From: Nitrospira moscoviensis
GTDB lineage: Bacteria; Nitrospirota; Nitrospiria; Nitrospirales; Nitrospiraceae
Length of the DNA: 64,000 nt
NCBI RefSeq assembly: GCF_001273775.1
Contig: NZ_CP011801.1
Location: forward strand, 620,001 to 684,000
Direction of reading: 5' to 3'
The notes under the pieces were generated by a model, which did no database searches, was not told the origin of the DNA, and saw only the letters and a list, made by a program, of their open reading frames with translations. A program made the position numbers and the translations under genes. This document shows positions 1 through 64,000 of the stretch, piece by piece; position 1 is the first letter of the stretch, and each line of letters begins with the position of its first letter.

Positions 1-1026
1 AGAGAGCGTCAGATGTGTGAGGCGCACCCGCCGACGGAAGCATCGGAAGAACAGGCGCGTCAGCACCGGCTCGAGGTCGGCTTCCCAGCAGGTGCTGTGC
101 GGCAACGTCTGCTGCGCCGCCTCCTCGACATGGTCGCTGTGCCGGATCGTCAATACCAGGTGCCGGCAGACCCGCCGTTGTTGCCGCAGCGCCGTACAGA
201 GGCGCTCCAGCAAACCATAAAGCCGGCCCAGCACGAATCGATCGTCCACTTCGTCGGGGTCCAACGTGAGCGACTGCGCTAACGATGGCTGCGCAACCGA
301 GGAACGGACCGGCGAGGGATCGACGCCCAAAGCCCAGTCGTGCAAGAGGCGGGCGGGAGCGCCGAGGGCGGTTTCGAGCTGCGCCGGCGGGACGGAGGCG
401 ATCGCGCCGATCGTGCGGAGGTTCAAATCCTCCAGCCGCTGCCACATCTGCGACAGGTGGGTGCGGCGGAGGCCGGGAAGCCACAGGGCCGGCAAAGGGG
501 CGAGAAACGGCTGTTCAGAACCGGGATGGATCGATAGGACTTGCGGCGGCTTGGTGAGCGTCGTCGCCGCGAGCTGCGCCACCAGCTTGTTGCCGGCTAA
601 TCCGATCACGCTGGACCAACCCTGTTTCTGGGTCAGCTTCCGGCCGATACGGGCCGCCGTGTCGATGCAGGGGCCGAAGAGCTTCGTCATGCCGGTGAGG
701 TCCAGAAAGAGCGAGCCGAGCCTGATCGATTCCCAGGCCGGCGCAAACGGGCGGATGTGTTGCTCCAACTCGCCATGCGCCTCCTGCATCCGTGACAAGT
801 CCGGAGGAATGACCCGCAGGCCGGGACAGAGCAGGCGTGCCGCCTCTACGGACATGCCCGGTTGGAGGCCTTCCCGGAAGGCTTCATCGGAGATCTCCCG
901 GATCACTGCGCGCGGCGTATGGACTGGCGCCACAGCCACCGGTCTGTTCCGCAACGATGCGTCGCCAGCGCGGGCCAGCGCGACACCGAACGAGGGAATG
1001 TGCAAGCAGACGATCTGTCGGTCCAT
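1..1026 (-). CDS. ImuB-like Y-family DNA polymerase, catalytically degenerate, 3' end off window
   Basis: Reading leftwards from the ATG at 1026 there is one open frame of 342 codons with no stop before the window edge, so the C-terminus is missing. The protein starts MDRQIVCLHIPSF and carries the palm/fingers layout of Y-family polymerases, including FLDLTGMTKLFG at about residues 107-118. The acidic residues expected near the N-terminus (DMDAFF in DinB) and the SIDE-type pair before FLD are absent. That is the ImuB condition: a protein that recruits other factors to damage sites instead of polymerising. A helix-hairpin-helix-like thumb follows (GLRRTHLSQMWQRLEDLNLRTIG region). ImuA and DnaE2 partners are not visible here. 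Family assignment is good; the exact role in mutagenesis is inferred. Confidence 0.8.
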   Translation of the reverse strand, partial: MDRQIVCLHIPSFGVALARAGDASLRNRPVAVAPVHTPRAVIREISDEAFREGLQPGMSVEAARLLCPGLRVIPPDLSRMQEAHGELEQHIRPFAPAWESIRLGSLFLDLTGMTKLFGPCIDTAARIGRKLTQKQGWSSVIGLAGNKLVAQLAATTLTKPPQVLSIHPGSEQPFLAPLPALWLPGLRRTHLSQMWQRLEDLNLRTIGAIASVPPAQLETALGAPARLLHDWALGVDPSPVRSSVAQPSLAQSLTLDPDEVDDRFVLGRLYGLLERLCTALRQQRRVCRHLVLTIRHSDHVEEAAQQTLPHSTCWEADLEPVLTRLFFRCFRRRVRLTHLTLS

Positions 1027-1043
1027 CAGTCATGCTCGTAGCC

Positions 1044-1073
1044 AATGGTTACAAATGAAAATGACCATGTCAA
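1044..1073 (-). promoter_or_regulatory. Weak promoter and small inverted repeat before ImuB-like gene
   Basis: On the minus strand a perfect TTGACA (1073-1068) lies about 40 nt upstream of the start at 1026. No convincing -10 follows (TAACCA after 16 nt). The stretch is flanked by ATGGT...ACCAT (1045-1068), a possible operator. No LexA box was recognised, although this family is usually damage-inducible. Confidence 0.25.
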
Positions 1074-1203
1074 TGGCGGGAAAGCCCTTACGAGTGGCGC
1101 AAAATATGATTGAACCGGGAAAGGACGCTCTTTATTCTTCATCAATGAGAGTGACCCTTACGATGGTGCAGGGTGCGTTCCACACCAACCAGGAGCGGGA
1201 GTC

Positions 1204-1494
1204 ATGCGGAGACCGAAACTCAGCACCCTATCCAAGTCATTCGATGCGTTGTTGGCGGAAAAACGATCGCTGACGGAGAAGGAGCAGAGCTTGATCGTGC
1301 GGCTGAACAAGGTGCTTTCGCAGCTCGGCTATCGCGTGGAACGAAACACGCCGGCGCGGGCCGCCGCCTCCCGGAGACCGCGGCGGCGGGTGGATTCGCA
1401 CGGCCAGCGCGTCGCGCTGAAATCGGCCGGTCATTCCAATGCGAACCAGGGCCCCCAGCGCCGCGGTCGTCCGCCGCTCAGAACAGTGGCTTGA
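1204..1494 (+). CDS. Small basic protein of unknown function
   Basis: This 96-aa protein begins at an ATG preceded by AGGAGCGGGAGTC, a good ribosome binding site. The first 45 residues look alpha-helical (LSKSFDALLAEKRSLTEKEQ). The rest is rich in Arg, Ala and Pro, with clusters such as RRPRRRV, as in nucleic-acid-binding tails. I do not recognise a family. It stands alone between the divergent ImuB-like gene and the rpsF operon. Its reality rests on the ribosome binding site and the lack of any competing gene on the opposite strand. Confidence 0.6.
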   Translation: MRRPKLSTLSKSFDALLAEKRSLTEKEQSLIVRLNKVLSQLGYRVERNTPARAAASRRPRRRVDSHGQRVALKSAGHSNANQGPQRRGRPPLRTVA

Positions 1495-1530
1495 CCATTC
1501 GGCGCGAAGGACTTCTCGCCTCCGCCGCGA

Positions 1531-1558
1531 TTGACAGGGTGAGAAATCCTGTGATACC
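1531..1558 (+). promoter_or_regulatory. Promoter of rpsF operon
   Basis: TTGACA (1531-1536), 16 nt, then GATACC (1553-1558). The -35 is perfect and the -10 weak (3 of 6). It predicts a leader of roughly 75 nt before rpsF. Confidence 0.45.
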
Positions 1559-1572
1559 GTCCACCGTTCGTT

Positions 1573-1618
1573 GCGCCTGATGAGGCGCCCTACACCTCGC
1601 TCCCGACCGGTTCGGGGG
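1573..1618 (+). promoter_or_regulatory. Structured rpsF leader, candidate S6:S18 autoregulatory site
   Basis: Two hairpins sit in the leader: GCGCCT-GATG-AGGCGC (1573-1588) and CCCGA-CCGGT-TCGGG (1602-1616). The second exposes CCG and GGT. Many bacteria carry a leader before rpsF-rpsR that binds the S6:S18 dimer through a CCG element. The match here is by general shape only, so this is a candidate. Confidence 0.3.
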
Positions 1619-1641
1619 CCTTTGTCCAGGAGGATCGCTGC

Positions 1642-1989
1642 ATGGAGCTCTACGAGTCTCTGTTTATTATTCGTCCGTCCGTCTCCGACGAGGAGACCGC
1701 CGCGCTCATCGAAAAAATGAAAGGCGTGGCCGACAAGACGGGCGCGCAGTTCATCAAGTCCGAAAACTGGGGCCGCAAAAAACTCGCGTATGAAGTGAGG
1801 CGGGAACGGAAAGGCACTTACGCGTATTTCTATTTCCGGGCGCCCAACAACACCGTCGGCGAATTGGAGCGAGCGTACCGTCTGGAAGACAACATCATCA
1901 AGTTCCTGACGATCCATCTCGAAAAGGAACTGGTGCCGCGACGGCCGGCGGAAGCCTCGGCGCAGGAGGCGGACGGTGGCCGGGTTTAA
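1642..1989 (+). CDS. rpsF: 30S ribosomal protein S6
   Basis: A 115-aa protein of the S6 family, which binds the central domain of 16S rRNA together with S18. It starts MELYESLFIIRPSVSDEE and contains the typical ENWGRKKLAYEVRRERKGTY segment (about residues 41-60). The start follows a strong AGGAGG at 1629-1634. The acidic, Ala-rich tail (residues 100-115) is usual. The last 14 nt overlap the start of ssb, so the two are probably translationally coupled. It is first in an rpsF-ssb-rpsR operon. Confidence 0.97.
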   Translation: MELYESLFIIRPSVSDEETAALIEKMKGVADKTGAQFIKSENWGRKKLAYEVRRERKGTYAYFYFRAPNNTVGELERAYRLEDNIIKFLTIHLEKELVPRRPAEASAQEADGGRV

Positions 1990-2386
1990 CAAAGTCATCC
2001 TCATCGGCAATCTCACCCGCAATCCCGAACTGCGGTACACGCCCAGCGGCACGCCGGTGGCGAGCTTCGGCCTGGCGGTGAGCCGGCGGTTCAAGCAGGG
2101 GGATGAGCTGAAGGAAGAGGTCTGCTTCGTCGACATCGTGGTGTTCGGCAAGCAGGCCGAGCACTGCGGGCAATATTTGAGTAAAGGGAACGGGGCGATC
2201 ATCGAAGGCCGGCTGCAGCAGCGCCGGTGGGAGACGGAAGACGGACAGAAGCGCAGCAAACACGAAGTCGTGGCGCAGACGGTGACGTTCATGCCGAAAC
2301 GCCAGGAGGGGGGCGGCGGCGCCGTCGGCGCGGGGGACGCGCCGATTCCCGAGGAGCCCACGTATGAGTATGAGGACCATGGCTAG
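1976..2386 (+). CDS. ssb: Single-stranded DNA-binding protein
   Basis: A 136-aa SSB with an N-terminal OB fold: FNKVILIGNLTRNPELRYTP (residues 4-23), then the VASFGLAVSRRF strand and a long basic hairpin. SSB coats single-stranded DNA in replication, recombination and repair. The GTG at 1976 is inside the end of rpsF; no later start preserves the conserved first strand. The C-terminal tail is short, acidic and ends EYEDHG, unlike the common DDDIPF tip. Partner binding through that tip may therefore be altered or carried by another SSB. Confidence 0.93.
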   Translation: MAGFNKVILIGNLTRNPELRYTPSGTPVASFGLAVSRRFKQGDELKEEVCFVDIVVFGKQAEHCGQYLSKGNGAIIEGRLQQRRWETEDGQKRSKHEVVAQTVTFMPKRQEGGGGAVGAGDAPIPEEPTYEYEDHG

Positions 2387-2407
2387 CGCGACAGCAAGGA
2401 GGCAGTG

Positions 2408-2650
2408 ATGGAACGAGGAGAAGGCGGTGGCGGACGGTTGTTTCAGCGCAGACGTCCCTGCCGGTTTTGCCTGGACAAGGTGCCGATCGATTTCAAGGAC
2501 GCCGGATTGCTCCGGAACTTTCTGACGGAGCGGGGCCGGATCGTTCCGCGCCGGATCTCGGGAAACTGCATGGGCCATCAACGCGAGCTGACGGTGGCGA
2601 TCAAGCGGGCGCGGCACATCGCCTTGATCAGCTTCGCCGAAGAACGATAA
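2408..2650 (+). CDS. rpsR: 30S ribosomal protein S18
   Basis: An 80-aa S18 with a Cys pair near the N-terminus (CRFC, about residues 18-21) and the conserved [31 protein letters not shown] core. It pairs with S6 on the small-subunit platform. ATG 2408 is chosen because AAGGAGG (2396-2402) sits 5 nt upstream; an in-frame GTG one codon earlier would be too close. The rplI gene, which usually follows in rpsF-rpsR operons, is not here; yceD comes next. Confidence 0.96.
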
Positions 2651-2714
2651 CGGCGTGGCGGGCAATCGGGATATGTACATGATGTGGGGCAGCGGCGACA
2701 GCCTGGAGACGACC

Positions 2715-3293
2715 ATGGACCTGCTCACACCAAAGATTGCCGACATCACCGCCGAAGGGCTGTCCTTGTCAGGGGATGTGACGGCGGAAGAGCTGGGGCT
2801 CAGCGAGACCGATGCGGTCGTACAGGGACCGCTGGCCGTGGGGCTCGACCTTCGGAACGTGGAAGGCACCGTCTGCGTAACCGGCGTGGTGGAAGGCACG
2901 GCGGTCCGGCAGTGCGTCCGGTGTCTGCAGGAGTTCGAGGAGCCGATCGCCTTTTCTGTGCGCGTGGCCTATGAGCGCGAGGCGAAGCAGGCGCCGGCCG
3001 TGCCCAAGCGCGAGGATCACCGGAAGAAACAAGTCCCGCCAGCCGTCGATGCGGAGGCGGACGAGCGGAACGACGACACCTATTACTATGCCGGCGACCA
3101 TCTCGATTTGGCGCCGATGGTCCGTGAGCAGATCATCCTGGCGGCGCCGATGCATCCTCTTTGCCGGCAGGAATGCCGGGGGCTGTGCCCGCGCTGCGGC
3201 AAGGACTTGAACGAAGGGTCGTGCCGGTGTCCCGCTGAATCGAGAGGCGGTCCATTTGACGTGCTGCGCACGCTCAGACCGAAGGCAGACTGA
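2715..3293 (+). CDS. yceD: YceD/DUF177 family protein (23S rRNA accumulation)
   Basis: About 192 aa from ATG 2715, start MDLLTPKIADITAEGLSLSG. The frame is open to a GTG at 2655, but homologues begin near this point and GGAG lies just upstream. The family is needed for 23S rRNA accumulation and is normally co-transcribed with rpmF, as here. It holds the usual central pair CVRC. The C-terminal Cys cluster (CRQECRGLCPRCGKDLNEGSC) suggests a bound zinc. A charged, Lys/Asp-rich insertion separates the two halves. Function is inferred from family and neighbour. Confidence 0.88.
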   Translation: MDLLTPKIADITAEGLSLSGDVTAEELGLSETDAVVQGPLAVGLDLRNVEGTVCVTGVVEGTAVRQCVRCLQEFEEPIAFSVRVAYEREAKQAPAVPKREDHRKKQVPPAVDAEADERNDDTYYYAGDHLDLAPMVREQIILAAPMHPLCRQECRGLCPRCGKDLNEGSCRCPAESRGGPFDVLRTLRPKAD

Positions 3294-3338
3294 GCGGGGT
3301 TTCCGTGAACGCAGTGGCTGAACCAGAGAAGGAGTGCC

Positions 3339-3524
3339 ATGCCAAATCCGAAACATAAACATTCCCGCGCCCGGCGCGATAAGCGACGCACACAGAAGCT
3401 GCGCATGACGCCGCCGGGCATGTCCGTGTGCCCGCAGTGTCACGAGCTGAAGCTGCCCCACTATACCTGCCTGAACTGCGGGACGTACAAGGGCAAGGCG
3501 GTCATTCAGGTCGAAGAGTCCTAA
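3339..3524 (+). CDS. rpmF: 50S ribosomal protein L32
   Basis: A 61-aa L32 starting MPNPKHKHSRARRDKRRTQK. It has a zinc-ribbon made of CPQC and CLNC (about residues 29-32 and 45-48), so this is the zinc-containing C+ form. GAAGGAG precedes the ATG by 6 nt. yceD-rpmF-plsX-fab is a widely conserved order that links ribosome and membrane-lipid synthesis. Confidence 0.97.
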   Translation: MPNPKHKHSRARRDKRRTQKLRMTPPGMSVCPQCHELKLPHYTCLNCGTYKGKAVIQVEES

Positions 3525-3589
3525 GCCGTATGGCGTGCCGTCGCATCGTCGCATGCGCCGATGCCGGTCCGTCCGAGGCACACTACGAG

Positions 3590-3610
3590 CGGCGCCGTCT
3601 GCAGGCGCCG
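3590..3610 (+). terminator. GC-rich hairpin after rpmF
   Basis: CGGCGCC (3590-3596) pairs with GGCGCCG (3604-3610) around a 7-nt loop and is followed by GTTCTCGTTT. It separates rpmF from a likely plsX promoter. The T-tract is poor, so it may attenuate instead of fully stopping transcription. Confidence 0.4.
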
Positions 3611-3631
3611 GTTCTCGTTTCCCGGCATCCG

Positions 3632-3660
3632 TTGTGAAAATGGGTCCACTGCGCTAAGCT
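3632..3660 (+). promoter_or_regulatory. Promoter of plsX-fab cluster
   Basis: TTGTGA (3632-3637), 17-nt spacer, TAAGCT (3655-3660). Each box matches the sigma-70 consensus at 4 of 6 positions. It lies just after the rpmF hairpin. Confidence 0.45.
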
Positions 3661-3726
3661 CTCGCCACGTTCGATCGGACCCCAGGTGCCACCCGTGTTC
3701 CATCGCCATCCGTGAGTACGCCGCGC

Positions 3727-4746
3727 ATGAAGATCGCGCTCGATGCGGTCGGAGGAGACCATGGTCCCGCCCCCTGTATCGAGGGGGCGCTCCAGGCGGC
3801 CAAAGAGCTCGACGTCGAGGTGATCCTGGTCGGCGACGAGACACTCCTGACGCAGGAGTGCGCCCGCCTGGGATGCCGCGACCCGCGCCTGTCCATCCGC
3901 CATGCCGCGCAGGTCGTCGAAATGCACGAATCGCCGGCCGCGGTCGCCAGAAAGAAACGCGATTCCTCGATTTGGATCGCCACCGAGTTGGTGAAAGGCG
4001 GCGAAGCCCAGGCCGTCGTGAGCCCCGGCAACACGGGCGCCAGCATGGTGGCGTCGTTTTTCGTGCTCGGGCTGACGAAGGGTGTGGAGCGGCCGGCCAT
4101 CGCCACGAGCCTGCCGACTCTGACCGGCGAAGCCATCATGCTCGACGTGGGCGCCAACGTGGACTGCACCGCCCAGCACCTGGAACAGTTCGCCCTCATG
4201 GGCAACGAATACGGGAAACATCTGTTCAAGAAATCGCATCCCCGCATCGGGCTCTTAAGCATCGGCGAAGAAGACAGCAAGGGCAACGAAGTCACCAAGG
4301 ACGCTTTCAAACGGCTCAAAGCGAGCCCGCTCAACTTCATCGGCAACGTCGAGGGACGGGACGTCTACAGCGGGAGCGCCGACGTGGTCGTGTGCGACGG
4401 ATTTATCGGCAACGTCGCGCTCAAGATTTCCGAAGGTGTCGCGGAGACGATCAAGAAACTCCTGCTCAGGGAAATTTCCGGGTCGTTTCTCGGACGATTG
4501 GCCTATCCCTTGATCGCGGCACCGCTGATGAACTTGAAGCGCAGGATCGATTACGCCGAGTTCGGCGGCGCGCCGCTGCTCGGGGTCAACGGCGTCACGA
4601 TCATCTGCCACGGCCGCTCGTCGGCGAAGGCCATCAAGAATGCCATCCGGCGCGCCAAAGGCATGGCGGAGGGGCGCGTGCACGAATTGATTCAGCGCGA
4701 TATCGAAGAGAGTCTGTCCCGCCCGCCGGGAGACATGGACGCATGA
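3727..4746 (+). CDS. plsX: Phosphate acyltransferase PlsX
   Basis: About 339 aa. PlsX converts acyl-ACP to acyl-phosphate, the donor for PlsY in phospholipid synthesis. The N-terminus MKIALDAVGGDHGP is the family signature, followed by SPGNTGASM and the LDVGANVDC segment. A GTG at 3712 would add five residues; ATG 3727 matches the family start. The stop overlaps the fabH start as ATGA (4743-4746), so translation of the two is coupled. Confidence 0.96.
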   Translation: MKIALDAVGGDHGPAPCIEGALQAAKELDVEVILVGDETLLTQECARLGCRDPRLSIRHAAQVVEMHESPAAVARKKRDSSIWIATELVKGGEAQAVVSPGNTGASMVASFFVLGLTKGVERPAIATSLPTLTGEAIMLDVGANVDCTAQHLEQFALMGNEYGKHLFKKSHPRIGLLSIGEEDSKGNEVTKDAFKRLKASPLNFIGNVEGRDVYSGSADVVVCDGFIGNVALKISEGVAETIKKLLLREISGSFLGRLAYPLIAAPLMNLKRRIDYAEFGGAPLLGVNGVTIICHGRSSAKAIKNAIRRAKGMAEGRVHELIQRDIEESLSRPPGDMDA

Positions 4747-5717
4747 GCGCGCGCATCACCGGCACCGGCTCATACGCTCCGGCGAAGGTCCTCCGCAATG
4801 CCGACCTCGAACGGATGGTCGCGACCTCCGACGAATGGATCCGAGAGCGGACCGGCATCCGCGAGCGCCGCATCGCCGCATCGGGAGAGGCCTGTTCCGA
4901 TCTGGCGGTGCAGGCCGGCCGGCGCGCCTTGGAAGCGGCGCGCCTCGCGGCGGCTGATCTCGACATGATTCTGCTGGCCACCTGCACCGGCGACTATCCC
5001 CTTCCCGCGACGGCTTGCTTGGTGCAGCATCAGCTCGGTGCCACGAAGGCCGCCGCCTGCGACCTGGGCGCGGCCTGCAGCGGGTTCGTGTACGCACTGT
5101 CGGTCGCCGACGCCTACGTCAAAACCGGCATGCGCCATGTGCTGGTGATCGGCGCCGAGGTCATGTCGGCCATGACGGATTGGACGGATCGCAACACGTG
5201 CGTGTTGTTCGGTGACGGGGCCGGAGCGGCCGTCGTCAGCGCGGCCGACGGGGAGGCGGGAATTCTCTCGACGCATCTTCGGTCGGACGGCAATCTGAGC
5301 GACCTGATCGCGGTGCCCGGCGGGGGCTCCCGCATGCCGCCGTCCGAAAAGGTGGTGGCCGAAAAGCTCCATTGCATCAAGATGAAGGGCAACGAAACCT
5401 TCAAGGTTGCCGTGCGGACGCTTGAGGACATCGCCCGGGAAACGTTGGAGGTGAACGGTCTCCGGGTGGAAGATCTGGACCTCTATGTCCCGCATCAGGC
5501 CAACGTGCGGATCCTGAAAGCGGTCGCCGAGCGCCTGGGCCTTCCGCTGGACAAAGTCATGCTGAACCTCGATCGCTACGGCAATACGTCGGCCGCCTCC
5601 ATTCCCATTGCCCTCGACGAGGCGGTGCGGTCGGGACGGATCAGAGAAGGATCGCTGGTCATGCTGGGGGCGTTCGGAGCGGGATTGACGTGGGCTTCGG
5701 CGCTCATCAGGTGGTAG
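4743..5717 (+). CDS. fabH: 3-oxoacyl-ACP synthase III (FabH)
   Basis: A 324-aa KAS III that condenses acetyl-CoA with malonyl-ACP to start fatty-acid synthesis. The triad is visible: Cys112 in DLGAACSGF, His in VPHQANVR, and Asn in RYGNTSAAS. The frame stays open far upstream through plsX, but the real start is the ATG at 4743, from which MSARITGTGSYAP aligns with the family. A second FabH-like enzyme is encoded at 55414. Confidence 0.96.
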   Translation: MSARITGTGSYAPAKVLRNADLERMVATSDEWIRERTGIRERRIAASGEACSDLAVQAGRRALEAARLAAADLDMILLATCTGDYPLPATACLVQHQLGATKAAACDLGAACSGFVYALSVADAYVKTGMRHVLVIGAEVMSAMTDWTDRNTCVLFGDGAGAAVVSAADGEAGILSTHLRSDGNLSDLIAVPGGGSRMPPSEKVVAEKLHCIKMKGNETFKVAVRTLEDIARETLEVNGLRVEDLDLYVPHQANVRILKAVAERLGLPLDKVMLNLDRYGNTSAASIPIALDEAVRSGRIREGSLVMLGAFGAGLTWASALIRW

Positions 5718-5730
5718 CTCGCGGCGCGTT

Positions 5731-5800
5731 CAGCCGTCAGCCGTCAGCCGACGAGCGGAATGTTCCTCCGATGGCAAAAGGCTGACGGCTGGCGGCTTTT
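5731..5800 (+). repeat. Word hairpin (GCTGACG family) after fabH
   Basis: The left arm (5732-5749) is built of CAGCCGT units. The right arm (5782-5799) is its complement with 17 of 18 positions matching. The loop is about 32 nt and the end is CTTTT. It can act as a terminator for plsX-fabH, just before the fabD promoter. The same words recur at 32433 and 37790. Confidence 0.7.
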
Positions 5801-5815
5801 CAAAACTTTTTCCCG

Positions 5816-5846
5816 TTGACATTGCACGGGATTTCTAAGATATCTA
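5816..5846 (+). promoter_or_regulatory. Promoter of fabD, probably giving a near-leaderless mRNA
   Basis: TTGACA (5816-5821) is followed by an AT-rich -10 region; the best boxes are GATATC (5839-5844) and TATCTA (5841-5846). Transcription would start within a few nt of the ATG at 5854, and no Shine-Dalgarno sequence is present. Confidence 0.5.
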
Positions 5847-5853
5847 ACCCCTT

Positions 5854-6804
5854 ATGACACCTGGAATCGGCTTCGTGTTTCCCGGTCAGGGCTCCCAGTC
5901 CGTGGGAATGGGTCAGGCGCTGTACGAGGGGCATCCGGAACTGAAACAGCTTTACGACGAAGCCTCCTCCGTGCTCGGCTACGACGTGGCGGCGCTCTGT
6001 TTCGAAGGGCCCGCGGAGCGATTGAACCTCACCGAATACACCCAGCCGGCGTTGCTGGTCAGCAGCATCGCGGCGCTGACGACGTTGGCGCCGGCGCACG
6101 TGAAGCCCGTCGCCGTCGCCGGACACAGTTTGGGCGAATATTCGGCCCTCGTGGCGGCCGGCGGGCTGGCGTTTCGCGACGCGGTCGGCCTGGTGCAGAA
6201 GCGCGGGCGCTACATGGCGGAGGCGGTGCCGCCGGGCACGGGGCTGGTGGCGGCGCTGTTGGGGCTCACGGCGGACATCGTGAAAGACGTCTGCCGGGAG
6301 GCTTCCGCGGACGGCATCGTCGCGGCGGCGAACTTCAATTCGCCCGGCCAGGTCGTGATCGCGGGTGAGAAGGCGGCGGTCGAACGGGCGATCGAGCTCG
6401 CCAAGAACAAAGGCTGTAAGAAAGCCATCCCGCTGCCGGTCAGCGTGCCGGTCCATACGCCTCTCATGCAGCAGGCGGCGGACCGGCTGGCGAAGGATCT
6501 GGCCGCGGTGCAATGGGGGGATTTGACGGCGCCCGTCGTCAATAATGCGGAGGCGAAACCCATCACCAAGGCGGCGGAGATCCCGCCATCCTTGGTCCGG
6601 CAACTGCCGTCGTCGGTGTTATGGGAAGAGACGGTGCATACGATGGGAAAGATGGGCGTCACCACTTTCGTCGAAATCGGTCCAGGCACGGTCCTCACCG
6701 GCCTGATCAAACGGATTCTTCCGGATGCCGCGTTGCTCAACGTGCATGATCCGAAGTCGTTGGAGGCAACGCTCGCCGTGTTAGACGTAAAACGTAACGC
6801 GTGA
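5854..6804 (+). CDS. fabD: Malonyl-CoA:ACP transacylase (FabD)
   Basis: A 316-aa transacylase that loads malonyl groups onto ACP. Motifs in order: FVFPGQGSQSVGMG (residues 7-20), active-site Ser92 in GHSLGEYSAL, and His in SVPVHTPLM near residue 200. The ATG lacks a ribosome binding site and lies close behind a promoter. The last residues (VKRNA) and the stop codon are written by an intergenic word repeat (ACGTAAAACGTAACGCGTGA), so the original C-terminus may have been changed by that repeat. Confidence 0.96.
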   Translation: MTPGIGFVFPGQGSQSVGMGQALYEGHPELKQLYDEASSVLGYDVAALCFEGPAERLNLTEYTQPALLVSSIAALTTLAPAHVKPVAVAGHSLGEYSALVAAGGLAFRDAVGLVQKRGRYMAEAVPPGTGLVAALLGLTADIVKDVCREASADGIVAAANFNSPGQVVIAGEKAAVERAIELAKNKGCKKAIPLPVSVPVHTPLMQQAADRLAKDLAAVQWGDLTAPVVNNAEAKPITKAAEIPPSLVRQLPSSVLWEETVHTMGKMGVTTFVEIGPGTVLTGLIKRILPDAALLNVHDPKSLEATLAVLDVKRNA

Positions 6805-6867
6805 AGCGTGTGAATGTGGATTCTTGGACCGGCCGTTCGCGTCACGCGTAACGGATTACGCATAACG
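6785..6867 (+). repeat. Word hairpin (ACGTGAAGCG family) between fabD and fabG
   Basis: CGTAACGCGTGA (6793-6804) pairs with TCACGCGTAACG (6842-6853) at 11 of 12 positions. Around this core lie further ACGTAA, GCGTGAA and ATTACGC words. The left arm contains the fabD stop codon. The same words form a single arm before queF at 20587-20620. Confidence 0.65.
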
Positions 6868-6880
6868 AGGGACACACTAC

Positions 6881-7624
6881 ATGTCATTACACGGTAAAGT
6901 CGCCATCGTCACCGGAGCGGCGCAGGGGATCGGGCGGGCGATCGCGGAAAGCCTGGCCCAGGCGGGCGCCGATGTGGCGGTGGCGGATCTCGATCCCGGC
7001 CGGTCCAGCGAGACGGTGAAGGCGATCGAGGCGCTGGGGCGGAACGCGTTGAACGTCAAAGTGAACGTCGCCGACGCGAACGACACCAAAGCCATGGTGG
7101 AGCAGGTGCTGAAGGCCTGGGGCAAGGTCGATATCCTGGTCAACAACGCGGGCATCACGCGCGACGGCTTGCTGCTGCGGATGAAGGAAGAAGATTGGAA
7201 TCTCGTGTTGCAAGTCAATCTCAACGGCACATTCAACTGCACCAAGGCCGCCTTGCAGCCGATGACGAAGCAGCGGTATGGTCGTATTGTGAACATTGCG
7301 TCGGTCGTCGGCGTCATGGGCAACGCGGGCCAAGCCAACTATGCGGCGTCCAAAGCGGCGGTGATCGGCTTTACCAAGACCGTGGGACGGGAGTATGCCA
7401 GCCGCAACATCACGGTGAACGCCGTCGCGCCGGGCTTCATCGACACGGCCATGACGCACGGGCTCTCAGCCGAGGTGAAAGAGACGTTGCAGAAACAGAT
7501 TCCCATGGGCCGGCTGGGCACGCCGGCGGATATCGCCGCCGCCGTGCGGTTTCTGGTGTCCGAGGACGCGGCCTATATCACGGGCCATGTGCTCCACGTG
7601 AACGGCGGCATGCTGATGGTGTAG
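6881..7624 (+). CDS. fabG: 3-oxoacyl-ACP reductase (FabG)
   Basis: A 247-aa short-chain dehydrogenase that reduces 3-oxoacyl-ACP with NADPH. It has the [12 protein letters not shown] nucleotide-binding motif (about residues 11-22), NNAGITRDG, the catalytic Ser in NIASVVG, and Tyr/Lys in NYAASKAA. The C-terminus [12 protein letters not shown] is typical. A purine-rich GAGG precedes the start. It is followed by acpP and fabF. Confidence 0.97.
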
Positions 7625-7710
7625 CAGGGCTACAGGAAACGAAGGGCTGTGGCAGATCCCCCTGTTACGGCGCGCAGGATATCCATGTGGGGAAGGAGGT
7701 AGGCAGATCG

Positions 7711-7944
7711 ATGGCAACAGTGGAAGAGCGGGTCAAGAAGATCATCGCCGAACAACTCGGTGTGGAAGAGGATGAGGTGACGCCCGAGGCCTCCTTCGTG
7801 GAAGACCTCGGCGCCGATTCGCTCGACACCGTCGAGTTGGTGATGGCGCTCGAAGAAGAATTCGAGATCGAGATTCCCGACGAGGATGCGGAAAAGATCC
7901 TCACGGTCGGGAAGGCCATGGACTACATCAAGGAAAAGTCTTAA
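7711..7944 (+). CDS. acpP: Acyl carrier protein
   Basis: A 77-aa acidic four-helix protein carrying acyl chains on 4'-phosphopantetheine. The attachment residue is Ser37 in [15 protein letters not shown]. The frame is open upstream through fabG, but the true ATG is at 7711, after a strong AAGGAGGT at 7693-7700. That strong site fits the large amounts of ACP cells need. It lies between fabG and fabF, the standard position. Confidence 0.98.
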
Positions 7945-7959
7945 GCCCTCGGACTTCGC

Positions 7960-9210
7960 ATGACCGATCGCAGCACACGACGGATCGTCGTGACCGGTCT
8001 GGGACTGGTCACTCCGCTCGGCACGGGTGTCGACAAAACCTGGACGGCGCTGTGCGCCGGGGAATCGGGCATCGGCCGGATCACGCGGTTCGACCCGACC
8101 GGGTACGATGCGCAAATCGCCGGCGAGGTGAAGGACTTCGATCCCGCCCGGTTCATCGAGAAGAAAGAAATCAAGAAGATGGATACGTTCATCCACTATG
8201 CCGTGGGCGCCGCCCAGATGGCCGTGGATGACGCCGGTCTGAAAGTGACGCCGGACGAAGCCCCGAAGGTCGGCGTCTATATCGGCTCCGGCATCGGGGG
8301 GCTCGGATCCATCGAGCATTACCATGACGTGCTCAAGGACAAGGGACCGGGGCGCGTGTCCCCCTTCTTCATTCCCATGACGATCATCAATTTGGCCTCC
8401 GGGCAAGTGGCGATCCGGATCGGGGCCAAGGGACCGAATTCCTGCGCCGTCACGGCCTGCGCGACGGGCAACCATTGCATCGGCGACGCGTTCCGTCTGA
8501 TCCAACACGGCGATGCGGACGTGATGGTGGCGGGGGGCGCCGAGGCGGCGGTGACGCCGCTCGGGGTGGCGGGATTTGCTGCCGCGAAAGCCTTATCGTT
8601 CCGGAACGACGAGCCGGCGAGGGCCAGCCGGCCGTTTGACCGCGACCGGGACGGATTCGTTCTGGGGGAGGGAGCCGGCGTCGTGGTCTTGGAAGAACTG
8701 GAGCATGCGCGCCGCCGCGGCGCCAGGATCTACGCCGAGCTGATCGGGTACGGCATGAACAGCGACGCCTACCACATTACCGCGCCGCCCGAAGAAGGCG
8801 AAGGCGCAGTGCGCTGCATGGAGCTGGCGCTGAAAGACGCCGCCATCGGCAAAGACCAGATCGGCTACATCAACGCACATGGCACCTCGACCATGGCCGA
8901 TGCAATTGAAACCCGCGCGATCAAGACCGTGTTCGGGGAGCAGGCCTATCGCATCCCGGTCAGCTCGACCAAGTCGATGACCGGTCACCTGCTCGGTGCG
9001 GCTGGCGGCATCGAAGCGATCTTCAGCGTCCTGGCGCTCTATCACGGCATCCTCCCGCCGACGATCAATCTTGAACAGGCGGACCCCGCCTGCGATCTGG
9101 ATTACGTGCCCAATAAGGCCCGCGCGGCGGCCGTTCGCGCAGCCCTGTCCAACTCCTTCGGATTCGGCGGCGTCAACGCCTGCCTGATCTTCCGACGCGC
9201 GGATGCCTAG
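7960..9210 (+). CDS. fabF: 3-oxoacyl-ACP synthase II (FabF)
   Basis: A 416-aa KAS II that elongates acyl-ACP with malonyl-ACP. Active-site Cys167 lies in [11 protein letters not shown]. The two His residues are in [11 protein letters not shown] and [13 protein letters not shown]. The C-terminus has the usual [15 protein letters not shown]. The start is 15 nt after acpP, so the two are probably co-translated. The 3' end overlaps the rnc start by 8 nt. Confidence 0.97.
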
Positions 9211-9928
9211 CACGCTCGCGATGACCATGCCGGCTTCCCGAGCCGATTCACCGCACTCCATCAAGTACGAATTTGCCAATCCCGCCCTCCTGACCGAAGC
9301 GCTGACGCACAAGTCGCACGTCAACGAGCACAAGAGCCAGGACCGCAAGCACAACGAGCGCCTCGAGTTTCTAGGCGACGCGGTCCTTTCATTGATCATC
9401 AGCGATCACCTGGCAAAGCTCTTCCCCCGGCTCAGTGAAGGGTCGCTGTCGAAACTGAAGGCCAAGCTGGTGAGCGAAACCTGTCTGGCGAATGCCGCCC
9501 GGCGGTTGGATCTCGGCGCGCGCCTGCAATTGGGGCGGGGGGAGGAGCTCTCCAGAGGGCGGGAAAAACCGTCGCTGCTGGCCGACGCGTTGGAAGCGGT
9601 GATTGCCGCGATTTATCTGGACGGGGGCCTCGAGGCCAGCCGGAATTTCACGCTCGACGTGTTGAGCGACGAATTGCGCGAGGTGGAATCCCAGCAAGCC
9701 AAGCCGGGAGGAGACGATTACAAGACGCGATTCCAGGAATGGTGCCAGCGCCGCTACGATATGCTGCCGCGCTATGTGACCGTGCGCGAATCGGGTCCCG
9801 ACCATCAGAAGATGTTCGAGGTGGTCGTCCAAATAGACGGCAAGGTGGTCGGCGCCGGTCATGGGCACAGCAAGAAAGAGGCGGAGCAGCTGGCGGCCCA
9901 GCAGGCGTTGGAGCAGGTGGCGGGATGA
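9203..9928 (+). CDS. rnc: Ribonuclease III
   Basis: About 241 aa. RNase III cuts double-stranded RNA in rRNA maturation and regulatory duplexes. The signature [19 protein letters not shown] lies at about residues 52-70. A C-terminal double-stranded-RNA-binding domain (DYKTRFQEW...[13 protein letters not shown]) follows. The first possible ATG (9203) overlaps fabF; a start at 9221 would drop six residues. Location after fabF is common in several phyla. The numerous long hairpins in this genome would be natural substrates (inference). Confidence 0.95.
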
Positions 9929-9963
9929 CGTTCGGGCTCGGCCAGGATAAAGGAGGGTTGACG

Positions 9964-10557
9964 ATGCGGACAGGATTGCTGGTGATCACGGTGTTCGTCG
10001 GTACGATGCTTGGCCTGCCCGGCGGCGTGTCCTTGGCCGCCGACAAGGCTCCGAACTCCAAGGTCGAAGCTCCGAAGGGCCCCCGAGCCATCATCAAGAC
10101 CAAGTTCGGCGACATTGAAATCAAGTTTTATCCGGACGTGGCGCCGAAACACGTCGAAAACTTCATCAAGCTCGCCAAAGAAGGATTCTACAACGGGACG
10201 ATTTTCCACCGCGTCATTCCCGGGTTCATGATCCAGGGCGGCGATCCCAACACCAAGGATTCCCTCAAGAAAGAGACCTATGGGCAGGGCGGCCCCGGTT
10301 ATACGGTGAAGGCGGAATTCAGCGATATTCCGCACAAGCGGGGCATCGTGTCGATGGCCCGGGCGTCTGATCCGGACACCGCCGGCTCGCAGTTTTTCAT
10401 CGTGGTGGAGGATTCGAGGTTTTTGGACCGAAAGTACACGGTGTTCGGTGAGGTCACCAAGGGCATCGGTGTAGCGGATAAAATTGTGAACCTGCCGCGC
10501 GACGAACGCGACAACCCCAGAGAGCGCGTAGAAATGACCGTGACCATCGTAGAATAA
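9964..10557 (+). CDS. Periplasmic peptidyl-prolyl cis-trans isomerase, cyclophilin type
   Basis: A 197-aa cyclophilin. A signal peptide (MRTGLLVITVFVGTMLGL, cleavage near VSLAA) directs it to the periplasm. The catalytic domain shows FHRVIPGFMIQGGD, MARASDPDTAGSQFFI and YTVFGEVTKG, with the catalytic Arg in FHR. ATG 9964 follows AAAGGAGG (9949-9956), although the frame is open further upstream. It probably assists folding of exported proteins. It follows rnc by 35 nt and may share its transcript. Confidence 0.93.
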   Translation: MRTGLLVITVFVGTMLGLPGGVSLAADKAPNSKVEAPKGPRAIIKTKFGDIEIKFYPDVAPKHVENFIKLAKEGFYNGTIFHRVIPGFMIQGGDPNTKDSLKKETYGQGGPGYTVKAEFSDIPHKRGIVSMARASDPDTAGSQFFIVVEDSRFLDRKYTVFGEVTKGIGVADKIVNLPRDERDNPRERVEMTVTIVE

Positions 10558-10775
10558 CGCCCCAGTCTACTCCTTAGGTTTCTGCTACTGAGGCCATGCT
10601 CCTATCGAGCTGTCGATCTGTAGGCTGCCGGCTGCACGTTCCATCCGTATGAAAATGCAGCGGTCCTCATAAAGTTCACGTCTCAAACCCCTGCACTCTG
10701 CTTCTTTCGAACCAGTTCGCCGGCCGGAGGCCGCTGAAAGCGGGCCGTTCCTTCACATTCCCTCGCCTTTTCTCG

Positions 10776-10789
10776 GGCACATCACTTGC
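10776..10789 (+). promoter_or_regulatory. Sigma-54 type promoter before the FN3 gene
   Basis: GGCAC (10776-10780), five bases, then TTGC (10786-10789) matches the -24/-12 core of RpoN promoters exactly. The predicted start is near 10801, 42 nt before the FN3 ATG. The rest of the 285-nt gap 10558-10842 shows no gene. An enhancer-binding-protein site was not recognised. Confidence 0.6.
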
Positions 10790-10842
10790 GATCGCGCGGC
10801 GGCCAATAGACTGCGCCTACACAAGTTTATCGGAAGCGTTCC

Positions 10843-11253
10843 ATGAATCGGAATTGGATGAAGGTGGCCGCGCTGGCAGTTCTCGTAGGGCCCGGCACTG
10901 TATGGGGCGCGACATTGCAGTGGGATGCGAACCGAGAAATGGATTTGGCCGGCTATCGTGTCTATCGCTGCAGCCAGCAGCCGTGCGGGCGTGCGTATGG
11001 AACCGCCTCCGTCCTCGCCACATTGGGCAATGTGACCAGCTTCGATATCGGCACTCCCTCCACGACTCAATATTACGTCATCACCGCGTTTGACACGGCG
11101 AACAACGAGTCAAGCGAGAGCAATGTCGCCAGTTATGTGCCGGCCGGTTCTCCTCCTTCTCCTCCGCCTCCACCCCTATCTTCTCCGCCTTCCCCGCCGC
11201 CTCTCGCTCCTCCGCCTATCCCCACGGGCCTCCGCTTCACGAGGGGGAACTGA
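10843..11253 (+). CDS. Secreted fibronectin type III protein with Pro-rich tail
   Basis: A 136-aa exported protein. Residues 1-22 are a signal peptide ending VWGA. One FN3-like domain follows (LQWDANREMDLAGYRVYR to YYVITAFDTANNESSESN). Then comes a Pro/Ser stretch (about residues 101-125), and the protein ends at PIPTGLRFTRGN. That ending resembles the first strand of a second FN3 domain, so the gene may be truncated. A sigma-54-type promoter precedes it and a PilZ gene follows. A role in surface or biofilm structures is inference. Confidence 0.7.
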   Translation: MNRNWMKVAALAVLVGPGTVWGATLQWDANREMDLAGYRVYRCSQQPCGRAYGTASVLATLGNVTSFDIGTPSTTQYYVITAFDTANNESSESNVASYVPAGSPPSPPPPPLSSPPSPPPLAPPPIPTGLRFTRGN

Positions 11254-11277
11254 AGGATTCTATGTCGCATCACCGAA

Positions 11278-11297
11278 CCCCTCTTTGGAGGGGAAGC
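11278..11297 (+). terminator. Small hairpin after the FN3 gene
   Basis: CCCCTC (11278-11283) pairs with GAGGGG (11288-11293) around TTTG, followed by AAGCTTTT. The stem is short, so this is a weak terminator candidate. Confidence 0.3.
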
Positions 11298-11369
11298 TTT
11301 TGAGGGATTCTATCGGCCTTGAGAGGCGGCTATCCTTGGTCAACGATGGGAGACCAAAGGGAGCCGTCC

Positions 11370-11717
11370 GTGACTTATCCTGCCACCCGCCGCATGTATC
11401 GCAGAGTGTCCACCGAGTATCAGACGTGTTATATGGCGGGCACGGCATTTCATGCCGGCGTGGTGCGGGACCTGTCGTTGAACGGGTTTCGAATTGCAGG
11501 CCGGTCGAACCCGACAAGGGGCGCCGTCCTCATGCTGCGCTTGTGGTTGCCGAACGGAGAAGGCAGCATCGATGTCGATCAGGCGGTGGTGCGCTGGACG
11601 ACGCACCATGAGTTCGGCGTCCAGATCGTCGCCCTGTCCAACGAAGCGGACCTTCGATTGGCGCTCCACGTGGAACGGGCGCTGCAACGGGAAATCACTG
11701 AGAGGCTCGCTTCGTAG
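11370..11717 (+). CDS. PilZ domain protein
   Basis: About 115 aa from the GTG at 11370, which has AGGGAG 6 nt upstream; an ATG at 11346 is also possible. The protein has a degenerate PilZ fold: YRRVSTEYQTCYMAG near the N-terminus (Arg-rich RxxxR position), DLSLNGFRI (D/NxSxxG motif) and the later FGVQIVAL strand. PilZ proteins read cyclic di-GMP, although the Arg motif here is short. A GGDEF-EAL gene lies 5 kb away but is frameshifted. Binding of c-di-GMP is therefore inferred, not certain. Confidence 0.75.
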   Translation: MTYPATRRMYRRVSTEYQTCYMAGTAFHAGVVRDLSLNGFRIAGRSNPTRGAVLMLRLWLPNGEGSIDVDQAVVRWTTHHEFGVQIVALSNEADLRLALHVERALQREITERLAS

Positions 11718-11732
11718 CCTCGGGTGGTCGGC

Positions 11733-12431
11733 TTAATGACGGTGCTCGCAGCCGGGTCCGTGGACATGCGGCTCATGAGCCGGGGGCGGCATGAAGGACT
11801 GGCCCGGGAGCACGATGTGGCCCGGCTCATGCTTCTTCTGCAGATGCTCCGCAATATGCGGATGGTAGGCCTTCACGTAGCCCACCAGACCGTTCAGAAA
11901 GCGCCGCGACTGAAAGTCCTTCCCTGAAAAGTCCGACACGAACTGAATCGCGCGATCCAGCACGTCCGGCGCCGCCGACATGTCGGCGATCTGTTCCGGA
12001 TTCTGCTTCTTCATCGTCTCATACTCTTTCTTCAGGTGCTCGGCGAAGACGGGCATGGGACCCGAAGGGACGTGGAGAGGACTCAACGTTCGGCGGAGCG
12101 CTTGGATGGCGGCGATGATCTCGGCGTCCTGCCCATCCCGGCGGCCTTCGAAGTAGCTGAAGGTCACCACCTCGATCAGATTGAACAGGGCGACGGCCTT
12201 GCCGCCTCCCAGGTCGCCCAATTGGCGATAGAACTCCCGCCGCACCGGCATGAACTGATCCGCCAGTCGCTTTTGCTGGTAGTCGCTGCCGCTGTCGAGG
12301 TACAGGCAATCGCTGGGACAGGACACGCGCACGAGCCGGTGTTCGCCGCAACAGAGGCTGCAGATCAACCCGCCGAGGGCCGGACAGGGCCGCTTACCTT
12401 TGCGCTGTCGGCAATAGACGCACTGGCTCAT
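11733..12431 (-). CDS. Cys-rich N-terminus, His-rich C-terminus protein, unknown function
   Basis: A 232-aa protein starting MSQCVYCRQRKGKRPCP. Eight Cys fall in the first 42 residues (4, 7, 16, 24, 27, 28, 38, 42), including CSLCCGEHR, which suggests one or two zinc sites. The middle is helical and soluble. The last 30 residues are rich in His and Pro (HEPHVHGPGCEHRH), a second possible metal site. The ATG overlaps the stop of the upstream beta-propeller gene (ATGA), so the two form a coupled pair. I know of no assigned function. Confidence 0.75.
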   Translation of the reverse strand: MSQCVYCRQRKGKRPCPALGGLICSLCCGEHRLVRVSCPSDCLYLDSGSDYQQKRLADQFMPVRREFYRQLGDLGGGKAVALFNLIEVVTFSYFEGRRDGQDAEIIAAIQALRRTLSPLHVPSGPMPVFAEHLKKEYETMKKQNPEQIADMSAAPDVLDRAIQFVSDFSGKDFQSRRFLNGLVGYVKAYHPHIAEHLQKKHEPGHIVLPGQSFMPPPAHEPHVHGPGCEHRH

Positions 12432-13483
12432 TTTTTGGGGGGACCTTCCGGCGCCGGCTTCTGCGGCGGCGGCACGAAGCCATAGTCCGCCAATGTCCGC
12501 TTTTCCCCTTTGGGCTTCCCGTCCGATGGCGCTTCGAGGCCGTTCATCTCCGCGGCATGCGCATAGTGATAGGGAACCAGGATGAGATTGCTGGCCCGGT
12601 CGATGCTGATGTCGGCGGGCGTCGGCAGGTATTCCGCGATGACCTGGAACCGCTGGTCCCTGGTCATCCGCCAGATTTTGCCTTTGGTGAAATCGGACAC
12701 GTACATATTGCCCCACCGGTCGAAATCGATCCCGCTCAGGTTTTGAAAACGGCCGGTAAAAAACCCATTCGAGACCAGTTCCGTGAGCCCGCCGTCCGGT
12801 GAGATGTCGAGAATCGTACCCTTGTTCCAACTCACCGCGATCACGTGATTCGTCTTGGGGTGGACCGCGATCCCGGCCGGGCCTGCCAGCCGGTCGTCCC
12901 GAATCAGGAGGCTCACCCGATGGTCGGCCGTCGCGTCGATGCGATAGATGCTGTTGCCGGCTTGATCGGATGCGTAGAGGAGCCCGTCCGGCCCGCTCGA
13001 CACGTCCGTCAAGGATACCGGTCGTTGTGGAGAAGTCGCGGGAAACGTCACCGTGACGAGCAGCTTGCCGGTTTCTGTATCAAACCCTTTGAGCTGATCC
13101 AGATCGGCGACGTAGAGGGTCTTGCCGACGAGCGCCAGGCCCTTCGGTGCGTGCAGTAGCACATCGGCCACGCCGCCCTGGATGAATTTCAGCTGCGTGA
13201 CTTTGCCGTCGGTGTCGAGTTTGGTGATGAAGCCGTTGTTGTCCCGGGCGTCCGGCTCGCCGTTGACGTTCGAAATGAAATATTCTTTTCCCTGCGGATC
13301 GCCGACGAAACTGTTGGGAGATTCCAAGCCCATGATTTGGATGGCCTGGCTCGCCGACGCCATGACGAGCGTGAGCGCCACAGCCAACGCCGTCCATCGC
13401 AACACACGCAGAGAAATGACGCAGAGAGGTGAGATGTTCAAGGGTGGATCGTTGTGCGAGATGGTGTCGGCCATCGTAGCCAA
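12428..13483 (-). CDS. Exported NHL/SMP-30-like beta-propeller protein
   Basis: A 351-aa protein. A hydrophobic N-terminal segment (about residues 27-47, ending ASASQA) is a signal peptide after a long basic leader. Repeated blades follow, such as PKGLALVGKTLYVADLD, SSGPDGLLYASDQAGNSIYRID, GPAGIAVHPKTNHVIAVSW and SGIDFDRWGNMYVSDF; these are typical of NHL and SMP-30 propellers. The C-terminus is Pro/Lys-rich. It probably acts in the periplasm as a binding or lactonase-like protein; no catalytic residue set was recognised. It is first of a two-gene unit. Confidence 0.78.
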   Translation of the reverse strand: MATMADTISHNDPPLNISPLCVISLRVLRWTALAVALTLVMASASQAIQIMGLESPNSFVGDPQGKEYFISNVNGEPDARDNNGFITKLDTDGKVTQLKFIQGGVADVLLHAPKGLALVGKTLYVADLDQLKGFDTETGKLLVTVTFPATSPQRPVSLTDVSSGPDGLLYASDQAGNSIYRIDATADHRVSLLIRDDRLAGPAGIAVHPKTNHVIAVSWNKGTILDISPDGGLTELVSNGFFTGRFQNLSGIDFDRWGNMYVSDFTKGKIWRMTRDQRFQVIAEYLPTPADISIDRASNLILVPYHYAHAAEMNGLEAPSDGKPKGEKRTLADYGFVPPPQKPAPEGPPKK

Positions 13484-13536
13484 CGCGAGAACGGACTGTC
13501 AAGGAAGGCGGGCAAGAGTCGAGGGGCAAGTGGCTA

Positions 13537-13576
13537 GAGGCGTGATCCCGGCCCGTTGCCACGGGCCTCTCGCCTC
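13537..13576 (+). repeat. Imperfect palindrome between divergent genes
   Basis: GGCCCGT-TGCC-ACGGGCC (13550-13567) is nested inside GAGGCG...CGCCTC (13537-13576). It lies in the 247-nt gap between the beta-propeller gene and folD. It may be a cruciform or an operator for either promoter. Confidence 0.5.
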
Positions 13577-13592
13577 GCGCCGCTTCGGAGCG

Positions 13593-13622
13593 TTGACTTG
13601 CGCAAAATTGCCCTGCTAAGGT
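13593..13622 (+). promoter_or_regulatory. Promoter of folD
   Basis: TTGACT (13593-13598), 18 nt, TAAGGT (13617-13622). The same 18-bp spacing and TAAGRT-like -10 appear before resB and ispH. The leader to the GTG start is about 100 nt. Confidence 0.6.
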
Positions 13623-13640
13623 GCCCTGTTTTTCAAATCC

Positions 13641-13708
13641 AGTTAAGGTTTAGGCCAAGGTTGCGCGGAAGACGAGAGGGTCCTTAACCGGAAGCCTCGG
13701 CCTCAACC
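13641..13708 (+). repeat. folD leader with alternative inverted repeats (GGTTAAGG words)
   Basis: GTTAAGG (13642-13648) can pair with CCTTAAC (13682-13688). GGTTTAGGCCAAGG (13647-13660) can pair with 13695-13708 at 12 of 14 positions. The two pairings overlap and exclude each other. This looks like a further family of word hairpins; a regulatory switch is possible but unproven. Confidence 0.4.
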
Positions 13709-13730
13709 TCTAGCTTTGTAGGAGGACCCA

Positions 13731-14591
13731 GTGGCAGCTCGATTGATCGACGGCAAGGCGTTGGCGCAGCAAGTCCGCGAGCGGTTGGCGACGGAGTCGG
13801 CGGAACTATTCGAGAAGTCGGGTATACGTCCAGGACTTGCGACGATCCTGGTCGGCGACGACCCGGCTTCACACGTCTATGTGAAGAACAAGCAGAAGGC
13901 CTGCGAGTTGGCGGGCATTTACGTCGATGACCACAAACTGCCGGCCGCCACGACTCAATCGGAACTGTTGGCGCTGATCGAGAAGAAAAACGCCGATCCG
14001 AAGATCCACGGCATTCTGGTCCAGCTTCCGTTGCCGAAACACATCGACAGCAAGGTGATTCTCGAAGCCGTCTCGCCCCTCAAAGACGCCGACGGCTTTC
14101 ATCCCTATAATTTCGGCCGGCTGGTGGAAGGCCATCCGGTGTTCGAAGCTTGTACGCCGAAGGGCGTCATCAAGATGATCGAATCGACGGGCGTGCCGAT
14201 CGAGGGCAAGCGCGCGGTCGTGGTCGGGCGGAGCAATATCGTGGGCAAGCCGCTGGCGCTCATGCTGCTCCAGCGCAACGCGACGGTGACGATTTGTCAT
14301 TCGAAGACGAAGGATCTGCCCGCGGTCTGCCGTGAAGCCGAGCTGCTGCTGGTCGCCATCGGCAAAGCTAAGTTCGTCACGGCCGACATGGTGCGGGAGG
14401 GTGCCGTCGTCATCGATGTGGGCACCAACAAGACCCCTGAAGGGAAACTGTGCGGCGACGTGGATTTCGAGCCGGTCAGCCGGTTGGCCGGATGGATCAG
14501 TCCGGTGCCGGGCGGCGTCGGCCCCATGACGATCGCCATGCTGTTGGAAAATACGGTCGAATCCGCCAAACGGACGGCCGGTTTGACTTAA
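13731..14591 (+). CDS. folD: Methylene-THF dehydrogenase/methenyl-THF cyclohydrolase
   Basis: A 286-aa bifunctional enzyme interconverting 5,10-methylene-, 5,10-methenyl- and 10-formyl-THF. It shows VGDDPASHVYVKNKQKAC with the catalytic Lys (about residues 43-60), VQLPLPKHID, and the Rossmann segment VVVGRSNIVGKPLALML. The usual PCTPxG is written EACTPKGVI. The GTG start at 13731 follows AGGAGG. It is first in folD-metF-panB, which groups folate one-carbon chemistry with pantothenate synthesis. Confidence 0.96.
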   Translation: MAARLIDGKALAQQVRERLATESAELFEKSGIRPGLATILVGDDPASHVYVKNKQKACELAGIYVDDHKLPAATTQSELLALIEKKNADPKIHGILVQLPLPKHIDSKVILEAVSPLKDADGFHPYNFGRLVEGHPVFEACTPKGVIKMIESTGVPIEGKRAVVVGRSNIVGKPLALMLLQRNATVTICHSKTKDLPAVCREAELLLVAIGKAKFVTADMVREGAVVIDVGTNKTPEGKLCGDVDFEPVSRLAGWISPVPGGVGPMTIAMLLENTVESAKRTAGLT

Positions 14592-14601
14592 GGAGCGTCG
14601 C

Positions 14602-15492
14602 GTGACCCGAGAACCGCAGCAACGGCTGAAGGACGCCCTCGAACGGGGCACGTTCGCCGTCACGATCGAGTACAACCCTCCCAAGGGAACGAACATCGCA
14701 CCGGTCCTAGACAACGCCAAGCAGCTGGTGGGCCGCGTCCACGGCGTCAACGTGACCGACAATACGGCGGCGGTCGTGCGAGCCGGCTCCTTGCCCGTCT
14801 GCCGGCTGCTGTATGAGCTGGGGCACGATCCGGTCATGCAGCTGACCTGCCGCGATCGGAACCGTATCGCCATGCAATCCGATCTCATGGGCGCCCATAT
14901 GCTGGGCATCCGCAACATCCTGTGCCTCACCGGCGACTATCCGACGGTGGGGGACCATAAGGAAGCGAAGCCGGTGTACGATCTCGATTCCGTTCAGGTC
15001 ATGCAGCTGGTGCAGGGCCTCAATGCCGGACGCGATATGGCGGGCAACAAACTGGACGGCTCGACGGATTTTCTGATCGGCGCGGCGGTGACGCCGGAGG
15101 CCGATCCATTGGGACCGATGCTGGCGAAATTTGAAGTGAAGGTGAAAGCGGGGGCGCAGTTCTTCCAGACGCAGGCCGTCTACAATCCCGACCAGTTCGC
15201 CGGCTTCATGAAAGCGGTCCGTCCGTTCAAGGTGAAAGTGCTGGCCGGCATCCTCGTGCTGCGCAACGCCAAGATGGCCGAGTTTATGAACGCCAATATC
15301 CCCGGCGTCTCGGTGCCGCAAGAGATGATCGAGGAACTGAAAGCGGCGGGCGACAAAGCGGAGGAAGCCGGCGTCGAGATCGCCGTCCGTACGATCAAGG
15401 CGGTGCGGCCCCATTGCGACGGCGTCCATATCATGGCCATCAAGGCGACGCACCGGCTGGCGGACATCATCGCCAAAGCGGAACTCGGCTGA
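14602..15492 (+). CDS. metF: Methylenetetrahydrofolate reductase, single-domain
   Basis: A 296-aa TIM-barrel enzyme reducing 5,10-methylene-THF to 5-methyl-THF, used for methionine. It contains VTIEYNPPKGT (residues 14-24), CRDRNR, and NILCLTGDYP. The GTG at 14602 follows AAGGAG. It lacks the Cys-rich C-terminal domain found in longer homologues. A tiny protein resembling that domain (MetV) is encoded separately at 20621-20869. The stop overlaps the panB start by one base. Confidence 0.92.
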   Translation: MTREPQQRLKDALERGTFAVTIEYNPPKGTNIAPVLDNAKQLVGRVHGVNVTDNTAAVVRAGSLPVCRLLYELGHDPVMQLTCRDRNRIAMQSDLMGAHMLGIRNILCLTGDYPTVGDHKEAKPVYDLDSVQVMQLVQGLNAGRDMAGNKLDGSTDFLIGAAVTPEADPLGPMLAKFEVKVKAGAQFFQTQAVYNPDQFAGFMKAVRPFKVKVLAGILVLRNAKMAEFMNANIPGVSVPQEMIEELKAAGDKAEEAGVEIAVRTIKAVRPHCDGVHIMAIKATHRLADIIAKAELG

Positions 15493-16277
15493 TGACTGTC
15501 TCCGAATTCCAGCAGTGCAAACACAAGAAAAAGCTGACCGTGGTCACGGCCTATGACGCCCTCTTTGCGCGCATCGTGGAGCAGGCGGGGATCCCCGTCA
15601 TTCTGGTCGGCGATTCGCTGGGCGTGGTGGTGCAAGGGAAGCCGAACACGCTGTCCGTGACGATGGACGACATGCTGTACCATACCAGGCTGGTCGCCGG
15701 CGCAGCGCGGCAGGCCCTCGTGATCGGGGATATGCCGTTTCTCTCTTACCAAGCGAGCACCGACGAGGCGCTGCGTAATGCCGGGCGGTTTCTTCAGGCG
15801 GGGGCCGCCGCGGTGAAGGTGGAAGGCGGCGCAGCCGTGGTGGAGCGCGTGAAGGCGATCAGCAGCATCGGCATCCCCGTGATGGGACATCTTGGCATGA
15901 CGCCCCAATCGGTCCATGCCTTCGGCGGCTATAAAGTCCAAGGGAAAACCAAGGATCGGGCGGCGGCGTTGCTGGAAGACGCCCGGCTACTGGAAGCGGC
16001 GGGAGCCTTTGCGGTCGTGCTGGAGGCCATACCGGCCGAGCTGGCCCGCCGGATCACGGAGTCCTTGTCCATTCCGACAATCGGCATCGGAGCCGGCCCC
16101 CATTGCGATGGCCAGGTGCTCGTCCTCTACGATCTGTTGGGACTCTTCGACGAGTTCGTGCCGAAGTTCGTCAAACCCTACGCCCATCTCAAAGCCGACG
16201 CCCTGTCGGCGCTGCAGCGGTATAAAGAGGAAGTCGAGCAGGGAAAGTTTCCGTCCGAGTCCGAATCCTATCATTGA
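15492..16277 (+). CDS. panB: 3-methyl-2-oxobutanoate hydroxymethyltransferase
   Basis: A 261-aa PanB that transfers the hydroxymethyl group of methylene-THF to ketoisovalerate, giving ketopantoate for CoA. Motifs: VTAYDALFARIVEQAG, VGDSLGVVVQG (metal-binding Asp) and GHLGMTPQSVH, with the catalytic Glu in VVLEAIP. The frame is open earlier, but ATG 15492 overlaps the metF stop (TGATG) and matches family starts. It fits its operon, since FolD supplies the same cofactor pool. Confidence 0.96.
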   Translation: MTVSEFQQCKHKKKLTVVTAYDALFARIVEQAGIPVILVGDSLGVVVQGKPNTLSVTMDDMLYHTRLVAGAARQALVIGDMPFLSYQASTDEALRNAGRFLQAGAAAVKVEGGAAVVERVKAISSIGIPVMGHLGMTPQSVHAFGGYKVQGKTKDRAAALLEDARLLEAAGAFAVVLEAIPAELARRITESLSIPTIGIGAGPHCDGQVLVLYDLLGLFDEFVPKFVKPYAHLKADALSALQRYKEEVEQGKFPSESESYH

Positions 16278-17080
16278 TCGCCGTTGCACGGCACTTGAAA
16301 GACCTGCCGGTCTTCCAACCGGATGGCGGTCAGCTCGCGTCCCCACACGCAGCCGCTGTCGATGGCCAGGAGATTGTCTTGGCAATGGAGCCCCAGTGAC
16401 GCCCAATGCCCGCAAATGATGGTGGCGTCCCGGTGTCGCCGTTCCTTGACGGCAAACCAGGGTTGAAACCCAGGCGGGATGCGCTCCGGCGGGCCGCTGT
16501 ACGACGATTCCATCACGCCGTCCCGACTGCAGGCGCGTATCCGGGTCAGCACTTTGATGATCGCGGCCGGCCTGGCGGGGCCGGTCAGGCCGGGAGCCCA
16601 TTGAAGATGTTGGCTCGGATAGAGCGCGCGCAGCGCCGCCTCGCGGTGAGCTCCCTGCAATGCGTCTTCGGCCTCGCGCGCCAGAGCCTCGGCCTCATCG
16701 AGCGACCACTGCGGCAGCAGGCCCGCATGGACGAGAACGAACGGCGGTTCGCGGTAGAGCAGGCGTTGCCGCCGCACCCATTCGAGCAAGTCATCCCGGT
16801 CGGGCGCGCTCAGGATCGCTTGGATCGTATCCTGAGGGCGGAGCGTCGCCACACCGGCGGAGACGGCCAGCAGAAACACGTCGTGATTACCGAGGACCAC
16901 CGTCGCGGAGGGTCCGAGGCCTTTGATGAAGCGGAGGACGTGCAGGGAATCCGGTCCCCGATTCACCAGGTCGCCGACGAACCACAGCCGATCGCGGGAC
17001 GGCTCGAAGCCGACACGATCGAGCAGGCGACGGAGATTGCTGTAACAGCCCTGCACGTCGCCGATCGCATACGTGGCCAT
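16271..17080 (-). CDS. apaH: Bis(5'-nucleosyl)-tetraphosphatase, symmetrical
   Basis: A 269-aa metallophosphatase that splits Ap4A into two ADP. The dimetal motifs appear in order: GDVQGCYSNL (residues 7-16), FVGDLVNRGPDS, VLGNHDVFLL and, later, VHAGLLP and ICGHWA. It is convergent with panB and the two overlap by 7 nt. ApaH affects stress alarmones and RNA cap removal in other bacteria. Length and motifs are normal. Confidence 0.95.
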   Translation of the reverse strand: MATYAIGDVQGCYSNLRRLLDRVGFEPSRDRLWFVGDLVNRGPDSLHVLRFIKGLGPSATVVLGNHDVFLLAVSAGVATLRPQDTIQAILSAPDRDDLLEWVRRQRLLYREPPFVLVHAGLLPQWSLDEAEALAREAEDALQGAHREAALRALYPSQHLQWAPGLTGPARPAAIIKVLTRIRACSRDGVMESSYSGPPERIPPGFQPWFAVKERRHRDATIICGHWASLGLHCQDNLLAIDSGCVWGRELTAIRLEDRQVFQVPCNGDQ

Positions 17081-17138
17081 GGGCGGAGGGTACCGCGGAG
17101 GTCGGGCAAATACAAGGCAACGCTACAGGGTCGCTCGT

Positions 17139-19288
17139 CTAGCTCGCGAGGAGAAACGAGTCCGGCGAAGATCCCGACGAACGCTGCCTGCGTCGATGGT
17201 TCACGATCAACTGCTCGATGAGCTCGGCGGGGAGTGGCTGGCTGAAGAAATAGCCTTGAATCGTATCGCATCGGTGCTCGCGCAGGATGTCCAGCTGGGC
17301 CTGGGTTTCCACCCCTTCTGCGAGCACGCGGAGTTTCAGGCCGTGCGCCATGGCGATGATGGCGATGGCGATGGCCGCATGCTCGGATTCGGAGGCGAGA
17401 TCCTTGACGAAGGCGCGGTCGATCTTGACGGTGTCGATCGGAAAGCGTTTGAGATAGGCCAGGGAGGAATAGCCGGTGCCGAAATCGTCGATCGAGAGCC
17501 GGAAGCCCATCGCCTTCAGCTGGTGAAAAATCGTGACGGCGTTCTCGGCATGTTGCATCGCCGTGCTTTCGGTGAGCTCCAGCTCCAGCTTATGCGGATC
17601 GGCGCCGGTCTCCTGCAGCACCTCGGCGATGTGCGCCGTAAGCGACGGTTGCTGAAATTGCACGGCCGACAAATTGACGGCGATGGAGACATCGAGTCCC
17701 GTCGCCCTCCAAGCCACCTGCTGCCGGCAGGCGGTGCGCAGCACCCAGTCGCCGATGGCGCTGATGAGGCCCAACTCTTCGGCCAGCGGAATGAACGAGG
17801 CGGGGGACACCATGCCGCGCTCCGGATGCCGCCACCGGATCAAGGCCTCCACGCCGACGACGTCCCAGCGCCGGATATCGACTTGGGGCTGGTAGTAGAG
17901 GAGGAACTCGTCGCGCTCCAACGCTTTGCGAAGGTCGCTTTCCAGGCTCAACCGTTCGGCCAGCGCGACGTTCATCGATTGGGCGTAGAACTGGTAGGTG
18001 TTGCGGCCCTTGTCCTGCGCCGCGTGCATCGCCGCGTCGGCATTGCGCAGCACGGTGTTCACGTCCTGGCCGTCCGACCCGAGCAGCGCGATCCCGATGC
18101 TGGCCGTGATCACCACGGTGCGGTCCTGCACGACGTACGGCTCGCTCAAGGCCTTCAGGATGCGCTGCGCCACCTTGGCGGAATCTTGCGGCGAGGCCAG
18201 TTGCGTCAGCAGCACGTGAACTCGTCGCCGCCCAGCCGTGACAGGATGCTGGGATAGGGATCGTGCGGTCTCCCTACCGAGTCGCTCTTGCGAACGCAGT
18301 GGAGGAGTCGTTGCGCCACTTCTTTCAGGATGTCGTCTCCGGTGGATGGGCCGAGGGTGTCGTTGATCCGCTGAAAACGATCCAGATTGATCAGCAGCAC
18401 CGCGCCGATGAATGAGTGCCGCTGGGCCAGCGCCAGCGCCTGCGTCACGCGGTCTTGAAACAGCAGCCGGTTGGGCAGCTGCGTGAGCTGGTCGTAGTAC
18501 GAGAGGAAGTGAATCTGCGCTTCGGCCTGGCGGCGGTCGGTAATGTCCTGAATCGTGCCCACCACTTGCCCGGTGGTGCCGCCGGGCTCGCGAACCACTT
18601 TCGCCTGTTCGTGCACGATCCGATCGCCGTGCGCCGGATGTCGGACGCGATGGTCATGCTCGTAGGTCCCCATCTGCGCGAGCGTGAGTCGCAGGAGTTG
18701 CCGCCTCTGGTCCCGGTCCTCCGGATGAATCGCTTCGAGATACGCCTCCATGGTGTCGGGGAACGTGGTCCGATCCAGGCCCAGGATCCGGTACACTTCC
18801 TCGGACGCCGTGAAGCGGTCGGTCGCCAGGTCCCACTGCCAGTTGCCGATGTGAGCCATGCGCTGCGCCTCCGCGAGGCTGCGCTCCTTTTCGCGCAGGG
18901 TGTCGATCACCTGGCCCGCCCGGAGCATATACCGGACACGGTGACCGAGAATGAGAGCGTTCCACGGCTTGGTAATGAAGTCGGTGGCGCCGGCGTCGTA
19001 GGCTTGGGCGATCGACTCGACGTCGTCCAGTTCCGTCATGATCATGATCGGCACGTTTTCACCCTGCGGCAGGCGGCGGAGGGCGGCGCAGGCCGCAAAG
19101 CCGTCCATCTCGGGCATCATCACGTCCAGCAGCACGATGTGCGGTGTGTCCCGTTGAAACGCCTCGAGCGCTTCGCGGCCGGTGGCGGCATCTTCGACGC
19201 GGAGCCCGGCTTGTTCCAACGCCTCCCGCGCGAGGACACGGAGGGTGATGTCGTCGTCAGCCACGAGGGCGAGTGGTTTCTGCTCCAT
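17139..19288 (-). pseudogene. Response regulator-PAS-GGDEF-EAL protein broken by a frameshift
   Basis: Two frames form one protein. From 19288: a receiver domain (phospho-acceptor Asp55 in VLLDVMMPEMDG), a PAS domain, and GGDEF up to RLGGDEF. Translation then hits TGA at 18206. The rest of GGDEF and a full EAL domain (VEALIRWRHPERG, DDFGTGYSSL) continue in another frame to 17139. Adding one G in ACGTG (18213-18218) would restore the expected join GGDEF-TVLLTQL. The intact form would make or degrade c-di-GMP under phosphorelay control. It may be a true pseudogene or a sequencing error. The neighbouring kinase is also broken. Confidence 0.85.
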
Positions 19289-19293
19289 AGATT

Positions 19294-20094
19294 CTATGCG
19301 GCTCTCTTGGTCAGCTCTGCTTGAAAGGCCGAGCAGGTGTCAGCGAAGGCGGCCGTCAATAAGGGCAGGATCTGGTCGAGTCCGTCGAGCGATGCCGTCC
19401 GTCCCGCCTGCTCCAATTGTTGGCAGAGCCCCGCGAGCCGTCGGGCCCCTAACGTCGCGCTGCGCGATTTCAAGCTATGCGCCGCGTCTTTCAACGCCGC
19501 CGCATTCTTCTCGGCGATCGCCCGCGTGATGGTATCGGCTAACTGAGCGGAATACTTAAGGTACAGAGCCAGGATCTTGGCCAGCACGTCCGAGCGGTTC
19601 GGCCGAGAAGAGGTCGGCCACTCCGCGCGGGAACGCACCTCCTCGGGATCATAGAAGACCAGGGGCGTCTGCGTGCCGATCATTTCCTCGGCGCGGTAGC
19701 CGAGCAGCGCCTCGGCGGCGGGATTGAAGACTTGAATGATGCCGTCGGGATCGGTGGAAATGACGGCGTGGCCCGCATAGTCCAGGATCGCTTTCTGAAA
19801 AGCCGCGCTGCTTTCCAGTTGCCGCTGGGCCAGCATCGTGTCCCGCGTTTACAGGACCAGCGTGGTGAGATGGGCGACGGAGGCGGCGAACTGTTGTTCG
19901 TCCGCTTCTCAGGTCCGCGGCGCGCCGACGTGCTCATGGCAGACCACTCCCACCACGCGGCCTCTGAGCCGGATATGGGCGCCGAGCATCGAAGAAATCC
20001 CCAGCGGCTTGAGATATTGCTCAGCGCCCTCGGCCTTGCTGCGTGCGCTGTTGGCGGAGTCGGAGTTCATCGCGAAGGAAGACGCACGATTCAC
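19294..20094 (-). pseudogene. Remnant of a GAF-PAS-Hpt hybrid sensor kinase
   Basis: One reading frame holds a partial GAF domain (YLKPLGISSMLGAHIRLRG, VVCHEHVG), then in-frame TGA at 19911-19909 and TAA at 19851-19849. A PAS domain (AGHAVISTDPDGIIQVFNPAAEALLG) and an Hpt domain with phospho-His in AHSLKSRSATLG follow. Between PAS and Hpt the kinase core and receiver expected of this family are gone; the join is near VRSRAEWPTSS. The 5' part of GAF also fails to continue. Two nonsense codons plus an internal deletion point to real decay. The 3' part from 19836 could still be translated as a PAS-Hpt protein. Confidence 0.8.
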
Positions 20095-20184
20095 CGTGAC
20101 GACAGAAGCGGCTGCTTCTTCATCGGAATGGAGGAAAGAAGACTTTACCCGAGAGGGAAGCAGTGCGGCGGAATGGATGGCGGC

Positions 20185-20601
20185 TTACGGATATTTGGCT
20201 TCGATGACACTGCGCAGGCCTCCACGGGCGGCGAAGGTGCCGGTGACTCTCGCCCACACGGGGCGGCAGGCTTTCACGACATCCTGGAGGATGCGATTCA
20301 CGGCGTTCTCATAGAAGATACCGAGGTTGCGGTAGGCATGGATGTACATCTTGAGAGATTTGAGCTCGAGGCACTCTTGGTCCGGCATGTAGTGGACGGT
20401 CACGGTGCCGAAGTCCGGGAGATTGGTCTTGGGGCAGATGGCGGTATATTCGGGAATCTCGATCGTGATTTCATAGCCCTTGAACTGGTTGGGAAAGGTT
20501 TCGATGTCCGGCAACGGCGCAGTGATCCCGCTCCTGGCGTGGCGTTCATTGTACCCCAGCTTCGTCGTTCTCTGTTTTCTTCCGCTCGCTTCACGCTTCA
20601 C
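20185..20601 (-). CDS. queF: NADPH-dependent 7-cyano-7-deazaguanine reductase
   Basis: A 138-aa type I QueF reducing preQ0 to preQ1 for queuosine. The nucleophilic Cys lies in AICPKTNLPDFGTV. The substrate-binding segment ECLELKSLKMYIHAYRN follows, with the QueF motif E(S/L)KS. The GTG start at 20601 is inside an ACGTGAAGCG-type word repeat, so the first residues (MKREASG) are encoded by repeat sequence. No better start exists before TTKLGYNERHA. Upstream lies the small MetV-like gene on the same strand. Confidence 0.93.
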   Translation of the reverse strand: MKREASGRKQRTTKLGYNERHARSGITAPLPDIETFPNQFKGYEITIEIPEYTAICPKTNLPDFGTVTVHYMPDQECLELKSLKMYIHAYRNLGIFYENAVNRILQDVVKACRPVWARVTGTFAARGGLRSVIEAKYP

Positions 20602-20620
20602 GTTTTACGCCTCACGTCTT
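20587..20620 (+). repeat. Word-repeat arm (ACGTGAAGCG family) at the queF start
   Basis: CGCTTCACGCTTCACG followed by TTTTACGCCTCACG is a single arm of the family seen at 6785-6867. It supplies the queF start codon and first codons. No complementary arm was found nearby. Confidence 0.55.
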
Positions 20621-20869
20621 CTAGACTTGTTTCATCCACTCGGTCTGGCCGATCTTTTCCAACTCGATGAACAGCGTGACCCACGGGCATTTCATCTCCG
20701 GATAGACCTCGCAAAATCCGCCTTTTCGAACGCCGCCGCAAGGGCCGTGCGCCATAAACTTCGGGCATTCGGCTTTGAGCGAATTATCCGGTATCGGCGG
20801 GCGTTTGTGGACGCCGCCCACATGCGCGCCGGCATCGTCTTCGCCCGGTATGAGAACCCGTAACGGCAT
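20621..20869 (-). CDS. Mini MetV-like protein (MTHFR C-terminal Cys domain)
   Basis: About 82 aa from ATG 20869; a GTG at 20908 would add 13. The core CPKFMAHGPCGGVRKGGFCE followed by VYPEMKCPW matches the last part of the MTHFR_C/MetV domain, whose Cys residues bind metal or Fe-S in partners of MetF. Here only that part is present, so the protein is much shorter than MetV (about 200 aa). MetF itself (14602) lacks this domain. Whether the two proteins pair is inference. The gene precedes queF on the same strand. Confidence 0.65.
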   Translation of the reverse strand: MPLRVLIPGEDDAGAHVGGVHKRPPIPDNSLKAECPKFMAHGPCGGVRKGGFCEVYPEMKCPWVTLFIELEKIGQTEWMKQV

Positions 20870-21081
20870 CCGCTCAGTGTAAACGGAATGGTTCTCCTCG
20901 GCAATCACTTCGGAGATGTCTTACCGATGATTTCGTCAACGTTGGGGCGAATGGCCTATCTCGTCCGCCATGCCTAGGCCTTCTTTCGGAGGCCGTGGGT
21001 CTTCTGAGAAGTTGAGTTAAGTATGAGGAAGTTATAGAATTTCCCATGGTTTGGAGCACTGCACTGAGCACTGAATATCAA
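20870..21081. other. Gap before the oxidoreductase operon
   Basis: No gene is supported here. A hairpin GGCCTTC-TTTC-GGAGGCC lies at 20977-20994. A weak second promoter (TTGAGT at 21012, TATAGA at 21033, 15-nt spacer) precedes the strong one described next. Confidence 0.5.
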
Positions 21082-21111
21082 TTGACACTGTTTTTTCGGC
21101 TTTGCTAGGAT
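21082..21111 (+). promoter_or_regulatory. Strong promoter of 2-oxoacid:ferredoxin oxidoreductase operon
   Basis: TTGACA (21082-21087), 18 nt, TAGGAT (21106-21111). The -35 is perfect and the -10 matches 4 of 6. AGGATGG (21107-21113) and CCATCCT (21144-21150) form an inverted repeat across the start region that could be an operator. The leader is about 120 nt. Confidence 0.65.
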
Positions 21112-21200
21112 GGCCGTCGGCGAAGGACCAGAGTCGATTTCGTCCATCCTCGTTGTCCCGCTGGTTCTCTTCGGTTCCTTGAGCTTGCTTTGAACAATCG

Positions 21201-21218
21201 GCAACGGTTCGCCGTTGC
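21201..21218 (+). promoter_or_regulatory. UUCG-capped hairpin just before the first oxidoreductase gene
   Basis: GCAACGG-TTCG-CCGTTGC is a perfect 7-bp stem with an extra-stable UUCG tetraloop. It ends about 8 nt before AAGGGAGG, the ribosome binding site. It probably stabilises the mRNA 5' end or limits upstream structure. Confidence 0.6.
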
Positions 21219-21240
21219 AGCGACATAAGGGAGGTGCCTG

Positions 21241-22140
21241 ATGAGTCTCGATTATGTGAAGTTTTCAAACGGCTTTGAAAAGTTCATGCCGAAAGAATAC
21301 CGGGACATGGTCGAACATGGCCCCTTCGGAAAGAAAGTCACCGTGTCGCAGATGGGCAGTTTCAAGGAAGTGCTCGAAGAGCATCCGATGTGCGCCGGTT
21401 GCGCGATGACCCTTTTTATCCGCCTCGCTATGATCGCCTTCCCGAACCCCGAAGACACGATTACCGTCGGCACCGCCGGCTGCGGCCGCTTGGCGATCTC
21501 CCAAGCCGCGATTCCCTTCGTGTACGGAAACTACGGCGACCAGAACGGCGTGGCGAGCGGCCTCTCCCGCGGTCTGCGGCTGCGCTTCGGCGACAAGCCG
21601 AAAGACGTGGTCGTGATGGCGGGCGACGGCGGCACCGCCGACATCGGCTTCCAGCAGGTGCTCCATTCCTGGTTCCGTAAGGAACGGTTCACGACGATCA
21701 TGCTCGACAACGAGGTCTACGGGAACACCGGCGGCCAGGAAAGCGGCATGACGAACCGCGGCGCTGTGTTGAAGATGGCCCCCCTAGGCAAGAAGTTCGA
21801 AAAGATGGACATGGTGCAGATGGCGAAGGTTGCGGGTTGCGCCTACGTCGCCACGGTCGTGCCCAACAATCCGCGCCGCGTCGAAAGCGTCATCAAGAAA
21901 GCCGTGCTGATCGCCCGAGAAGTCGGCTCCACGTATATTCAGGCCTATACCTCTTGCAACATCGAGTACGCGATCCCCACCGACAAGGTGATGGAAGACG
22001 CGAAGAACGTCGAAAACGACCGCTATGCCTTCTCCGAGTACATCAGCGAAGAGGCCAAGCAATATCTGACCGAGCGGTACGGCTATAAGGAGTTTCTCCC
22101 CAAGCCGGCTGCTCCGGCCGGCGCTATTCCCAAGGCTTAA
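21241..22140 (+). CDS. porB: 2-oxoacid:ferredoxin oxidoreductase, beta subunit (TPP-binding)
   Basis: A 299-aa beta subunit of the enzyme that carboxylates acetyl-CoA to pyruvate or succinyl-CoA to 2-oxoglutarate with reduced ferredoxin. Early Cys pair MCAGCAM (about residues 50-56), later GTAGCGRLA. The TPP/Mg motif is GDGGTADIGFQQ, continued by DNEVYGNTGGQ. The C-terminal Ala/Pro tail is unremarkable. First of five genes in order beta-gamma-delta-epsilon-alpha, the five-subunit form known from Hydrogenobacter and Nitrospira. Whether this copy acts on pyruvate or 2-oxoglutarate cannot be told from sequence by eye. Confidence 0.93.
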   Translation: MSLDYVKFSNGFEKFMPKEYRDMVEHGPFGKKVTVSQMGSFKEVLEEHPMCAGCAMTLFIRLAMIAFPNPEDTITVGTAGCGRLAISQAAIPFVYGNYGDQNGVASGLSRGLRLRFGDKPKDVVVMAGDGGTADIGFQQVLHSWFRKERFTTIMLDNEVYGNTGGQESGMTNRGAVLKMAPLGKKFEKMDMVQMAKVAGCAYVATVVPNNPRRVESVIKKAVLIAREVGSTYIQAYTSCNIEYAIPTDKVMEDAKNVENDRYAFSEYISEEAKQYLTERYGYKEFLPKPAAPAGAIPKA

Positions 22141-22164
22141 CCGAATCGGGTAAGGAGGACCGCC

Positions 22165-22884
22165 ATGGCAAAACGTTTCAACATTCGGATGGCCGGCGTC
22201 GGTGGACAAGGCGTCGTGACCGGCTCCCACATCCTGAGCACCGCAGTCATCAATGCCGGCGGCGAAAGCACGATCGTCCCGTTCTACGGATCGGAAAAGC
22301 GCATGGCGCCGGTCGAGAGCTACGTGCGGGTATCGGACGAAGCGATCTATGAGATCGGCGAGATCACGTTCCCGCACATCATCATCATCTTCCACCCGCA
22401 AGTCATCACGCACGGCAAGTCCTATACGATGCCGTTCTACTTCGGGTTGAAGGAAGACGGCATCGCCCTGATCAACAACGACGGCCCGATGAAGCTGCAC
22501 AAGGATCAGGCCCGCGAGTTGGAAGAACGACGTGCGAAGCTCTATTACATCCCGGCCACCAAGATTTCGCTGGACGTCTCCGGCATGGACCTGGCGACGA
22601 ACATGGCCTTGATGGGTGCGATCGGCGCGATCACCGGCTTGACCAACATGGCGGCGCTAGAGCAGGCCGTGAAGGACCGGTTCCTCGGCAAGGGCTTCGT
22701 GGTGTCCGGCGGCACGGCGGCGCTCGACAGCGTCGTCGAACGGAAGTTCAAGAAGAAGCAGGAGTTGATCGAGAAAAACGTGGCGGTCATGCGGGCCGCG
22801 TGGAATTACGCCGTCGACAAAGGCTGGGCCTCGAAGGACGTTAAGCGGGTGGATGAGCCGGTGGCGGCCGCCGCTACCGCGTGA
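22165..22884 (+). CDS. porG: 2-oxoacid:ferredoxin oxidoreductase, gamma subunit
   Basis: A 239-aa gamma subunit. The N-terminus has the family motif MAGVGGQGVVTGSHIL (about residues 9-24). The rest follows the expected alpha/beta fold with YGSEKRMAPVESYVRVS and a C-terminal Lys-rich helix. It contributes to CoA binding in the complex. A strong AAGGAGG precedes the ATG. It is 24 nt behind the beta gene. Confidence 0.92.
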   Translation: MAKRFNIRMAGVGGQGVVTGSHILSTAVINAGGESTIVPFYGSEKRMAPVESYVRVSDEAIYEIGEITFPHIIIIFHPQVITHGKSYTMPFYFGLKEDGIALINNDGPMKLHKDQARELEERRAKLYYIPATKISLDVSGMDLATNMALMGAIGAITGLTNMAALEQAVKDRFLGKGFVVSGGTAALDSVVERKFKKKQELIEKNVAVMRAAWNYAVDKGWASKDVKRVDEPVAAAATA

Positions 22885-22905
22885 CGATGACATAAAGGAG
22901 TTTCC

Positions 22906-23229
22906 ATGTACCTTGTTGCGGATATCAACGTCGAAATTTGCGCCGCGAAGAGCTGCAAGCTCTGCACGCAGTATTGCCCGGAGGCCAATACCATCCTCTA
23001 TAGCGATGAGATGGGGAAGGACAAAGGATTCAAGTACGGCTCGGCCTATGTGGCCGTGGACCGTTGCAAGGGCTGCGCGCAGTGCGTGTGGGTGTGCGAC
23101 AACATGGCGAAGAACAACGCGATCAAGATGATCATGATCGACCAGCTGCCGAAGGCGGCGTTGACGGAAAACGTGGCGTACGGAGAAAAAAGCACGACGG
23201 CCGTGTTGGCGAGTCCGGTCGTCGGCTAA
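22906..23229 (+). CDS. porD: 2-oxoacid:ferredoxin oxidoreductase, delta (ferredoxin-like) subunit
   Basis: A 107-aa protein with two [4Fe-4S] motifs: C12xxxxC17xxC20xxxC24P and CKGCAQCVWVC at about residues 53-63. It passes electrons between external ferredoxin and the TPP site. AAAGGAG precedes the ATG. The C-terminal 25 residues after the second cluster are not recognised. Small size and position agree with the delta subunit of the five-subunit enzyme. Confidence 0.92.
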   Translation: MYLVADINVEICAAKSCKLCTQYCPEANTILYSDEMGKDKGFKYGSAYVAVDRCKGCAQCVWVCDNMAKNNAIKMIMIDQLPKAALTENVAYGEKSTTAVLASPVVG

Positions 23230-23247
23230 TCGGGAAAGAAAGGGGAC

Positions 23248-24018
23248 ATGGGCGTGGCAACCACTCAAGATACGAGAGAGAGAATCATCGTTCCGGGCCC
23301 GGCGGGCTTCCATCCGCCGTCCGCTGCGCAGCTGGGCGTCTCGCTGCCTGATCCCGGTCAGGGCCTCTTCTACGGCCTCCTTGAGCCAAACGAAGAGAAG
23401 GTGATCGAGGAGATGGCGCGGAAGATGCTGACCAGCCCGAACGCCACCATCTTCCCCGGGCCGCTGGTCCTCTGGGCGTGGAACGAGCATGCGGTCGAAA
23501 AGGCGAAGGCGACGTTGGAGATCGCAGCCCAGGTTCCCGACGTGATGATTATCCCCATGCCGGACTACCGGCCGAAGTATCCCAAGATCGATCCGGAAGA
23601 AGTCATCAACCCGAACCATCCGAACCTCACCATCTGGGGGAACAAAATCGAAGCCTGCATCTTCATCGGCGTCCACTGTCACTATGCGAATCTGACGCTC
23701 AAGATGATCCGGGCTGGGACGAATTGCTGCACCATGGCGATCTGCGCCGAACAAGGGCATGAAGACGCGATGCTGACGATCCGGGATTCCGATACCGCGA
23801 AACTGAAACGGGTCGCGCAGATCTTCAAGCGGGTGCGCGAAGAGATGGGTATCAAGCTTCCCGACAACGGCGAAAACGTCCGCTTCACGGGTACGCAGTC
23901 CAAAGTCCACGGCGGCAAAACTCACACCAATCCACTCTCCTTTATGCCTTCAGCGGCCGGTGTCGGCAGCGCGGCGGCGTTCGGCCACTCGGCCGAGCAT
24001 ATGAAGCGCGAAGGTTAA
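23248..24018 (+). CDS. porE: 2-oxoacid:ferredoxin oxidoreductase, epsilon subunit
   Basis: A 256-aa protein of the epsilon type found only in five-subunit enzymes. It has no cofactor motif that I can name. Notable segments are GPLVLWAWNEHAVEKAKATLE, IGVHCHYANLTLKMIRAGTNCC (Cys/His-rich, about residues 140-165) and a Gly/Ala-rich C-terminus. The likely role is structural or regulatory. Gene order and spacing (19 nt after delta, 38 nt before alpha) support the assignment. The start could also be the GTG four codons downstream. Confidence 0.82.
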   Translation: MGVATTQDTRERIIVPGPAGFHPPSAAQLGVSLPDPGQGLFYGLLEPNEEKVIEEMARKMLTSPNATIFPGPLVLWAWNEHAVEKAKATLEIAAQVPDVMIIPMPDYRPKYPKIDPEEVINPNHPNLTIWGNKIEACIFIGVHCHYANLTLKMIRAGTNCCTMAICAEQGHEDAMLTIRDSDTAKLKRVAQIFKRVREEMGIKLPDNGENVRFTGTQSKVHGGKTHTNPLSFMPSAAGVGSAAAFGHSAEHMKREG

Positions 24019-24055
24019 GAGAGGATCACGGGCGATATAGCCAAGAGGTGCAACG

Positions 24056-25390
24056 ATGAGCGAAACCGAAGTCAAAACCAACCCCCAGGGTGATCCGATC
24101 ACCAGCGTCGCGGTCCCCAAGTCGGACGGCAAGAAGGATCCGCATGCCGAGGCCAAGAAGCAGCGGGTGGTGACGCCTGAATATATGTTCCATGAAGCGC
24201 CGCGCACGAAGGAGTTCATTACGGGCAGCGAAGCGGCGAAGGAAGCCATCCGCCGGTCCAACGTCGACCTGGCCATCGCTTATCCGATCACCCCGCAGAG
24301 CGAAACGATGCAGCTCGTCGGCGTGCTCTATGGCGAAGGCTACGTGAAGGAGTATTACCGCGGCGAAGAAGAAGTGGGCGTCATGGCCGCCATTGCCGGC
24401 GGATCCCGCTCGGGTGTCCGTTGCTTCACCGCGACGGCCGGCCCCGGCACGCTCCGCGGATTGGAAGGCATTGCCTCCTGGCCGGGCCATCGGTTGCCCG
24501 TGGTGGCGATGTTCACCTGCCGTGTCGTGAATGCGCCTCTGGCGATCCAACCGGACAACATCGAAGTCGCCTATCTCATCAACTGCGGCATGATCGTGTT
24601 CCATGCCGAGAACCAGCAGGATATGTTTGATTTCATCATGGCCGGTTTTACTATCAGCGAGAAGAACGACGTGACCTTGCCGGTCGGCGTCTGCTGCGAC
24701 GGCTTCTTCGTCACCCATGCGCGCGGCTATGTACGCATGCAGGATCGCGGCATCAAGCTGCCGCCCCGGGAAGCCTGGCGCGGCGCCGTCCCAGTGTTGG
24801 ACGCCGAGAATCCGCCGGCCCGCTTGTCGCGCGACGCTCCGGTTCAGAAGTCCAACTTCATGGCCTACAACATCCATGCTGTCTGGCAGCAGGAAGTGTG
24901 GGCGGCGGTCGAACGGTCCCGCAAGTACATCAACAGGTACATGGGCGGCTTGCTCACCGCGGAGAATGTCGACGACGCGGAAGCCATCATCATCGCCTCG
25001 GGCAGCGCGGCGGCTCAGTCGCGCGAAGCGGTGCGCCTCTGCGCCGAGAAAGGTATCAAGGTCGGCCTGATCAAGATCCGCTCCCTGCGTCCCTTCCCGA
25101 CGCAGGAACTGCGGGCGCTCTGCGGCAAGGCGAAACTGATCGTCGTGCCGGAGTTCAATTATGTCGGCTGGCTGGCCAAGGAAGTCGCGACGGCGATCTA
25201 CGGCTACTCCAAAGCCAAGATCATCGGCGGCCCGCGCGTCTACGGCGGACAATCGATGCCGGTCGAATTGATCGTCGACGAAGTCGAATCCGGCCTGACC
25301 GGCAAGAAGTCCACAAACGTGGCGCTGTCGTCGATCATGGGCGGTCAGGTGAATCCCGACGAAGTCGCCCACTTCATGCGCAGCATCTAA
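24056..25390 (+). CDS. porA: 2-oxoacid:ferredoxin oxidoreductase, alpha subunit
   Basis: A 444-aa alpha subunit. After a charged, disordered first 40 residues comes the pyrimidine-binding domain: FITGSEAAKEAIRRSNVDLA, AYPITPQSETMQL (about residues 77-89), then ATAGPGTLRGLEGIASWPGHRLP. Domain II follows (VLDAENP to LIKIRSLRPFPTQELRAL). It forms the TPP site with beta. It is last in the operon and is followed by a very strong terminator. Confidence 0.93.
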   Translation: MSETEVKTNPQGDPITSVAVPKSDGKKDPHAEAKKQRVVTPEYMFHEAPRTKEFITGSEAAKEAIRRSNVDLAIAYPITPQSETMQLVGVLYGEGYVKEYYRGEEEVGVMAAIAGGSRSGVRCFTATAGPGTLRGLEGIASWPGHRLPVVAMFTCRVVNAPLAIQPDNIEVAYLINCGMIVFHAENQQDMFDFIMAGFTISEKNDVTLPVGVCCDGFFVTHARGYVRMQDRGIKLPPREAWRGAVPVLDAENPPARLSRDAPVQKSNFMAYNIHAVWQQEVWAAVERSRKYINRYMGGLLTAENVDDAEAIIIASGSAAAQSREAVRLCAEKGIKVGLIKIRSLRPFPTQELRALCGKAKLIVVPEFNYVGWLAKEVATAIYGYSKAKIIGGPRVYGGQSMPVELIVDEVESGLTGKKSTNVALSSIMGGQVNPDEVAHFMRSI

Positions 25391-25400
25391 ACTAGTGTTG

Positions 25401-25450
25401 AAAAAGAAAGAGCCCGTCAAGAAGTAGATCTTGACGGGCTCTTTCTTTTT
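25401..25450 (+). terminator. Strong bidirectional terminator after porA
   Basis: A perfect 22-bp stem (25401-25422 with 25429-25450) around a 6-nt loop. The stem core is AGAGCCCGTCAAGA and the arms end in A5 and T5, so it can stop transcription in both directions. It ends the oxidoreductase operon. Confidence 0.92.
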
Positions 25451-25452
25451 CC

Positions 25453-25527
25453 GGTCTATCTAGCCTGTCTTGTCTATCTGGTTCACCGACCAGACAGACC
25501 AGAGAACCAGATAGACCAAATAGACCG
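25453..25527 (+). repeat. Word hairpin (GTCTATCTGG family)
   Basis: GTCTATCTGGTTC (25472-25484) pairs perfectly with GAACCAGATAGAC (25504-25516). Both sides carry further CTGTCT/AGACAG and TCTATC/GATAGA words. It lies directly behind the terminator and abuts the stop codon of the small gene on the minus strand. Confidence 0.7.
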
Positions 25528-25531
25528 CTGG

Positions 25532-25780
25532 TTACCCTTGAATCTCGTCCCCGATCATTTCCTCGCTCGATGGCATGCCATAGGCCACATACTTAGCATA
25601 AGATAGATAGATCGCCGCACTGTCCGTCATGGCTTTCGACCCCGCAGTCATGCGGACGACCTTATCGGATCCCGGCGGCTCAATGTTCTGCAACATCGTG
25701 ACGTGGTCATGCAAAAGCTTAATATAGCGCTCCACGGCCGATTCGACGTCCTTGTAGGCCTTCAGGATTTCATCCGTCAT
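25532..25780 (-). CDS. Small conserved-looking protein of unknown function
   Basis: An 82-aa acidic protein (MTDEILKAYKDVESAVERY) predicted mostly helical. It has no Cys, signal peptide or membrane segment. The ATG follows GAGGGAGGAC, a good ribosome binding site. It is divergent from the Rsm22-like gene with 37 nt between starts. I do not recognise a family. Confidence 0.65.
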   Translation of the reverse strand: MTDEILKAYKDVESAVERYIKLLHDHVTMLQNIEPPGSDKVVRMTAGSKAMTDSAAIYLSYAKYVAYGMPSSEEMIGDEIQG

Positions 25781-25817
25781 AATTGTCCTCCCTCACGCGA
25801 TGAGCATACACTAGGTC

Positions 25818-27005
25818 ATGCGCGTTCTTAAAGGCAAGCCGTCGGCCGCAACGTCGCCGCTCGTGCTTGGCGCCATCCGCCAGGTCCGTCCCTCACTCGA
25901 ATCTGGCAGGCTCGCCCGGGCCGTCGAGGAATTGTCCCGCCTCTTTACGAAGGAACGACGGTCGCTGCCTTCCCGCTACCTGGACGATCCGGACCATGCC
26001 GCCGCCTATCTCAACTATTTCATGCCCGTGAATCTCTCCAAGGTCCAGGTGCTGCTCGACGAGCTTCCACTCGAAGGCAGAGGAGCGGAACAGCGTCTGC
26101 GGATTCTCGATGTGGGTTCCGGACCGGGTACAGGCGCCGTCGCTGTGCTGGATTGGCTTTATCGACGGAGCCCTGACTCGGCTCCCCGCCTTTCTGCCGT
26201 GGCTGTCGACTCATCACGGGAAGCGCTGCAGCTCGCCCGCGACATCTGGAAACGATACTCTCATGAAGCGGGAATTGCAGGACAAGAGCTCACCTTGTGT
26301 CACGGCAACCTTGAACACTCAACGAACGAGTCCTGGCGCAATCAGACCAAGGAACAGGATCCATACGACCTCATCATTCTGGCCAACTGCCTCAACGAGT
26401 TATTCGGTACGGTGCCCGACCCCATTGCGTCGCGGACACAGTTCGTGGCCGATCTGCTGCCGCTGCTCAAACCGCACGGCACGATGATGCTGGTGGAACC
26501 GGCCCTGAAGCAGACCTCGCGGGCACTCCATCAGGTTCGCGACCGGCTTGTACAGGAGAAGCGGTGCACGATCTATAGTCCGTGCCTGCACGAACGCGAT
26601 TGTCCTGCCTTGACCCATCCCGACGACTGGTGCCATGAGGAGCGGGCATGGGAGCCGCCGGCTCATATCCGGGAGATTGACGAGCAGGTTGGCTTCATCA
26701 AAGACGCGCTGAAGTTTTCGTACCTGCTGCTGCGCAAGGATGGGCAGACAATCACGCAACGGAGTCCGGAGACATTTCGCCTCGTGAGCGAATTGCGCGT
26801 CATGAAGGGGGATAGAAGAGCGTGGTTATGCAACGAACTTGGGCGTTTGGAGGTAGGCAGGCTCGATAGGGCGACATCGGAAACCAACGCGGCATGGGAC
26901 GACTGTCAGCGGGGGACGCTGGTGCGGATCGAGGGGTTGAAACGGAAGGAGGGGGCAACTCTGAGCAGAATTCAGGCGGAAAGCACCGTAGCGGTCATCG
27001 AGTGA
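25818..27005 (+). CDS. Rsm22/METTL17-family methyltransferase-like protein
   Basis: A 395-aa protein. A SAM-binding fold shows ILDVGSGPGTGAVAVLDWL (about residues 94-112) and a motif IV-like ANCLNELFG. A Cys cluster follows: YSPCLHERDCPALTHPDDWCHEE, the hallmark of the Rsm22 family, which binds a metal or Fe-S cluster. The eukaryotic relatives act in assembly of the mitochondrial small ribosomal subunit. A bacterial role in small-subunit assembly is inferred. It stands within a block unrelated to the flanking rTCA operons. Confidence 0.85.
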   Translation: MRVLKGKPSAATSPLVLGAIRQVRPSLESGRLARAVEELSRLFTKERRSLPSRYLDDPDHAAAYLNYFMPVNLSKVQVLLDELPLEGRGAEQRLRILDVGSGPGTGAVAVLDWLYRRSPDSAPRLSAVAVDSSREALQLARDIWKRYSHEAGIAGQELTLCHGNLEHSTNESWRNQTKEQDPYDLIILANCLNELFGTVPDPIASRTQFVADLLPLLKPHGTMMLVEPALKQTSRALHQVRDRLVQEKRCTIYSPCLHERDCPALTHPDDWCHEERAWEPPAHIREIDEQVGFIKDALKFSYLLLRKDGQTITQRSPETFRLVSELRVMKGDRRAWLCNELGRLEVGRLDRATSETNAAWDDCQRGTLVRIEGLKRKEGATLSRIQAESTVAVIE

Positions 27006-27015
27006 TGTGTGCGAG

Positions 27016-27189
27016 CTAGTCCGCTTCCGGTTCCGAGCTGCCATGCTGATGGGATACCCGATCTTCGTCGAACAGCTCGGCCATCTCCTCGGCGATCATG
27101 TCGCGGTCGTTCGGGACGGAGACGAGCGGAATCTCCTTTCGCTTCGGGGCGGGGGGCTCGGGGTCCGGTTGTTTGGGCGTGTCGTTCAT
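27016..27189 (-). CDS. Small acidic/Pro-rich hypothetical protein
   Basis: A possible 57-aa protein starting MNDTPKQPDPEPPAPKRKE, polar and probably disordered. TATACT lies just upstream on the minus strand (27204-27199), so the mRNA might be leaderless; no Shine-Dalgarno sequence is seen. It ends 11 nt from the convergent Rsm22-like gene. The evidence is weak. Confidence 0.4.
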   Translation of the reverse strand: MNDTPKQPDPEPPAPKRKEIPLVSVPNDRDMIAEEMAELFDEDRVSHQHGSSEPEAD

Positions 27190-27226
27190 GACGGCAGTAT
27201 ACACTACGCCGCGAAGAAAAAGGGCG

Positions 27227-27652
27227 CTACTCGAATGCTTCCAGCGAGGACTTTTCGGGGAACGTCCGTTTGCAGTTGGTGCAGGTCACGAAATAGATGG
27301 CTTCGCGGACGGACAGGGTGGCGCGAAAGTCCAGGCTCACACCGCGGTGGTCGCAGGCCGTACAGGAGATTTCCTTCAGTCGATAGGGCACATCCGGCTG
27401 GGTGCGGAGGTAAAACTCCATGTCGGTGTAGACCGGAAAACTGTAGAAGCACTTTTTGCAGACGCCCCGCCATTCTCCATCCGGCTGCATGAACCGCTGG
27501 TCGATCCCGAAGCTGGATCCCTTGCAAATGGCGCACTTGACGCTGCTCAGGCGCTGTTCGACTTGTTCGACGCTTAGGCGGCTCATGATCGTGGCGTCAC
27601 TCCGATAATCCGCCCAGGAGTATACGGGGTCTCGAAATCTCATCGCAACCAT
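27227..27652 (-). CDS. Zinc-ribbon protein of unknown function
   Basis: Up to 141 aa, with four CxxC pairs in order: CAIC, CKKC, CTAC and CTNC (about residues 40, 65, 97 and 124). This predicts two zinc ribbons. Between them lies FPVYTDMEFYLRTQPDVPYRLKEI. The start is uncertain: ATG 27652, 27643 or 27586 all lack a clear ribosome binding site. It is divergent from the phosphatase gene. Transcription-factor-like or nucleic-acid binding is possible but unproven. Confidence 0.7.
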   Translation of the reverse strand: MVAMRFRDPVYSWADYRSDATIMSRLSVEQVEQRLSSVKCAICKGSSFGIDQRFMQPDGEWRGVCKKCFYSFPVYTDMEFYLRTQPDVPYRLKEISCTACDHRGVSLDFRATLSVREAIYFVTCTNCKRTFPEKSSLEAFE

Positions 27653-27676
27653 CCATTCATTGACTTGAACTATCTG

Positions 27677-27704
27677 TTGACGGCCCGCCGGGCTCCACTA
27701 TACT
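27677..27704 (+). promoter_or_regulatory. Promoter of phosphatase gene, near-leaderless
   Basis: TTGACG (27677-27682), 16 nt, TATACT (27699-27704). Both boxes match 5 of 6. The ATG at 27714 would be within 2-4 nt of the transcript start. Confidence 0.65.
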
Positions 27705-27713
27705 AGCGAGATC

Positions 27714-28172
27714 ATGCACCTGATTACCGACTCACTCCTGGTGGGCAATCTCGATGATGCGCAGGATCCCTCTCCGGTGATCGGCGGGCTCCTGTTCGTG
27801 GCGGAGGAATATATCGTTCGCCCCCCGGACTGGATCGACTATGCCAAGATTCCGTTCAAGGAGTTTGCCGCGCCCAACCCGATGCTCTTGGCCAAGGCGG
27901 TGCAGTGGATCGAAGACCACTTGCCGAACAACCGAGTGCTGGTCTGTTGCCGTGCGGGGATGGGCCGATCGGTGTCCGTGGTCATCGCGTATCTATGCTG
28001 CGTACAGGGCATGCCATACGAGGACGCCGTCAAGCTCGTGAAAACGAGGCGGCCCGGCGCCATGCCATTGCCTGACCTGGAGGCTGCCATCACAGAAGTG
28101 CGCGCCCTACGGGCGGTCTCGTCCGGCAAGGGGCAATCCCCCATCCCCCTGTCCAAACCCCGTTGCGCCTGA
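27714..28172 (+). CDS. Dual-specificity/tyrosine phosphatase-like protein
   Basis: A 152-aa single-domain phosphatase. The P-loop CRAGMGRS gives Cys79 and Arg85 of the CX5R motif, with a following helix typical of dual-specificity enzymes. The residue before the catalytic Cys is Cys78 instead of the usual His, a change that could alter its pKa or allow a disulphide. The C-terminal 25 residues are Pro/Ser-rich. The substrate is unknown. It lies just upstream of mutM. Confidence 0.82.
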   Translation: MHLITDSLLVGNLDDAQDPSPVIGGLLFVAEEYIVRPPDWIDYAKIPFKEFAAPNPMLLAKAVQWIEDHLPNNRVLVCCRAGMGRSVSVVIAYLCCVQGMPYEDAVKLVKTRRPGAMPLPDLEAAITEVRALRAVSSGKGQSPIPLSKPRCA

Positions 28173-28271
28173 GCCGGTCCCCGCTGCCAGTGCCATCCCT
28201 TGCCTTTCCCGCTTCTCGCATGGCGTAATCACCCATCCTCGGATACAGACCGAGTGGGGGTGAGGTGTGTT

Positions 28272-29111
28272 GTGCCGGAGTTACCTGAAGCCGAAGTCGC
28301 CGCTCGTCAATTGCGGGCGTGCCTCTCCGGAAAACGTGTCGCCGATATGTGGGTCGGGCGACCGGATATCATTCGGGAAGGGGGCGAAAGCATCGGATGG
28401 TATCGCGGAAGTCTGGTTCGGTCCGTCACCCGCCAAGGCAAGAGCGTCATCGTCGAGCTTGAAAAGGGCGCGCAGCAGCGGTATCTCGTCGCCGAGCTCG
28501 GCATGACGGGGCTCTTGCTCTTGCCGACCGCCACAATCAAGCATCCCCAGCATATCCATATGACCGTGACGTTTGATCGGCATCCGGACATCACGGTCCG
28601 ATATTGGAATCCGCGGCGGTTCGGCCGCCTGTCGCTGTTGGATCGGGAGGGGCTCGACCGTTACATCGCGCGCCGTTTCGGCCATGATCCGCTGCTCATC
28701 GGTCAGGAAGAATTCGTCGGGCTCCTGCGCCGGCACCGCAGGCGCCTCAAGCCGCTCCTCATGCATCAACAAATCATTGCTGGGATCGGGAACATCTATG
28801 CCAACGAGATCCTGTTCAGGACGGCCCTTCATCCCAACGCCGTCGCCTCCCGGTTGAAGCGAACGACGGCGGAGCGATTGTATCGCACGATGCAGGCGGT
28901 CCTGCGCGAAGCGATCGCGCGCGGGGGGTCGAGCGTGAAGGATTTTTTCGCGCCGGACGGAACGGAGGGACGGTATAAAGAACGGCATCTCGTCTACGCT
29001 CAAGAGAATCGGCCTTGCCACAACGGTTGCGGCGCAGTGATTCGGCGACTGGTCAGTGAACGGAGCTCCTTCTACTGTCCTCTCTGTCAAAAGAACCGCC
29101 GCTGCCCGTGA
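28272..29111 (+). CDS. mutM: Formamidopyrimidine-DNA glycosylase
   Basis: A 279-aa Fpg that removes oxidised purines and nicks the abasic site. After the GTG at 28272 comes PELPEAEV, so Pro2 is the Schiff-base residue and Glu3 the acid. Further motifs: AELGMTGLLLL, YWNPRRFGRL, IAGIGNIYANEILF, and a C-terminal zinc finger made of CHNGC and CPLC. The upstream open frame is not part of the protein. No strong ribosome binding site is seen. Confidence 0.95.
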   Translation: MPELPEAEVAARQLRACLSGKRVADMWVGRPDIIREGGESIGWYRGSLVRSVTRQGKSVIVELEKGAQQRYLVAELGMTGLLLLPTATIKHPQHIHMTVTFDRHPDITVRYWNPRRFGRLSLLDREGLDRYIARRFGHDPLLIGQEEFVGLLRRHRRRLKPLLMHQQIIAGIGNIYANEILFRTALHPNAVASRLKRTTAERLYRTMQAVLREAIARGGSSVKDFFAPDGTEGRYKERHLVYAQENRPCHNGCGAVIRRLVSERSSFYCPLCQKNRRCP

Positions 29112-29237
29112 GTTCCGTTGCAGCGGAGGCGGCATTCATCAAGAAAAACCGACGAATATCAGTGTCTTAGAGAATCAGCCAGGGCCGGTGGCCGCACTAG
29201 GCCTTTTGATCCCTTCGGGGTTAGGACCTCTGGTGTA

Positions 29238-29266
29238 TTGTGTCACCGAACCGATTTGGCTAGAAT
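29238..29266 (+). promoter_or_regulatory. Promoter of the acl-frd-suc operon
   Basis: TTGTGT (29238-29243), 17 nt, TAGAAT (29261-29266; 5 of 6). The transcript would start near 29273, about 44 nt before aclB. It makes the acl operon independent of the oxidoreductase operon. Confidence 0.6.
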
Positions 29267-29316
29267 CGCCCTTCCTATCCGTGTGTGTATTTGCGTCTTC
29301 TTAAGGGAGAACCGTC

Positions 29317-30513
29317 ATGGCCAAGGTGCTGGAAGGCCCCGGAATGGGGCTGATGAAGAAGTGGGGCATTCATGTCCCCAACTATGTCGTCGTCACGTCC
29401 GCCGACGAGCTTGCCAAACTGGGGCAGGTCAATGATTGGATGAAAAGCTCCAAGCTCGTGGCAAAGGCGCATGAGGCGCTGGGCTCCCGCTTCAAGCTCG
29501 GTCTCGTGAAGGTCGGTCTCGATCTCAACGGAGCCGTGGCCGCCACGAAAGAGATGATCGGCCGTCAGGTCGGGAGCATCACGGTGTCCCAGGTGATCGT
29601 CTCCGAAATGATTCCCCACAAGGACGAATATTATTGCGCGGTCAAGTCGACGCGCGAAGGCAGCGAAATCCTCGTCGCCAATTGCGGCGGCATCGAAGTC
29701 GAGTCCAACTGGGATCGCGTGAAGCGCCTGACGTTGGATGTCGGCCAGCAGCCGACGCCGGAGGCGTTGGAGAAGCTCGCCAAGGACGCCGGATTCACCG
29801 GCCCGCTCATGAAGAAGATGGCCGATTTCGCCGGCAAGATGTTCACCTGCTTCGACAACGAAGACGCCCAATATCTCGAAGTGAATCCCGTCGTGACGCG
29901 CGAGAGCGACGGCGAATTGGTGGCGCTGGACGCGGTCACGTTGCTCGATGGCGACGCCAAGTTCCGCCACCCCGATTGGAACTTCACGTTCGCCGCCGAG
30001 TTCGGACGCGCCTATACCAAAGACGAGCTCGAAGTGATGGCCGTGGACAGCAAGATCAAGGGCTCGGTCAAGTTCATCGAAATCCCCGGCGGCGATACGG
30101 CGATGTTGCCGGCTGGCGGCGGCGCGAGCGTCTATTACTCGGACGCCGTGGTGGCGCGCGGAGGGAAGCTGGCCAACTACGCCGAATATTCCGGCGATCC
30201 GCCCGATTGGGCGGTCGAGGTGTTGACCGAAAAAGTGTGCTCGCTGCCCGGCATCAAGAACATCATCGTCGGCGGCGCGATCGCCAATTTCACCGACGTG
30301 AAAAAGACGTTCGGCGGCATCATCAACGGATTCCGCAAAGCCAAATCCGACGGTAAGCTCAAGGATGTGAAGATTTGGGTCCGCCGGGGCGGTCCGAGAG
30401 AAAAAGAAGGTCTCGACGCCATGCGCGCGCTGAAGGACGAGGGATTCGACATCCACGTCTTCGACCGTAATACCCCGCTCACCGACATCGTTGACAAAGC
30501 GCTGCAGAAATAG
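29317..30513 (+). CDS. aclB: ATP-citrate lyase, beta subunit (AclB)
   Basis: A 398-aa AclB, equal in length to the Chlorobium subunit. With AclA it cleaves citrate to acetyl-CoA and oxaloacetate using ATP, the defining step of the reductive TCA cycle. It has an ATP-grasp-like N-terminal half (PNYVVVTSADELAK, EYYCAVKSTREGSEILVAN) and a succinyl-CoA-synthetase-like second half (NIIVGGAIANFTDVKKTFGGI). GGGAGA precedes the ATG. Its presence strongly supports autotrophy by the rTCA cycle. Confidence 0.96.
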   Translation: MAKVLEGPGMGLMKKWGIHVPNYVVVTSADELAKLGQVNDWMKSSKLVAKAHEALGSRFKLGLVKVGLDLNGAVAATKEMIGRQVGSITVSQVIVSEMIPHKDEYYCAVKSTREGSEILVANCGGIEVESNWDRVKRLTLDVGQQPTPEALEKLAKDAGFTGPLMKKMADFAGKMFTCFDNEDAQYLEVNPVVTRESDGELVALDAVTLLDGDAKFRHPDWNFTFAAEFGRAYTKDELEVMAVDSKIKGSVKFIEIPGGDTAMLPAGGGASVYYSDAVVARGGKLANYAEYSGDPPDWAVEVLTEKVCSLPGIKNIIVGGAIANFTDVKKTFGGIINGFRKAKSDGKLKDVKIWVRRGGPREKEGLDAMRALKDEGFDIHVFDRNTPLTDIVDKALQK

Positions 30514-30586
30514 TGAACAGTGATCAGTGATGAGTGATGGGTGGAGGCCCCACCGATCACGGCTCACTCATCACACATCACTGTTT
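30514..30586 (+). repeat. Word hairpin (TGATGAG family) between aclB and aclA
   Basis: The left arm (30516-30544) runs AACAGTGAT, then GTGATGAGTGA. The right arm (30549-30586) is its near-complement TCACTCATCAC with ATCACTGTT. About 20 bp can pair around GAGGCCCC. It lies inside the operon, ending about 10 nt before the aclA ribosome binding site. Confidence 0.75.
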
Positions 30587-30604
30587 GAAGAAGAGGAGAT
30601 CGCG

Positions 30605-32425
30605 ATGAGTATTTTGGCAAACAAAGACACCCGGGTGGTGATACAGGGCGGCCAGGCCGGGGTGAATGCTGCGCGCCGCATGGCGGAGTTCTGCTATCTG
30701 ATTAAGCGCCCGCTCAATGTCGAAGCCTTCGTCTATCCGCCGGACGCCGGCAAAACGAACGAGATTCCCTACGGCAGCGGTCTCATCGCCATCCCGGTCT
30801 ACAAGACCATCGTCGAGGCCACCAAGAACCATCCGACGATCAACACCAGCCTGGTCTACATCGGCGCCGACCGTGCAATGAAGGGCGGCATGGAAGCGCT
30901 GGACGATCCGCACATCAAGCTGGTCTCCATGATCACCGAAGGCGTGCCGGAGAAGGACGCCAAGCTGTTGGGCGCTCATGCGCGCAAGCTGGGCAAAATC
31001 TTCAACGGGCCGTCCTCCATCGGCATCATCTCGGCCGGGTCTTGCCGACTCGGCGTGATCGGCGGCGCATTCGACAACTTGGTGCTCTCGAAGCTCTATC
31101 GGGAAGGGTCGTTCGGCGTCATCACCAAGTCGGGCGGCCTCTCGAACGAAATCATCTGGATCTGCTCGCAGTTTGCCGACGGTATCACGACGGCGATCGG
31201 CATCGGCGGCGACGCCTACCCGGGCACCGACTACGTCAGCTACCTCGAAATGTTCGAGAACGACCCGCAGACCAAAGCGGTCGTCATCGTCGGCGAGATG
31301 GGCGGCGATCTCGAAGAGCGGGCGGCCGAGTGGTACGGCGCGAAGAAGCGCCGGATCAAGCTCATCGGCGTCGTGTCCGGGTTCTGTCAAGAAAGTTTGC
31401 CGAAAGGCATGAAGTTCGGCCATGCCGGCGCCAAGGAAGGGATGAAAGGCGAAGGGTCGGCCCGCTCCAAGTCCGATGCGCTGAAGAAGGCCGGCGCCAT
31501 CGTCCCCCCAACGTTCGGCGCGTTGGGGCCCGCGATCAAGGAAACCTATCAGGAATTACTGAAATCGGGTCAGGCGAAGGAGCCGGTGGAGCCGGCCGTG
31601 CTGCCGAAGCTGCCGAAGTCCGTCGAAGAAGCCATGAAGGCCGACGAAGTGATAGTGACACCGCTGATCCGCACCACGATCAGCGACGACCGCGGCGACG
31701 AACCCTGCTACGACGGCTATCCGGCCTCCGAGCTCATCAACAAGGGCTACGAAATTCCCCATGTCATCGGCTTGCTCTGGGATAAACGGCTCATCTCGAA
31801 ACAGGAAGCGGAAATCATCAAGCGCATCATGATGCTGTCAGCCGATCACGGTCCTTGTGTGAGCGGCGCCTATGCGACGATCCTAGCAGCGTGTGCCGGC
31901 ATCGGGATGTCCCAGGCGGTGGCGGCGGGCCTCATCATGATCGGCCCCCGGTTCGGCGGCGCCGTCACGGACGCCGGTCGCTGGTTCAAATACGCCGTCG
32001 ACAACAAGATGAACGTGGACGAGTTCCTAGCCTACATGAAGAAGAACGTGGGCCCGGTGCCCGGCATCGGCCACCGCGTGAAGAGCCTGCGCAATCCCGA
32101 CAAGCGGGTGAAAGAGCTGGTCGGGTACGTGAAGAGTCTGAACATCAAAACGCCGTGTTTGGATTTCGCGCTGGAGGTCGAAAAAATCACGGCGGCCAAG
32201 AAAGACAATCTCATTCTGAACGTGGACGGCACCATGGCGGCCGTGCTGGTCGATCTCGGGTTCCCGATCGACAGCCTGAACGGATTCTTCATTTTGTCTC
32301 GAACGATCGGGTTGATCGGCCATTGGGTCGATCAAAAGCGCCAGGACAGCCGCTTGATCCGGTTGTTCGATTACCTGGTCAACTACGCGGCGCCCAAACG
32401 ACGCGAAGTGCCGCCGCTCAAGTAA
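30605..32425 (+). CDS. aclA: ATP-citrate lyase, alpha subunit (AclA)
   Basis: A 606-aa AclA. The N-terminus MSILANKDTRVVIQGGQAG is clearly related to SucD of this window ([15 protein letters not shown]), showing shared ancestry. Phospho-acceptor His273 lies in KFGHAGAKEG. The C-terminal third is citrate-synthase-like (DHGPCVSGAYATILAACAG, MKKNVGPVPGIGHRVKSLRNPDKR). The start follows AGAGGAG. An in-frame extension upstream is written by the intergenic repeat and is not coding. Confidence 0.96.
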   Translation: MSILANKDTRVVIQGGQAGVNAARRMAEFCYLIKRPLNVEAFVYPPDAGKTNEIPYGSGLIAIPVYKTIVEATKNHPTINTSLVYIGADRAMKGGMEALDDPHIKLVSMITEGVPEKDAKLLGAHARKLGKIFNGPSSIGIISAGSCRLGVIGGAFDNLVLSKLYREGSFGVITKSGGLSNEIIWICSQFADGITTAIGIGGDAYPGTDYVSYLEMFENDPQTKAVVIVGEMGGDLEERAAEWYGAKKRRIKLIGVVSGFCQESLPKGMKFGHAGAKEGMKGEGSARSKSDALKKAGAIVPPTFGALGPAIKETYQELLKSGQAKEPVEPAVLPKLPKSVEEAMKADEVIVTPLIRTTISDDRGDEPCYDGYPASELINKGYEIPHVIGLLWDKRLISKQEAEIIKRIMMLSADHGPCVSGAYATILAACAGIGMSQAVAAGLIMIGPRFGGAVTDAGRWFKYAVDNKMNVDEFLAYMKKNVGPVPGIGHRVKSLRNPDKRVKELVGYVKSLNIKTPCLDFALEVEKITAAKKDNLILNVDGTMAAVLVDLGFPIDSLNGFFILSRTIGLIGHWVDQKRQDSRLIRLFDYLVNYAAPKRREVPPLK

Positions 32426-32429
32426 GCTG

Positions 32430-32458
32430 ACAGCTGATGGCGTCAGCCATCAGCAACA
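32430..32458 (+). repeat. Word hairpin (GCTGATGG) between aclA and acn
   Basis: GCTGATGG (32433-32440) pairs with CCATCAGC (32447-32454) around a 6-nt loop, inside the 51-nt gap. The words match the family at 5731 and 37790. Confidence 0.6.
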
Positions 32459-32476
32459 TTAACGGAGATTAAGAAC

Positions 32477-34723
32477 ATGTCGATGGATCTAGCCAAAAAA
32501 CTGTACGCCAAGATGCCGGACGTCTTTGTCAAGGCTCGGAAGAAATTCGGCCGCGGCTTGACGCTGGCGGAAAAGATACTCGTGTCGCATGCCGACAATT
32601 TCGACACCCAAACCTGGGAGCGCGGCAAGGCCATGCTGGCGTTGCGCCCGGACCGCGTGGCGATGCAGGATGCGACGGCTCAAATGGCCATGCTGCAGTT
32701 CATGCAGGCCGGCAAGAAGAAAGCCGCCGTGCCGAGCACGATCCACTGTGACCACTTGATCCGCGCCGAGATGGGCTCCGAGAAAGATCTCCTCCGCGCG
32801 ATGGACGAGAACAAGGAGGTCTACAACTTCCTGGCCTCCGCCGCCAGGAAGTACGGCATCGGCTTCTGGAAGCCGGGCGCCGGGATCATTCACCAAGTCG
32901 TGCTGGAAAACTATGCCTTCCCGGGCGGCTTGATCATCGGCACCGATTCGCATACGCCCAACGGCGGCGGATTGGGGATGCTGGCGATCGGCGTCGGCGG
33001 GGCGGACGCGGGCGAAGTCATGGCCGGCCTGCCGTGGGAAGTGCTGCACCCCAAACTGATCGGCGTGCGGCTGACCGGCAAGTTGAGCGGCTGGGCCTCT
33101 CCCAAAGACGTCATTTTGTATCTCTGCGGCCTGCTCACCGTGAAGGGCGGGACCAACAAGATCGTCGAATACTTCGGTCCCGGCGCCGAGACAATCAGCG
33201 CGACCGGCAAGGGCACCATCTGCAACATGGGCGCGGAGCTCGGTGCGACGACCTCCGTGTTTCCCTTTGACCAGAAGATGGTCGCCTACATGAACATCAC
33301 GGACCGGGCGGATCTCGCGAATCTGGCGCAGTCGCACAAGGAACTGCTCGCCGCCGATCCGGAGGTCTATCTGTCGCCCGAGAAATACTACGATCAGATC
33401 GTGGAGATCGATCTCTCGAAGCTGGAGCCGCACGTCGTCGGCCCGCACACGCCGGATTTGGCCCGACCGGTTTCCAAGCTCGCCGCGGAAGCGAAGGAAA
33501 AGGGCTATCCGGTCGAACTGAAAGCGGCGCTGATCGGCAGCTGCACGAATTCCTCGTACGAGGATATCAGCCGCTCGGCCCATGTGGCGCAGCAGGCGTT
33601 GAAGGCCGGCTTGAAGGCGAAGACCGCGTTCCTGATTTCACCGGGCTCAGAGCGGATCTACCATACGATGAAGCGGGACGGCTTCCTGGATACATTCGAG
33701 AAGCTCGGCGGCACGGTGCTCTCGAATTCTTGCGGGCCCTGCATCGGCCAGTGGAAACGAGCCGACGGCGTGAAGGGCAAAGCCGATTCAATCGTCAGTT
33801 CCTTCAACCGCAACTTCCCCGGCCGGAACGACGGCATCAACGAAACCCTGTCGTTCCTCGCCAGCCCGGAAGTCGTGACGGCCTATGCGGTCACCGGCGA
33901 CCTGGGCTTCGATCCGGTCCATCAAACGGTCAAAGGCGCCGACGGCAAGGAATTCAAGTTCCAGCCGCCGGTGGGGGAAGAGCTTCCGGCCAAGGGGTTC
34001 GCCAAGGGTGAAGAAGGCTACGTGGCGCCGGCTGAGAACGGCGACGCCTTGACGGTCGATATTCCGCCGACCAGCGAACGGCTCCAATTGCTCCAGCCCT
34101 TTCCCCGCTGGGATGGGAAGGACTTCGAGAAGCTGCCGCTGCTGATCAAGACCAAAGGGAAGACCACGACCGATCACATCTCTCCGGCCGGACCCTGGCT
34201 CAAGTTCCGGGGCCACTTGGACAAGATCAGCGACAACATGTTCCTGGGGGCGAATAACGCGTTCTCATCCGAGCCCGGCAAAGGCACCGACGTGCTCACC
34301 GGCGAATCCGGGTTGACGATCGCGCAGATCGCCCGGCGCTACAAAGCGAAAGGCATCGGCTCGATCGTCGTCGGGGACGAAAACTACGGCGAGGGCAGCA
34401 GCCGCGAACATGCCGCGATGTCGCCGCGGTTCTTGAACGTGCGCGCGGTCATTGTGAAGAGTTTCGCCCGCATTCACGAGACGAATCTCAAGAAACAGGG
34501 CATCCTGCCGCTCACGTTCGCCGACCCCAAGGACTACGACAAGATCGAACAGCACGACCGGTTGAGCGCGATGGATCTTAACAATCTGGCGCCCGGCAAG
34601 CCGGTCACCGTCGTCGTCCACAAGCCGAACGGTGAGGAGATCAAGGTCCAAACCCATCACAGCATGACCGCGCAGCAGATTAGCTGGTTCAAGGCCGGTT
34701 CGGCGCTGAACGCGCTGAACTAA
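32477..34723 (+). CDS. acn: Aconitate hydratase
   Basis: A 748-aa aconitase, closest in layout to the mitochondrial type. It interconverts citrate and isocitrate. The [4Fe-4S] ligands are Cys in IGSCTNSSYEDISR and the pair in SNSCGPCIGQW. Other signatures: PSTIHCDHLI, IGTDSHTPNGGGLG, GDENYGEGSSREHAA and the C-terminal swivel domain. It sits between aclA and icd, linking citrate and 2-oxoglutarate chemistry. Confidence 0.96.
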   Translation: MSMDLAKKLYAKMPDVFVKARKKFGRGLTLAEKILVSHADNFDTQTWERGKAMLALRPDRVAMQDATAQMAMLQFMQAGKKKAAVPSTIHCDHLIRAEMGSEKDLLRAMDENKEVYNFLASAARKYGIGFWKPGAGIIHQVVLENYAFPGGLIIGTDSHTPNGGGLGMLAIGVGGADAGEVMAGLPWEVLHPKLIGVRLTGKLSGWASPKDVILYLCGLLTVKGGTNKIVEYFGPGAETISATGKGTICNMGAELGATTSVFPFDQKMVAYMNITDRADLANLAQSHKELLAADPEVYLSPEKYYDQIVEIDLSKLEPHVVGPHTPDLARPVSKLAAEAKEKGYPVELKAALIGSCTNSSYEDISRSAHVAQQALKAGLKAKTAFLISPGSERIYHTMKRDGFLDTFEKLGGTVLSNSCGPCIGQWKRADGVKGKADSIVSSFNRNFPGRNDGINETLSFLASPEVVTAYAVTGDLGFDPVHQTVKGADGKEFKFQPPVGEELPAKGFAKGEEGYVAPAENGDALTVDIPPTSERLQLLQPFPRWDGKDFEKLPLLIKTKGKTTTDHISPAGPWLKFRGHLDKISDNMFLGANNAFSSEPGKGTDVLTGESGLTIAQIARRYKAKGIGSIVVGDENYGEGSSREHAAMSPRFLNVRAVIVKSFARIHETNLKKQGILPLTFADPKDYDKIEQHDRLSAMDLNNLAPGKPVTVVVHKPNGEEIKVQTHHSMTAQQISWFKAGSALNALN

Positions 34724-36985
<2,262 letters not shown>

Positions 36986-36987
36986 AG

Positions 36988-37056
36988 ACAGTGACGAGTG
37001 ATGTGTGATGAGTGACGAGGGGACAGCGTTTGCTGATCACCCATCACCGACCACCA
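36988..37056 (+). repeat. Word hairpin (TGATGAG family) between icd and frdB
   Basis: The left arm (36989-37020) is CAGTGACGAGTGATG and variants. The right arm (37034-37055) is TGATCACCCATCACCGACCACC. Pairing is imperfect but of the same build as at 30514. Confidence 0.65.
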
Positions 37057-37064
37057 TACGGAAT

Positions 37065-37778
37065 ATGGCAACTGACACGGCAGAGAATATCATCGACCAG
37101 CCTGAGGTGCTCAAGCCTCGGATGGTGACGATCGAGATCGCCGGCAAGAAGTACGAGGTGCCGGAGGGGATCACCGTCATCAAAGCCTTGTGGTACACGG
37201 GCCAGGAAGTGGTGCGCGGCGTCGGCTGCCTCGGCGGATTCTGCGGCGCCTGCGCGACGTACTATCGCACGAAGGACGATCCCAAAGTGAAGACCTGCCT
37301 CGCCTGCCAAACGGCGGTGCAGGACGGCATGTCCTTCACGATGATGCCGCCGTTTCCCGCCCGCAAAGCGCTCTACGACATCCAAAAGTTGCAAGACCCC
37401 AAGCAGGATCTCTTCAACCTCTATCCGGAAGCGCCGCTTTGCCGGAATTGCAACGCCTGTACGGAAGCCTGTCCGCAGAAAATCGATGTACGGGAAGGCG
37501 TCTGGAAGGCCGTGTTCGGCGACTTTAAGAGCGTGTCCGAGATGTTCATGGATTGCGTCATGTGCGGGATGTGCACGCCGGTCTGCATCGCCGACATCGC
37601 GCCGAATCTCGTGGCGCTCTACGTGAGCCGCGCGCAGGGCGCGCACTTCACCGACAAACCGTTGGGATTGGAAACCCGCATCAAAGAGATTCAAGAGGGG
37701 CGGTTCAACGACGAGTGGAACACAATCCTCAAGATGAACGACAAGGAGCTGGCCGAGCACTGCGCGACGGTGAAATAG
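37065..37778 (+). CDS. frdB: Fumarate reductase iron-sulphur subunit, atypical
   Basis: A 237-aa protein. The N-terminal ferredoxin fold holds [2Fe-2S] ligands C55, C60, C63 and C78 or C81. Two CxxCxxCxxxC motifs follow (126-136 and 164-174), which looks like two [4Fe-4S] clusters. Ordinary FrdB/SdhB has one [4Fe-4S] and one [3Fe-4S] of different spacing, so this subunit resembles HdrC/TfrB-type proteins. No start codon with a clear ribosome binding site was seen near 37065; the upstream frame is repeat sequence. It probably feeds electrons to FrdA. Confidence 0.82.
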   Translation: MATDTAENIIDQPEVLKPRMVTIEIAGKKYEVPEGITVIKALWYTGQEVVRGVGCLGGFCGACATYYRTKDDPKVKTCLACQTAVQDGMSFTMMPPFPARKALYDIQKLQDPKQDLFNLYPEAPLCRNCNACTEACPQKIDVREGVWKAVFGDFKSVSEMFMDCVMCGMCTPVCIADIAPNLVALYVSRAQGAHFTDKPLGLETRIKEIQEGRFNDEWNTILKMNDKELAEHCATVK

Positions 37779-37785
37779 CACGGGA

Positions 37786-37858
37786 AGCAGTCAGCCATCA
37801 GCTCTCAGCTTCTGAGAGATGCAGTCGCTGAATGCTGGACGCTGATAGCTGAAAGCTT
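37786..37858 (+). repeat. Word hairpin (GCTGATAG/CAGCCATC) between frdB and frdA
   Basis: CAGTCAGCCATCAGC on the left and GCTGATAGCTGAAAGC on the right (37840-37856) are complementary words. A small inner hairpin CTCTCA...TGAGAG lies at 37802-37818. It fills almost the whole 83-nt gap. Confidence 0.6.
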
Positions 37859-37861
37859 GAA

Positions 37862-39445
37862 ATGGACATCCACGCACTCCAACAAATCGTTCACAAGACG
37901 CGGGACGCCCGCCGTAAACAGACGATTCCGAAATTCCCTCCCGCCGAGCGCGACACGCTGATCAAGAAATATCATCCGGATTTTCGGGAGAGCGCCTACC
38001 GGCCGATCCGGTTCGGCCCGAACGAAGGCGATAAAACCGTCGTCGAGCTGGCGACGCTGCTCGAAGGAGACAGCCCCGTCCAGGACGACCTCGACCTCAC
38101 GCCGCAGTATTCCACGGACGTGTTGGTCATCGGCGGCGGCGGTGCCGGTTGCGCCGCGGCGCTCCATGCCCACGGGGCCGGAGCCAAAGTGATTCTGGCC
38201 ACCAAGCTGCGGCTGGGCGATTCCAACAGCGTGATGGCGCAGGGCGGTATGCAGATCTCCGTCGCACCGGAGGATTCGCCGGTCACGCATTTTCTCGACA
38301 CGCTCAAGGGCGGCCACATGCAAAACGACCATGCCTTGCTGAAAGTCATGGTCGAAGACGGGCCGTCGATCGCCAAGTGGCTGATCGAGCTCGGTGTGCT
38401 GTTCGACCGCCAGGCGGACGGCAATCTTCATGTGAAGAAGGGCGGCGGCAGTTCCAAGCCTCGGCTCCTGACCTGCTCCGACTACACGGGTCTGGAGATC
38501 ATGCGGGTGCTCAAGGACGAGGTCATCAATCAAAAGATTCAGTTGCTCGAATTCGCGGCCGCGGTCGAGCTGCTGAGCGACGACGATGGTCAGTGCACCG
38601 GCGCGATCTTCAAGGATCTGGACAATCACCGCTACGTCGTCGTGGCGGCCAAGTCTGTCATCCTCGCCACGGGAGGCATCGGCCGGCTGCATATCCAGGG
38701 ATTTCCGACCAGCAATCACTACGGGGCCACCGGTGACGGGCTCTGCCTTTCCTACCGCATGGGCGCCAAACTGGCGCACATCGACACCTTCCAATACCAC
38801 CCCTCGGGCGCGGTCTATCCCGAACAGTTGATCGGCGCGCTGGTCACGGAGGGAATTCGCTCCGAGGGCGGCCATCTCGTCAATGCGAAGGGCGAGCGGT
38901 TCGTGAACGAGCTCGATACCCGCGACGTGGTGTCCTCCTCGATCATCCGGGAGTGTGAGGAAGGCCGCGGTATCCGCACGATGTCGGGCCGCATCGGGGT
39001 GTGGCTCGACACGCCGCTGTTGGACGCTGAGCATGGACCGGGCACCGTCGAGAAGCACTTCCCGGCGATGGTGATGCAGTTTGAACGGTTCGGTATCGAT
39101 ATCAGCAAGGACCCGGTGCTGATCTATCCGACGCTGCACTATCAGAACGGCGGCGTGAAGATCGATGCCAATTCAGAAACCAACGTCCGGAACCTCTTCG
39201 TGGCGGGTGAAGCCTCCGGCGGACTGCATGGCCGCAACCGGTTGATGGGCAATTCACTGCTCGATCTGATGGTCTTCGGCAAACGATCCGGCTTGACCGC
39301 GGCCTCCCGCGCCGCCTCGATGAAACAGGGCAAGTTGACCCTGAAGCACCTGCAACGGTTCCGCGCCGAAGCGAAGAAGCACGGCAATAGCAGCGGCGTC
39401 ATCTCGCCGATGATCCTGCCGGCGTATACGCGAAAGGTGGGATAG
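37862..39445 (+). CDS. frdA: Fumarate reductase flavoprotein subunit
   Basis: A 527-aa flavoprotein. An N-terminal extension of about 80 residues precedes the FAD Rossmann motif VLVIGGGGAGCAAALHAHG. SNSVMAQGGMQIS is the region of FAD attachment. Active-site segments are FQYHPSGAVYPEQLIGALVTEGIRSEGG and HYQNGGVKID. The C-terminal helical domain is shorter than in SdhA/FrdA. It reduces fumarate to succinate in the rTCA cycle. No membrane anchor gene is nearby, so a soluble enzyme is likely. Confidence 0.88.
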   Translation: MDIHALQQIVHKTRDARRKQTIPKFPPAERDTLIKKYHPDFRESAYRPIRFGPNEGDKTVVELATLLEGDSPVQDDLDLTPQYSTDVLVIGGGGAGCAAALHAHGAGAKVILATKLRLGDSNSVMAQGGMQISVAPEDSPVTHFLDTLKGGHMQNDHALLKVMVEDGPSIAKWLIELGVLFDRQADGNLHVKKGGGSSKPRLLTCSDYTGLEIMRVLKDEVINQKIQLLEFAAAVELLSDDDGQCTGAIFKDLDNHRYVVVAAKSVILATGGIGRLHIQGFPTSNHYGATGDGLCLSYRMGAKLAHIDTFQYHPSGAVYPEQLIGALVTEGIRSEGGHLVNAKGERFVNELDTRDVVSSSIIRECEEGRGIRTMSGRIGVWLDTPLLDAEHGPGTVEKHFPAMVMQFERFGIDISKDPVLIYPTLHYQNGGVKIDANSETNVRNLFVAGEASGGLHGRNRLMGNSLLDLMVFGKRSGLTAASRAASMKQGKLTLKHLQRFRAEAKKHGNSSGVISPMILPAYTRKVG

Positions 39446-39484
39446 CGGGACGGGCGAGATGCGCGAGTCTCGCAAGGAGAAGGC

Positions 39485-40663
39485 ATGAACGTTCACGAAT
39501 TCCAGGCCAAGTCGTTATTTGCCCAGTTCGGTGTACCGGTTCCGCGCGGCAAGGAAATCACGTCTCCCGATGCCGCGACGGCCTGGGCCGATGAGCTGAA
39601 CACGCCGGTGTTCGTCGTGAAGGCGCAGATCCATGCCGGTGGCCGCGGCAAAGCCGGCGGGGTCAAGATCACGAAAGACAAGGGCGCGGTTGCCGGCCTG
39701 GCGAAAGAATTGCTCGGCAAAACGCTCGTGACCCATCAGACCGGGCCGAAGGGCCGCAAGGTCCATCGTCTGTTGATGGAAGAAGGGGCCAACATCGCCA
39801 AGGAACTGTACCTCTCCATCCTCGTCGATCGCGACACCGGCTGGCCGACCTTTATCGCCAGCACCGAAGGCGGGATGGAAATCGAAGAGGTGGCGGAAAA
39901 AACGCCGGAAAAGATCATCAAAGAAGCCATCGACCCGGCCGTCGGCTTCCAGGGCCACAACGGCCGCAACGTCGCCTTCGCGCTGGGTTTGCAAAACATC
40001 GAACCGGCGGTGATCAACCCGTTCGTCCAGATGCTCGGCAACCTGTATCGCCTCTTCATGGAAAAGAACGCGGCGTTGGTCGAGATCAATCCACTCATCA
40101 TCACGAAAGAGAAAACGCTGGTCGCGCTCGACGGCAAAGTCTCGTTCGACGACAACGGCCTCTTCAAGCACAAGGACGTGCAAGAGATGCGCGACTTGAA
40201 CGAGGAGGAGCCGCTGGAAATCGAAGCCACAGCCAACACCCTCAATTACGTGAAGCTCGACGGCAACATCGGCTGCATGGTGAACGGCGCCGGGCTTGCC
40301 ATGGCGACGATGGATGTGATCAAGCTGGCCGGCAGCGAGCCGGCGAACTTTTTGGACGTGGGCGGCGGCGCGACGAAAGAGACCGTGGCGGCCGGGTTTC
40401 GCATTCTTCTCAAAGATCCGAACGTGAAGGGCATCTTCATCAACATCTTCGGCGGCATCGTCCGCTGCGAGCGCATCGCCCACGGCGTCATCGAAGCGGC
40501 CAAGGAAGTGCACATCAATGTGCCCCTCGTGGTTCGCCTGCAAGGGACGAATGCGGAAGAAGGCCGAAAGCTGCTCGCCGACTCGGGTTTGAAGCTCGAA
40601 GTGGCCGATGATTTGTGGGAAGCCGCACAGAAAATTGTGAAGCTGACGGGTAAGGCGGCATAG
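39485..40663 (+). CDS. sucC: Succinyl-CoA synthetase, beta subunit
   Basis: A 392-aa beta subunit with an ATP-grasp N-terminus (MNVHEFQAKSLFAQFGVPVPRG, VKAQIHAGGRGKAGGVK) and the C-terminal domain FLDVGGGATKETVAAGF, NIFGGIVRCERIAHG. It activates succinate to succinyl-CoA in the reductive direction. AAGGAG precedes the ATG. It is 39 nt after frdA. Confidence 0.96.
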   Translation: MNVHEFQAKSLFAQFGVPVPRGKEITSPDAATAWADELNTPVFVVKAQIHAGGRGKAGGVKITKDKGAVAGLAKELLGKTLVTHQTGPKGRKVHRLLMEEGANIAKELYLSILVDRDTGWPTFIASTEGGMEIEEVAEKTPEKIIKEAIDPAVGFQGHNGRNVAFALGLQNIEPAVINPFVQMLGNLYRLFMEKNAALVEINPLIITKEKTLVALDGKVSFDDNGLFKHKDVQEMRDLNEEEPLEIEATANTLNYVKLDGNIGCMVNGAGLAMATMDVIKLAGSEPANFLDVGGGATKETVAAGFRILLKDPNVKGIFINIFGGIVRCERIAHGVIEAAKEVHINVPLVVRLQGTNAEEGRKLLADSGLKLEVADDLWEAAQKIVKLTGKAA

Positions 40664-40668
40664 GAGTG

Positions 40669-40824
40669 CGAGGCGGGGGAGCGGCCCGTGTGCTTGCCCA
40701 CCGCGCGCAGAAGAGACGGGTCTGATCCCGTCGCCAAGATCAATCGAATGGGCTCCGGGTCGAACGAGTTCTGTTCGGCGGTGCTCGGTGGATGCGCGCA
40801 GTAAAGGGCCGCTCCCCGCCTGCG
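40669..40824 (+). ncRNA. Candidate structured RNA between sucC and sucD
   Basis: The 191-nt sucC-sucD gap is closed by a long stem: 40669-40687 pairs with 40806-40824 (about 18 bp with two bulges). Inside are CCACCG/CGGTGG (40698-40703/40786-40791), hairpin GACGGG-TCTGAT-CCCGTC (40715-40732) and hairpin CGAAC...GTTCG (40761-40777). GCGCGC occurs at 40703 and 40794 and could form an alternative stem. It ends about 20 nt before the sucD ribosome binding site. No known family was recognised; a mobile palindrome is the alternative. Confidence 0.5.
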
Positions 40825-40854
40825 AATGGAAAAAGAAGGATAAAGGAGAACGCC

Positions 40855-41727
40855 GTGAGCATTCTCGTCAATAAGAATACGCGAGTGGTGGTGCAGGGGA
40901 TCACGGGGAAGGAAGGCTCCTTCCATGCGACCCAGTGCAAGGCTTATGGCACGAAAGTCGTGGCGGGCGTCACGCCGGGCAAGGCCGGACAGGAAGTCGA
41001 GGGCATTCCGGTCTTCAATACGGTGGTCGATGCGGTCAAGAAGACCGAGTGCGATACCTCGCTGATTTTCGTCCCGCCGCCGTTTTGCGCCGATGCGATT
41101 CTGGAGGCGGCCGACGCCGGCATCAAGCTCATCATCTGCATCACGGAAGGCATTCCGGTCAATGACATGGTGAAGGTGAAGCGGGCGCTGCGCGGCCGGG
41201 ACGCACGATTGATCGGCCCGAACTGCCCCGGCGTCATCACGGTCGATGAAGCGAAGATCGGCATCATGCCGGGCTTCATTCACAAGAAGGGCATCGTCGG
41301 GGTCGTGTCCCGCAGCGGCACCTTGACGTATGAGGCCGTCCATCAGCTGTCGACACTCGGATTGGGCGAAACCACCTGTGTCGGCATCGGCGGCGATCCG
41401 GTCAACGGGACCGGCTTCGTCGATGTGCTGCCGTTGTTCGAGAAGGACCCGGAAACTCAGGCGATCGTGATGATCGGTGAGATCGGCGGCGATGCCGAGG
41501 AAAAGGCGGCTGAGTACATCAAGAAGCACGTCAAGAAACCGGTGGTCAGCTTCATCGCCGGCATCACCGCGCCCCCGGGTCGTAGAATGGGCCATGCGGG
41601 CGCGATCATTGCGGGCGGCAAGGGCACGGCGGCCGAAAAGATGAAGGCCCTCGAAGCGGCCGGCGTGAAGGTCGTCAAGAATCCGGCTGAGATCGGCAGC
41701 GCAGTCAAGAAGGCGCTCGGCCGCTAA
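40855..41727 (+). CDS. sucD: Succinyl-CoA synthetase, alpha subunit
   Basis: A 290-aa alpha subunit. The CoA-binding segment is [13 protein letters not shown]; phospho-His lies in MGHAGAII (near residue 243). The GTG at 40855 follows AAAGGAG. It is paired with sucC but separated by a 191-nt structured gap, unlike the tight spacing usual for this pair. Last gene of the operon, followed by a terminator. Confidence 0.96.
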
Positions 41728-41748
41728 GCCGGCAGAGTCATCGTGAAC

Positions 41749-41782
41749 GGGGTGGTGGACGATGTCCATCACCCCATTTTTT
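41749..41782 (+). terminator. Rho-independent terminator of the acl-suc operon
   Basis: GGGGTGGTGGA (41749-41759) pairs with TCCATCACCCC (41765-41775), one G-T pair, then A and T6. The remaining gap to 41995 shows no gene. Confidence 0.9.
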
Positions 41783-41995
41783 GCCCGTTGCGCTACCGCA
41801 GTGTTAAGGCAACGTAAAGCGGTGCGCTTGAGAAGCGTTCGAGTTTCTCCGCTGTCAGCCCTATTTCCTTCCCAATCAGCATCTATCGTGGTATGGTCCA
41901 GTCGCTGTTCAATCGGCTCGCCATTCGTTCCGTTCTCGTCCCGGCCGTCCTCAGCAGCGTGTTCAGTGACAGTCTAGATCGGGTAAGGAGCATGA

Positions 41996-43630
41996 TTGCG
42001 AGTTTTTCTCATCCACGTCCGTGACCCCCAGTTCTACGCGCTTCCCGCCAAGACCCGCGCCAAAAACGGCAATGTCCGCGTCATGGGTTTTCCTCCCATC
42101 GGCATCATGTCCCTGTCCTCCGTCGTGAAACAAGCGGGACACGAGTGTGTCATGTTCGATCAGGCGAATCCAGAGACGCCGAACGACATCATTATCGAGC
42201 GTATCGATCGCGAGCAGCCGAACCTGGTCGGGCTCAGCTTTCTCAGCACGACGAGCTATCCCTACGCCAAGATCCTGGCCCGTCAGATCCGCGCCAAGAA
42301 CCGGACGGTCAAGCTTGCGTTCGGCGGGGTCTTTGCGAGCCTCAACGCCGCGCTGATCAAGCTGCAATGTCCCGAGGTCGATTTCATCTGTCGCGGGGAC
42401 GGCGAACAATTGTTGCTCGACCTGCTGGATCGGCTTCAGGATCCGGAGGACATTGCCGGCCTGACTTGGATGAAAGACGGGGCGGTCATGCAGAATCCGA
42501 GTCGTCCCATGGAGCGCCAGCTCGATCAATGGCCCTTCCCCGACCGGGAAAATCTCCAGTTGGATTTCGTGGAGTCCATGCCGCTGGACGTGCCCGCGGT
42601 GCTCTCGATGGAACGCTTCACGACGATGCAAACGTCGCGCGGCTGTCCCTGGCCCTGCGTGTTTTGCGACATTCCGATCTTCAACGAAGGCAAATGGCGG
42701 GCCCGCAGCGCGGCCCATGTGGTGGCCGAGCTGAAGCATCTCCAAGAGCTTGGCTATGGGGCCGTCTATTTCGTAGACGATCACTTCCTGCTGCAGCCGA
42801 AGCGTATCGAGGCCATTTGCAGCGGGATCAGGGAGGAGCGTCTCACGATCCAGTGGGGGATCGAAGGGCGTGTCGATTCGGTCGCGCAGCATTTGTTTCC
42901 AGCCATGGCCCAGGCCCATTGCCGAACGGTGATGTTCGGGATCGAAAGCGGGAGCCAGAAAATATTGGATCGACTCAAGAAGGAGCAGACGCTGGACGAA
43001 GTACGAACTGCGGTCACGAATGCGAAGCAAGCGGGCATCGAGATCGTCCATGGCTTCTTCACGGTGGGGAACCCTGATGAGACCGTCGACGATATGCGGG
43101 CGACGTTCGATTTCGCGTCGGCACTGCCGCTCGACACGTTCGGTTTCAACCGGCTCTGCGTCTATCGCGGCACGCCTCTCTGGCAGGAGTATGTGAAGCG
43201 CGGATTGGTGAATGAGATCGCCGACTGGTACAAGTATTTCAAATGTTCGGAGATCGATCCGACCTGCCTTCCCGGCGCGACAATCAACCGCGTCAGGCAG
43301 GAGGGCCTCAAGAAGCTCTTCTTATATAAACTCAGCCGGTATCCCATCCAGACGTTCAAGCTGCTGCGACGATTCCTGCGGTATATGCCGGTGCGCGACG
43401 TGGTCTATTTGATCATCAAGCCCTTTCTGGGGCAGAAGAAGGGCGCGACGAAGGCGGAGGTCCTGTCACGCGCCATCGAACATGCGGACATCAAAGACGC
43501 CGCGGCGCAGTTGACGCAGCTCACCGATGACATGCTGCACAACGTGCTTGAGTCGTCGCGCAAAGAACGGCTCCGTATTCAACAGGAAGCCGAGGGCAGA
43601 CGTGAACTCCCCATGCTGCCGGCGCGCTGA
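41996..43630 (+). CDS. B12-binding-domain radical SAM protein
   Basis: A 544-aa protein with an N-terminal cobalamin-binding-like fold (about residues 1-150) and a radical SAM core with CxxxCxxC in SRGCPWPCVFCD. VMFGIESGSQKILDRLKK lies in the core. A C-terminal region of about 150 residues includes basic helices (TFKLLRRFLRYMP). The start is TTG at 41996, 5 nt after AAGGAG; an ATG at 41992 is out of frame. Relatives act in methylations or hopanoid and pigment synthesis. The substrate is unknown. Confidence 0.85.
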   Translation: MRVFLIHVRDPQFYALPAKTRAKNGNVRVMGFPPIGIMSLSSVVKQAGHECVMFDQANPETPNDIIIERIDREQPNLVGLSFLSTTSYPYAKILARQIRAKNRTVKLAFGGVFASLNAALIKLQCPEVDFICRGDGEQLLLDLLDRLQDPEDIAGLTWMKDGAVMQNPSRPMERQLDQWPFPDRENLQLDFVESMPLDVPAVLSMERFTTMQTSRGCPWPCVFCDIPIFNEGKWRARSAAHVVAELKHLQELGYGAVYFVDDHFLLQPKRIEAICSGIREERLTIQWGIEGRVDSVAQHLFPAMAQAHCRTVMFGIESGSQKILDRLKKEQTLDEVRTAVTNAKQAGIEIVHGFFTVGNPDETVDDMRATFDFASALPLDTFGFNRLCVYRGTPLWQEYVKRGLVNEIADWYKYFKCSEIDPTCLPGATINRVRQEGLKKLFLYKLSRYPIQTFKLLRRFLRYMPVRDVVYLIIKPFLGQKKGATKAEVLSRAIEHADIKDAAAQLTQLTDDMLHNVLESSRKERLRIQQEAEGRRELPMLPAR

Positions 43631-43658
43631 CCGGACCCTGCCGGCGCGGCGTGTACGC

Positions 43659-44381
43659 TCATCGTGAAAGCGGCTGCACCAGCTCATCCGCCCACAGCCA
43701 CGGAGATCCTTCGTCTTCGTGCTTGCAATAAACGAAGCAGTCCTGGCCGTGCTGAGACGATTCCCGAAGCCGGTCCGCCCACCGACTGAGTTGCTGCTTG
43801 TCGTACGCGCTCTTGCGAAGCCGCGCATACCGAAAATCTGCCGTGTCCCGCTGCTCTGCCGCACGCTCGTCCGTTTCGACCGCGGCCCAGGCGACATTAT
43901 GATCATGGAGGAGCCGCTCAATCTCGGCTGTGTGCCAGCTGTCATGGCGAAATTCCAGAGCCCATCGGTGGGTCGACGGCAGTGCGTCGAGGAAGGCTCC
44001 CAGCCGTGCGTCCTCGCGTTTCAACTGCGGGGGTAGCTGAAGCAGAATAGGGCCGAGCTTGCCGGCCTGACGGAGCGGTTCGAGCCGCTCCAGCATGGCC
44101 TTCAACGTGGGGAGCCCTTCCGGCTTGAGCCGGCGGATATGGGTGATCTCACGATGGGCTTTCGGAGCATAGATAAAATCTGCGGGCGTTTGATCGATCC
44201 AGGCCCGCACCGTCTTGTCGGTCGGGAGGCGGTACCAGACGCCGTCCAGTTCGACGGTCTGATACCTGCTTGCATAGTAACGTAGAAAACCGGCTTGCTT
44301 GATATCGGGCGGATAGAAGCGATCCGCTCCCTGCCAGGCTTTGTAGGAGTAGCCGGATAGGCCGATGTAGATGCGGGCCAT
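43659..44381 (-). CDS. DUF72 (YecE-like) protein
   Basis: About 240 aa from ATG 44381 (MARIYIGLSGYSYKAW); ATG 44387 is two codons earlier. The family TIM barrel shows FYPPDIKQAGFLRYYASRY, AHREITH, LLQLPPQLKRE, EFRHDSWHTAE, and the Tyr/Arg-rich C-terminal part DFRYARLRK. The biochemical role of the family is unknown. It is convergent with the radical SAM gene, with 28 nt between stops, and lies downstream of the iron transporter gene on the same strand. Confidence 0.88.
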   Translation of the reverse strand: MARIYIGLSGYSYKAWQGADRFYPPDIKQAGFLRYYASRYQTVELDGVWYRLPTDKTVRAWIDQTPADFIYAPKAHREITHIRRLKPEGLPTLKAMLERLEPLRQAGKLGPILLQLPPQLKREDARLGAFLDALPSTHRWALEFRHDSWHTAEIERLLHDHNVAWAAVETDERAAEQRDTADFRYARLRKSAYDKQQLSRWADRLRESSQHGQDCFVYCKHEDEGSPWLWADELVQPLSR

Positions 44382-44410
44382 ACGCAACCAAGAGGAGAGT
44401 CGCTGCTTGA

Positions 44411-45376
44411 TTATACCGAGATGCCCCAGAGCTGTTTGGCCAGGAGCCCGATCGCATAGGTGACGGTGACAGCGATGGCGATGATGACCAGATTCAACGT
44501 GATCCGGCGTTGGACGTCCATACCGGATAGAAACGAGAGAATCGTCGAGACGACGATGACCATGAATCCGGCCGTGAGGACTGAAAATAACGGGTCATCG
44601 GCTCCAAACAACACCGGCAGCACCGGCACGACGGCGCCGGCCAGATACGCGGAACCAACCACGAGGGCCGACGAGAGGGGTTGTTCTTCCATCGGGCTTG
44701 ATTCGCTCTCTTCCTCGAGAAAAATTCGCTTGGCGACCTCGGTCGATTTCACTTCCTTCTCCGAATTCAATGCCAGGAACGCGCCAGCCCCCATGGACAG
44801 CGCGCCGGCCACGGCGGTGGTCGAGGCGGCGATGAGGACCGTGGTGGTACTGCCGAAGGCGCCGAAAAATCCGCTGACGGCTCCGAGAATCTCCACCAGA
44901 CCGTCGTTCAGACCCAGAAAGATGTTCCGAATCTTCTCCGCGTTGATCTTCCGCTGCGTCAGCGCCGTGACCAGCACGTCCTCGTGTTTGAATTCGTCCA
45001 TCAAAATGCCGCGCAACGCTTCCCCGAGCGGCTGGCGCTGATACTCCTTCCACAACGCCAGATACTTGCGGACACCGTGCACTTCGATCGCCTCCAGTAC
45101 AAGGTGGATCCCTGTAGTGCCCAAGAGCCGGCAGGCGAGGAGCATGATCTGAAGCTTCAGGCGGCGACCCCAATCGAGCCGCTCCAGCTTGTAACCGAAG
45201 AACTTCTGCCAAAACGCGAGATGTTGGGTTTCGACTGTAATCAGCTCGTTGAGCGTCGCCTTGGACTCATCATCGCCGGAAATACCATGCAGAGCCCTGT
45301 ACAACGAAAGGTCGAACAGTTCGTCCAGAATCAAGGCGCGGGCTAATGAGGCGTCGTATTGGTAGGATGCCGCCAT
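44411..45376 (-). CDS. mbfA: Ferritin-like/VIT1 membrane iron transporter (MbfA type)
   Basis: About 321 aa. The N-terminal half is a ferritin-like four-helix domain with ExxH-type ligands (ALILDELFDLSLYRAL, ITVETQHLAFW, ILMDEFKHEDVLV). The C-terminal half is a VIT1/CCC1 transporter with LGLNDGLVEILGAVSGFFGA and three to four further membrane helices. MbfA proteins export iron and bind it at the soluble domain. An organism rich in haem and Fe-S enzymes would need it. ATG 45376 is preferred; 45400 is possible. Confidence 0.88.
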   Translation of the reverse strand: MAASYQYDASLARALILDELFDLSLYRALHGISGDDESKATLNELITVETQHLAFWQKFFGYKLERLDWGRRLKLQIMLLACRLLGTTGIHLVLEAIEVHGVRKYLALWKEYQRQPLGEALRGILMDEFKHEDVLVTALTQRKINAEKIRNIFLGLNDGLVEILGAVSGFFGAFGSTTTVLIAASTTAVAGALSMGAGAFLALNSEKEVKSTEVAKRIFLEEESESSPMEEQPLSSALVVGSAYLAGAVVPVLPVLFGADDPLFSVLTAGFMVIVVSTILSFLSGMDVQRRITLNLVIIAIAVTVTYAIGLLAKQLWGISV

Positions 45377-45453
45377 CGACTGCTCGTGAAGGGCGCACAA
45401 TATCGTCGACGAGCCGGGCTCGTCAGGGCTTCAACGACCGATCACCGCCGGGA

Positions 45454-45579
45454 TCAGCCGAGTACGAAATACACGCTCAGGCCGACCGCTGCGAGCAAGG
45501 CGACGCCGAACATCACCTTCTCATGTCCGCATAGGCCTTCCTGCGCCTTGCAGGCGGCGAGCGAGCACATTACCGACAT
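45454..45579 (-). CDS. 41-aa Cys-containing single-span membrane protein
   Basis: A tiny protein, MSVMCSLAACKAQEGLCGHEK followed by one membrane helix (MFGVALLAAVGLSVYFVL). Three Cys and a His in the first 19 residues could bind a metal or haem. AGAGGAGGAG lies 6 nt upstream of the ATG, a strong signal that it is real. It lies between the IDO-like gene and mbfA on the same strand. No family recognised. Confidence 0.65.
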   Translation of the reverse strand: MSVMCSLAACKAQEGLCGHEKVMFGVALLAAVGLSVYFVLG

Positions 45580-45666
45580 GGTCGCTCCTCCTCTATGCAC
45601 AGTGAAAACGATACGCCGGTAGGGAGGACGAGTCAATGGCGGGGAGGCAGCGAGCCGTCGCGCACA

Positions 45667-46875
45667 TCAATCTTGCTGTGAAAGCATCTGTCTCGTTTCA
45701 TCCAAGTGCTTCTGTAGGTAGACCATGAACGGCGTGCCGCCGGTGCCGACCGCCGTCGGGTTGCTCGTATGGGTCTGATGCTGGCGGTGGATGTAGCTGT
45801 CCGCGTAGCCGATGTGGATTTCGCGGAACTGGGCCAACAAGTCGACGCACGCGCCATAGGCGGTCCAAAGCTCGGGGCGGTGGGACTTGCGGTCACGGAC
45901 ATAGCCGGAGAGCAACGGCCGGCCACGGTCATCGATCTGGCTCTCTAAGGCATGGAGAAACGCGCGGTGGCGCGGCGGCATGTACTCCCGCATCTCCTGC
46001 AGATAGACGGTCAAGGGATCGGGCGCGTGACTGATGCCGAGCCCTGCGTCGAGGCAGGGCACGATGGAGCTTTGTGCGCCGGTTTCGCCACGGAACTGCC
46101 GAGGTTGTCCGCCATGGGCGGCGACGCCTTCGTAGGTCAGGCCGTTGGGCAGCGACGGATTATTCTTCCAGCCATGGATGTACGGCCTCACCCGGGTGTA
46201 GTAGACATAGGGGTCGCAGCGTTCTTTCATGCGCCGCAATGTGTCGCGCATGGCGGCTTGAGCGGCAGCCAAGGCCTGCAAACCCTGCACAACCTCGTCG
46301 TCCTTCCCTTCCATCGCTCCGTTCATGGCCCGCCGTAAGCCTGCCAGACCGGGCCCCGCTTGCCGTTCGATCTGAATGTGAACCACGACGAACCACTCTT
46401 CGTCGAGTCCGCCGAGGAAGTTCTGCAGCAGGACGATGTTGTCGAGCTGAACCGGCTTGGTTCGATCGAGGCGACGCCAATTGTCGAGCGCATAAGAGGC
46501 GTAGGAGAGCACCGGCGGCCGGCCAAGCCGCTGTGCCACCTCATACCAGGGTCGCGCCAACTGCGGCGGCAGCGTGACGGCCGGTTGCTCCGGCACCTCC
46601 CACACATACGCATGGCCGGCGAACGACAAAATCCGCATCGCTGCGCGATAATCCTCATCTCGCCAGTCGCTTGGAACGGAAGGCAAGAGCGAGCGCTGCT
46701 CGTCGATGAACCGCCGGACCATGCGAGCGCTCAACAACTTCGGCAACTCGCGGCCCAACTGGTTCAGCGTGTCGCAGTCAGGGAGATGATCGCAAGGGTC
46801 CGGCGGAAGGAACCCGCGGTCGGGAGAAATGTCGTAATCGGCGAGCGACAGAGAATGGAAGGTGATCGATCTCAC
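45667..46875 (-). CDS. Indoleamine 2,3-dioxygenase-like haem protein
   Basis: A 402-aa protein of the IDO superfamily. The proximal haem His is His354 in FREIHIGYADSYI, followed by NPTAVGTGGTPFMVYL, the family signature. The N-terminal half is helical (LSFAGHAYVWEVP, FVVVHIQIERQAGPGL). The GTG at 46875 is chosen because GGAGG lies 5 nt upstream. Eukaryotic relatives open the indole ring of tryptophan; bacterial members include other oxygenases. No kynurenine-pathway gene is near, so the substrate is open. Confidence 0.82.
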   Translation of the reverse strand: MRSITFHSLSLADYDISPDRGFLPPDPCDHLPDCDTLNQLGRELPKLLSARMVRRFIDEQRSLLPSVPSDWRDEDYRAAMRILSFAGHAYVWEVPEQPAVTLPPQLARPWYEVAQRLGRPPVLSYASYALDNWRRLDRTKPVQLDNIVLLQNFLGGLDEEWFVVVHIQIERQAGPGLAGLRRAMNGAMEGKDDEVVQGLQALAAAQAAMRDTLRRMKERCDPYVYYTRVRPYIHGWKNNPSLPNGLTYEGVAAHGGQPRQFRGETGAQSSIVPCLDAGLGISHAPDPLTVYLQEMREYMPPRHRAFLHALESQIDDRGRPLLSGYVRDRKSHRPELWTAYGACVDLLAQFREIHIGYADSYIHRQHQTHTSNPTAVGTGGTPFMVYLQKHLDETRQMLSQQD

Positions 46876-46953
46876 AGGAGCCTCCGGTATGAGCAACCCG
46901 GGCGCCTGTCGTTACTGTACCACTCCTCAGCTAGATTTCAATCGAACCTTCTT

Positions 46954-46982
46954 GGAAAGGCCGCTCAATAGCCGGCCTTTCC
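46954..46982. terminator. Hairpin between ahcY and the IDO-like gene
   Basis: GGAAAGGCCG (46954-46963) pairs perfectly with CGGCCTTTCC (46973-46982), loop 9 nt. The T-tract is poor on the minus strand, so it may be a weak end for ahcY. Confidence 0.55.
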
Positions 46983-47003
46983 CTTTCTTGGGAAGAAACG
47001 CTC

Positions 47004-48344
<1,341 letters not shown>

Positions 48345-48364
48345 TCAATCTGAACCTGGCCGAA

Positions 48365-49513
48365 TTACAGGCCTGCGTCTTTGCGCAACGCTCTCACCTT
48401 GTCGGTCTTTTCCCAGGTGAACTCCGGCTCGTTGCGCCCGAAGTGCCCGTACGCGGCCGTCTTGCGGAAAATCGGCCGGCGGAGCTTGAGATGCTCGATG
48501 ATGCCGCGCGGCGTCATCGGGAAATGTTTGCGGACCAGCTTGTCGAGGTTGTCCACCGATACCTTCTCGGTGTTCTTGGTATCGACGAGCACGGAGACCG
48601 GATCGGCCACACCGATCGCATAGGCCAACTGTACCTCGCACTTATCCGCCAAGCCGGCGGCGACGATGTTCTTCGCGATATAGCGGGCCATGTACGACGC
48701 CGAACGGTCCACCTTCGTGGGATCCTTGCCCGAGAAGGCGCCGCCGCCATGGCTGCCGTGGCCGCCGTAGGTGTCCACGATGATCTTGCGGCCGGTGAGC
48801 CCGGTATCCCCCATCGGCCCGCCCACGACAAAGCGGCCGGTCGGGTTGATGTGGTGCTTCACGCCGGTCGGATCGTAAAGGCCCTTCGGCATGACGGGCT
48901 TGATCACCTGCTCCATGATGCCGCGCTCGATTTCCCGATTGGTGACGTCGGGGCTATGTTGCGTCGAGACGACGATGGTGTCGATGCGGAACGGTTTGCC
49001 GTTCTTGTATTCGACGGTAACTTGGGACTTGCCATCCGGTCGCACCCAAGGAAGGATTTTCCTCTTGCGGACTTCGGCCAGCCGGCGCGTCAGACGGTGA
49101 GCCAGCACGATGGGCATGGGCATCAGCTCGGCGGTCTCGTTGGTGGCATAGCCGAACATCAGCCCCTGGTCGCCGGCACCTCCCGAGTCGACCCCCATGG
49201 CGATATCGCCCGACTGCTGGTGAATCGAGGTCAGGACGGAGCAGGTATGGTAGTCAAATCCCCACGAGGCGTCGCAGTAGCCGACGTCTTTGATCACGTC
49301 CCGGATGATGTCGGGGATTTCCACATAGGCCTTGGTGGAGATTTCCCCCGCCACGAAGGCGATCCCGGTGGTGAGGATCGTTTCACAGGCGACGCGGGAG
49401 AACTTATCCTGCGCGATAATGGCGTCCAATATGCCGTCCGAGATCTGGTCCGCAATCTTGTCCGGATGGCCTTCGGTAACGGACTCGGAGGTAAACAGAT
49501 AGTTGTTTCTCAT
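48365..49513 (-). CDS. metK: S-adenosylmethionine synthetase
   Basis: A 382-aa enzyme making SAM from methionine and ATP. It shows [20 protein letters not shown] (residues 7-26), [15 protein letters not shown] and [19 protein letters not shown], all with the metal and phosphate ligands in place. GGGAGCGAGAGCGGGA precedes the ATG. The leader carries a GACCGG...CCGGTC hairpin (49565-49585). No known SAM riboswitch was recognised. Confidence 0.97.
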
Positions 49514-49613
49514 TCCCGCTCTCGCTCCCTTTGGTTCGGGGTTTAACGCTGGCCGTCGCGGTTTGACCGGCAGTGAGAACCGGTCGACAGATACGGCATA
49601 GCAGACTGTTCGA

Positions 49614-49643
49614 AGTGTAGCGGAGTCGGTGAGCCCTTGTCTA
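49614..49643 (-). promoter_or_regulatory. Promoter of metK
   Basis: On the minus strand TAGACA (49643-49638), 18 nt, TACACT (49619-49614). The leader is about 94 nt and has one clear hairpin at 49565-49585. Confidence 0.5.
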
Positions 49644-49677
49644 TTACTTCGATGGTAGGGGACGGCCCACCGTTTGC

Positions 49678-49707
49678 TTGACAGCGGTTTTCAGCCGCTT
49701 GTAAGAT
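49678..49707 (+). promoter_or_regulatory. Promoter of the cytochrome c biogenesis operon
   Basis: TTGACA (49678-49683), 18 nt, TAAGAT (49702-49707). The spacer holds an inverted repeat AGCGG...CCGCT (49683-49699), a possible operator. The 304-nt gap 49514-49817 holds this and the metK promoter and no gene. Confidence 0.65.
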
Positions 49708-49817
49708 GACCAACTTTCCGCGCGGTTAGACTCCCCAGACAATCCAAACGCAAGTCCAGGGACGTAGAGTTTGGAGGTATCGACCGTGCGTAACCCATAA
49801 AGCGAGCGAAGAGCTTC

Positions 49818-51254
49818 ATGAACGGTCAGCCAGACGCCCTACCGGAAGAGCCAGTCGCTCAGCAGACGTCGCCCCGCCTGGGATGGGAGGAATTCTCCCG
49901 CGAACTGGTGGAATTCTTTGCCTCGATCAAGTTAGCCATCTTCCTCTTTCTGTTCCTGGCCATTACCGCCACGATTGGCACGGTGATCCAGCAGGGTGAG
50001 CGGCCGGAAGTCTACGTCCAGGAGTACGGGGAAAACGCGTATCGGTGGTTCCTTCGGCTTGGATTGACCGATGTCTATCACACCTGGTGGTTCACCAGCC
50101 TGCTGGGTCTCCTCTGTATCAACTCCCTTACCTGCTTCTACAAGCGCTTTCCCGCCGTCTGGCGGTCGATGAAGCAGGACAAGGTGGGAGTGTCCCTCGC
50201 CTTCATCAAGAACATGAAGCAGCAGGCGGAGCTGTCCGTCCGGAACACCAAGGAGTCGGTCGCGCAGCGCCTTCTGGAGCATTTTGTATCCAAAGGCTAT
50301 CGGGTCCTGGCCAAGAACGAACCGGGGGAGGTCACCGTCTACGCGACGAAGGGGGTCATGGGGCGGGTGGGGGCCCATATGGCGCACCTGAGCGCGACGG
50401 TCATCGTGTTCGGCGGCCTGCTCGGCACCTATTACGGCTTCCAGGAGTTCGGCGTCTGTCTGGAGGGCCAGACTTACCATATCCCGCGCGGCAACTTCGA
50501 TTTGAAGGTCGAAAAGTTTTGGATCGATTATCATGACAACGGCTCCGTCAAGTCCTACAACAGCACGCTGACAGTCCTGGACGGCGGCCAGCCGACGGTC
50601 ACCAAAACCATTACGGTGAACGATCCGCTCGTCTACAAGGGTATCTGGTTCTATCAGTCCAGCTACGGGGATTCGTGGGACCAGATAGAAATCGCCCGGG
50701 TGAACATCAAAGACAAGGCCTCCGACAAGGTGTTGAAGACGATCGATCTGGAGTGGCAGAAGGAACAGAGTCTGCCGGATCTGAATCTGAAGCTCGCCGT
50801 CACCGATTTCGTCGCCGACTTCGCGTTCAATTCCACCGAGAAGAAGGTCTTCTCAAAAACCGTCGAGCACGCGAATCCGGCCGTCAAGCTGGCCATCCAT
50901 GAACGGGGGGCCGTGCAGGCCACGCCCTGGATCTTTCAGCAGTTTCCCGATTTGTTCGAAATCAAAGATTCGCAGTATCAATTTGAGCTGGTAGGCTACA
51001 AGCCCAAGAAGTTCACCGGCCTGCAGATCGCGAAGAATCCGGGGATCAATGTGGTATGGACCGGCTGCACGATGATCGTGGTGGGCATCACGCTCTCGTC
51101 GTTCATCTACCATCGCCGGCTGTGGGCGAAGATCATTCCCGGACAAGATGGGATCGTCACGGTCCATATCGGCGGGACGACGCATAAGAGTCAGATCGAT
51201 TTCCAGAAGGAATTCCGGAAACTGACCGAAAAAATACAGACGTTTCATGCGTAA
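49818..51254 (+). CDS. resB: Cytochrome c biogenesis protein ResB/Ccs1
   Basis: A 478-aa membrane protein of System II. It has an N-terminal cytosolic segment and membrane helices near residues 38-58 (LAIFLFLFLAITATIGT), 90-108 and 190-210. A large periplasmic domain follows, then a last helix (INVVWTGCTMIVVGITLSSFIY). With CcsA it exports haem and attaches it to CxxCH apocytochromes. His in GAHMAHLSATVIV may be a haem ligand. The ATG lacks a strong ribosome binding site. Confidence 0.93.
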   Translation: MNGQPDALPEEPVAQQTSPRLGWEEFSRELVEFFASIKLAIFLFLFLAITATIGTVIQQGERPEVYVQEYGENAYRWFLRLGLTDVYHTWWFTSLLGLLCINSLTCFYKRFPAVWRSMKQDKVGVSLAFIKNMKQQAELSVRNTKESVAQRLLEHFVSKGYRVLAKNEPGEVTVYATKGVMGRVGAHMAHLSATVIVFGGLLGTYYGFQEFGVCLEGQTYHIPRGNFDLKVEKFWIDYHDNGSVKSYNSTLTVLDGGQPTVTKTITVNDPLVYKGIWFYQSSYGDSWDQIEIARVNIKDKASDKVLKTIDLEWQKEQSLPDLNLKLAVTDFVADFAFNSTEKKVFSKTVEHANPAVKLAIHERGAVQATPWIFQQFPDLFEIKDSQYQFELVGYKPKKFTGLQIAKNPGINVVWTGCTMIVVGITLSSFIYHRRLWAKIIPGQDGIVTVHIGGTTHKSQIDFQKEFRKLTEKIQTFHA

Positions 51255-51334
51255 GACCGCCGACGCGCCCGGGTGGCTCTTGGGGTATGCTCTTGCGGTA
51301 TGATAAGCAGCGGAGCGGATAGACGGAGGACGGT

Positions 51335-52249
51335 ATGATGCGATCACTCTTCCTGTTCGATATGACCTTCTGGCTCTACTTGGCGGCGCTCGCCCTCTAC
51401 ATCGCCTATCTGTTCGCCCGTCGCCCCTCGATGGCGCTCGCGCCGGCCGGTCATCCGACCGAGGATTTTGACGAGCGCGACGGGGTGTGGGCCACTCAGC
51501 TGGGGCAGGTCGCCACGCTGGTGACCGTATTCGGCTGGATGATGAATACGGCGGCGTTGTTGACCCGGGCCTTCGAGCGTATGGAGTATAGCGGGACCTT
51601 CGCGCCCTGGTCCAACCAGTTCGAAGCCATGGCCTACGTCTCGTGGGCCATCATCCTCGGCTATGTCCTGTTGGAGCTGCGGTATAAGATCAAGGCCATC
51701 GGCGCCTTCGTCGTCGGCATCGGCTTCATCGCCATGGGAGCGGCCTCGTTGTTGCCCTACCGCTACCAGACCGCCGATCCGTTGGTGCCCGCCCTCAATA
51801 GCTACTGGATTTACATTCACGTCTCGGTCACGCTGACGAGTTATGCCGCGTTTGCGATGGCGGGTGGATTAGGGCTGATGTACCTGTTCAAAGAGCGGGC
51901 GGAGCAGCGGGGCAGTCAATCCCGTTTCTATGCGGCCTTTCCCGATTTGGAAACGATCGATGAGTTGGGATACAAGGCGATCATGATCGGGTTTCCGTTA
52001 TTGGCCTTCGGGATCATCCTCGGCGCCATGTGGGCCAACTATGCCTGGGGCGGCTACTGGAGCTGGGATCCCAAAGAAACCTGGTCCTTGATCGTCTGGC
52101 TGATTTACGGCGCCTATATCCATGCGAGAATGACCAGAGGATGGGAGGGCCGGAAAGCGGCCATCTATGCCGTGTTCGGATTTCTGATGGTCATTTTCTG
52201 CTTCTGGGGCGTGAATTTCTTGCTGTCGGGTCTGCACGCCTACGCGTAA
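51335..52249 (+). CDS. ccsA: Cytochrome c biogenesis protein CcsA/ResC
   Basis: A 304-aa protein with about eight membrane helices. The tryptophan-rich haem-handling motif WGGYWSWDPKETWSL lies at about residues 235-249. A His in IYIHVSVTLTSYAAF is the likely haem ligand. Together with ResB it forms the System II synthase. The start is ATG 51335 (a second ATG follows directly). The operon continues with two thioredoxin-like genes. Confidence 0.95.
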   Translation: MMRSLFLFDMTFWLYLAALALYIAYLFARRPSMALAPAGHPTEDFDERDGVWATQLGQVATLVTVFGWMMNTAALLTRAFERMEYSGTFAPWSNQFEAMAYVSWAIILGYVLLELRYKIKAIGAFVVGIGFIAMGAASLLPYRYQTADPLVPALNSYWIYIHVSVTLTSYAAFAMAGGLGLMYLFKERAEQRGSQSRFYAAFPDLETIDELGYKAIMIGFPLLAFGIILGAMWANYAWGGYWSWDPKETWSLIVWLIYGAYIHARMTRGWEGRKAAIYAVFGFLMVIFCFWGVNFLLSGLHAYA

Positions 52250-52280
52250 ACCGCGTGACCTTGCGCTCAGAGGGGTCACC

Positions 52281-52916
52281 ATGTCTGAACCGATCACGTC
52301 CACTTCAACAACGATCCACGAGCCGCCGAAAGGCGGCTCGCGCGCCGTGATCCTGGTCGTCGGGGCGTTGGTGCTGGCCCTCACATTCGTCATCGTCTGG
52401 CTGCAGAGCGCCAAGTACGAGCCGTTGGTGGTCGGCAAGGAGGCGCCCGATTTCGTCCTGACCGATCTAAACGAGAAAACCCACCGCCTGTCCGACTTCC
52501 GGGGCAAAGTGGTGTTCCTGAATTTCTGGGCCACCTGGTGCGCGCCCTGCCGCGAGGAAATGCCGTCGATGGAGGTGCTGTACAAGAATTTCGAGAAAGA
52601 CGGCCTGGTCATGTTGGCCGTGAGCATCGACCGGGTGACGACCACCAAAGACATCCCGCCATTCGTGAAAAGCCTGAACCTGACGTTCCCTGTGCTCATC
52701 GATTCTTGGGGAAAGACGGACAAACCGTACAAGCGGAAGGGCGTGCCGGAAACGTTCATCATCGATCAGCAGGGCATCATCCGGGAGATCGTCATCGGGC
52801 CGAGGGATTGGACGAGGATCGATAATCTGAAAACACTGACGACGCTCCTCAACGTGACGCCCAAGACGGCCAAGTCCGTCGTCCCCGCCGTCGCTTCGAT
52901 CAAGGATCCGTCATGA
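52281..52916 (+). CDS. TlpA/ResA-like membrane-anchored thioredoxin
   Basis: A 211-aa protein with an N-terminal membrane anchor (AVILVVGALVLALTFVIVW, about residues 22-40) and a thioredoxin domain. The redox motif is CAPC in FWATWCAPCREEMP. It probably keeps CxxCH cysteines of apocytochromes reduced, using electrons from CcdA. The Ala/Val-rich C-terminal tail is unusual. The ATGA overlap with the next gene couples their translation. Confidence 0.92.
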   Translation: MSEPITSTSTTIHEPPKGGSRAVILVVGALVLALTFVIVWLQSAKYEPLVVGKEAPDFVLTDLNEKTHRLSDFRGKVVFLNFWATWCAPCREEMPSMEVLYKNFEKDGLVMLAVSIDRVTTTKDIPPFVKSLNLTFPVLIDSWGKTDKPYKRKGVPETFIIDQQGIIREIVIGPRDWTRIDNLKTLTTLLNVTPKTAKSVVPAVASIKDPS

Positions 52917-53470
52917 AACCCGCCCTGTACCTGTCACTGCTGCTCATGATGGTGGTCACGGACTGGAACTTGAGCGCCGGCTGGCTTCAGGCCCGGGCGG
53001 CGGAGAGGCAGGGATCGGCGGTGGCGGACCGCGGAGTCGTGAAGGTCGGTGACGAAGCGCCGAACTTTCAGTTGCGGGATCTCGCCGGAAATCTGGTCAG
53101 TCTGTCCCAATTGCGCGGGAAAATCGTCCTGCTGAATTTTTGGGCCACCTGGTGCGGCCCCTGCCGGGTCGAAATGCCGGCGATGGAGCAGCTCTACCGC
53201 GCGTTTCCGCGGAAAGAGTTTGAAATTCTCGCCGTCTCCACCGATCCGCAAGGCGCGGCCGTGACCCGGCCGTTTCAACAGAAGATGGGGTTCACGTTTC
53301 CGATCCTCCACGACTCGGAGTATCGCGTGGGCTTGGCCTATGGAGCGCGCACGCTGCCCATGACCTTCATGGTGGACCGCCAGGGCGTGATCCGCCAGAA
53401 GATTTTCGGGGCGCGCGATTGGGATTCCCCCGAAGCCCGCGAGCTCATCCAGACGCTGATGAAATCGTAG
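52913..53470 (+). CDS. Second TlpA/ResA-like exported thioredoxin
   Basis: A 185-aa protein with a signal peptide or anchor (YLSLLLMMVVTDWNLSAGW, residues 5-23) and a thioredoxin fold with CGPC in FWATWCGPCRVEMP and the cis-Pro segment LPMTFMVDRQGV. It is a paralogue of the gene before it, with the classical CGPC in place of CAPC. The two may split reduction of different apocytochromes or form a relay. ccdA follows after 2 nt. Confidence 0.92.
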   Translation: MKPALYLSLLLMMVVTDWNLSAGWLQARAAERQGSAVADRGVVKVGDEAPNFQLRDLAGNLVSLSQLRGKIVLLNFWATWCGPCRVEMPAMEQLYRAFPRKEFEILAVSTDPQGAAVTRPFQQKMGFTFPILHDSEYRVGLAYGARTLPMTFMVDRQGVIRQKIFGARDWDSPEARELIQTLMKS

Positions 53471-53472
53471 CC

Positions 53473-54219
53473 ATGACGCAGTCGCTTCCGCAGATCTCAC
53501 TCATTGCCGCCTTCTCGGCCGGGCTGCTGTCGTTCGTCTCGCCCTGCGTCCTGCCGTTGGTGCCCTCGTACATTTCGTATATCACCGGTCTGTCGGTGGA
53601 ACAGCTCACCGATGAACGCGAACGAAGCAGGTTCAAGAAGGCGATCGTCTTGAACGCCCTGCTGTTCATCGCCGGATTTTCCTCCGTCTTCATCGCGTTC
53701 GGCGCGTCGGCCAGCTTTTTAGGCCAACTCCTCATCACCTACCAGGATCACATTCGCCGCCTCGGCGGAGTGCTCATCATCATCTTTGGTCTCTATCTGC
53801 TCGGGGTGCTGAATTTGAATTTTCTGAAGATGGAGCACCGCTACCAGTTTCGAAATCGTCCGGCCGGTTATGTCGGCTCGTTCCTCATCGGGGTCGCCTT
53901 CGCCGCCGGATGGACGCCCTGCGTCGGCCCCGTATTAGGATCGATTCTTCTCTATGCCAGCACCACCGATTCGCTCATGAGCGGGGTCGTGCTGCTGACG
54001 TTCTATTCACTGGGATTGGGCTTGCCGCTCTTCCTGACGGCCTTGGGAGTGGACCGGTTTCTCGCGTATTTCAGGGAAGTGCGCGCCTATCTCTGGGGCG
54101 TTTCAACCGTCAGCGGAGTGCTGCTCCTGGTCGTCGGCGTGATGATTTACGCGAACTCGCTCACCATGATCACCAGCTTCCTCGAACGCTATGGGATCGG
54201 CTGGTACCTCGGACAATAG
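53473..54219 (+). CDS. ccdA: Thiol-disulphide interchange protein CcdA
   Basis: A 248-aa membrane protein with six predicted helices. The two redox Cys are in SFVSPCVLPLVPSY (helix 1) and AAGWTPCVGPVLG (helix 4). It carries electrons from cytosolic thioredoxin across the membrane to the TlpA-like proteins. The true start is ATG 53473, although the frame is open through the end of the previous gene. Last of the resB-ccsA-tlpA-tlpA-ccdA set, which is a complete System II. Confidence 0.96.
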   Translation: MTQSLPQISLIAAFSAGLLSFVSPCVLPLVPSYISYITGLSVEQLTDERERSRFKKAIVLNALLFIAGFSSVFIAFGASASFLGQLLITYQDHIRRLGGVLIIIFGLYLLGVLNLNFLKMEHRYQFRNRPAGYVGSFLIGVAFAAGWTPCVGPVLGSILLYASTTDSLMSGVVLLTFYSLGLGLPLFLTALGVDRFLAYFREVRAYLWGVSTVSGVLLLVVGVMIYANSLTMITSFLERYGIGWYLGQ

Positions 54220-54220
54220 C

Positions 54221-54343
54221 GCGCTGCTGAAAACGGCTCCCAACTGCGTTCTCGGCTCGCTACAATCCTCAACGTACCCCTGAGGGTACGCCTCCGGTTG
54301 CAGCTCGCCTCCGGCCTTGTTGGATAGCCATTTTGAGCAGCGC
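54221..54343. repeat. 123-bp imperfect palindrome, MITE-like
   Basis: The ends GCGCTGCTGAAAACGGCT (54221-54238) and AGCCATTTTGAGCAGCGC (54326-54343) are inverted repeats matching 16 of 18. The centre is CGTACCC-CTGA-GGGTACG (54273-54290), and the two centres coincide. The flanks between pair partly. It starts 2 nt after the ccdA stop, so it may also end transcription of ccdA and bamD. No transposase is present. Confidence 0.7.
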
Positions 54344-54370
54344 CATTCGGCGCCCTCTTACGAGGGGAAC

Positions 54371-55273
54371 TCAGCACCACGCGCCGATGCGGCAAGGAGT
54401 AAACGCTTGGCCAAGGGCGTTCGCGGAAGGCAGACGGAGAGTCCCCGAAGGAGCGGAGACCACAGGCAAGTCTGCTAGTGAGGGACCGTTCCCGGCGCCG
54501 GCGGTCGGGCCGATGTCGGAAAAGGCGACGGACGCATCCGATTTTTTCGCCACCAGCACGCCCTTCTGGGCACCGCCGAGTTTTGCCAACAGGCTCGTGC
54601 TGTCCTTTTGAGCTTTGCTGCCGGGATATTTTTCCGCCAAGAGGAGCAAATTGTCCCGCGCCCAGTCGTCCGCTCCGAGCTCATGGTAGCTCATCGCCAG
54701 GTAATAGAGCGCGTCGGGCGCCACCGGCTTGTCGGGGTAGCTCTTCATGATCTGCTCGAACCGGTGGGCGGCGGCCAAATACGACCCGCGGCGATAATAG
54801 AATTGGCCGACGAAGAGATGGGCCTGCGCGAGCCAGTCGTGACATTCCTGAATCTTTTGCTGCGCCTGAGTCTCGTATCGGCTCCCGGGAAAATCCCGCC
54901 GCATCCGTTCCAAGGCGGCGATGGCCTTGTTCATGGGATCCGGATCGCGATCGATGCTTTTGGCCATCTTGAAATGGGTTTCCCCGATTCGGTAGGCCGC
55001 ATAGGGGGCCAGGATATGGGTGCGGTGCAGATCCAGGAAGTGGTTGTACTCCACCAGGGCTTCGGCGTATTCCTCCTTCTCGAAGAAGGCTTCGCCCCGC
55101 TTCATGATGACGTTGGGGTCGTAATTCTTTTCGATCGTATCGCCCAGGAAGATCTGTTCGTCCGTTCCGCCGACGGCCTTTTTAGCGGTGGCCTGTTCTT
55201 TAGGCGTGCTGGAGCAGGCGACGGACACAACTAGGGTGGCGGCCAGGTACAAGCAGGTCTTGAGCAGGCGCAT
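54371..55273 (-). CDS. bamD: Outer-membrane assembly lipoprotein BamD
   Basis: A 300-aa lipoprotein. The signal peptide MRLLKTCLYLAATLVVSVAC ends with lipid-anchor Cys20. TPR repeats follow, e.g. RGEAFFEKEEYAEALVEYNHFL and QFYYRRGSYLAAAHRFEQIM. BamD binds BamA and helps insert beta-barrel proteins. ATG 55273 is chosen because it starts the signal peptide; the frame is open further upstream. The last 60 residues (Gly/Ala/Ser-rich, ending CRIGAWC) do not look like BamD and run close to the palindromic element. Confidence 0.88.
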   Translation of the reverse strand: MRLLKTCLYLAATLVVSVACSSTPKEQATAKKAVGGTDEQIFLGDTIEKNYDPNVIMKRGEAFFEKEEYAEALVEYNHFLDLHRTHILAPYAAYRIGETHFKMAKSIDRDPDPMNKAIAALERMRRDFPGSRYETQAQQKIQECHDWLAQAHLFVGQFYYRRGSYLAAAHRFEQIMKSYPDKPVAPDALYYLAMSYHELGADDWARDNLLLLAEKYPGSKAQKDSTSLLAKLGGAQKGVLVAKKSDASVAFSDIGPTAGAGNGPSLADLPVVSAPSGTLRLPSANALGQAFTPCRIGAWC

Positions 55274-55413
55274 GCCTACGAGTGATAGCAAGATTCCCGC
55301 CCAAAAGCAACGTGGGGAAGACTTCGGTTGACCCGCCTGTCGGTGCTCCCTATAATCGCCGCGCATCTTTTTGCATGTTAAGAACGGTCGTAAGCTCGGA
55401 TCGGCGCCGAACC

Positions 55414-56406
55414 ATGATACGAAGCAGAATCCTGGGAACCGGCAGCTATTTGCCAGAGCGGGTGATCTCTAATGAGGAGGTCGCCCGCCCTCTGGGGCTT
55501 GCCCCGGATCGAATCCACCGGCTGACGGGCATCCATGAACGGCGCCGGGCCGCCCCCGATGAAGCTCCCTCCGATATGGCGGCGGCCGCCGGACTACGGG
55601 CGCTGCAAGCGGCCGAGTGCGGCGCATCCGCGATCGACGCCATCGTGCTCTCCACCACGTCGCCCGATATGGCCTTCCCCTCGACGGCCTGTCATGTGCA
55701 GCGGAGGTTGGGGTGTCGCGGGGTGGGGGCCTTCGACGTGGCCGCTTCTTGCTCGGGGTTTCTATATGCGCTTTCGATGGCGGACGCGATGATCCGCAGC
55801 GGACAGGCCGCCACCTGTCTGGTGGCGGCGGCGGAAGTCAAGTCCCGGTCTATGGATCCGACCGATGGCGCGACCGCCATGTTATTCGGCGATGGAGCGG
55901 GAGCGGTCGTGCTTCGTGGCGAGAAGGCCGACTCTCCACGGGCGTCCGGCATTCTGGGGATTCGATTGTACGCGGACGGGTCGCAACATGAACTCATCCG
56001 AGTCTCCGCCGGAGGCTCCCGGCGGCCGGCCAGCCAAGAGACCCTCGCCGCCGGCGCCCATGCGCTCCGCATGCAGGGCGCTCCCTTGTTCCGGGTCGCG
56101 ATCCGACGGATTGAGCAGGCTGTGCACGACACGCTGAAGGAGTTCGGCGTGCGCCTCGAAGAGCTTGCGCAGGTGGTCCTGCATCAGGCCAACGGCCGTA
56201 TCTTGGCTCAAGTCGCCGAACGCCTCGGCGTGCCGCCTGACCGGCTCGCGTCCGTGATCGATCGGTATGGCAATACCTCGTCGGCCTCGCTCCCCATCGC
56301 GCTGGATGCAGCGGTGCGCGGAGGCAAGGCGGCGGCCGGCGACCTGGTGCTGCTGGGCAGCTTCGGGGGAGGCCTGACCTGGGCGGCCGGGTTGGTGCGG
56401 TGGTAG
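55414..56406 (+). CDS. FabH-like 3-oxoacyl-ACP synthase III, second copy
   Basis: A 330-aa KAS III paralogue of the enzyme at 4743. The triad is intact: Cys in DVAASCSGF, His in VLHQANGR, Asn in RYGNTSSAS. The start MIRSRILGTGSYLPERV (ATG 55414) matches the family; no strong ribosome binding site is seen. It stands alone, away from the fab cluster. It may use another primer (branched or longer acyl-CoA) or act in a specialised pathway. Confidence 0.9.
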   Translation: MIRSRILGTGSYLPERVISNEEVARPLGLAPDRIHRLTGIHERRRAAPDEAPSDMAAAAGLRALQAAECGASAIDAIVLSTTSPDMAFPSTACHVQRRLGCRGVGAFDVAASCSGFLYALSMADAMIRSGQAATCLVAAAEVKSRSMDPTDGATAMLFGDGAGAVVLRGEKADSPRASGILGIRLYADGSQHELIRVSAGGSRRPASQETLAAGAHALRMQGAPLFRVAIRRIEQAVHDTLKEFGVRLEELAQVVLHQANGRILAQVAERLGVPPDRLASVIDRYGNTSSASLPIALDAAVRGGKAAAGDLVLLGSFGGGLTWAAGLVRW

Positions 56407-56414
56407 GGGCGAGT

Positions 56415-56432
56415 CTGTAATCCGGCTGTAAC
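56415..56432 (+). promoter_or_regulatory. Pho box before the DUF47-pit operon
   Basis: CTGTAAT (56415-56421), four bases, CTGTAAC (56426-56432): two direct repeats with an 11-bp period, as in PhoB sites (CTGTCAT-N4-CTGTCAT). The PhoB and PhoR genes lie 2 kb downstream. It is 48 nt before the DUF47 start. Confidence 0.7.
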
Positions 56433-56479
56433 ACCGGCATGCGACAAGAGCGGCGGGTCCCGGCCAAGGAGTTTCGAGC

Positions 56480-57100
56480 GTGATGTTCGGCTTGATCCCG
56501 AAAGAGGAAGCGTTCTTCGAGCTGTTCAAAAAGGCGGCTCACAACATGATCGAAGGCAGCCGCCTGTTGAAGGACATGATGGAAGACTTCCGCGATCCGG
56601 CGGACAAGGCGAAACGGATCAAGGAGGTCGAGCATGTCGGAGACGGCATCACGCACGACATCGCGACCCGGTTGAATCAGACTTTCATCACGCCGATCGA
56701 CCGCGAAGACATTCACGATCTGGCGAGCGCGCTCGACGACATTCTGGACGCGGTCGAGGCCGTCGCCGACCGGTTCGTGATCTACAAAATCACCAGGCCG
56801 ACCGATTCGGCCATCCGGCTGGCCGATATTCTCTATCGCGCGTCGGTCGCCGTCGGCCGCGGCGTCGATCGCGTCAATCTCTCGCACGCCCAGATCAACG
56901 AATGCAGCGTCGAGGTGAACAGCCTGGAGAACGAGGCGGACCGCGTGTCGCGCGACGCGATCTCGGGGCTCTTTGAAAAAGAAACCGACCCCATCGCGGT
57001 GATCAAGTGGAAAGAGATCTACGAAACATTCGAGGCGGGCACCGACCGCTGCGAGGACGTCGCCAATATTCTGGAGCGCATCGTCCTGAAACACCACTGA
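56480..57100 (+). CDS. DUF47 (PhoU-like) protein
   Basis: A 206-aa helical protein of the DUF47 family, partner of Pit-type phosphate transporters. Conserved acidic helices include IKEVEHVGDGITHDIATRLNQTFITPIDREDIHDLASALDDILD (about residues 47-90). The family resembles PhoU and binds metals. GTG 56480 sits 8 nt behind AAGGAG; ATG 56483 is the alternative. It precedes pit and lies behind a Pho box. Confidence 0.92.
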   Translation: MMFGLIPKEEAFFELFKKAAHNMIEGSRLLKDMMEDFRDPADKAKRIKEVEHVGDGITHDIATRLNQTFITPIDREDIHDLASALDDILDAVEAVADRFVIYKITRPTDSAIRLADILYRASVAVGRGVDRVNLSHAQINECSVEVNSLENEADRVSRDAISGLFEKETDPIAVIKWKEIYETFEAGTDRCEDVANILERIVLKHH

Positions 57101-57106
57101 ACCCGC

Positions 57107-57213
57107 AGTGATGCGTGATGGGTGAACAGTGATGAGAGGAACCGAGTGCATGTCCGACACGCTTCCGAATTCCGCTTCATCACTCATCACGCATCACGCG
57201 TCACGCATCACAC
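57107..57213 (+). repeat. Word hairpin (TGATGCG/CATCACGC) between DUF47 and pit
   Basis: The left arm (57107-57138) consists of GTGATGCGTGATGGGTGA. The right arm (57176-57213) is TCATCACTCATCACGCATC and TCACGCATCACAC. The arms are complementary over about 20 bp, loop about 38 nt. It fills the 119-nt gap to pit. Confidence 0.7.
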
Positions 57214-57219
57214 TATCCC

Positions 57220-58212
57220 ATGCCTGACCTCGCCGGACTCCTTCTCCTCACGGTCGTGCTGGCGCTCCTGTTCGATTTCTCCAACGGGTGGCACGATTGC
57301 GCGAACGCGGTGGCGACGGTGGTTTCGACGCGCGTGCTGAGCCCGCTGGCCGCGGTCGTCCTGGCGGGCGCGCTCAACGTGGCGGGAGCCTTTTTCTCCA
57401 CCGCCGTGGCCAAGATGATCGGCGGGGGGATCGTCTTCCCCGACGCCATTACCAATCACGTGGTCGCCTCCGCGCTGGCCGGCGCCATCTTGTGGAATCT
57501 CTTCACCCTGATCCTGGGGCTCCCCACCAGCTCCTCGCATGCTTTGATCGGCGGCTTGGTCGGCGCGGCCGTCGCGCACGGGGGCTGGTCGGTCGTGCAG
57601 TTCAAGGGGTTGCGCGCGATTCTGGAGGCCATGATTCTGTCGCCGCTGTTCGGCTTCGGCGTCGGCTTTCTCATCATGCTGGGCGTGAGTTGGGTGTTCT
57701 TCCGGGTGCCGCGGGGCATCGCGACCAAGATCTTCAGCCGCCTCCAATTGGTCTCCGCGAGTTTCATGGCCTTCAGTCACGGGGCCAACGACGCGCAAAA
57801 GGCCATGGGCATCATTACGCTGGCGCTCGTGGCATCCGGACAGCTGTCCACCGCCGAGGTGCCCACATGGGTCATTGTGGCCTGCGCGCTGGCGATGGGC
57901 CTGGGCACGGTCGTCGGCGGGTGGCGGATCATGCGCACGCTGGGCATGCGCATCGTGAAACTGGAGCCGGTGCACGGGTTTGCGGCGGAGACGGGGGCGG
58001 CGAGCGTCTTATTGTTCACGGCGCATTTCGGCCTGCCGGTGAGCACGACGCACACGATCACGTCGTCCATCCTGGGCGTCGGAGCGACGCAGCGGCTGTC
58101 GGCGGTGCGCTGGGGCGTGACGACGAAAATTCTGTCCGCCTGGATTTTTACCTTTCCGGGAGCCGGCTTGCTGGGAGCGGGGGTTTACGCGGTGTTGGTC
58201 TCGGTGAGTTGA
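57220..58212 (+). CDS. pit: Inorganic phosphate transporter, PiT family
   Basis: A 330-aa protein with about ten membrane helices. PiT signatures: FDFSNGWHDCANAVATVVSTRVLSP (about residues 18-43) and FSHGANDAQKAMGIITLAL. It imports phosphate, probably as a metal complex, with H+ or Na+. The repeat ends 7 nt before the ATG, so no Shine-Dalgarno sequence is visible. Its 3' end overlaps the convergent phoR by 28 nt. Confidence 0.95.
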   Translation: MPDLAGLLLLTVVLALLFDFSNGWHDCANAVATVVSTRVLSPLAAVVLAGALNVAGAFFSTAVAKMIGGGIVFPDAITNHVVASALAGAILWNLFTLILGLPTSSSHALIGGLVGAAVAHGGWSVVQFKGLRAILEAMILSPLFGFGVGFLIMLGVSWVFFRVPRGIATKIFSRLQLVSASFMAFSHGANDAQKAMGIITLALVASGQLSTAEVPTWVIVACALAMGLGTVVGGWRIMRTLGMRIVKLEPVHGFAAETGAASVLLFTAHFGLPVSTTHTITSSILGVGATQRLSAVRWGVTTKILSAWIFTFPGAGLLGAGVYAVLVSVS

Positions 58213-60041
58213 GCGGCGAGGCGTGATGGATGTCGAAGCGGCAGCCGCACCACAAAGCGGCTGCCTTGCGGCTGCCGGCCTTCCACCCATACCTGCCCTC
58301 CGTGTCCCTCCACGATGTGCTTGACGATCGCGAGCCCCAGTCCCGTCCCGCCCAGCTCGCGCGAGCGGGCTTTGTCCACGCGATAGAAGCGTTCGAACAC
58401 CCGCGGCCGGTCCTGCTCGGGAATGCCGATCCCGGTATCGCTGACGCTCAGCTCCAAGGCCCGATGCTCCGGTAAGGCCCGCGCCGGCTCAGGCACCAGG
58501 CGCGCCGCGACCGTGATCATCCCCCGCTCGGGCGTGTACTTCACGGCATTATCCAGCAGGTTCGTCAGCACTTGGACCAGCCGGTCTTCGTCGCCGGCGA
58601 TCGGCGGCAGCCGGTCGTCCAACTCGGTCACCAGCCGATGCCCCTTCTTGTCGGCGATGGGCTTGATCATGGACAACGTGCGCTCGACCACGCTGCGAAT
58701 GTCGAGGGGATCTTGCTTGAACGACACCCGGCCGGACTCGATTTTTGACAGCTCCAGCAAGTCTTCGAGAATGAGGTTCAGCCGGTCGCTTTGCTTGAGA
58801 ATGATGTCCAGGAACTTGTTGAGCGCCTCGGGGTCGTCCTTCGCGCCGTCCAGGAGGGCTTCGACGTAGCCTTTGATCGATGTGAGCGGGGTGCGCAGCT
58901 CGTGCGACACGTTCGCGACGAAGTCTTTGCGGATTTTTTCCAGGCGGCGCAATTCCGTGATGTCGTGGAACACCAGCACGGCGAAGGCCTCGTTTTCGCG
59001 CTCGCCGCCGGCCACCGAGGCTTCGATGTGCAGGCAGCGGCCGCTGGGGGGCAGCAGGATTTCATCTTCGCGATTGGTGCGTGTCGCCAGAATCGCCGAC
59101 ACCAGCTCGTTCAATCGCTCGTGTGGAAACACCTCGGCGCAGGAACGCCCCCGCGCCTCCGCCCGGGTGACGCCAAACATCCGTTCGAGCGCCGGATTCA
59201 CCTGCAGCACGTGGCCGCGATAGTCCAGGACCATCACGCCCTCCACCATGGACGTCAACATGGCGAGCAGCTGTGCCCGGTCTTCGGACAGTTCCGCGAT
59301 CTTCGCATGGAGCTGGTCCGCCATGTCGTTCAAGGTGGCGGCGAGGAGGCCGACCTCGTCGTGCGCGTCGGTGGCGATGCGGATGGTCCGCTCGCCGGCG
59401 GCGAGCTGTTGCGCCGCCCGCGCGATGTTCGAAAGCGGACGCGTCAAGCTGCGTGCGAGCCACACGCTCAATGAGACCGCCACGCCGAACGCGGCACCCA
59501 ATGCGAGGATGAGGTTTTGCTGCAGCTTGGCGACTTCCCGGTCCAACAGGGTCATCGGAAGACCGGCGCGTACAAAGACCGGCGGCGCCCCGGCCGGCCT
59601 GCTCATCGCGACCGCGCGATACATGGTCCGTTCGCCGGTGGTCTGGCTCGCCCTGATATCCTGCCCTTGTCCCGTCGCCGCCGCCTGCTGGATTTCCGGC
59701 CGCGAGAGATGGTTTTCCACGGCGGGGAGATCGGCCTCCCGCACCGCGCTGTCGGCCAGAACGGTCCCGTCGGCCGCTACGACGGTCACGCGCGCGGACG
59801 CCCGTTCGGCGAGCTCGCGCGCGACCGCTTGGAGCGTCGATCGTTCCGGCGGCGACGAGGCCTCGAACAGCGGCCGGAGCCCGAAGTCGACCAACTTGGT
59901 TCTTGCGTCGAGCACCTCACTGAGCTGAGCGATCTCCTGCTGCTGGAGCGATTGAATGGCGAGGATGCCGGCCAAGACCAGGCCGCAGGCCACCGCGACG
60001 AGTGTGGCGAGGGTGACTTTCCAGCGGATGGAGAGGGTCAT
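58185..60041 (-). CDS. phoR: Phosphate regulon sensor histidine kinase PhoR
   Basis: A 618-aa sensor kinase. Two membrane helices (about residues 9-30 and 180-200) bracket a periplasmic sensor of about 150 residues. HAMP, PAS (VMVLDYRGHVLQVNPALERMFG) and HisKA (FVANVSHELRTPLTSIKGY, phospho-His) follow, then HATPase (NLLDNAVKYTP, DTGIGIPEQDRPRVFERFYR). It phosphorylates PhoB, encoded upstream. The large periplasmic domain is unlike E. coli PhoR. Assignment as PhoR rests on phoB and the Pho-box operon next to it. Confidence 0.88.
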   Translation of the reverse strand: MTLSIRWKVTLATLVAVACGLVLAGILAIQSLQQQEIAQLSEVLDARTKLVDFGLRPLFEASSPPERSTLQAVARELAERASARVTVVAADGTVLADSAVREADLPAVENHLSRPEIQQAAATGQGQDIRASQTTGERTMYRAVAMSRPAGAPPVFVRAGLPMTLLDREVAKLQQNLILALGAAFGVAVSLSVWLARSLTRPLSNIARAAQQLAAGERTIRIATDAHDEVGLLAATLNDMADQLHAKIAELSEDRAQLLAMLTSMVEGVMVLDYRGHVLQVNPALERMFGVTRAEARGRSCAEVFPHERLNELVSAILATRTNREDEILLPPSGRCLHIEASVAGGERENEAFAVLVFHDITELRRLEKIRKDFVANVSHELRTPLTSIKGYVEALLDGAKDDPEALNKFLDIILKQSDRLNLILEDLLELSKIESGRVSFKQDPLDIRSVVERTLSMIKPIADKKGHRLVTELDDRLPPIAGDEDRLVQVLTNLLDNAVKYTPERGMITVAARLVPEPARALPEHRALELSVSDTGIGIPEQDRPRVFERFYRVDKARSRELGGTGLGLAIVKHIVEGHGGQVWVEGRQPQGSRFVVRLPLRHPSRLAAQLTETNTA

Positions 60042-60141
60042 GGATCAGTGATGGGTAATGGGTGATGAGTGATGAGGTGAAAAGTCGGTCGCCATCCGTC
60101 TCCGGTCAGCATCCCATCACTCATCACTGATCACTCATCAC
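60042..60141 (+). repeat. Word hairpin (TGATGAG family) between phoR and phoB
   Basis: The left arm (60042-60077) is CAGTGATGGGTAATGGGTGATGAGTGATGAGG. The right arm (60111-60141) is CCCATCACTCATCACTGATC and CTCATCACA. It spans the whole gap between the genes, starts at the phoR initiation codon, and encodes the last five residues and stop of phoB. Confidence 0.72.
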
Positions 60142-60834
60142 ATCTTTTAATTTGTATCCCAGCGATTTGACCGACACGATGGCGTCCTCCAGTAGCGGGA
60201 GCTTTTGCTTGAGCCGGCGGATATGGACGTCGACCGTGCGGGTCGTTCCGTAATAGTCGTATCCCCAGACGGCGTTCAGAAGGACTTCGCGGGTGAGCAC
60301 CCGCCCTTGATGTTTGAGCAGATGCTCGAGCAGGCCGAATTCCTTCGCCGTCAGCACCATCTCCTCCTTGCCGAGCCGAACCTCGTGGCGGGCCAGATTC
60401 ATCGTCAGGGGACCGTAGTGGTACCGCGTCGTGTCGGCGGCGGGGGTCCGCTCCACCCGCCGGAGGAGGGCTTTGACCCGGGCCACCAGGGCCTTGGGGC
60501 TGAACGGCTTGGTGACATAGTCGTCCGCGCCGAGTTCCAGGCCGATGATCGTGTCCGATTCCTCGGCTTTGGCCGTCAACATGATGATCGGCAGCATGGC
60601 GGTGTCGGGGTGGGAACGGAGGCGCTTGCAGACTTCGAGGCCGTCCAGCTCGGGCAACATCAAATCCAGCACGACCAGATCCGGCCTCTCTCCTTTGACC
60701 TGCGCCAGCCCCTCCGCGCCGGTCATCGCCGTGACGGTTCGGAAGCCCTCTTTCTCCAAGTACAGTTTGACGAGTTGCAGGATGTCCTTCTCGTCTTCGA
60801 CGATGAGGATTTTTTTGGGGCTGGAAGCCGACAT
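60124..60834 (-). CDS. phoB: Phosphate regulon response regulator PhoB
   Basis: A 236-aa OmpR/PhoB-type regulator. Receiver domain with acidic pocket ED (residues 13-14), phospho-acceptor Asp57 in VVLDLMLPELDG, and Lys in YVTKPFSPKAL. Winged-helix DNA-binding domain: LTAKEFGLLEHLLKHQGRVLTREVLLNAVWGYDYYG, then RTVDVHIRRLKQKL. The C-terminus VMSDQ is written by the intergenic repeat. The start lies only about 5 nt behind a predicted transcript start. Confidence 0.93.
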   Translation of the reverse strand: MSASSPKKILIVEDEKDILQLVKLYLEKEGFRTVTAMTGAEGLAQVKGERPDLVVLDLMLPELDGLEVCKRLRSHPDTAMLPIIMLTAKAEESDTIIGLELGADDYVTKPFSPKALVARVKALLRRVERTPAADTTRYHYGPLTMNLARHEVRLGKEEMVLTAKEFGLLEHLLKHQGRVLTREVLLNAVWGYDYYGTTRTVDVHIRRLKQKLPLLEDAIVSVKSLGYKLKDVMSDQ

Positions 60835-60845
60835 GGATGGCGCAC

Positions 60846-60874
60846 AGCGTACGGAGCAGGGGACAGCCTGTCAA
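60846..60874 (-). promoter_or_regulatory. Promoter of phoB-phoR
   Basis: On the minus strand TTGACA (60874-60869), 17 nt, TACGCT (60851-60846). It predicts a start about 5 nt before the phoB ATG. A partial CTGTC motif lies in the spacer; a full Pho box was not seen. Confidence 0.45.
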
Positions 60875-60919
60875 GCGGACGCTACGGCTCATCGAATCGC
60901 CGTCAAGAGGCCAATTCTA

Positions 60920-60949
60920 TTGACGGGGCCCGCCGCTCTCACGTAAGGT
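60920..60949 (+). promoter_or_regulatory. Promoter of ispH
   Basis: TTGACG (60920-60925), 18 nt, TAAGGT (60944-60949), the same form as the folD promoter. Confidence 0.6.
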
Positions 60950-60999
60950 GAACCACGACGGCACTCGGGCGCGTGACCCGAGGGCTGCGTGAAGGAGCC

Positions 61000-61950
61000 A
61001 TGACGACTATGAAGATCTATCTCGCCAATCCTCGGGGGTTTTGCGCCGGTGTGGACCGGGCGATCGATATCGTGGACCTCTCGTTAAAGAAGTACGGCGC
61101 GCCGATTTATGTGCGCCATGAAATCGTCCATAGCCGCCATGTGGTGAATTCCCTCCGCCAAAAAGGCGCAGTCTTCGTGGAGGAGCTCAGCGAAGTGCCC
61201 GAAGGATCAGTGGTGATCTTCAGCGCCCACGGAGTGGCCAAGTCGGTCTGGGAGGAAGCCCGGCAGCGACGGTTGCACGTGATCGATGCCACGTGCCCGC
61301 TGGTCATCAAGGTCCATAATGAAGTGAACCGGGACTATACCCAGGGGTACGAGTTGATCTTGATCGGCCATGCCGGCCACCCGGAGGTGATTGGCACGTT
61401 GGGCCAGATTCCCGACAAGTTCCACCTCGTCTCCTCCGTGGAGGATGTCGAGAAGCTGCATGTGGACAATACGCTGAATCTCTCCTACGTGACGCAGACT
61501 ACGCTCAGCGTCGACGAATGCCGCGATATCGTGGGGGCGCTGCATCAGCGGTTCCCCAACATCAAAGGCCCCCATCAGGAAGACATCTGCTACGCGACGC
61601 AAAACCGCCAGAACGCCGTGAAGGAGTTGTCGCGCCTGGTGGATGTGATCCTCGTCATCGGCTCGCCGAACAGCTCCAATTCCAACCGCCTCCGTGAGTT
61701 GGGAGAGCAGTGCGGCATTCCCTCCTACCTGATCGACTCGGCCAACGATATCAATCCGGCCTGGCTGAAAGGCGCCAGGGCGGTCGGTATCGCAGCCGGC
61801 GCCTCGGCTCCTGAAGTCCTCGTCACCGAAGTGGTGGCCTCCCTGAAGGCCGCCGAGCCCTCGGACGTCGAAGAGCTGACGGTCATTGAAGAGGACGTGG
61901 AATTCCTCCTGCCGAAAGAGCTCGTCCAAATCGAGCCGGCTGTCCGGTAA
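61000..61950 (+). CDS. ispH: 4-hydroxy-3-methylbut-2-enyl diphosphate reductase
   Basis: A 316-aa IspH (LytB), last enzyme of the MEP isoprenoid pathway, needing a [4Fe-4S] cluster. The three Cys ligands are in [29 protein letters not shown] and, by position, [29 protein letters not shown] and [14 protein letters not shown] carry substrate-binding residues. ATG 61000 follows GAAGGAG by 3 nt; ATG 61009 is also possible. A small hairpin begins in its stop codon. Confidence 0.95.
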
Positions 61951-61971
61951 TCCCTACATCTAGTAGGGATT
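61949..61971 (+). terminator. Hairpin at the end of ispH
   Basis: AATCCCTAC (61949-61957) pairs with GTAGGGATT (61963-61971) around ATCTA. It begins within the stop codon. No T-tract follows directly, so it may be a weak terminator or a 3'-end stabiliser. Confidence 0.45.
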
Positions 61972-62004
61972 AGTCAAGCTGTCCCCCACATCCTGTATTT
62001 TCTT

Positions 62005-62033
62005 TTGATTTCTGTTTTTCGCTGTGCTACAAA
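62005..62033 (+). promoter_or_regulatory. Promoter of smc
   Basis: TTGATT (62005-62010), 17 nt, TACAAA (62028-62033) in an AT-rich stretch, about 60 nt before the smc start. Confidence 0.55.
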
Positions 62034-62092
62034 CCCGCCCAGCGTTTTTAGACGTCCTTCCATAGGCATAGCCGCGCAAAGAAGGTGAACTG

Positions 62093-64000
62093 ATGTACCT
62101 GAAATCCTTGGACATGTTGGGCTTCAAGTCGTTTGCCGAGGCCAAGATCGAGTTCCCGCAAGGCGTGACCGCGATCGTCGGTCCCAACGGCAGCGGGAAG
62201 AGCAACGTGGTCGATGCCATCCTCTGGGTACTGGGCGAACAGAGCACGAAGACCCTCCGCAGCGAAAAGATGGAAGACGTCATTTTCAACGGCACCGAGC
62301 TTCGCAAGCCGCTCGGGATGGCGGAGGTCTCGTTGGTGATCGGGGGGCTGGATCAGGCGTCCATGAAACTGGAAGGCGGGGCGGGTTTGCCGAGTCAGCT
62401 CACGGAATTTCAGGAATTGATGATCACCCGCCGGCTCTATCGAAACGGCGACAGCGAATATCTCATCAACAAGACCGCCTGCCGGCTCAAAGACATCCGA
62501 AGTCTGCTGCTGGACACCCGCGCCGGGAGCAAAGGACACACGGTGATCGCGCAGGGCCAGATCGACCAGATCCTCAACGCCTCGCCGCAGGACCGCCGGG
62601 AACTGATCGAAGAAACCGCCGGCATCATCCGCTACAAGAAACAGAAGGCCGAAGCGCTTCGCAAGCTCGATGCGACCCAACAAAATCTGCTGCGAGTGCG
62701 CGACATCATCGCCGAGGTGAAGAAGCAGCTCAATTCGCTGGAACGCCAGGCGCGCCAGGCCCGCACGTACCAGACGCTGCAGCAAGAGGCGCGCGGCGTC
62801 GAGGTCGAGCTGCTCACGAGGGAGTTCCGGGCCTTGCGCCGGGCCCTGGCGGAAGTGGAGACTGAGGCGCTCACCTTGGATCAGCAGGAAGCCGGCAAGG
62901 CCGCCGATCAAGCGCGTCTCGCGACCGACCTCGAGCAGGTTCGGCTGAAAGCCATCGCCATGGGCGAGGCGATCGGCAAGATCCGCGATGCGCTGGCTGC
63001 GGTCGAGCAGCAGCAGGCTCACGCGCTGACCGCCGCGGAGGTCGAGCGGAACCGGAGCCAGCTGTTCGAGCAGCAGCAAATGCAAGAGTCGTCCGAGCTC
63101 GACGAATTGGTGCGTGCGCAGGACGAGTTGGCCGCCGGCCTGACGGCGATCGAAGCCACGCTCGGTTCGCTGGAAGAGGAGATGGAGGCGCGCGAACGGG
63201 TCCTCGGGGAATTGGATCGGGAGATGGAGCGGGTGCGGCATCAGCGGGCATCGGCCGTCGCGGAAGAAGAGCGCGGCCGGCAAGACATTCTGCAGCTCGC
63301 CGTGCTCGTGGCCAATACCGAGCAAGGCATCGCGCAGCTGGCGTCCAAAATCGCCGAGATCACTCAGCGGGGCGACCGCTTGTCCGCCGAGCAACGGGAG
63401 CTGGAGTCGCAACGGACCGGTGCTGTGGCCCGGCATGAGGCGTTGCGGGAGGAATACGGAGCGGCCGATCGGCTGGTCGGCAGCCTCCAAGCGCAAACCC
63501 GCTCGGTTCACGACGATGCGGCCCGTGCCGCCGCGGACCTGCAGTCGCTTGACCAGCTGATTCTGCGGCGATCGGAAGAATTGGCCGCTGTCGATTCCCG
63601 CTTGGGAGCGCTGCAAGGGGTCGTGCGGGAAGAAATGGGCTATGGCCGTGAGGGGGCGGATGAAGGCACCGCGCTCAAGTCCTGCGAGGGCGTGCGCGAT
63701 GCGGTGGCGGAATGGCTCATCATCCCGCCGGGGATGGACCGTGCAGTGGAAGCAGTGCTTGGCGAGCGGGTGCGCGGATGGTTCGTGGACGATCCGGCGG
63801 TCGCCCATCGTGCCGTCGGATTGCTGGAGCAACAATCGCTCGGCCGGGGCACCTTCATCCCCCAGCATCCCCGCTGGGGCAGCGGGCGTTCGGCCGACTG
63901 GTGGGCGGCGCTCGCCGATCAGGGGGGAGTGATCGGCCGGGCGGTGGATTTGATCCAGACCGATGCCGCCCGCGTCGCGGCGCGGGATTGTCTGTTCGAT
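62093..64000 (+). CDS. smc: Chromosome segregation protein SMC, 5' part
   Basis: The frame is open from ATG 62093 to the window end (636 codons), so the C-terminal half is missing. Walker A is GPNGSGKSN at residues 30-38; the signature IAQGQIDQILNASPQDRRELIEETAGI follows. A long coiled coil runs from about residue 180 to 515. The hinge domain starts near residue 520 (VEAVLGERVRGWFVDDPAVAHRAVGLLEQ). SMC dimers organise and segregate chromosomes with ScpA/ScpB. AAGGTG precedes the ATG. Confidence 0.95.
   Translation, partial: MYLKSLDMLGFKSFAEAKIEFPQGVTAIVGPNGSGKSNVVDAILWVLGEQSTKTLRSEKMEDVIFNGTELRKPLGMAEVSLVIGGLDQASMKLEGGAGLPSQLTEFQELMITRRLYRNGDSEYLINKTACRLKDIRSLLLDTRAGSKGHTVIAQGQIDQILNASPQDRRELIEETAGIIRYKKQKAEALRKLDATQQNLLRVRDIIAEVKKQLNSLERQARQARTYQTLQQEARGVEVELLTREFRALRRALAEVETEALTLDQQEAGKAADQARLATDLEQVRLKAIAMGEAIGKIRDALAAVEQQQAHALTAAEVERNRSQLFEQQQMQESSELDELVRAQDELAAGLTAIEATLGSLEEEMEARERVLGELDREMERVRHQRASAVAEEERGRQDILQLAVLVANTEQGIAQLASKIAEITQRGDRLSAEQRELESQRTGAVARHEALREEYGAADRLVGSLQAQTRSVHDDAARAAADLQSLDQLILRRSEELAAVDSRLGALQGVVREEMGYGREGADEGTALKSCEGVRDAVAEWLIIPPGMDRAVEAVLGERVRGWFVDDPAVAHRAVGLLEQQSLGRGTFIPQHPRWGSGRSADWWAALADQGGVIGRAVDLIQTDAARVAARDCLFD

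Follow-up and report, generated by a model that had tools for sequence, protein, structure and literature searches.

Indoleamine dioxygenase (IDO) is best known as an immune enzyme of animals, and the locus described here raises the question of what such a protein does in Nitrospira moscoviensis, whose family, the Nitrospiraceae, are nitrite oxidisers. The window, that is, the whole 64,000-nucleotide stretch that was analysed (positions 620,001 to 684,000 of contig NZ_CP011801.1), carries the gene on its minus strand at 45667..46875. We read the gene from the GTG at 46875, which gives a protein of 402 aa, whereas the mechanical ORF list begins at the TTG at 46896. Direct reading placed a Shine-Dalgarno-like GGAGG (46881..46885, minus) before this GTG. 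A consensus scan of the IDO region for promoters returned 3 sites against 0.3 expected, and the promoter-like TTGAAA-16-TACAGT at 46914..46941 (minus) is taken as weak evidence only. The gap between ahcY and the IDO gene also holds a perfect 10-bp inverted repeat, GGAAAGGCCG / CGGCCTTTCC, with a 9-base loop (46954..46982, direct reading). The repeat is terminator-like, without a clear T run, and is absent from the list of our terminator-like site scan, in which loops are limited to 8 bases.

The identity of the protein was assessed with Pfam, PDB alignments, conservation and residue tables, AlphaFold and Foldseek. The protein matched PF01231 at 3e-90 with 303 bits (cut-off 26) over profile positions 2-411 of 412, and a Pfam scan at E up to 1 gave no family besides IDO. 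A phmmer search of the PDB returned 25 distinct sequences, every one IDO1 or IDO2. The AlphaFold model, built with 34 sequences, reached a pLDDT of 90.6 and a pTM of 0.90, with its lowest confidence at residues 373-381, the loop before and into GTGGT, and among the Foldseek matches listed for this model 50/50 were IDO1 or IDO2 (TMq 0.84-0.89). TDO (PF03301), MarE and PrnB share haem indole oxygenase chemistry with IDO, and published abstracts, the part of those sources relied on here, describe MarE as TDO-like and report a structural similarity of PrnB to both IDO and TDO. The Pfam match of the window protein was nevertheless to IDO alone, so that kinship with these families is not supported. 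These results agree with the sequence-only reading, which had called the protein IDO-like, and indicate that, as judged from sequence and predicted structure, it is a true full-length bacterial IDO of a type that is known but little understood.

We then compared the protein with 78 relatives, giving 79 rows (of 80 loci, L099 and L145 were dropped, having no ORF with both search motifs). The alignment was anchored on the human IDO1 S167H mutant (6cxu), in which the engineered His matches the natural His of the window protein. The results showed that the proximal haem ligand, IDO1 His346, corresponds to H354 and the IDO1 Ser167 position to H166, and both positions were His in 79/79 rows. R230 and residues 377-381 aligned with Arg231 and the GTGGT loop of IDO1 and IDO2. 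These residues (the GTGGTPF motif at 377-384 reads GTGGTPFM in the window) were also invariant over the 79 rows, partly through row selection, because the motifs used to collect the rows contain them. A further 11 rows, obtained by another way from plasmids and phylum samples, also kept the Arg and GTGGT, although a loose GTGG motif had again guided the choice of 7/11. The proximal-His segment and the GTGGTPFM motif, earlier described as clear, were both present, at H354 and at 377-384.

The window protein resembles vertebrate IDO1 and IDO2 in predicted fold, length, proximal His, Arg231 and GTGGT loop, at identities of 30% (human IDO1 chain) and 36% (mouse IDO2 chain), but differs from them in the pocket. 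The window-type pocket has His at 167 (H166), Tyr at 226 and Thr-Gly at 263-264, whereas the vertebrate rows, together with two actinobacterial rows, have Ser/Thr at 167, Phe226 and Ser263-Ala264. In a tree of 47 rows, the vertebrate and two actinobacterial rows formed one side (support 100/99), the 12 Nitrospirota rows formed one clade (100/100), and other bacteria, haloarchaea and Methylocystis fell on the His side; the Methylocystis, two haloarchaeal, one actinobacterial and human rows are long branches whose placement is unsure. The His, Tyr and Thr-Gly pocket and the separate clade (100/99) place the window protein outside the vertebrate branch.

The pocket His is common to the window protein and to the IDOs of Fimbriimonadales, Chloroflexota, Myxococcota, Sphingobium, Haladaptatus and Methylocystis, hereafter His-type IDOs. 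Bacterial His-type rows were 40-55% identical to the window protein, and the Methylocystis and haloarchaeal plasmid matches 33-38%. In the tree, the plasmid IDO of Methylocystis heyeri (L169:6929-8005) has a very long branch; upstream of its gene lie aminotransferase and cystathionine gamma-synthase-family genes. Sphingobium, whose IDO is His-type in the residue table, belongs to the same order as Erythrobacter. The available portion of PMC4217691 distinguishes three IDO branches, reports useful Trp rates only in the branch with mammals, fungi, Gemmatimonas and Streptomyces scabiei, and describes the IDOs of E. litoralis and N. caesariensis as turning over Trp very slowly. The window IDO probably falls with this slow kind. 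On two haloarchaeal plasmids (L170, L171; Haladaptatus and Natronococcus), genes for a His-type IDO, kynureninase (kynU), an alpha/beta hydrolase and trpB lie close together, which speaks against a strict reading of His-type IDOs as slow on Trp; kynU adjoins the IDO gene in these two cases, unlike in the window.

The host genome (4.59 Mb, single contig) carries one IDO gene, and PF01231 was found in 0/14 control genomes. The closest named relatives of the protein came from Nitrospira and other Nitrospirota; IDO was found in 32/59 relatives, with full-length matches within the genus 75-81% identical. Across the Nitrospirota, 65/295 genomes exceeded the PF01231 cut-off. Among the genomes listed, IDO was present in 37/40 of the own genus (one under the cut-off) and in 27/39 of other own-family genera, so that 64/79 genomes of the family matched, remnants included. 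Two genomes from another family of the same order also carried it, and 209 further genomes beyond those listed gave no IDO match. Elsewhere, 7/398 genomes of Pseudomonadota (the phylum of L147) and 4/346 of Actinomycetota (the phylum of L158) were over the cut-off, and the phage records searched gave no match. Among the matches listed in a search of the open-licence literature on indoleamine and Nitrospira, no title concerned a Nitrospira IDO gene. The enzyme family itself is already known.

The neighbouring genes were examined as possible functional partners. The iron transporter and the 41-aa Cys/His membrane protein, reported earlier on the same strand, were recovered as a VIT-family protein, a putative iron/manganese transporter with an N-terminal extension (44411..45400, minus; PF01988, 86 bits), and as a 41-aa Cys/His-rich ORF with one hydrophobic stretch (45454..45579, minus). 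In the N-part of the VIT-family protein a rubrerythrin-like match reached just E 0.056, below its cut-off, and nothing in Pfam matched the 41-aa ORF at E up to 0.01. Relatives of this ORF, with the family sequence MSVMCSLAxCKAQEGMCGHEK..., lay near IDO in 12/58 Nitrospirota loci (one, L123, has a stop). The family also occurs away from IDO and, as tandem copies, in G038, a genome in which no IDO was found; a second, more distant copy lies in the host genome (G000:C1:3927504-3927623). Partnership with IDO is weakened for both proteins. Each accompanies it in some of the 58 Nitrospirota loci but not in the rest, the 41-aa family is present in G038, where IDO was not found, and we regard the two as weak functional leads. 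On the other side lie ahcY, encoding S-adenosylhomocysteinase (47004..48260, minus; Pfam), and a gene that we take to be metK-like (48365..49513, minus), whose position beside ahcY is conserved. In 27/58 Nitrospirota loci ahcY precedes IDO on the same strand; the sequence available upstream is short in several of the loci. The SAM cycle was also rejected as a partner: the metK-ahcY-IDO order holds for just some Nitrospirota loci and for 0/8 loci of other genera or families, and is treated here as synteny. Outside the Nitrospirota, clustering of mechanical ORFs, rather than the output of a gene finder, showed no neighbour family in more than 5/22 loci save ORFs of the IDO gene's own stretch.

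We searched the host genome for genes of the kynurenine pathway. Neither kynureninase (TIGR01814) nor TDO gave a match, and no complete classical kynurenine pathway is therefore seen. NadA is present, so that NAD can be made from aspartate. PF04199 was not found within the window; elsewhere the genome carries two PF04199 genes of the KynB superfamily, cycA and cycB. The earlier statement that kynurenine genes are lacking thus stands for PF04199 in the window and, genome-wide, for kynureninase and TDO, the genome search for kynureninase being consistent with absent pathway genes. It does not extend to PF04199 in the rest of the genome, and the proposed search for a formamidase gave a divided answer: the two PF04199 proteins reached 80 and 142 bits with the arylformamidase profile, whose cut-off is 223. 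PF04199 is common, being over the cut-off in 7/14 control genomes, so its presence in the host genome proves little. Kynureninase was over the cut-off in 0/59 relatives, with 15 weaker matches, and the model also gave matches below its cut-off in 8/14 controls.

A different picture emerged among 22 genomes with a His-type IDO, 20 of them outside the Nitrospirota (the set omits two of the 22 non-Nitrospirota loci, L140 and L143, and draft genomes may be incomplete). Kynureninase was over the cut-off in 5 of these genomes, and no TDO was found in 4 of the 5, the fifth having a partial TDO match. In the four, the His-type IDO is therefore the sole candidate seen for step one. In one of them, the Fimbriimonadia genome G327 (L160), kynureninase is followed by a PF04199-like gene on the same strand. 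Adjacent TDO-like and kynureninase-like genes were found in four Nitrospira genomes (G001, G012, G018, G031), all with IDO; the two of them that were scanned, G012 and G031, gave scores below the NCBIfam cut-offs for both proteins. Since these genomes hold the pair besides IDO, IDO is not the partner of that kynureninase-like gene, and a simple pathway reading is weakened. The two genes overlap by 4 bases at L190:8097-9158 and 6901-8100 (minus) and at L192:552-1409 and 1406-2605 (plus). Near the former pair, L190:2027-3667 (minus) encodes a protein that combines caspase and FGE-sulfatase domains.

The two PF04199 proteins were compared with arylformamidase (TIGR03035) and with PDB entries. cycB (L064:5048-5716, minus) scored 142 bits to arylformamidase along its full length, below the cut-off of 223, and its best PDB match was the metal-dependent hydrolase 1r61 (125 bits), followed by kynurenine formamidase 4cz1 (113 bits). 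cycA (L063:5027-5857) scored 79.9 bits in the host and 82.3 in L113, against the cut-off of 223.05; its PDB relatives were, in order, the uncharacterised cyclase 8f9x, isatin hydrolases and then KynB. Signature residues of KynB and isatin hydrolase were taken from the available parts of PMC4243253 and PMC6117287, and KynB residues were mapped onto cycA through the alignment of cycB to 4cz1. Like KynB, cycA has HxGTHxDxPxH and a further His, Glu and Trp: the metal-site His, His and Asp, the catalytic His and these further residues were kept in 21 rows (20 distinct, L113 being counted twice). The isatin-hydrolase GLQC/GLAS motif was absent from cycA, with FEN in its place in 21 rows (20 distinct), and cycA has the KynB-type Glu that isatin hydrolases replace according to those parts of the two papers. 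Unlike KynB, cycA lies below the KynB cut-off and has a lipoprotein-like N-terminus, a hydrophobic stretch ending in Gly-Cys in 16/16 orthologues displayed, by which it looks like an exported lipoprotein. The IDO protein, unlike cycA, has no lipoprotein-like start.

To describe the relation between IDO and cycA, we counted both genes in 35 genomes of the own genus. IDO was found in 28, a strong cycA match in 24 and both in 22, and whole cycA was absent from 6/28 IDO genomes. The association of presence and absence gave p = 0.02 over the 35 genomes, but in the 26 genomes at least 90% complete co-occurrence was not beyond chance (17/6/2/1, p = 1). As presence and absence were unconvincing, only physical linkage was counted. 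The two genes lay less than 5 kb apart in 14/22 own-genus genomes with both, while in the host genome cycA lies 1.4 Mb from IDO. Among the 80 IDO loci, a long cycA match was found within 2 kb in 18, always on the opposite strand (14 downstream, 4 upstream), with one further fragmentary match; cycA was near IDO in 0/22 non-Nitrospirota loci, some of which have short flanks. Linkage within one genus may reflect shared ancestry. In G011, cycA lies near ahcY without IDO.

Taken together, the IDO most likely acts on Trp, or on an indole close to it, within a route that is cut short. In its specific form, a His-167-type IDO making N-formylkynurenine in a truncated route that stops at kynurenine or a side product, we consider this proposal about evenly poised between right and wrong. 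The His-ligated haem would bind O2, Arg230 and the GTGGT loop would hold the amino-acid carboxylate, and the enzyme would open the indole ring of L-tryptophan, or of a close indole, to give N-formylkynurenine. The formyl group would then be taken off by a PF04199 hydrolase from the KynB superfamily. Haem loading, substrate, product and the PF04199 step are what we infer. Because no kynureninase or TDO was found and NAD can be made from aspartate, the route would halt at kynurenine or a side product and serve Trp or indole turnover, or a side metabolite, rather than NAD formation or full catabolism. A Nitrospira-wide extension, in which a cytoplasmic IDO is paired with an envelope-bound KynB-like lipoprotein that deformylates outside the cytoplasm, kynurenine and formate being an exported product or community cue, is speculative and in our view quite improbable.

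The sequence-only reading had suggested haem or oxygen chemistry other than tryptophan breakdown. Doubt about Trp breakdown stays alive, since the rates reported in the available portion of PMC4217691 are low outside the branch with mammals, fungi, Gemmatimonas and S. scabiei. The PF04199 genes in the genome and the closeness of cycA to IDO in 14/22 own-genus genomes with both make an oxidised product of Trp or indole likelier than general haem chemistry. The same low rates, and a distal pocket unlike that of the vertebrate rows at all three places, would fit an IDO that oxidises a non-Trp indole (indole, indole-3-acetate, a tryptamine-like or a hydroxylated compound), with the linked PF04199 protein opening an isatin-like or cyclic-amide product in a module for indole detoxification or signal quenching. 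Isatin hydrolases are the best PDB relatives of cycA with a named activity, but cycA lacks GLQC/GLAS and has the KynB-type Glu, the carboxylate-holding Arg231 and GTGGT loop are kept in the IDO, and two haloarchaeal His-type IDOs adjoin kynU; we regard this use of another indole as possible but lean clearly against it.

It is unlikely, in our judgement, that the haem serves another job, such as peroxide, superoxide, nitrite or NO chemistry or O2 binding, with Trp turnover incidental. Human IDO1 reacts with nitrite, IDO is common in this family of nitrite oxidisers (64/79 genomes listed) and a VIT transporter lies nearby, and low Trp rates of non-canonical IDOs (PMC4217691, available portion) point the same way. 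The substrate-binding residues are nevertheless kept, and the VIT gene accompanies IDO in just some of the Nitrospirota loci. Relatives are also carried by groups that are not known to us as nitrite oxidisers, Armatimonadota, Chloroflexota and Myxococcota among them. In some genomes the gene is reduced or missing: C-terminal pieces alone are present in G101, G303 and G127, beside ahcY, the gene is split in G025, and none lies beside ahcY in G011. The three remnants adjoining ahcY are at L194, L077 and L195; the PF04199 neighbour in L194 is truncated too, and in G303 IDO and cycA are both truncated, side by side. That the window gene is itself a vestige on its way out is nonetheless very improbable, for it is intact and 64/79 own-family genomes listed carry IDO, remnants included. 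Five close pairs with intact IDO gave dN of 0.13-0.16, dS of 1.0-2.2 and dN/dS of about 0.1 (dS is saturated against N. defluvii), and the IDO is under purifying selection.

Most members of this family of autotrophic nitrifiers retain an IDO, and the genome studied yielded no true kynureninase. Such an enzyme is a clean natural example with which to ask what purpose bacterial IDO serves. The natural His-167 pocket poses the question of whether the enzyme works on tryptophan, and the KynB-like lipoprotein linked to IDO in relatives offers a concrete two-gene test.
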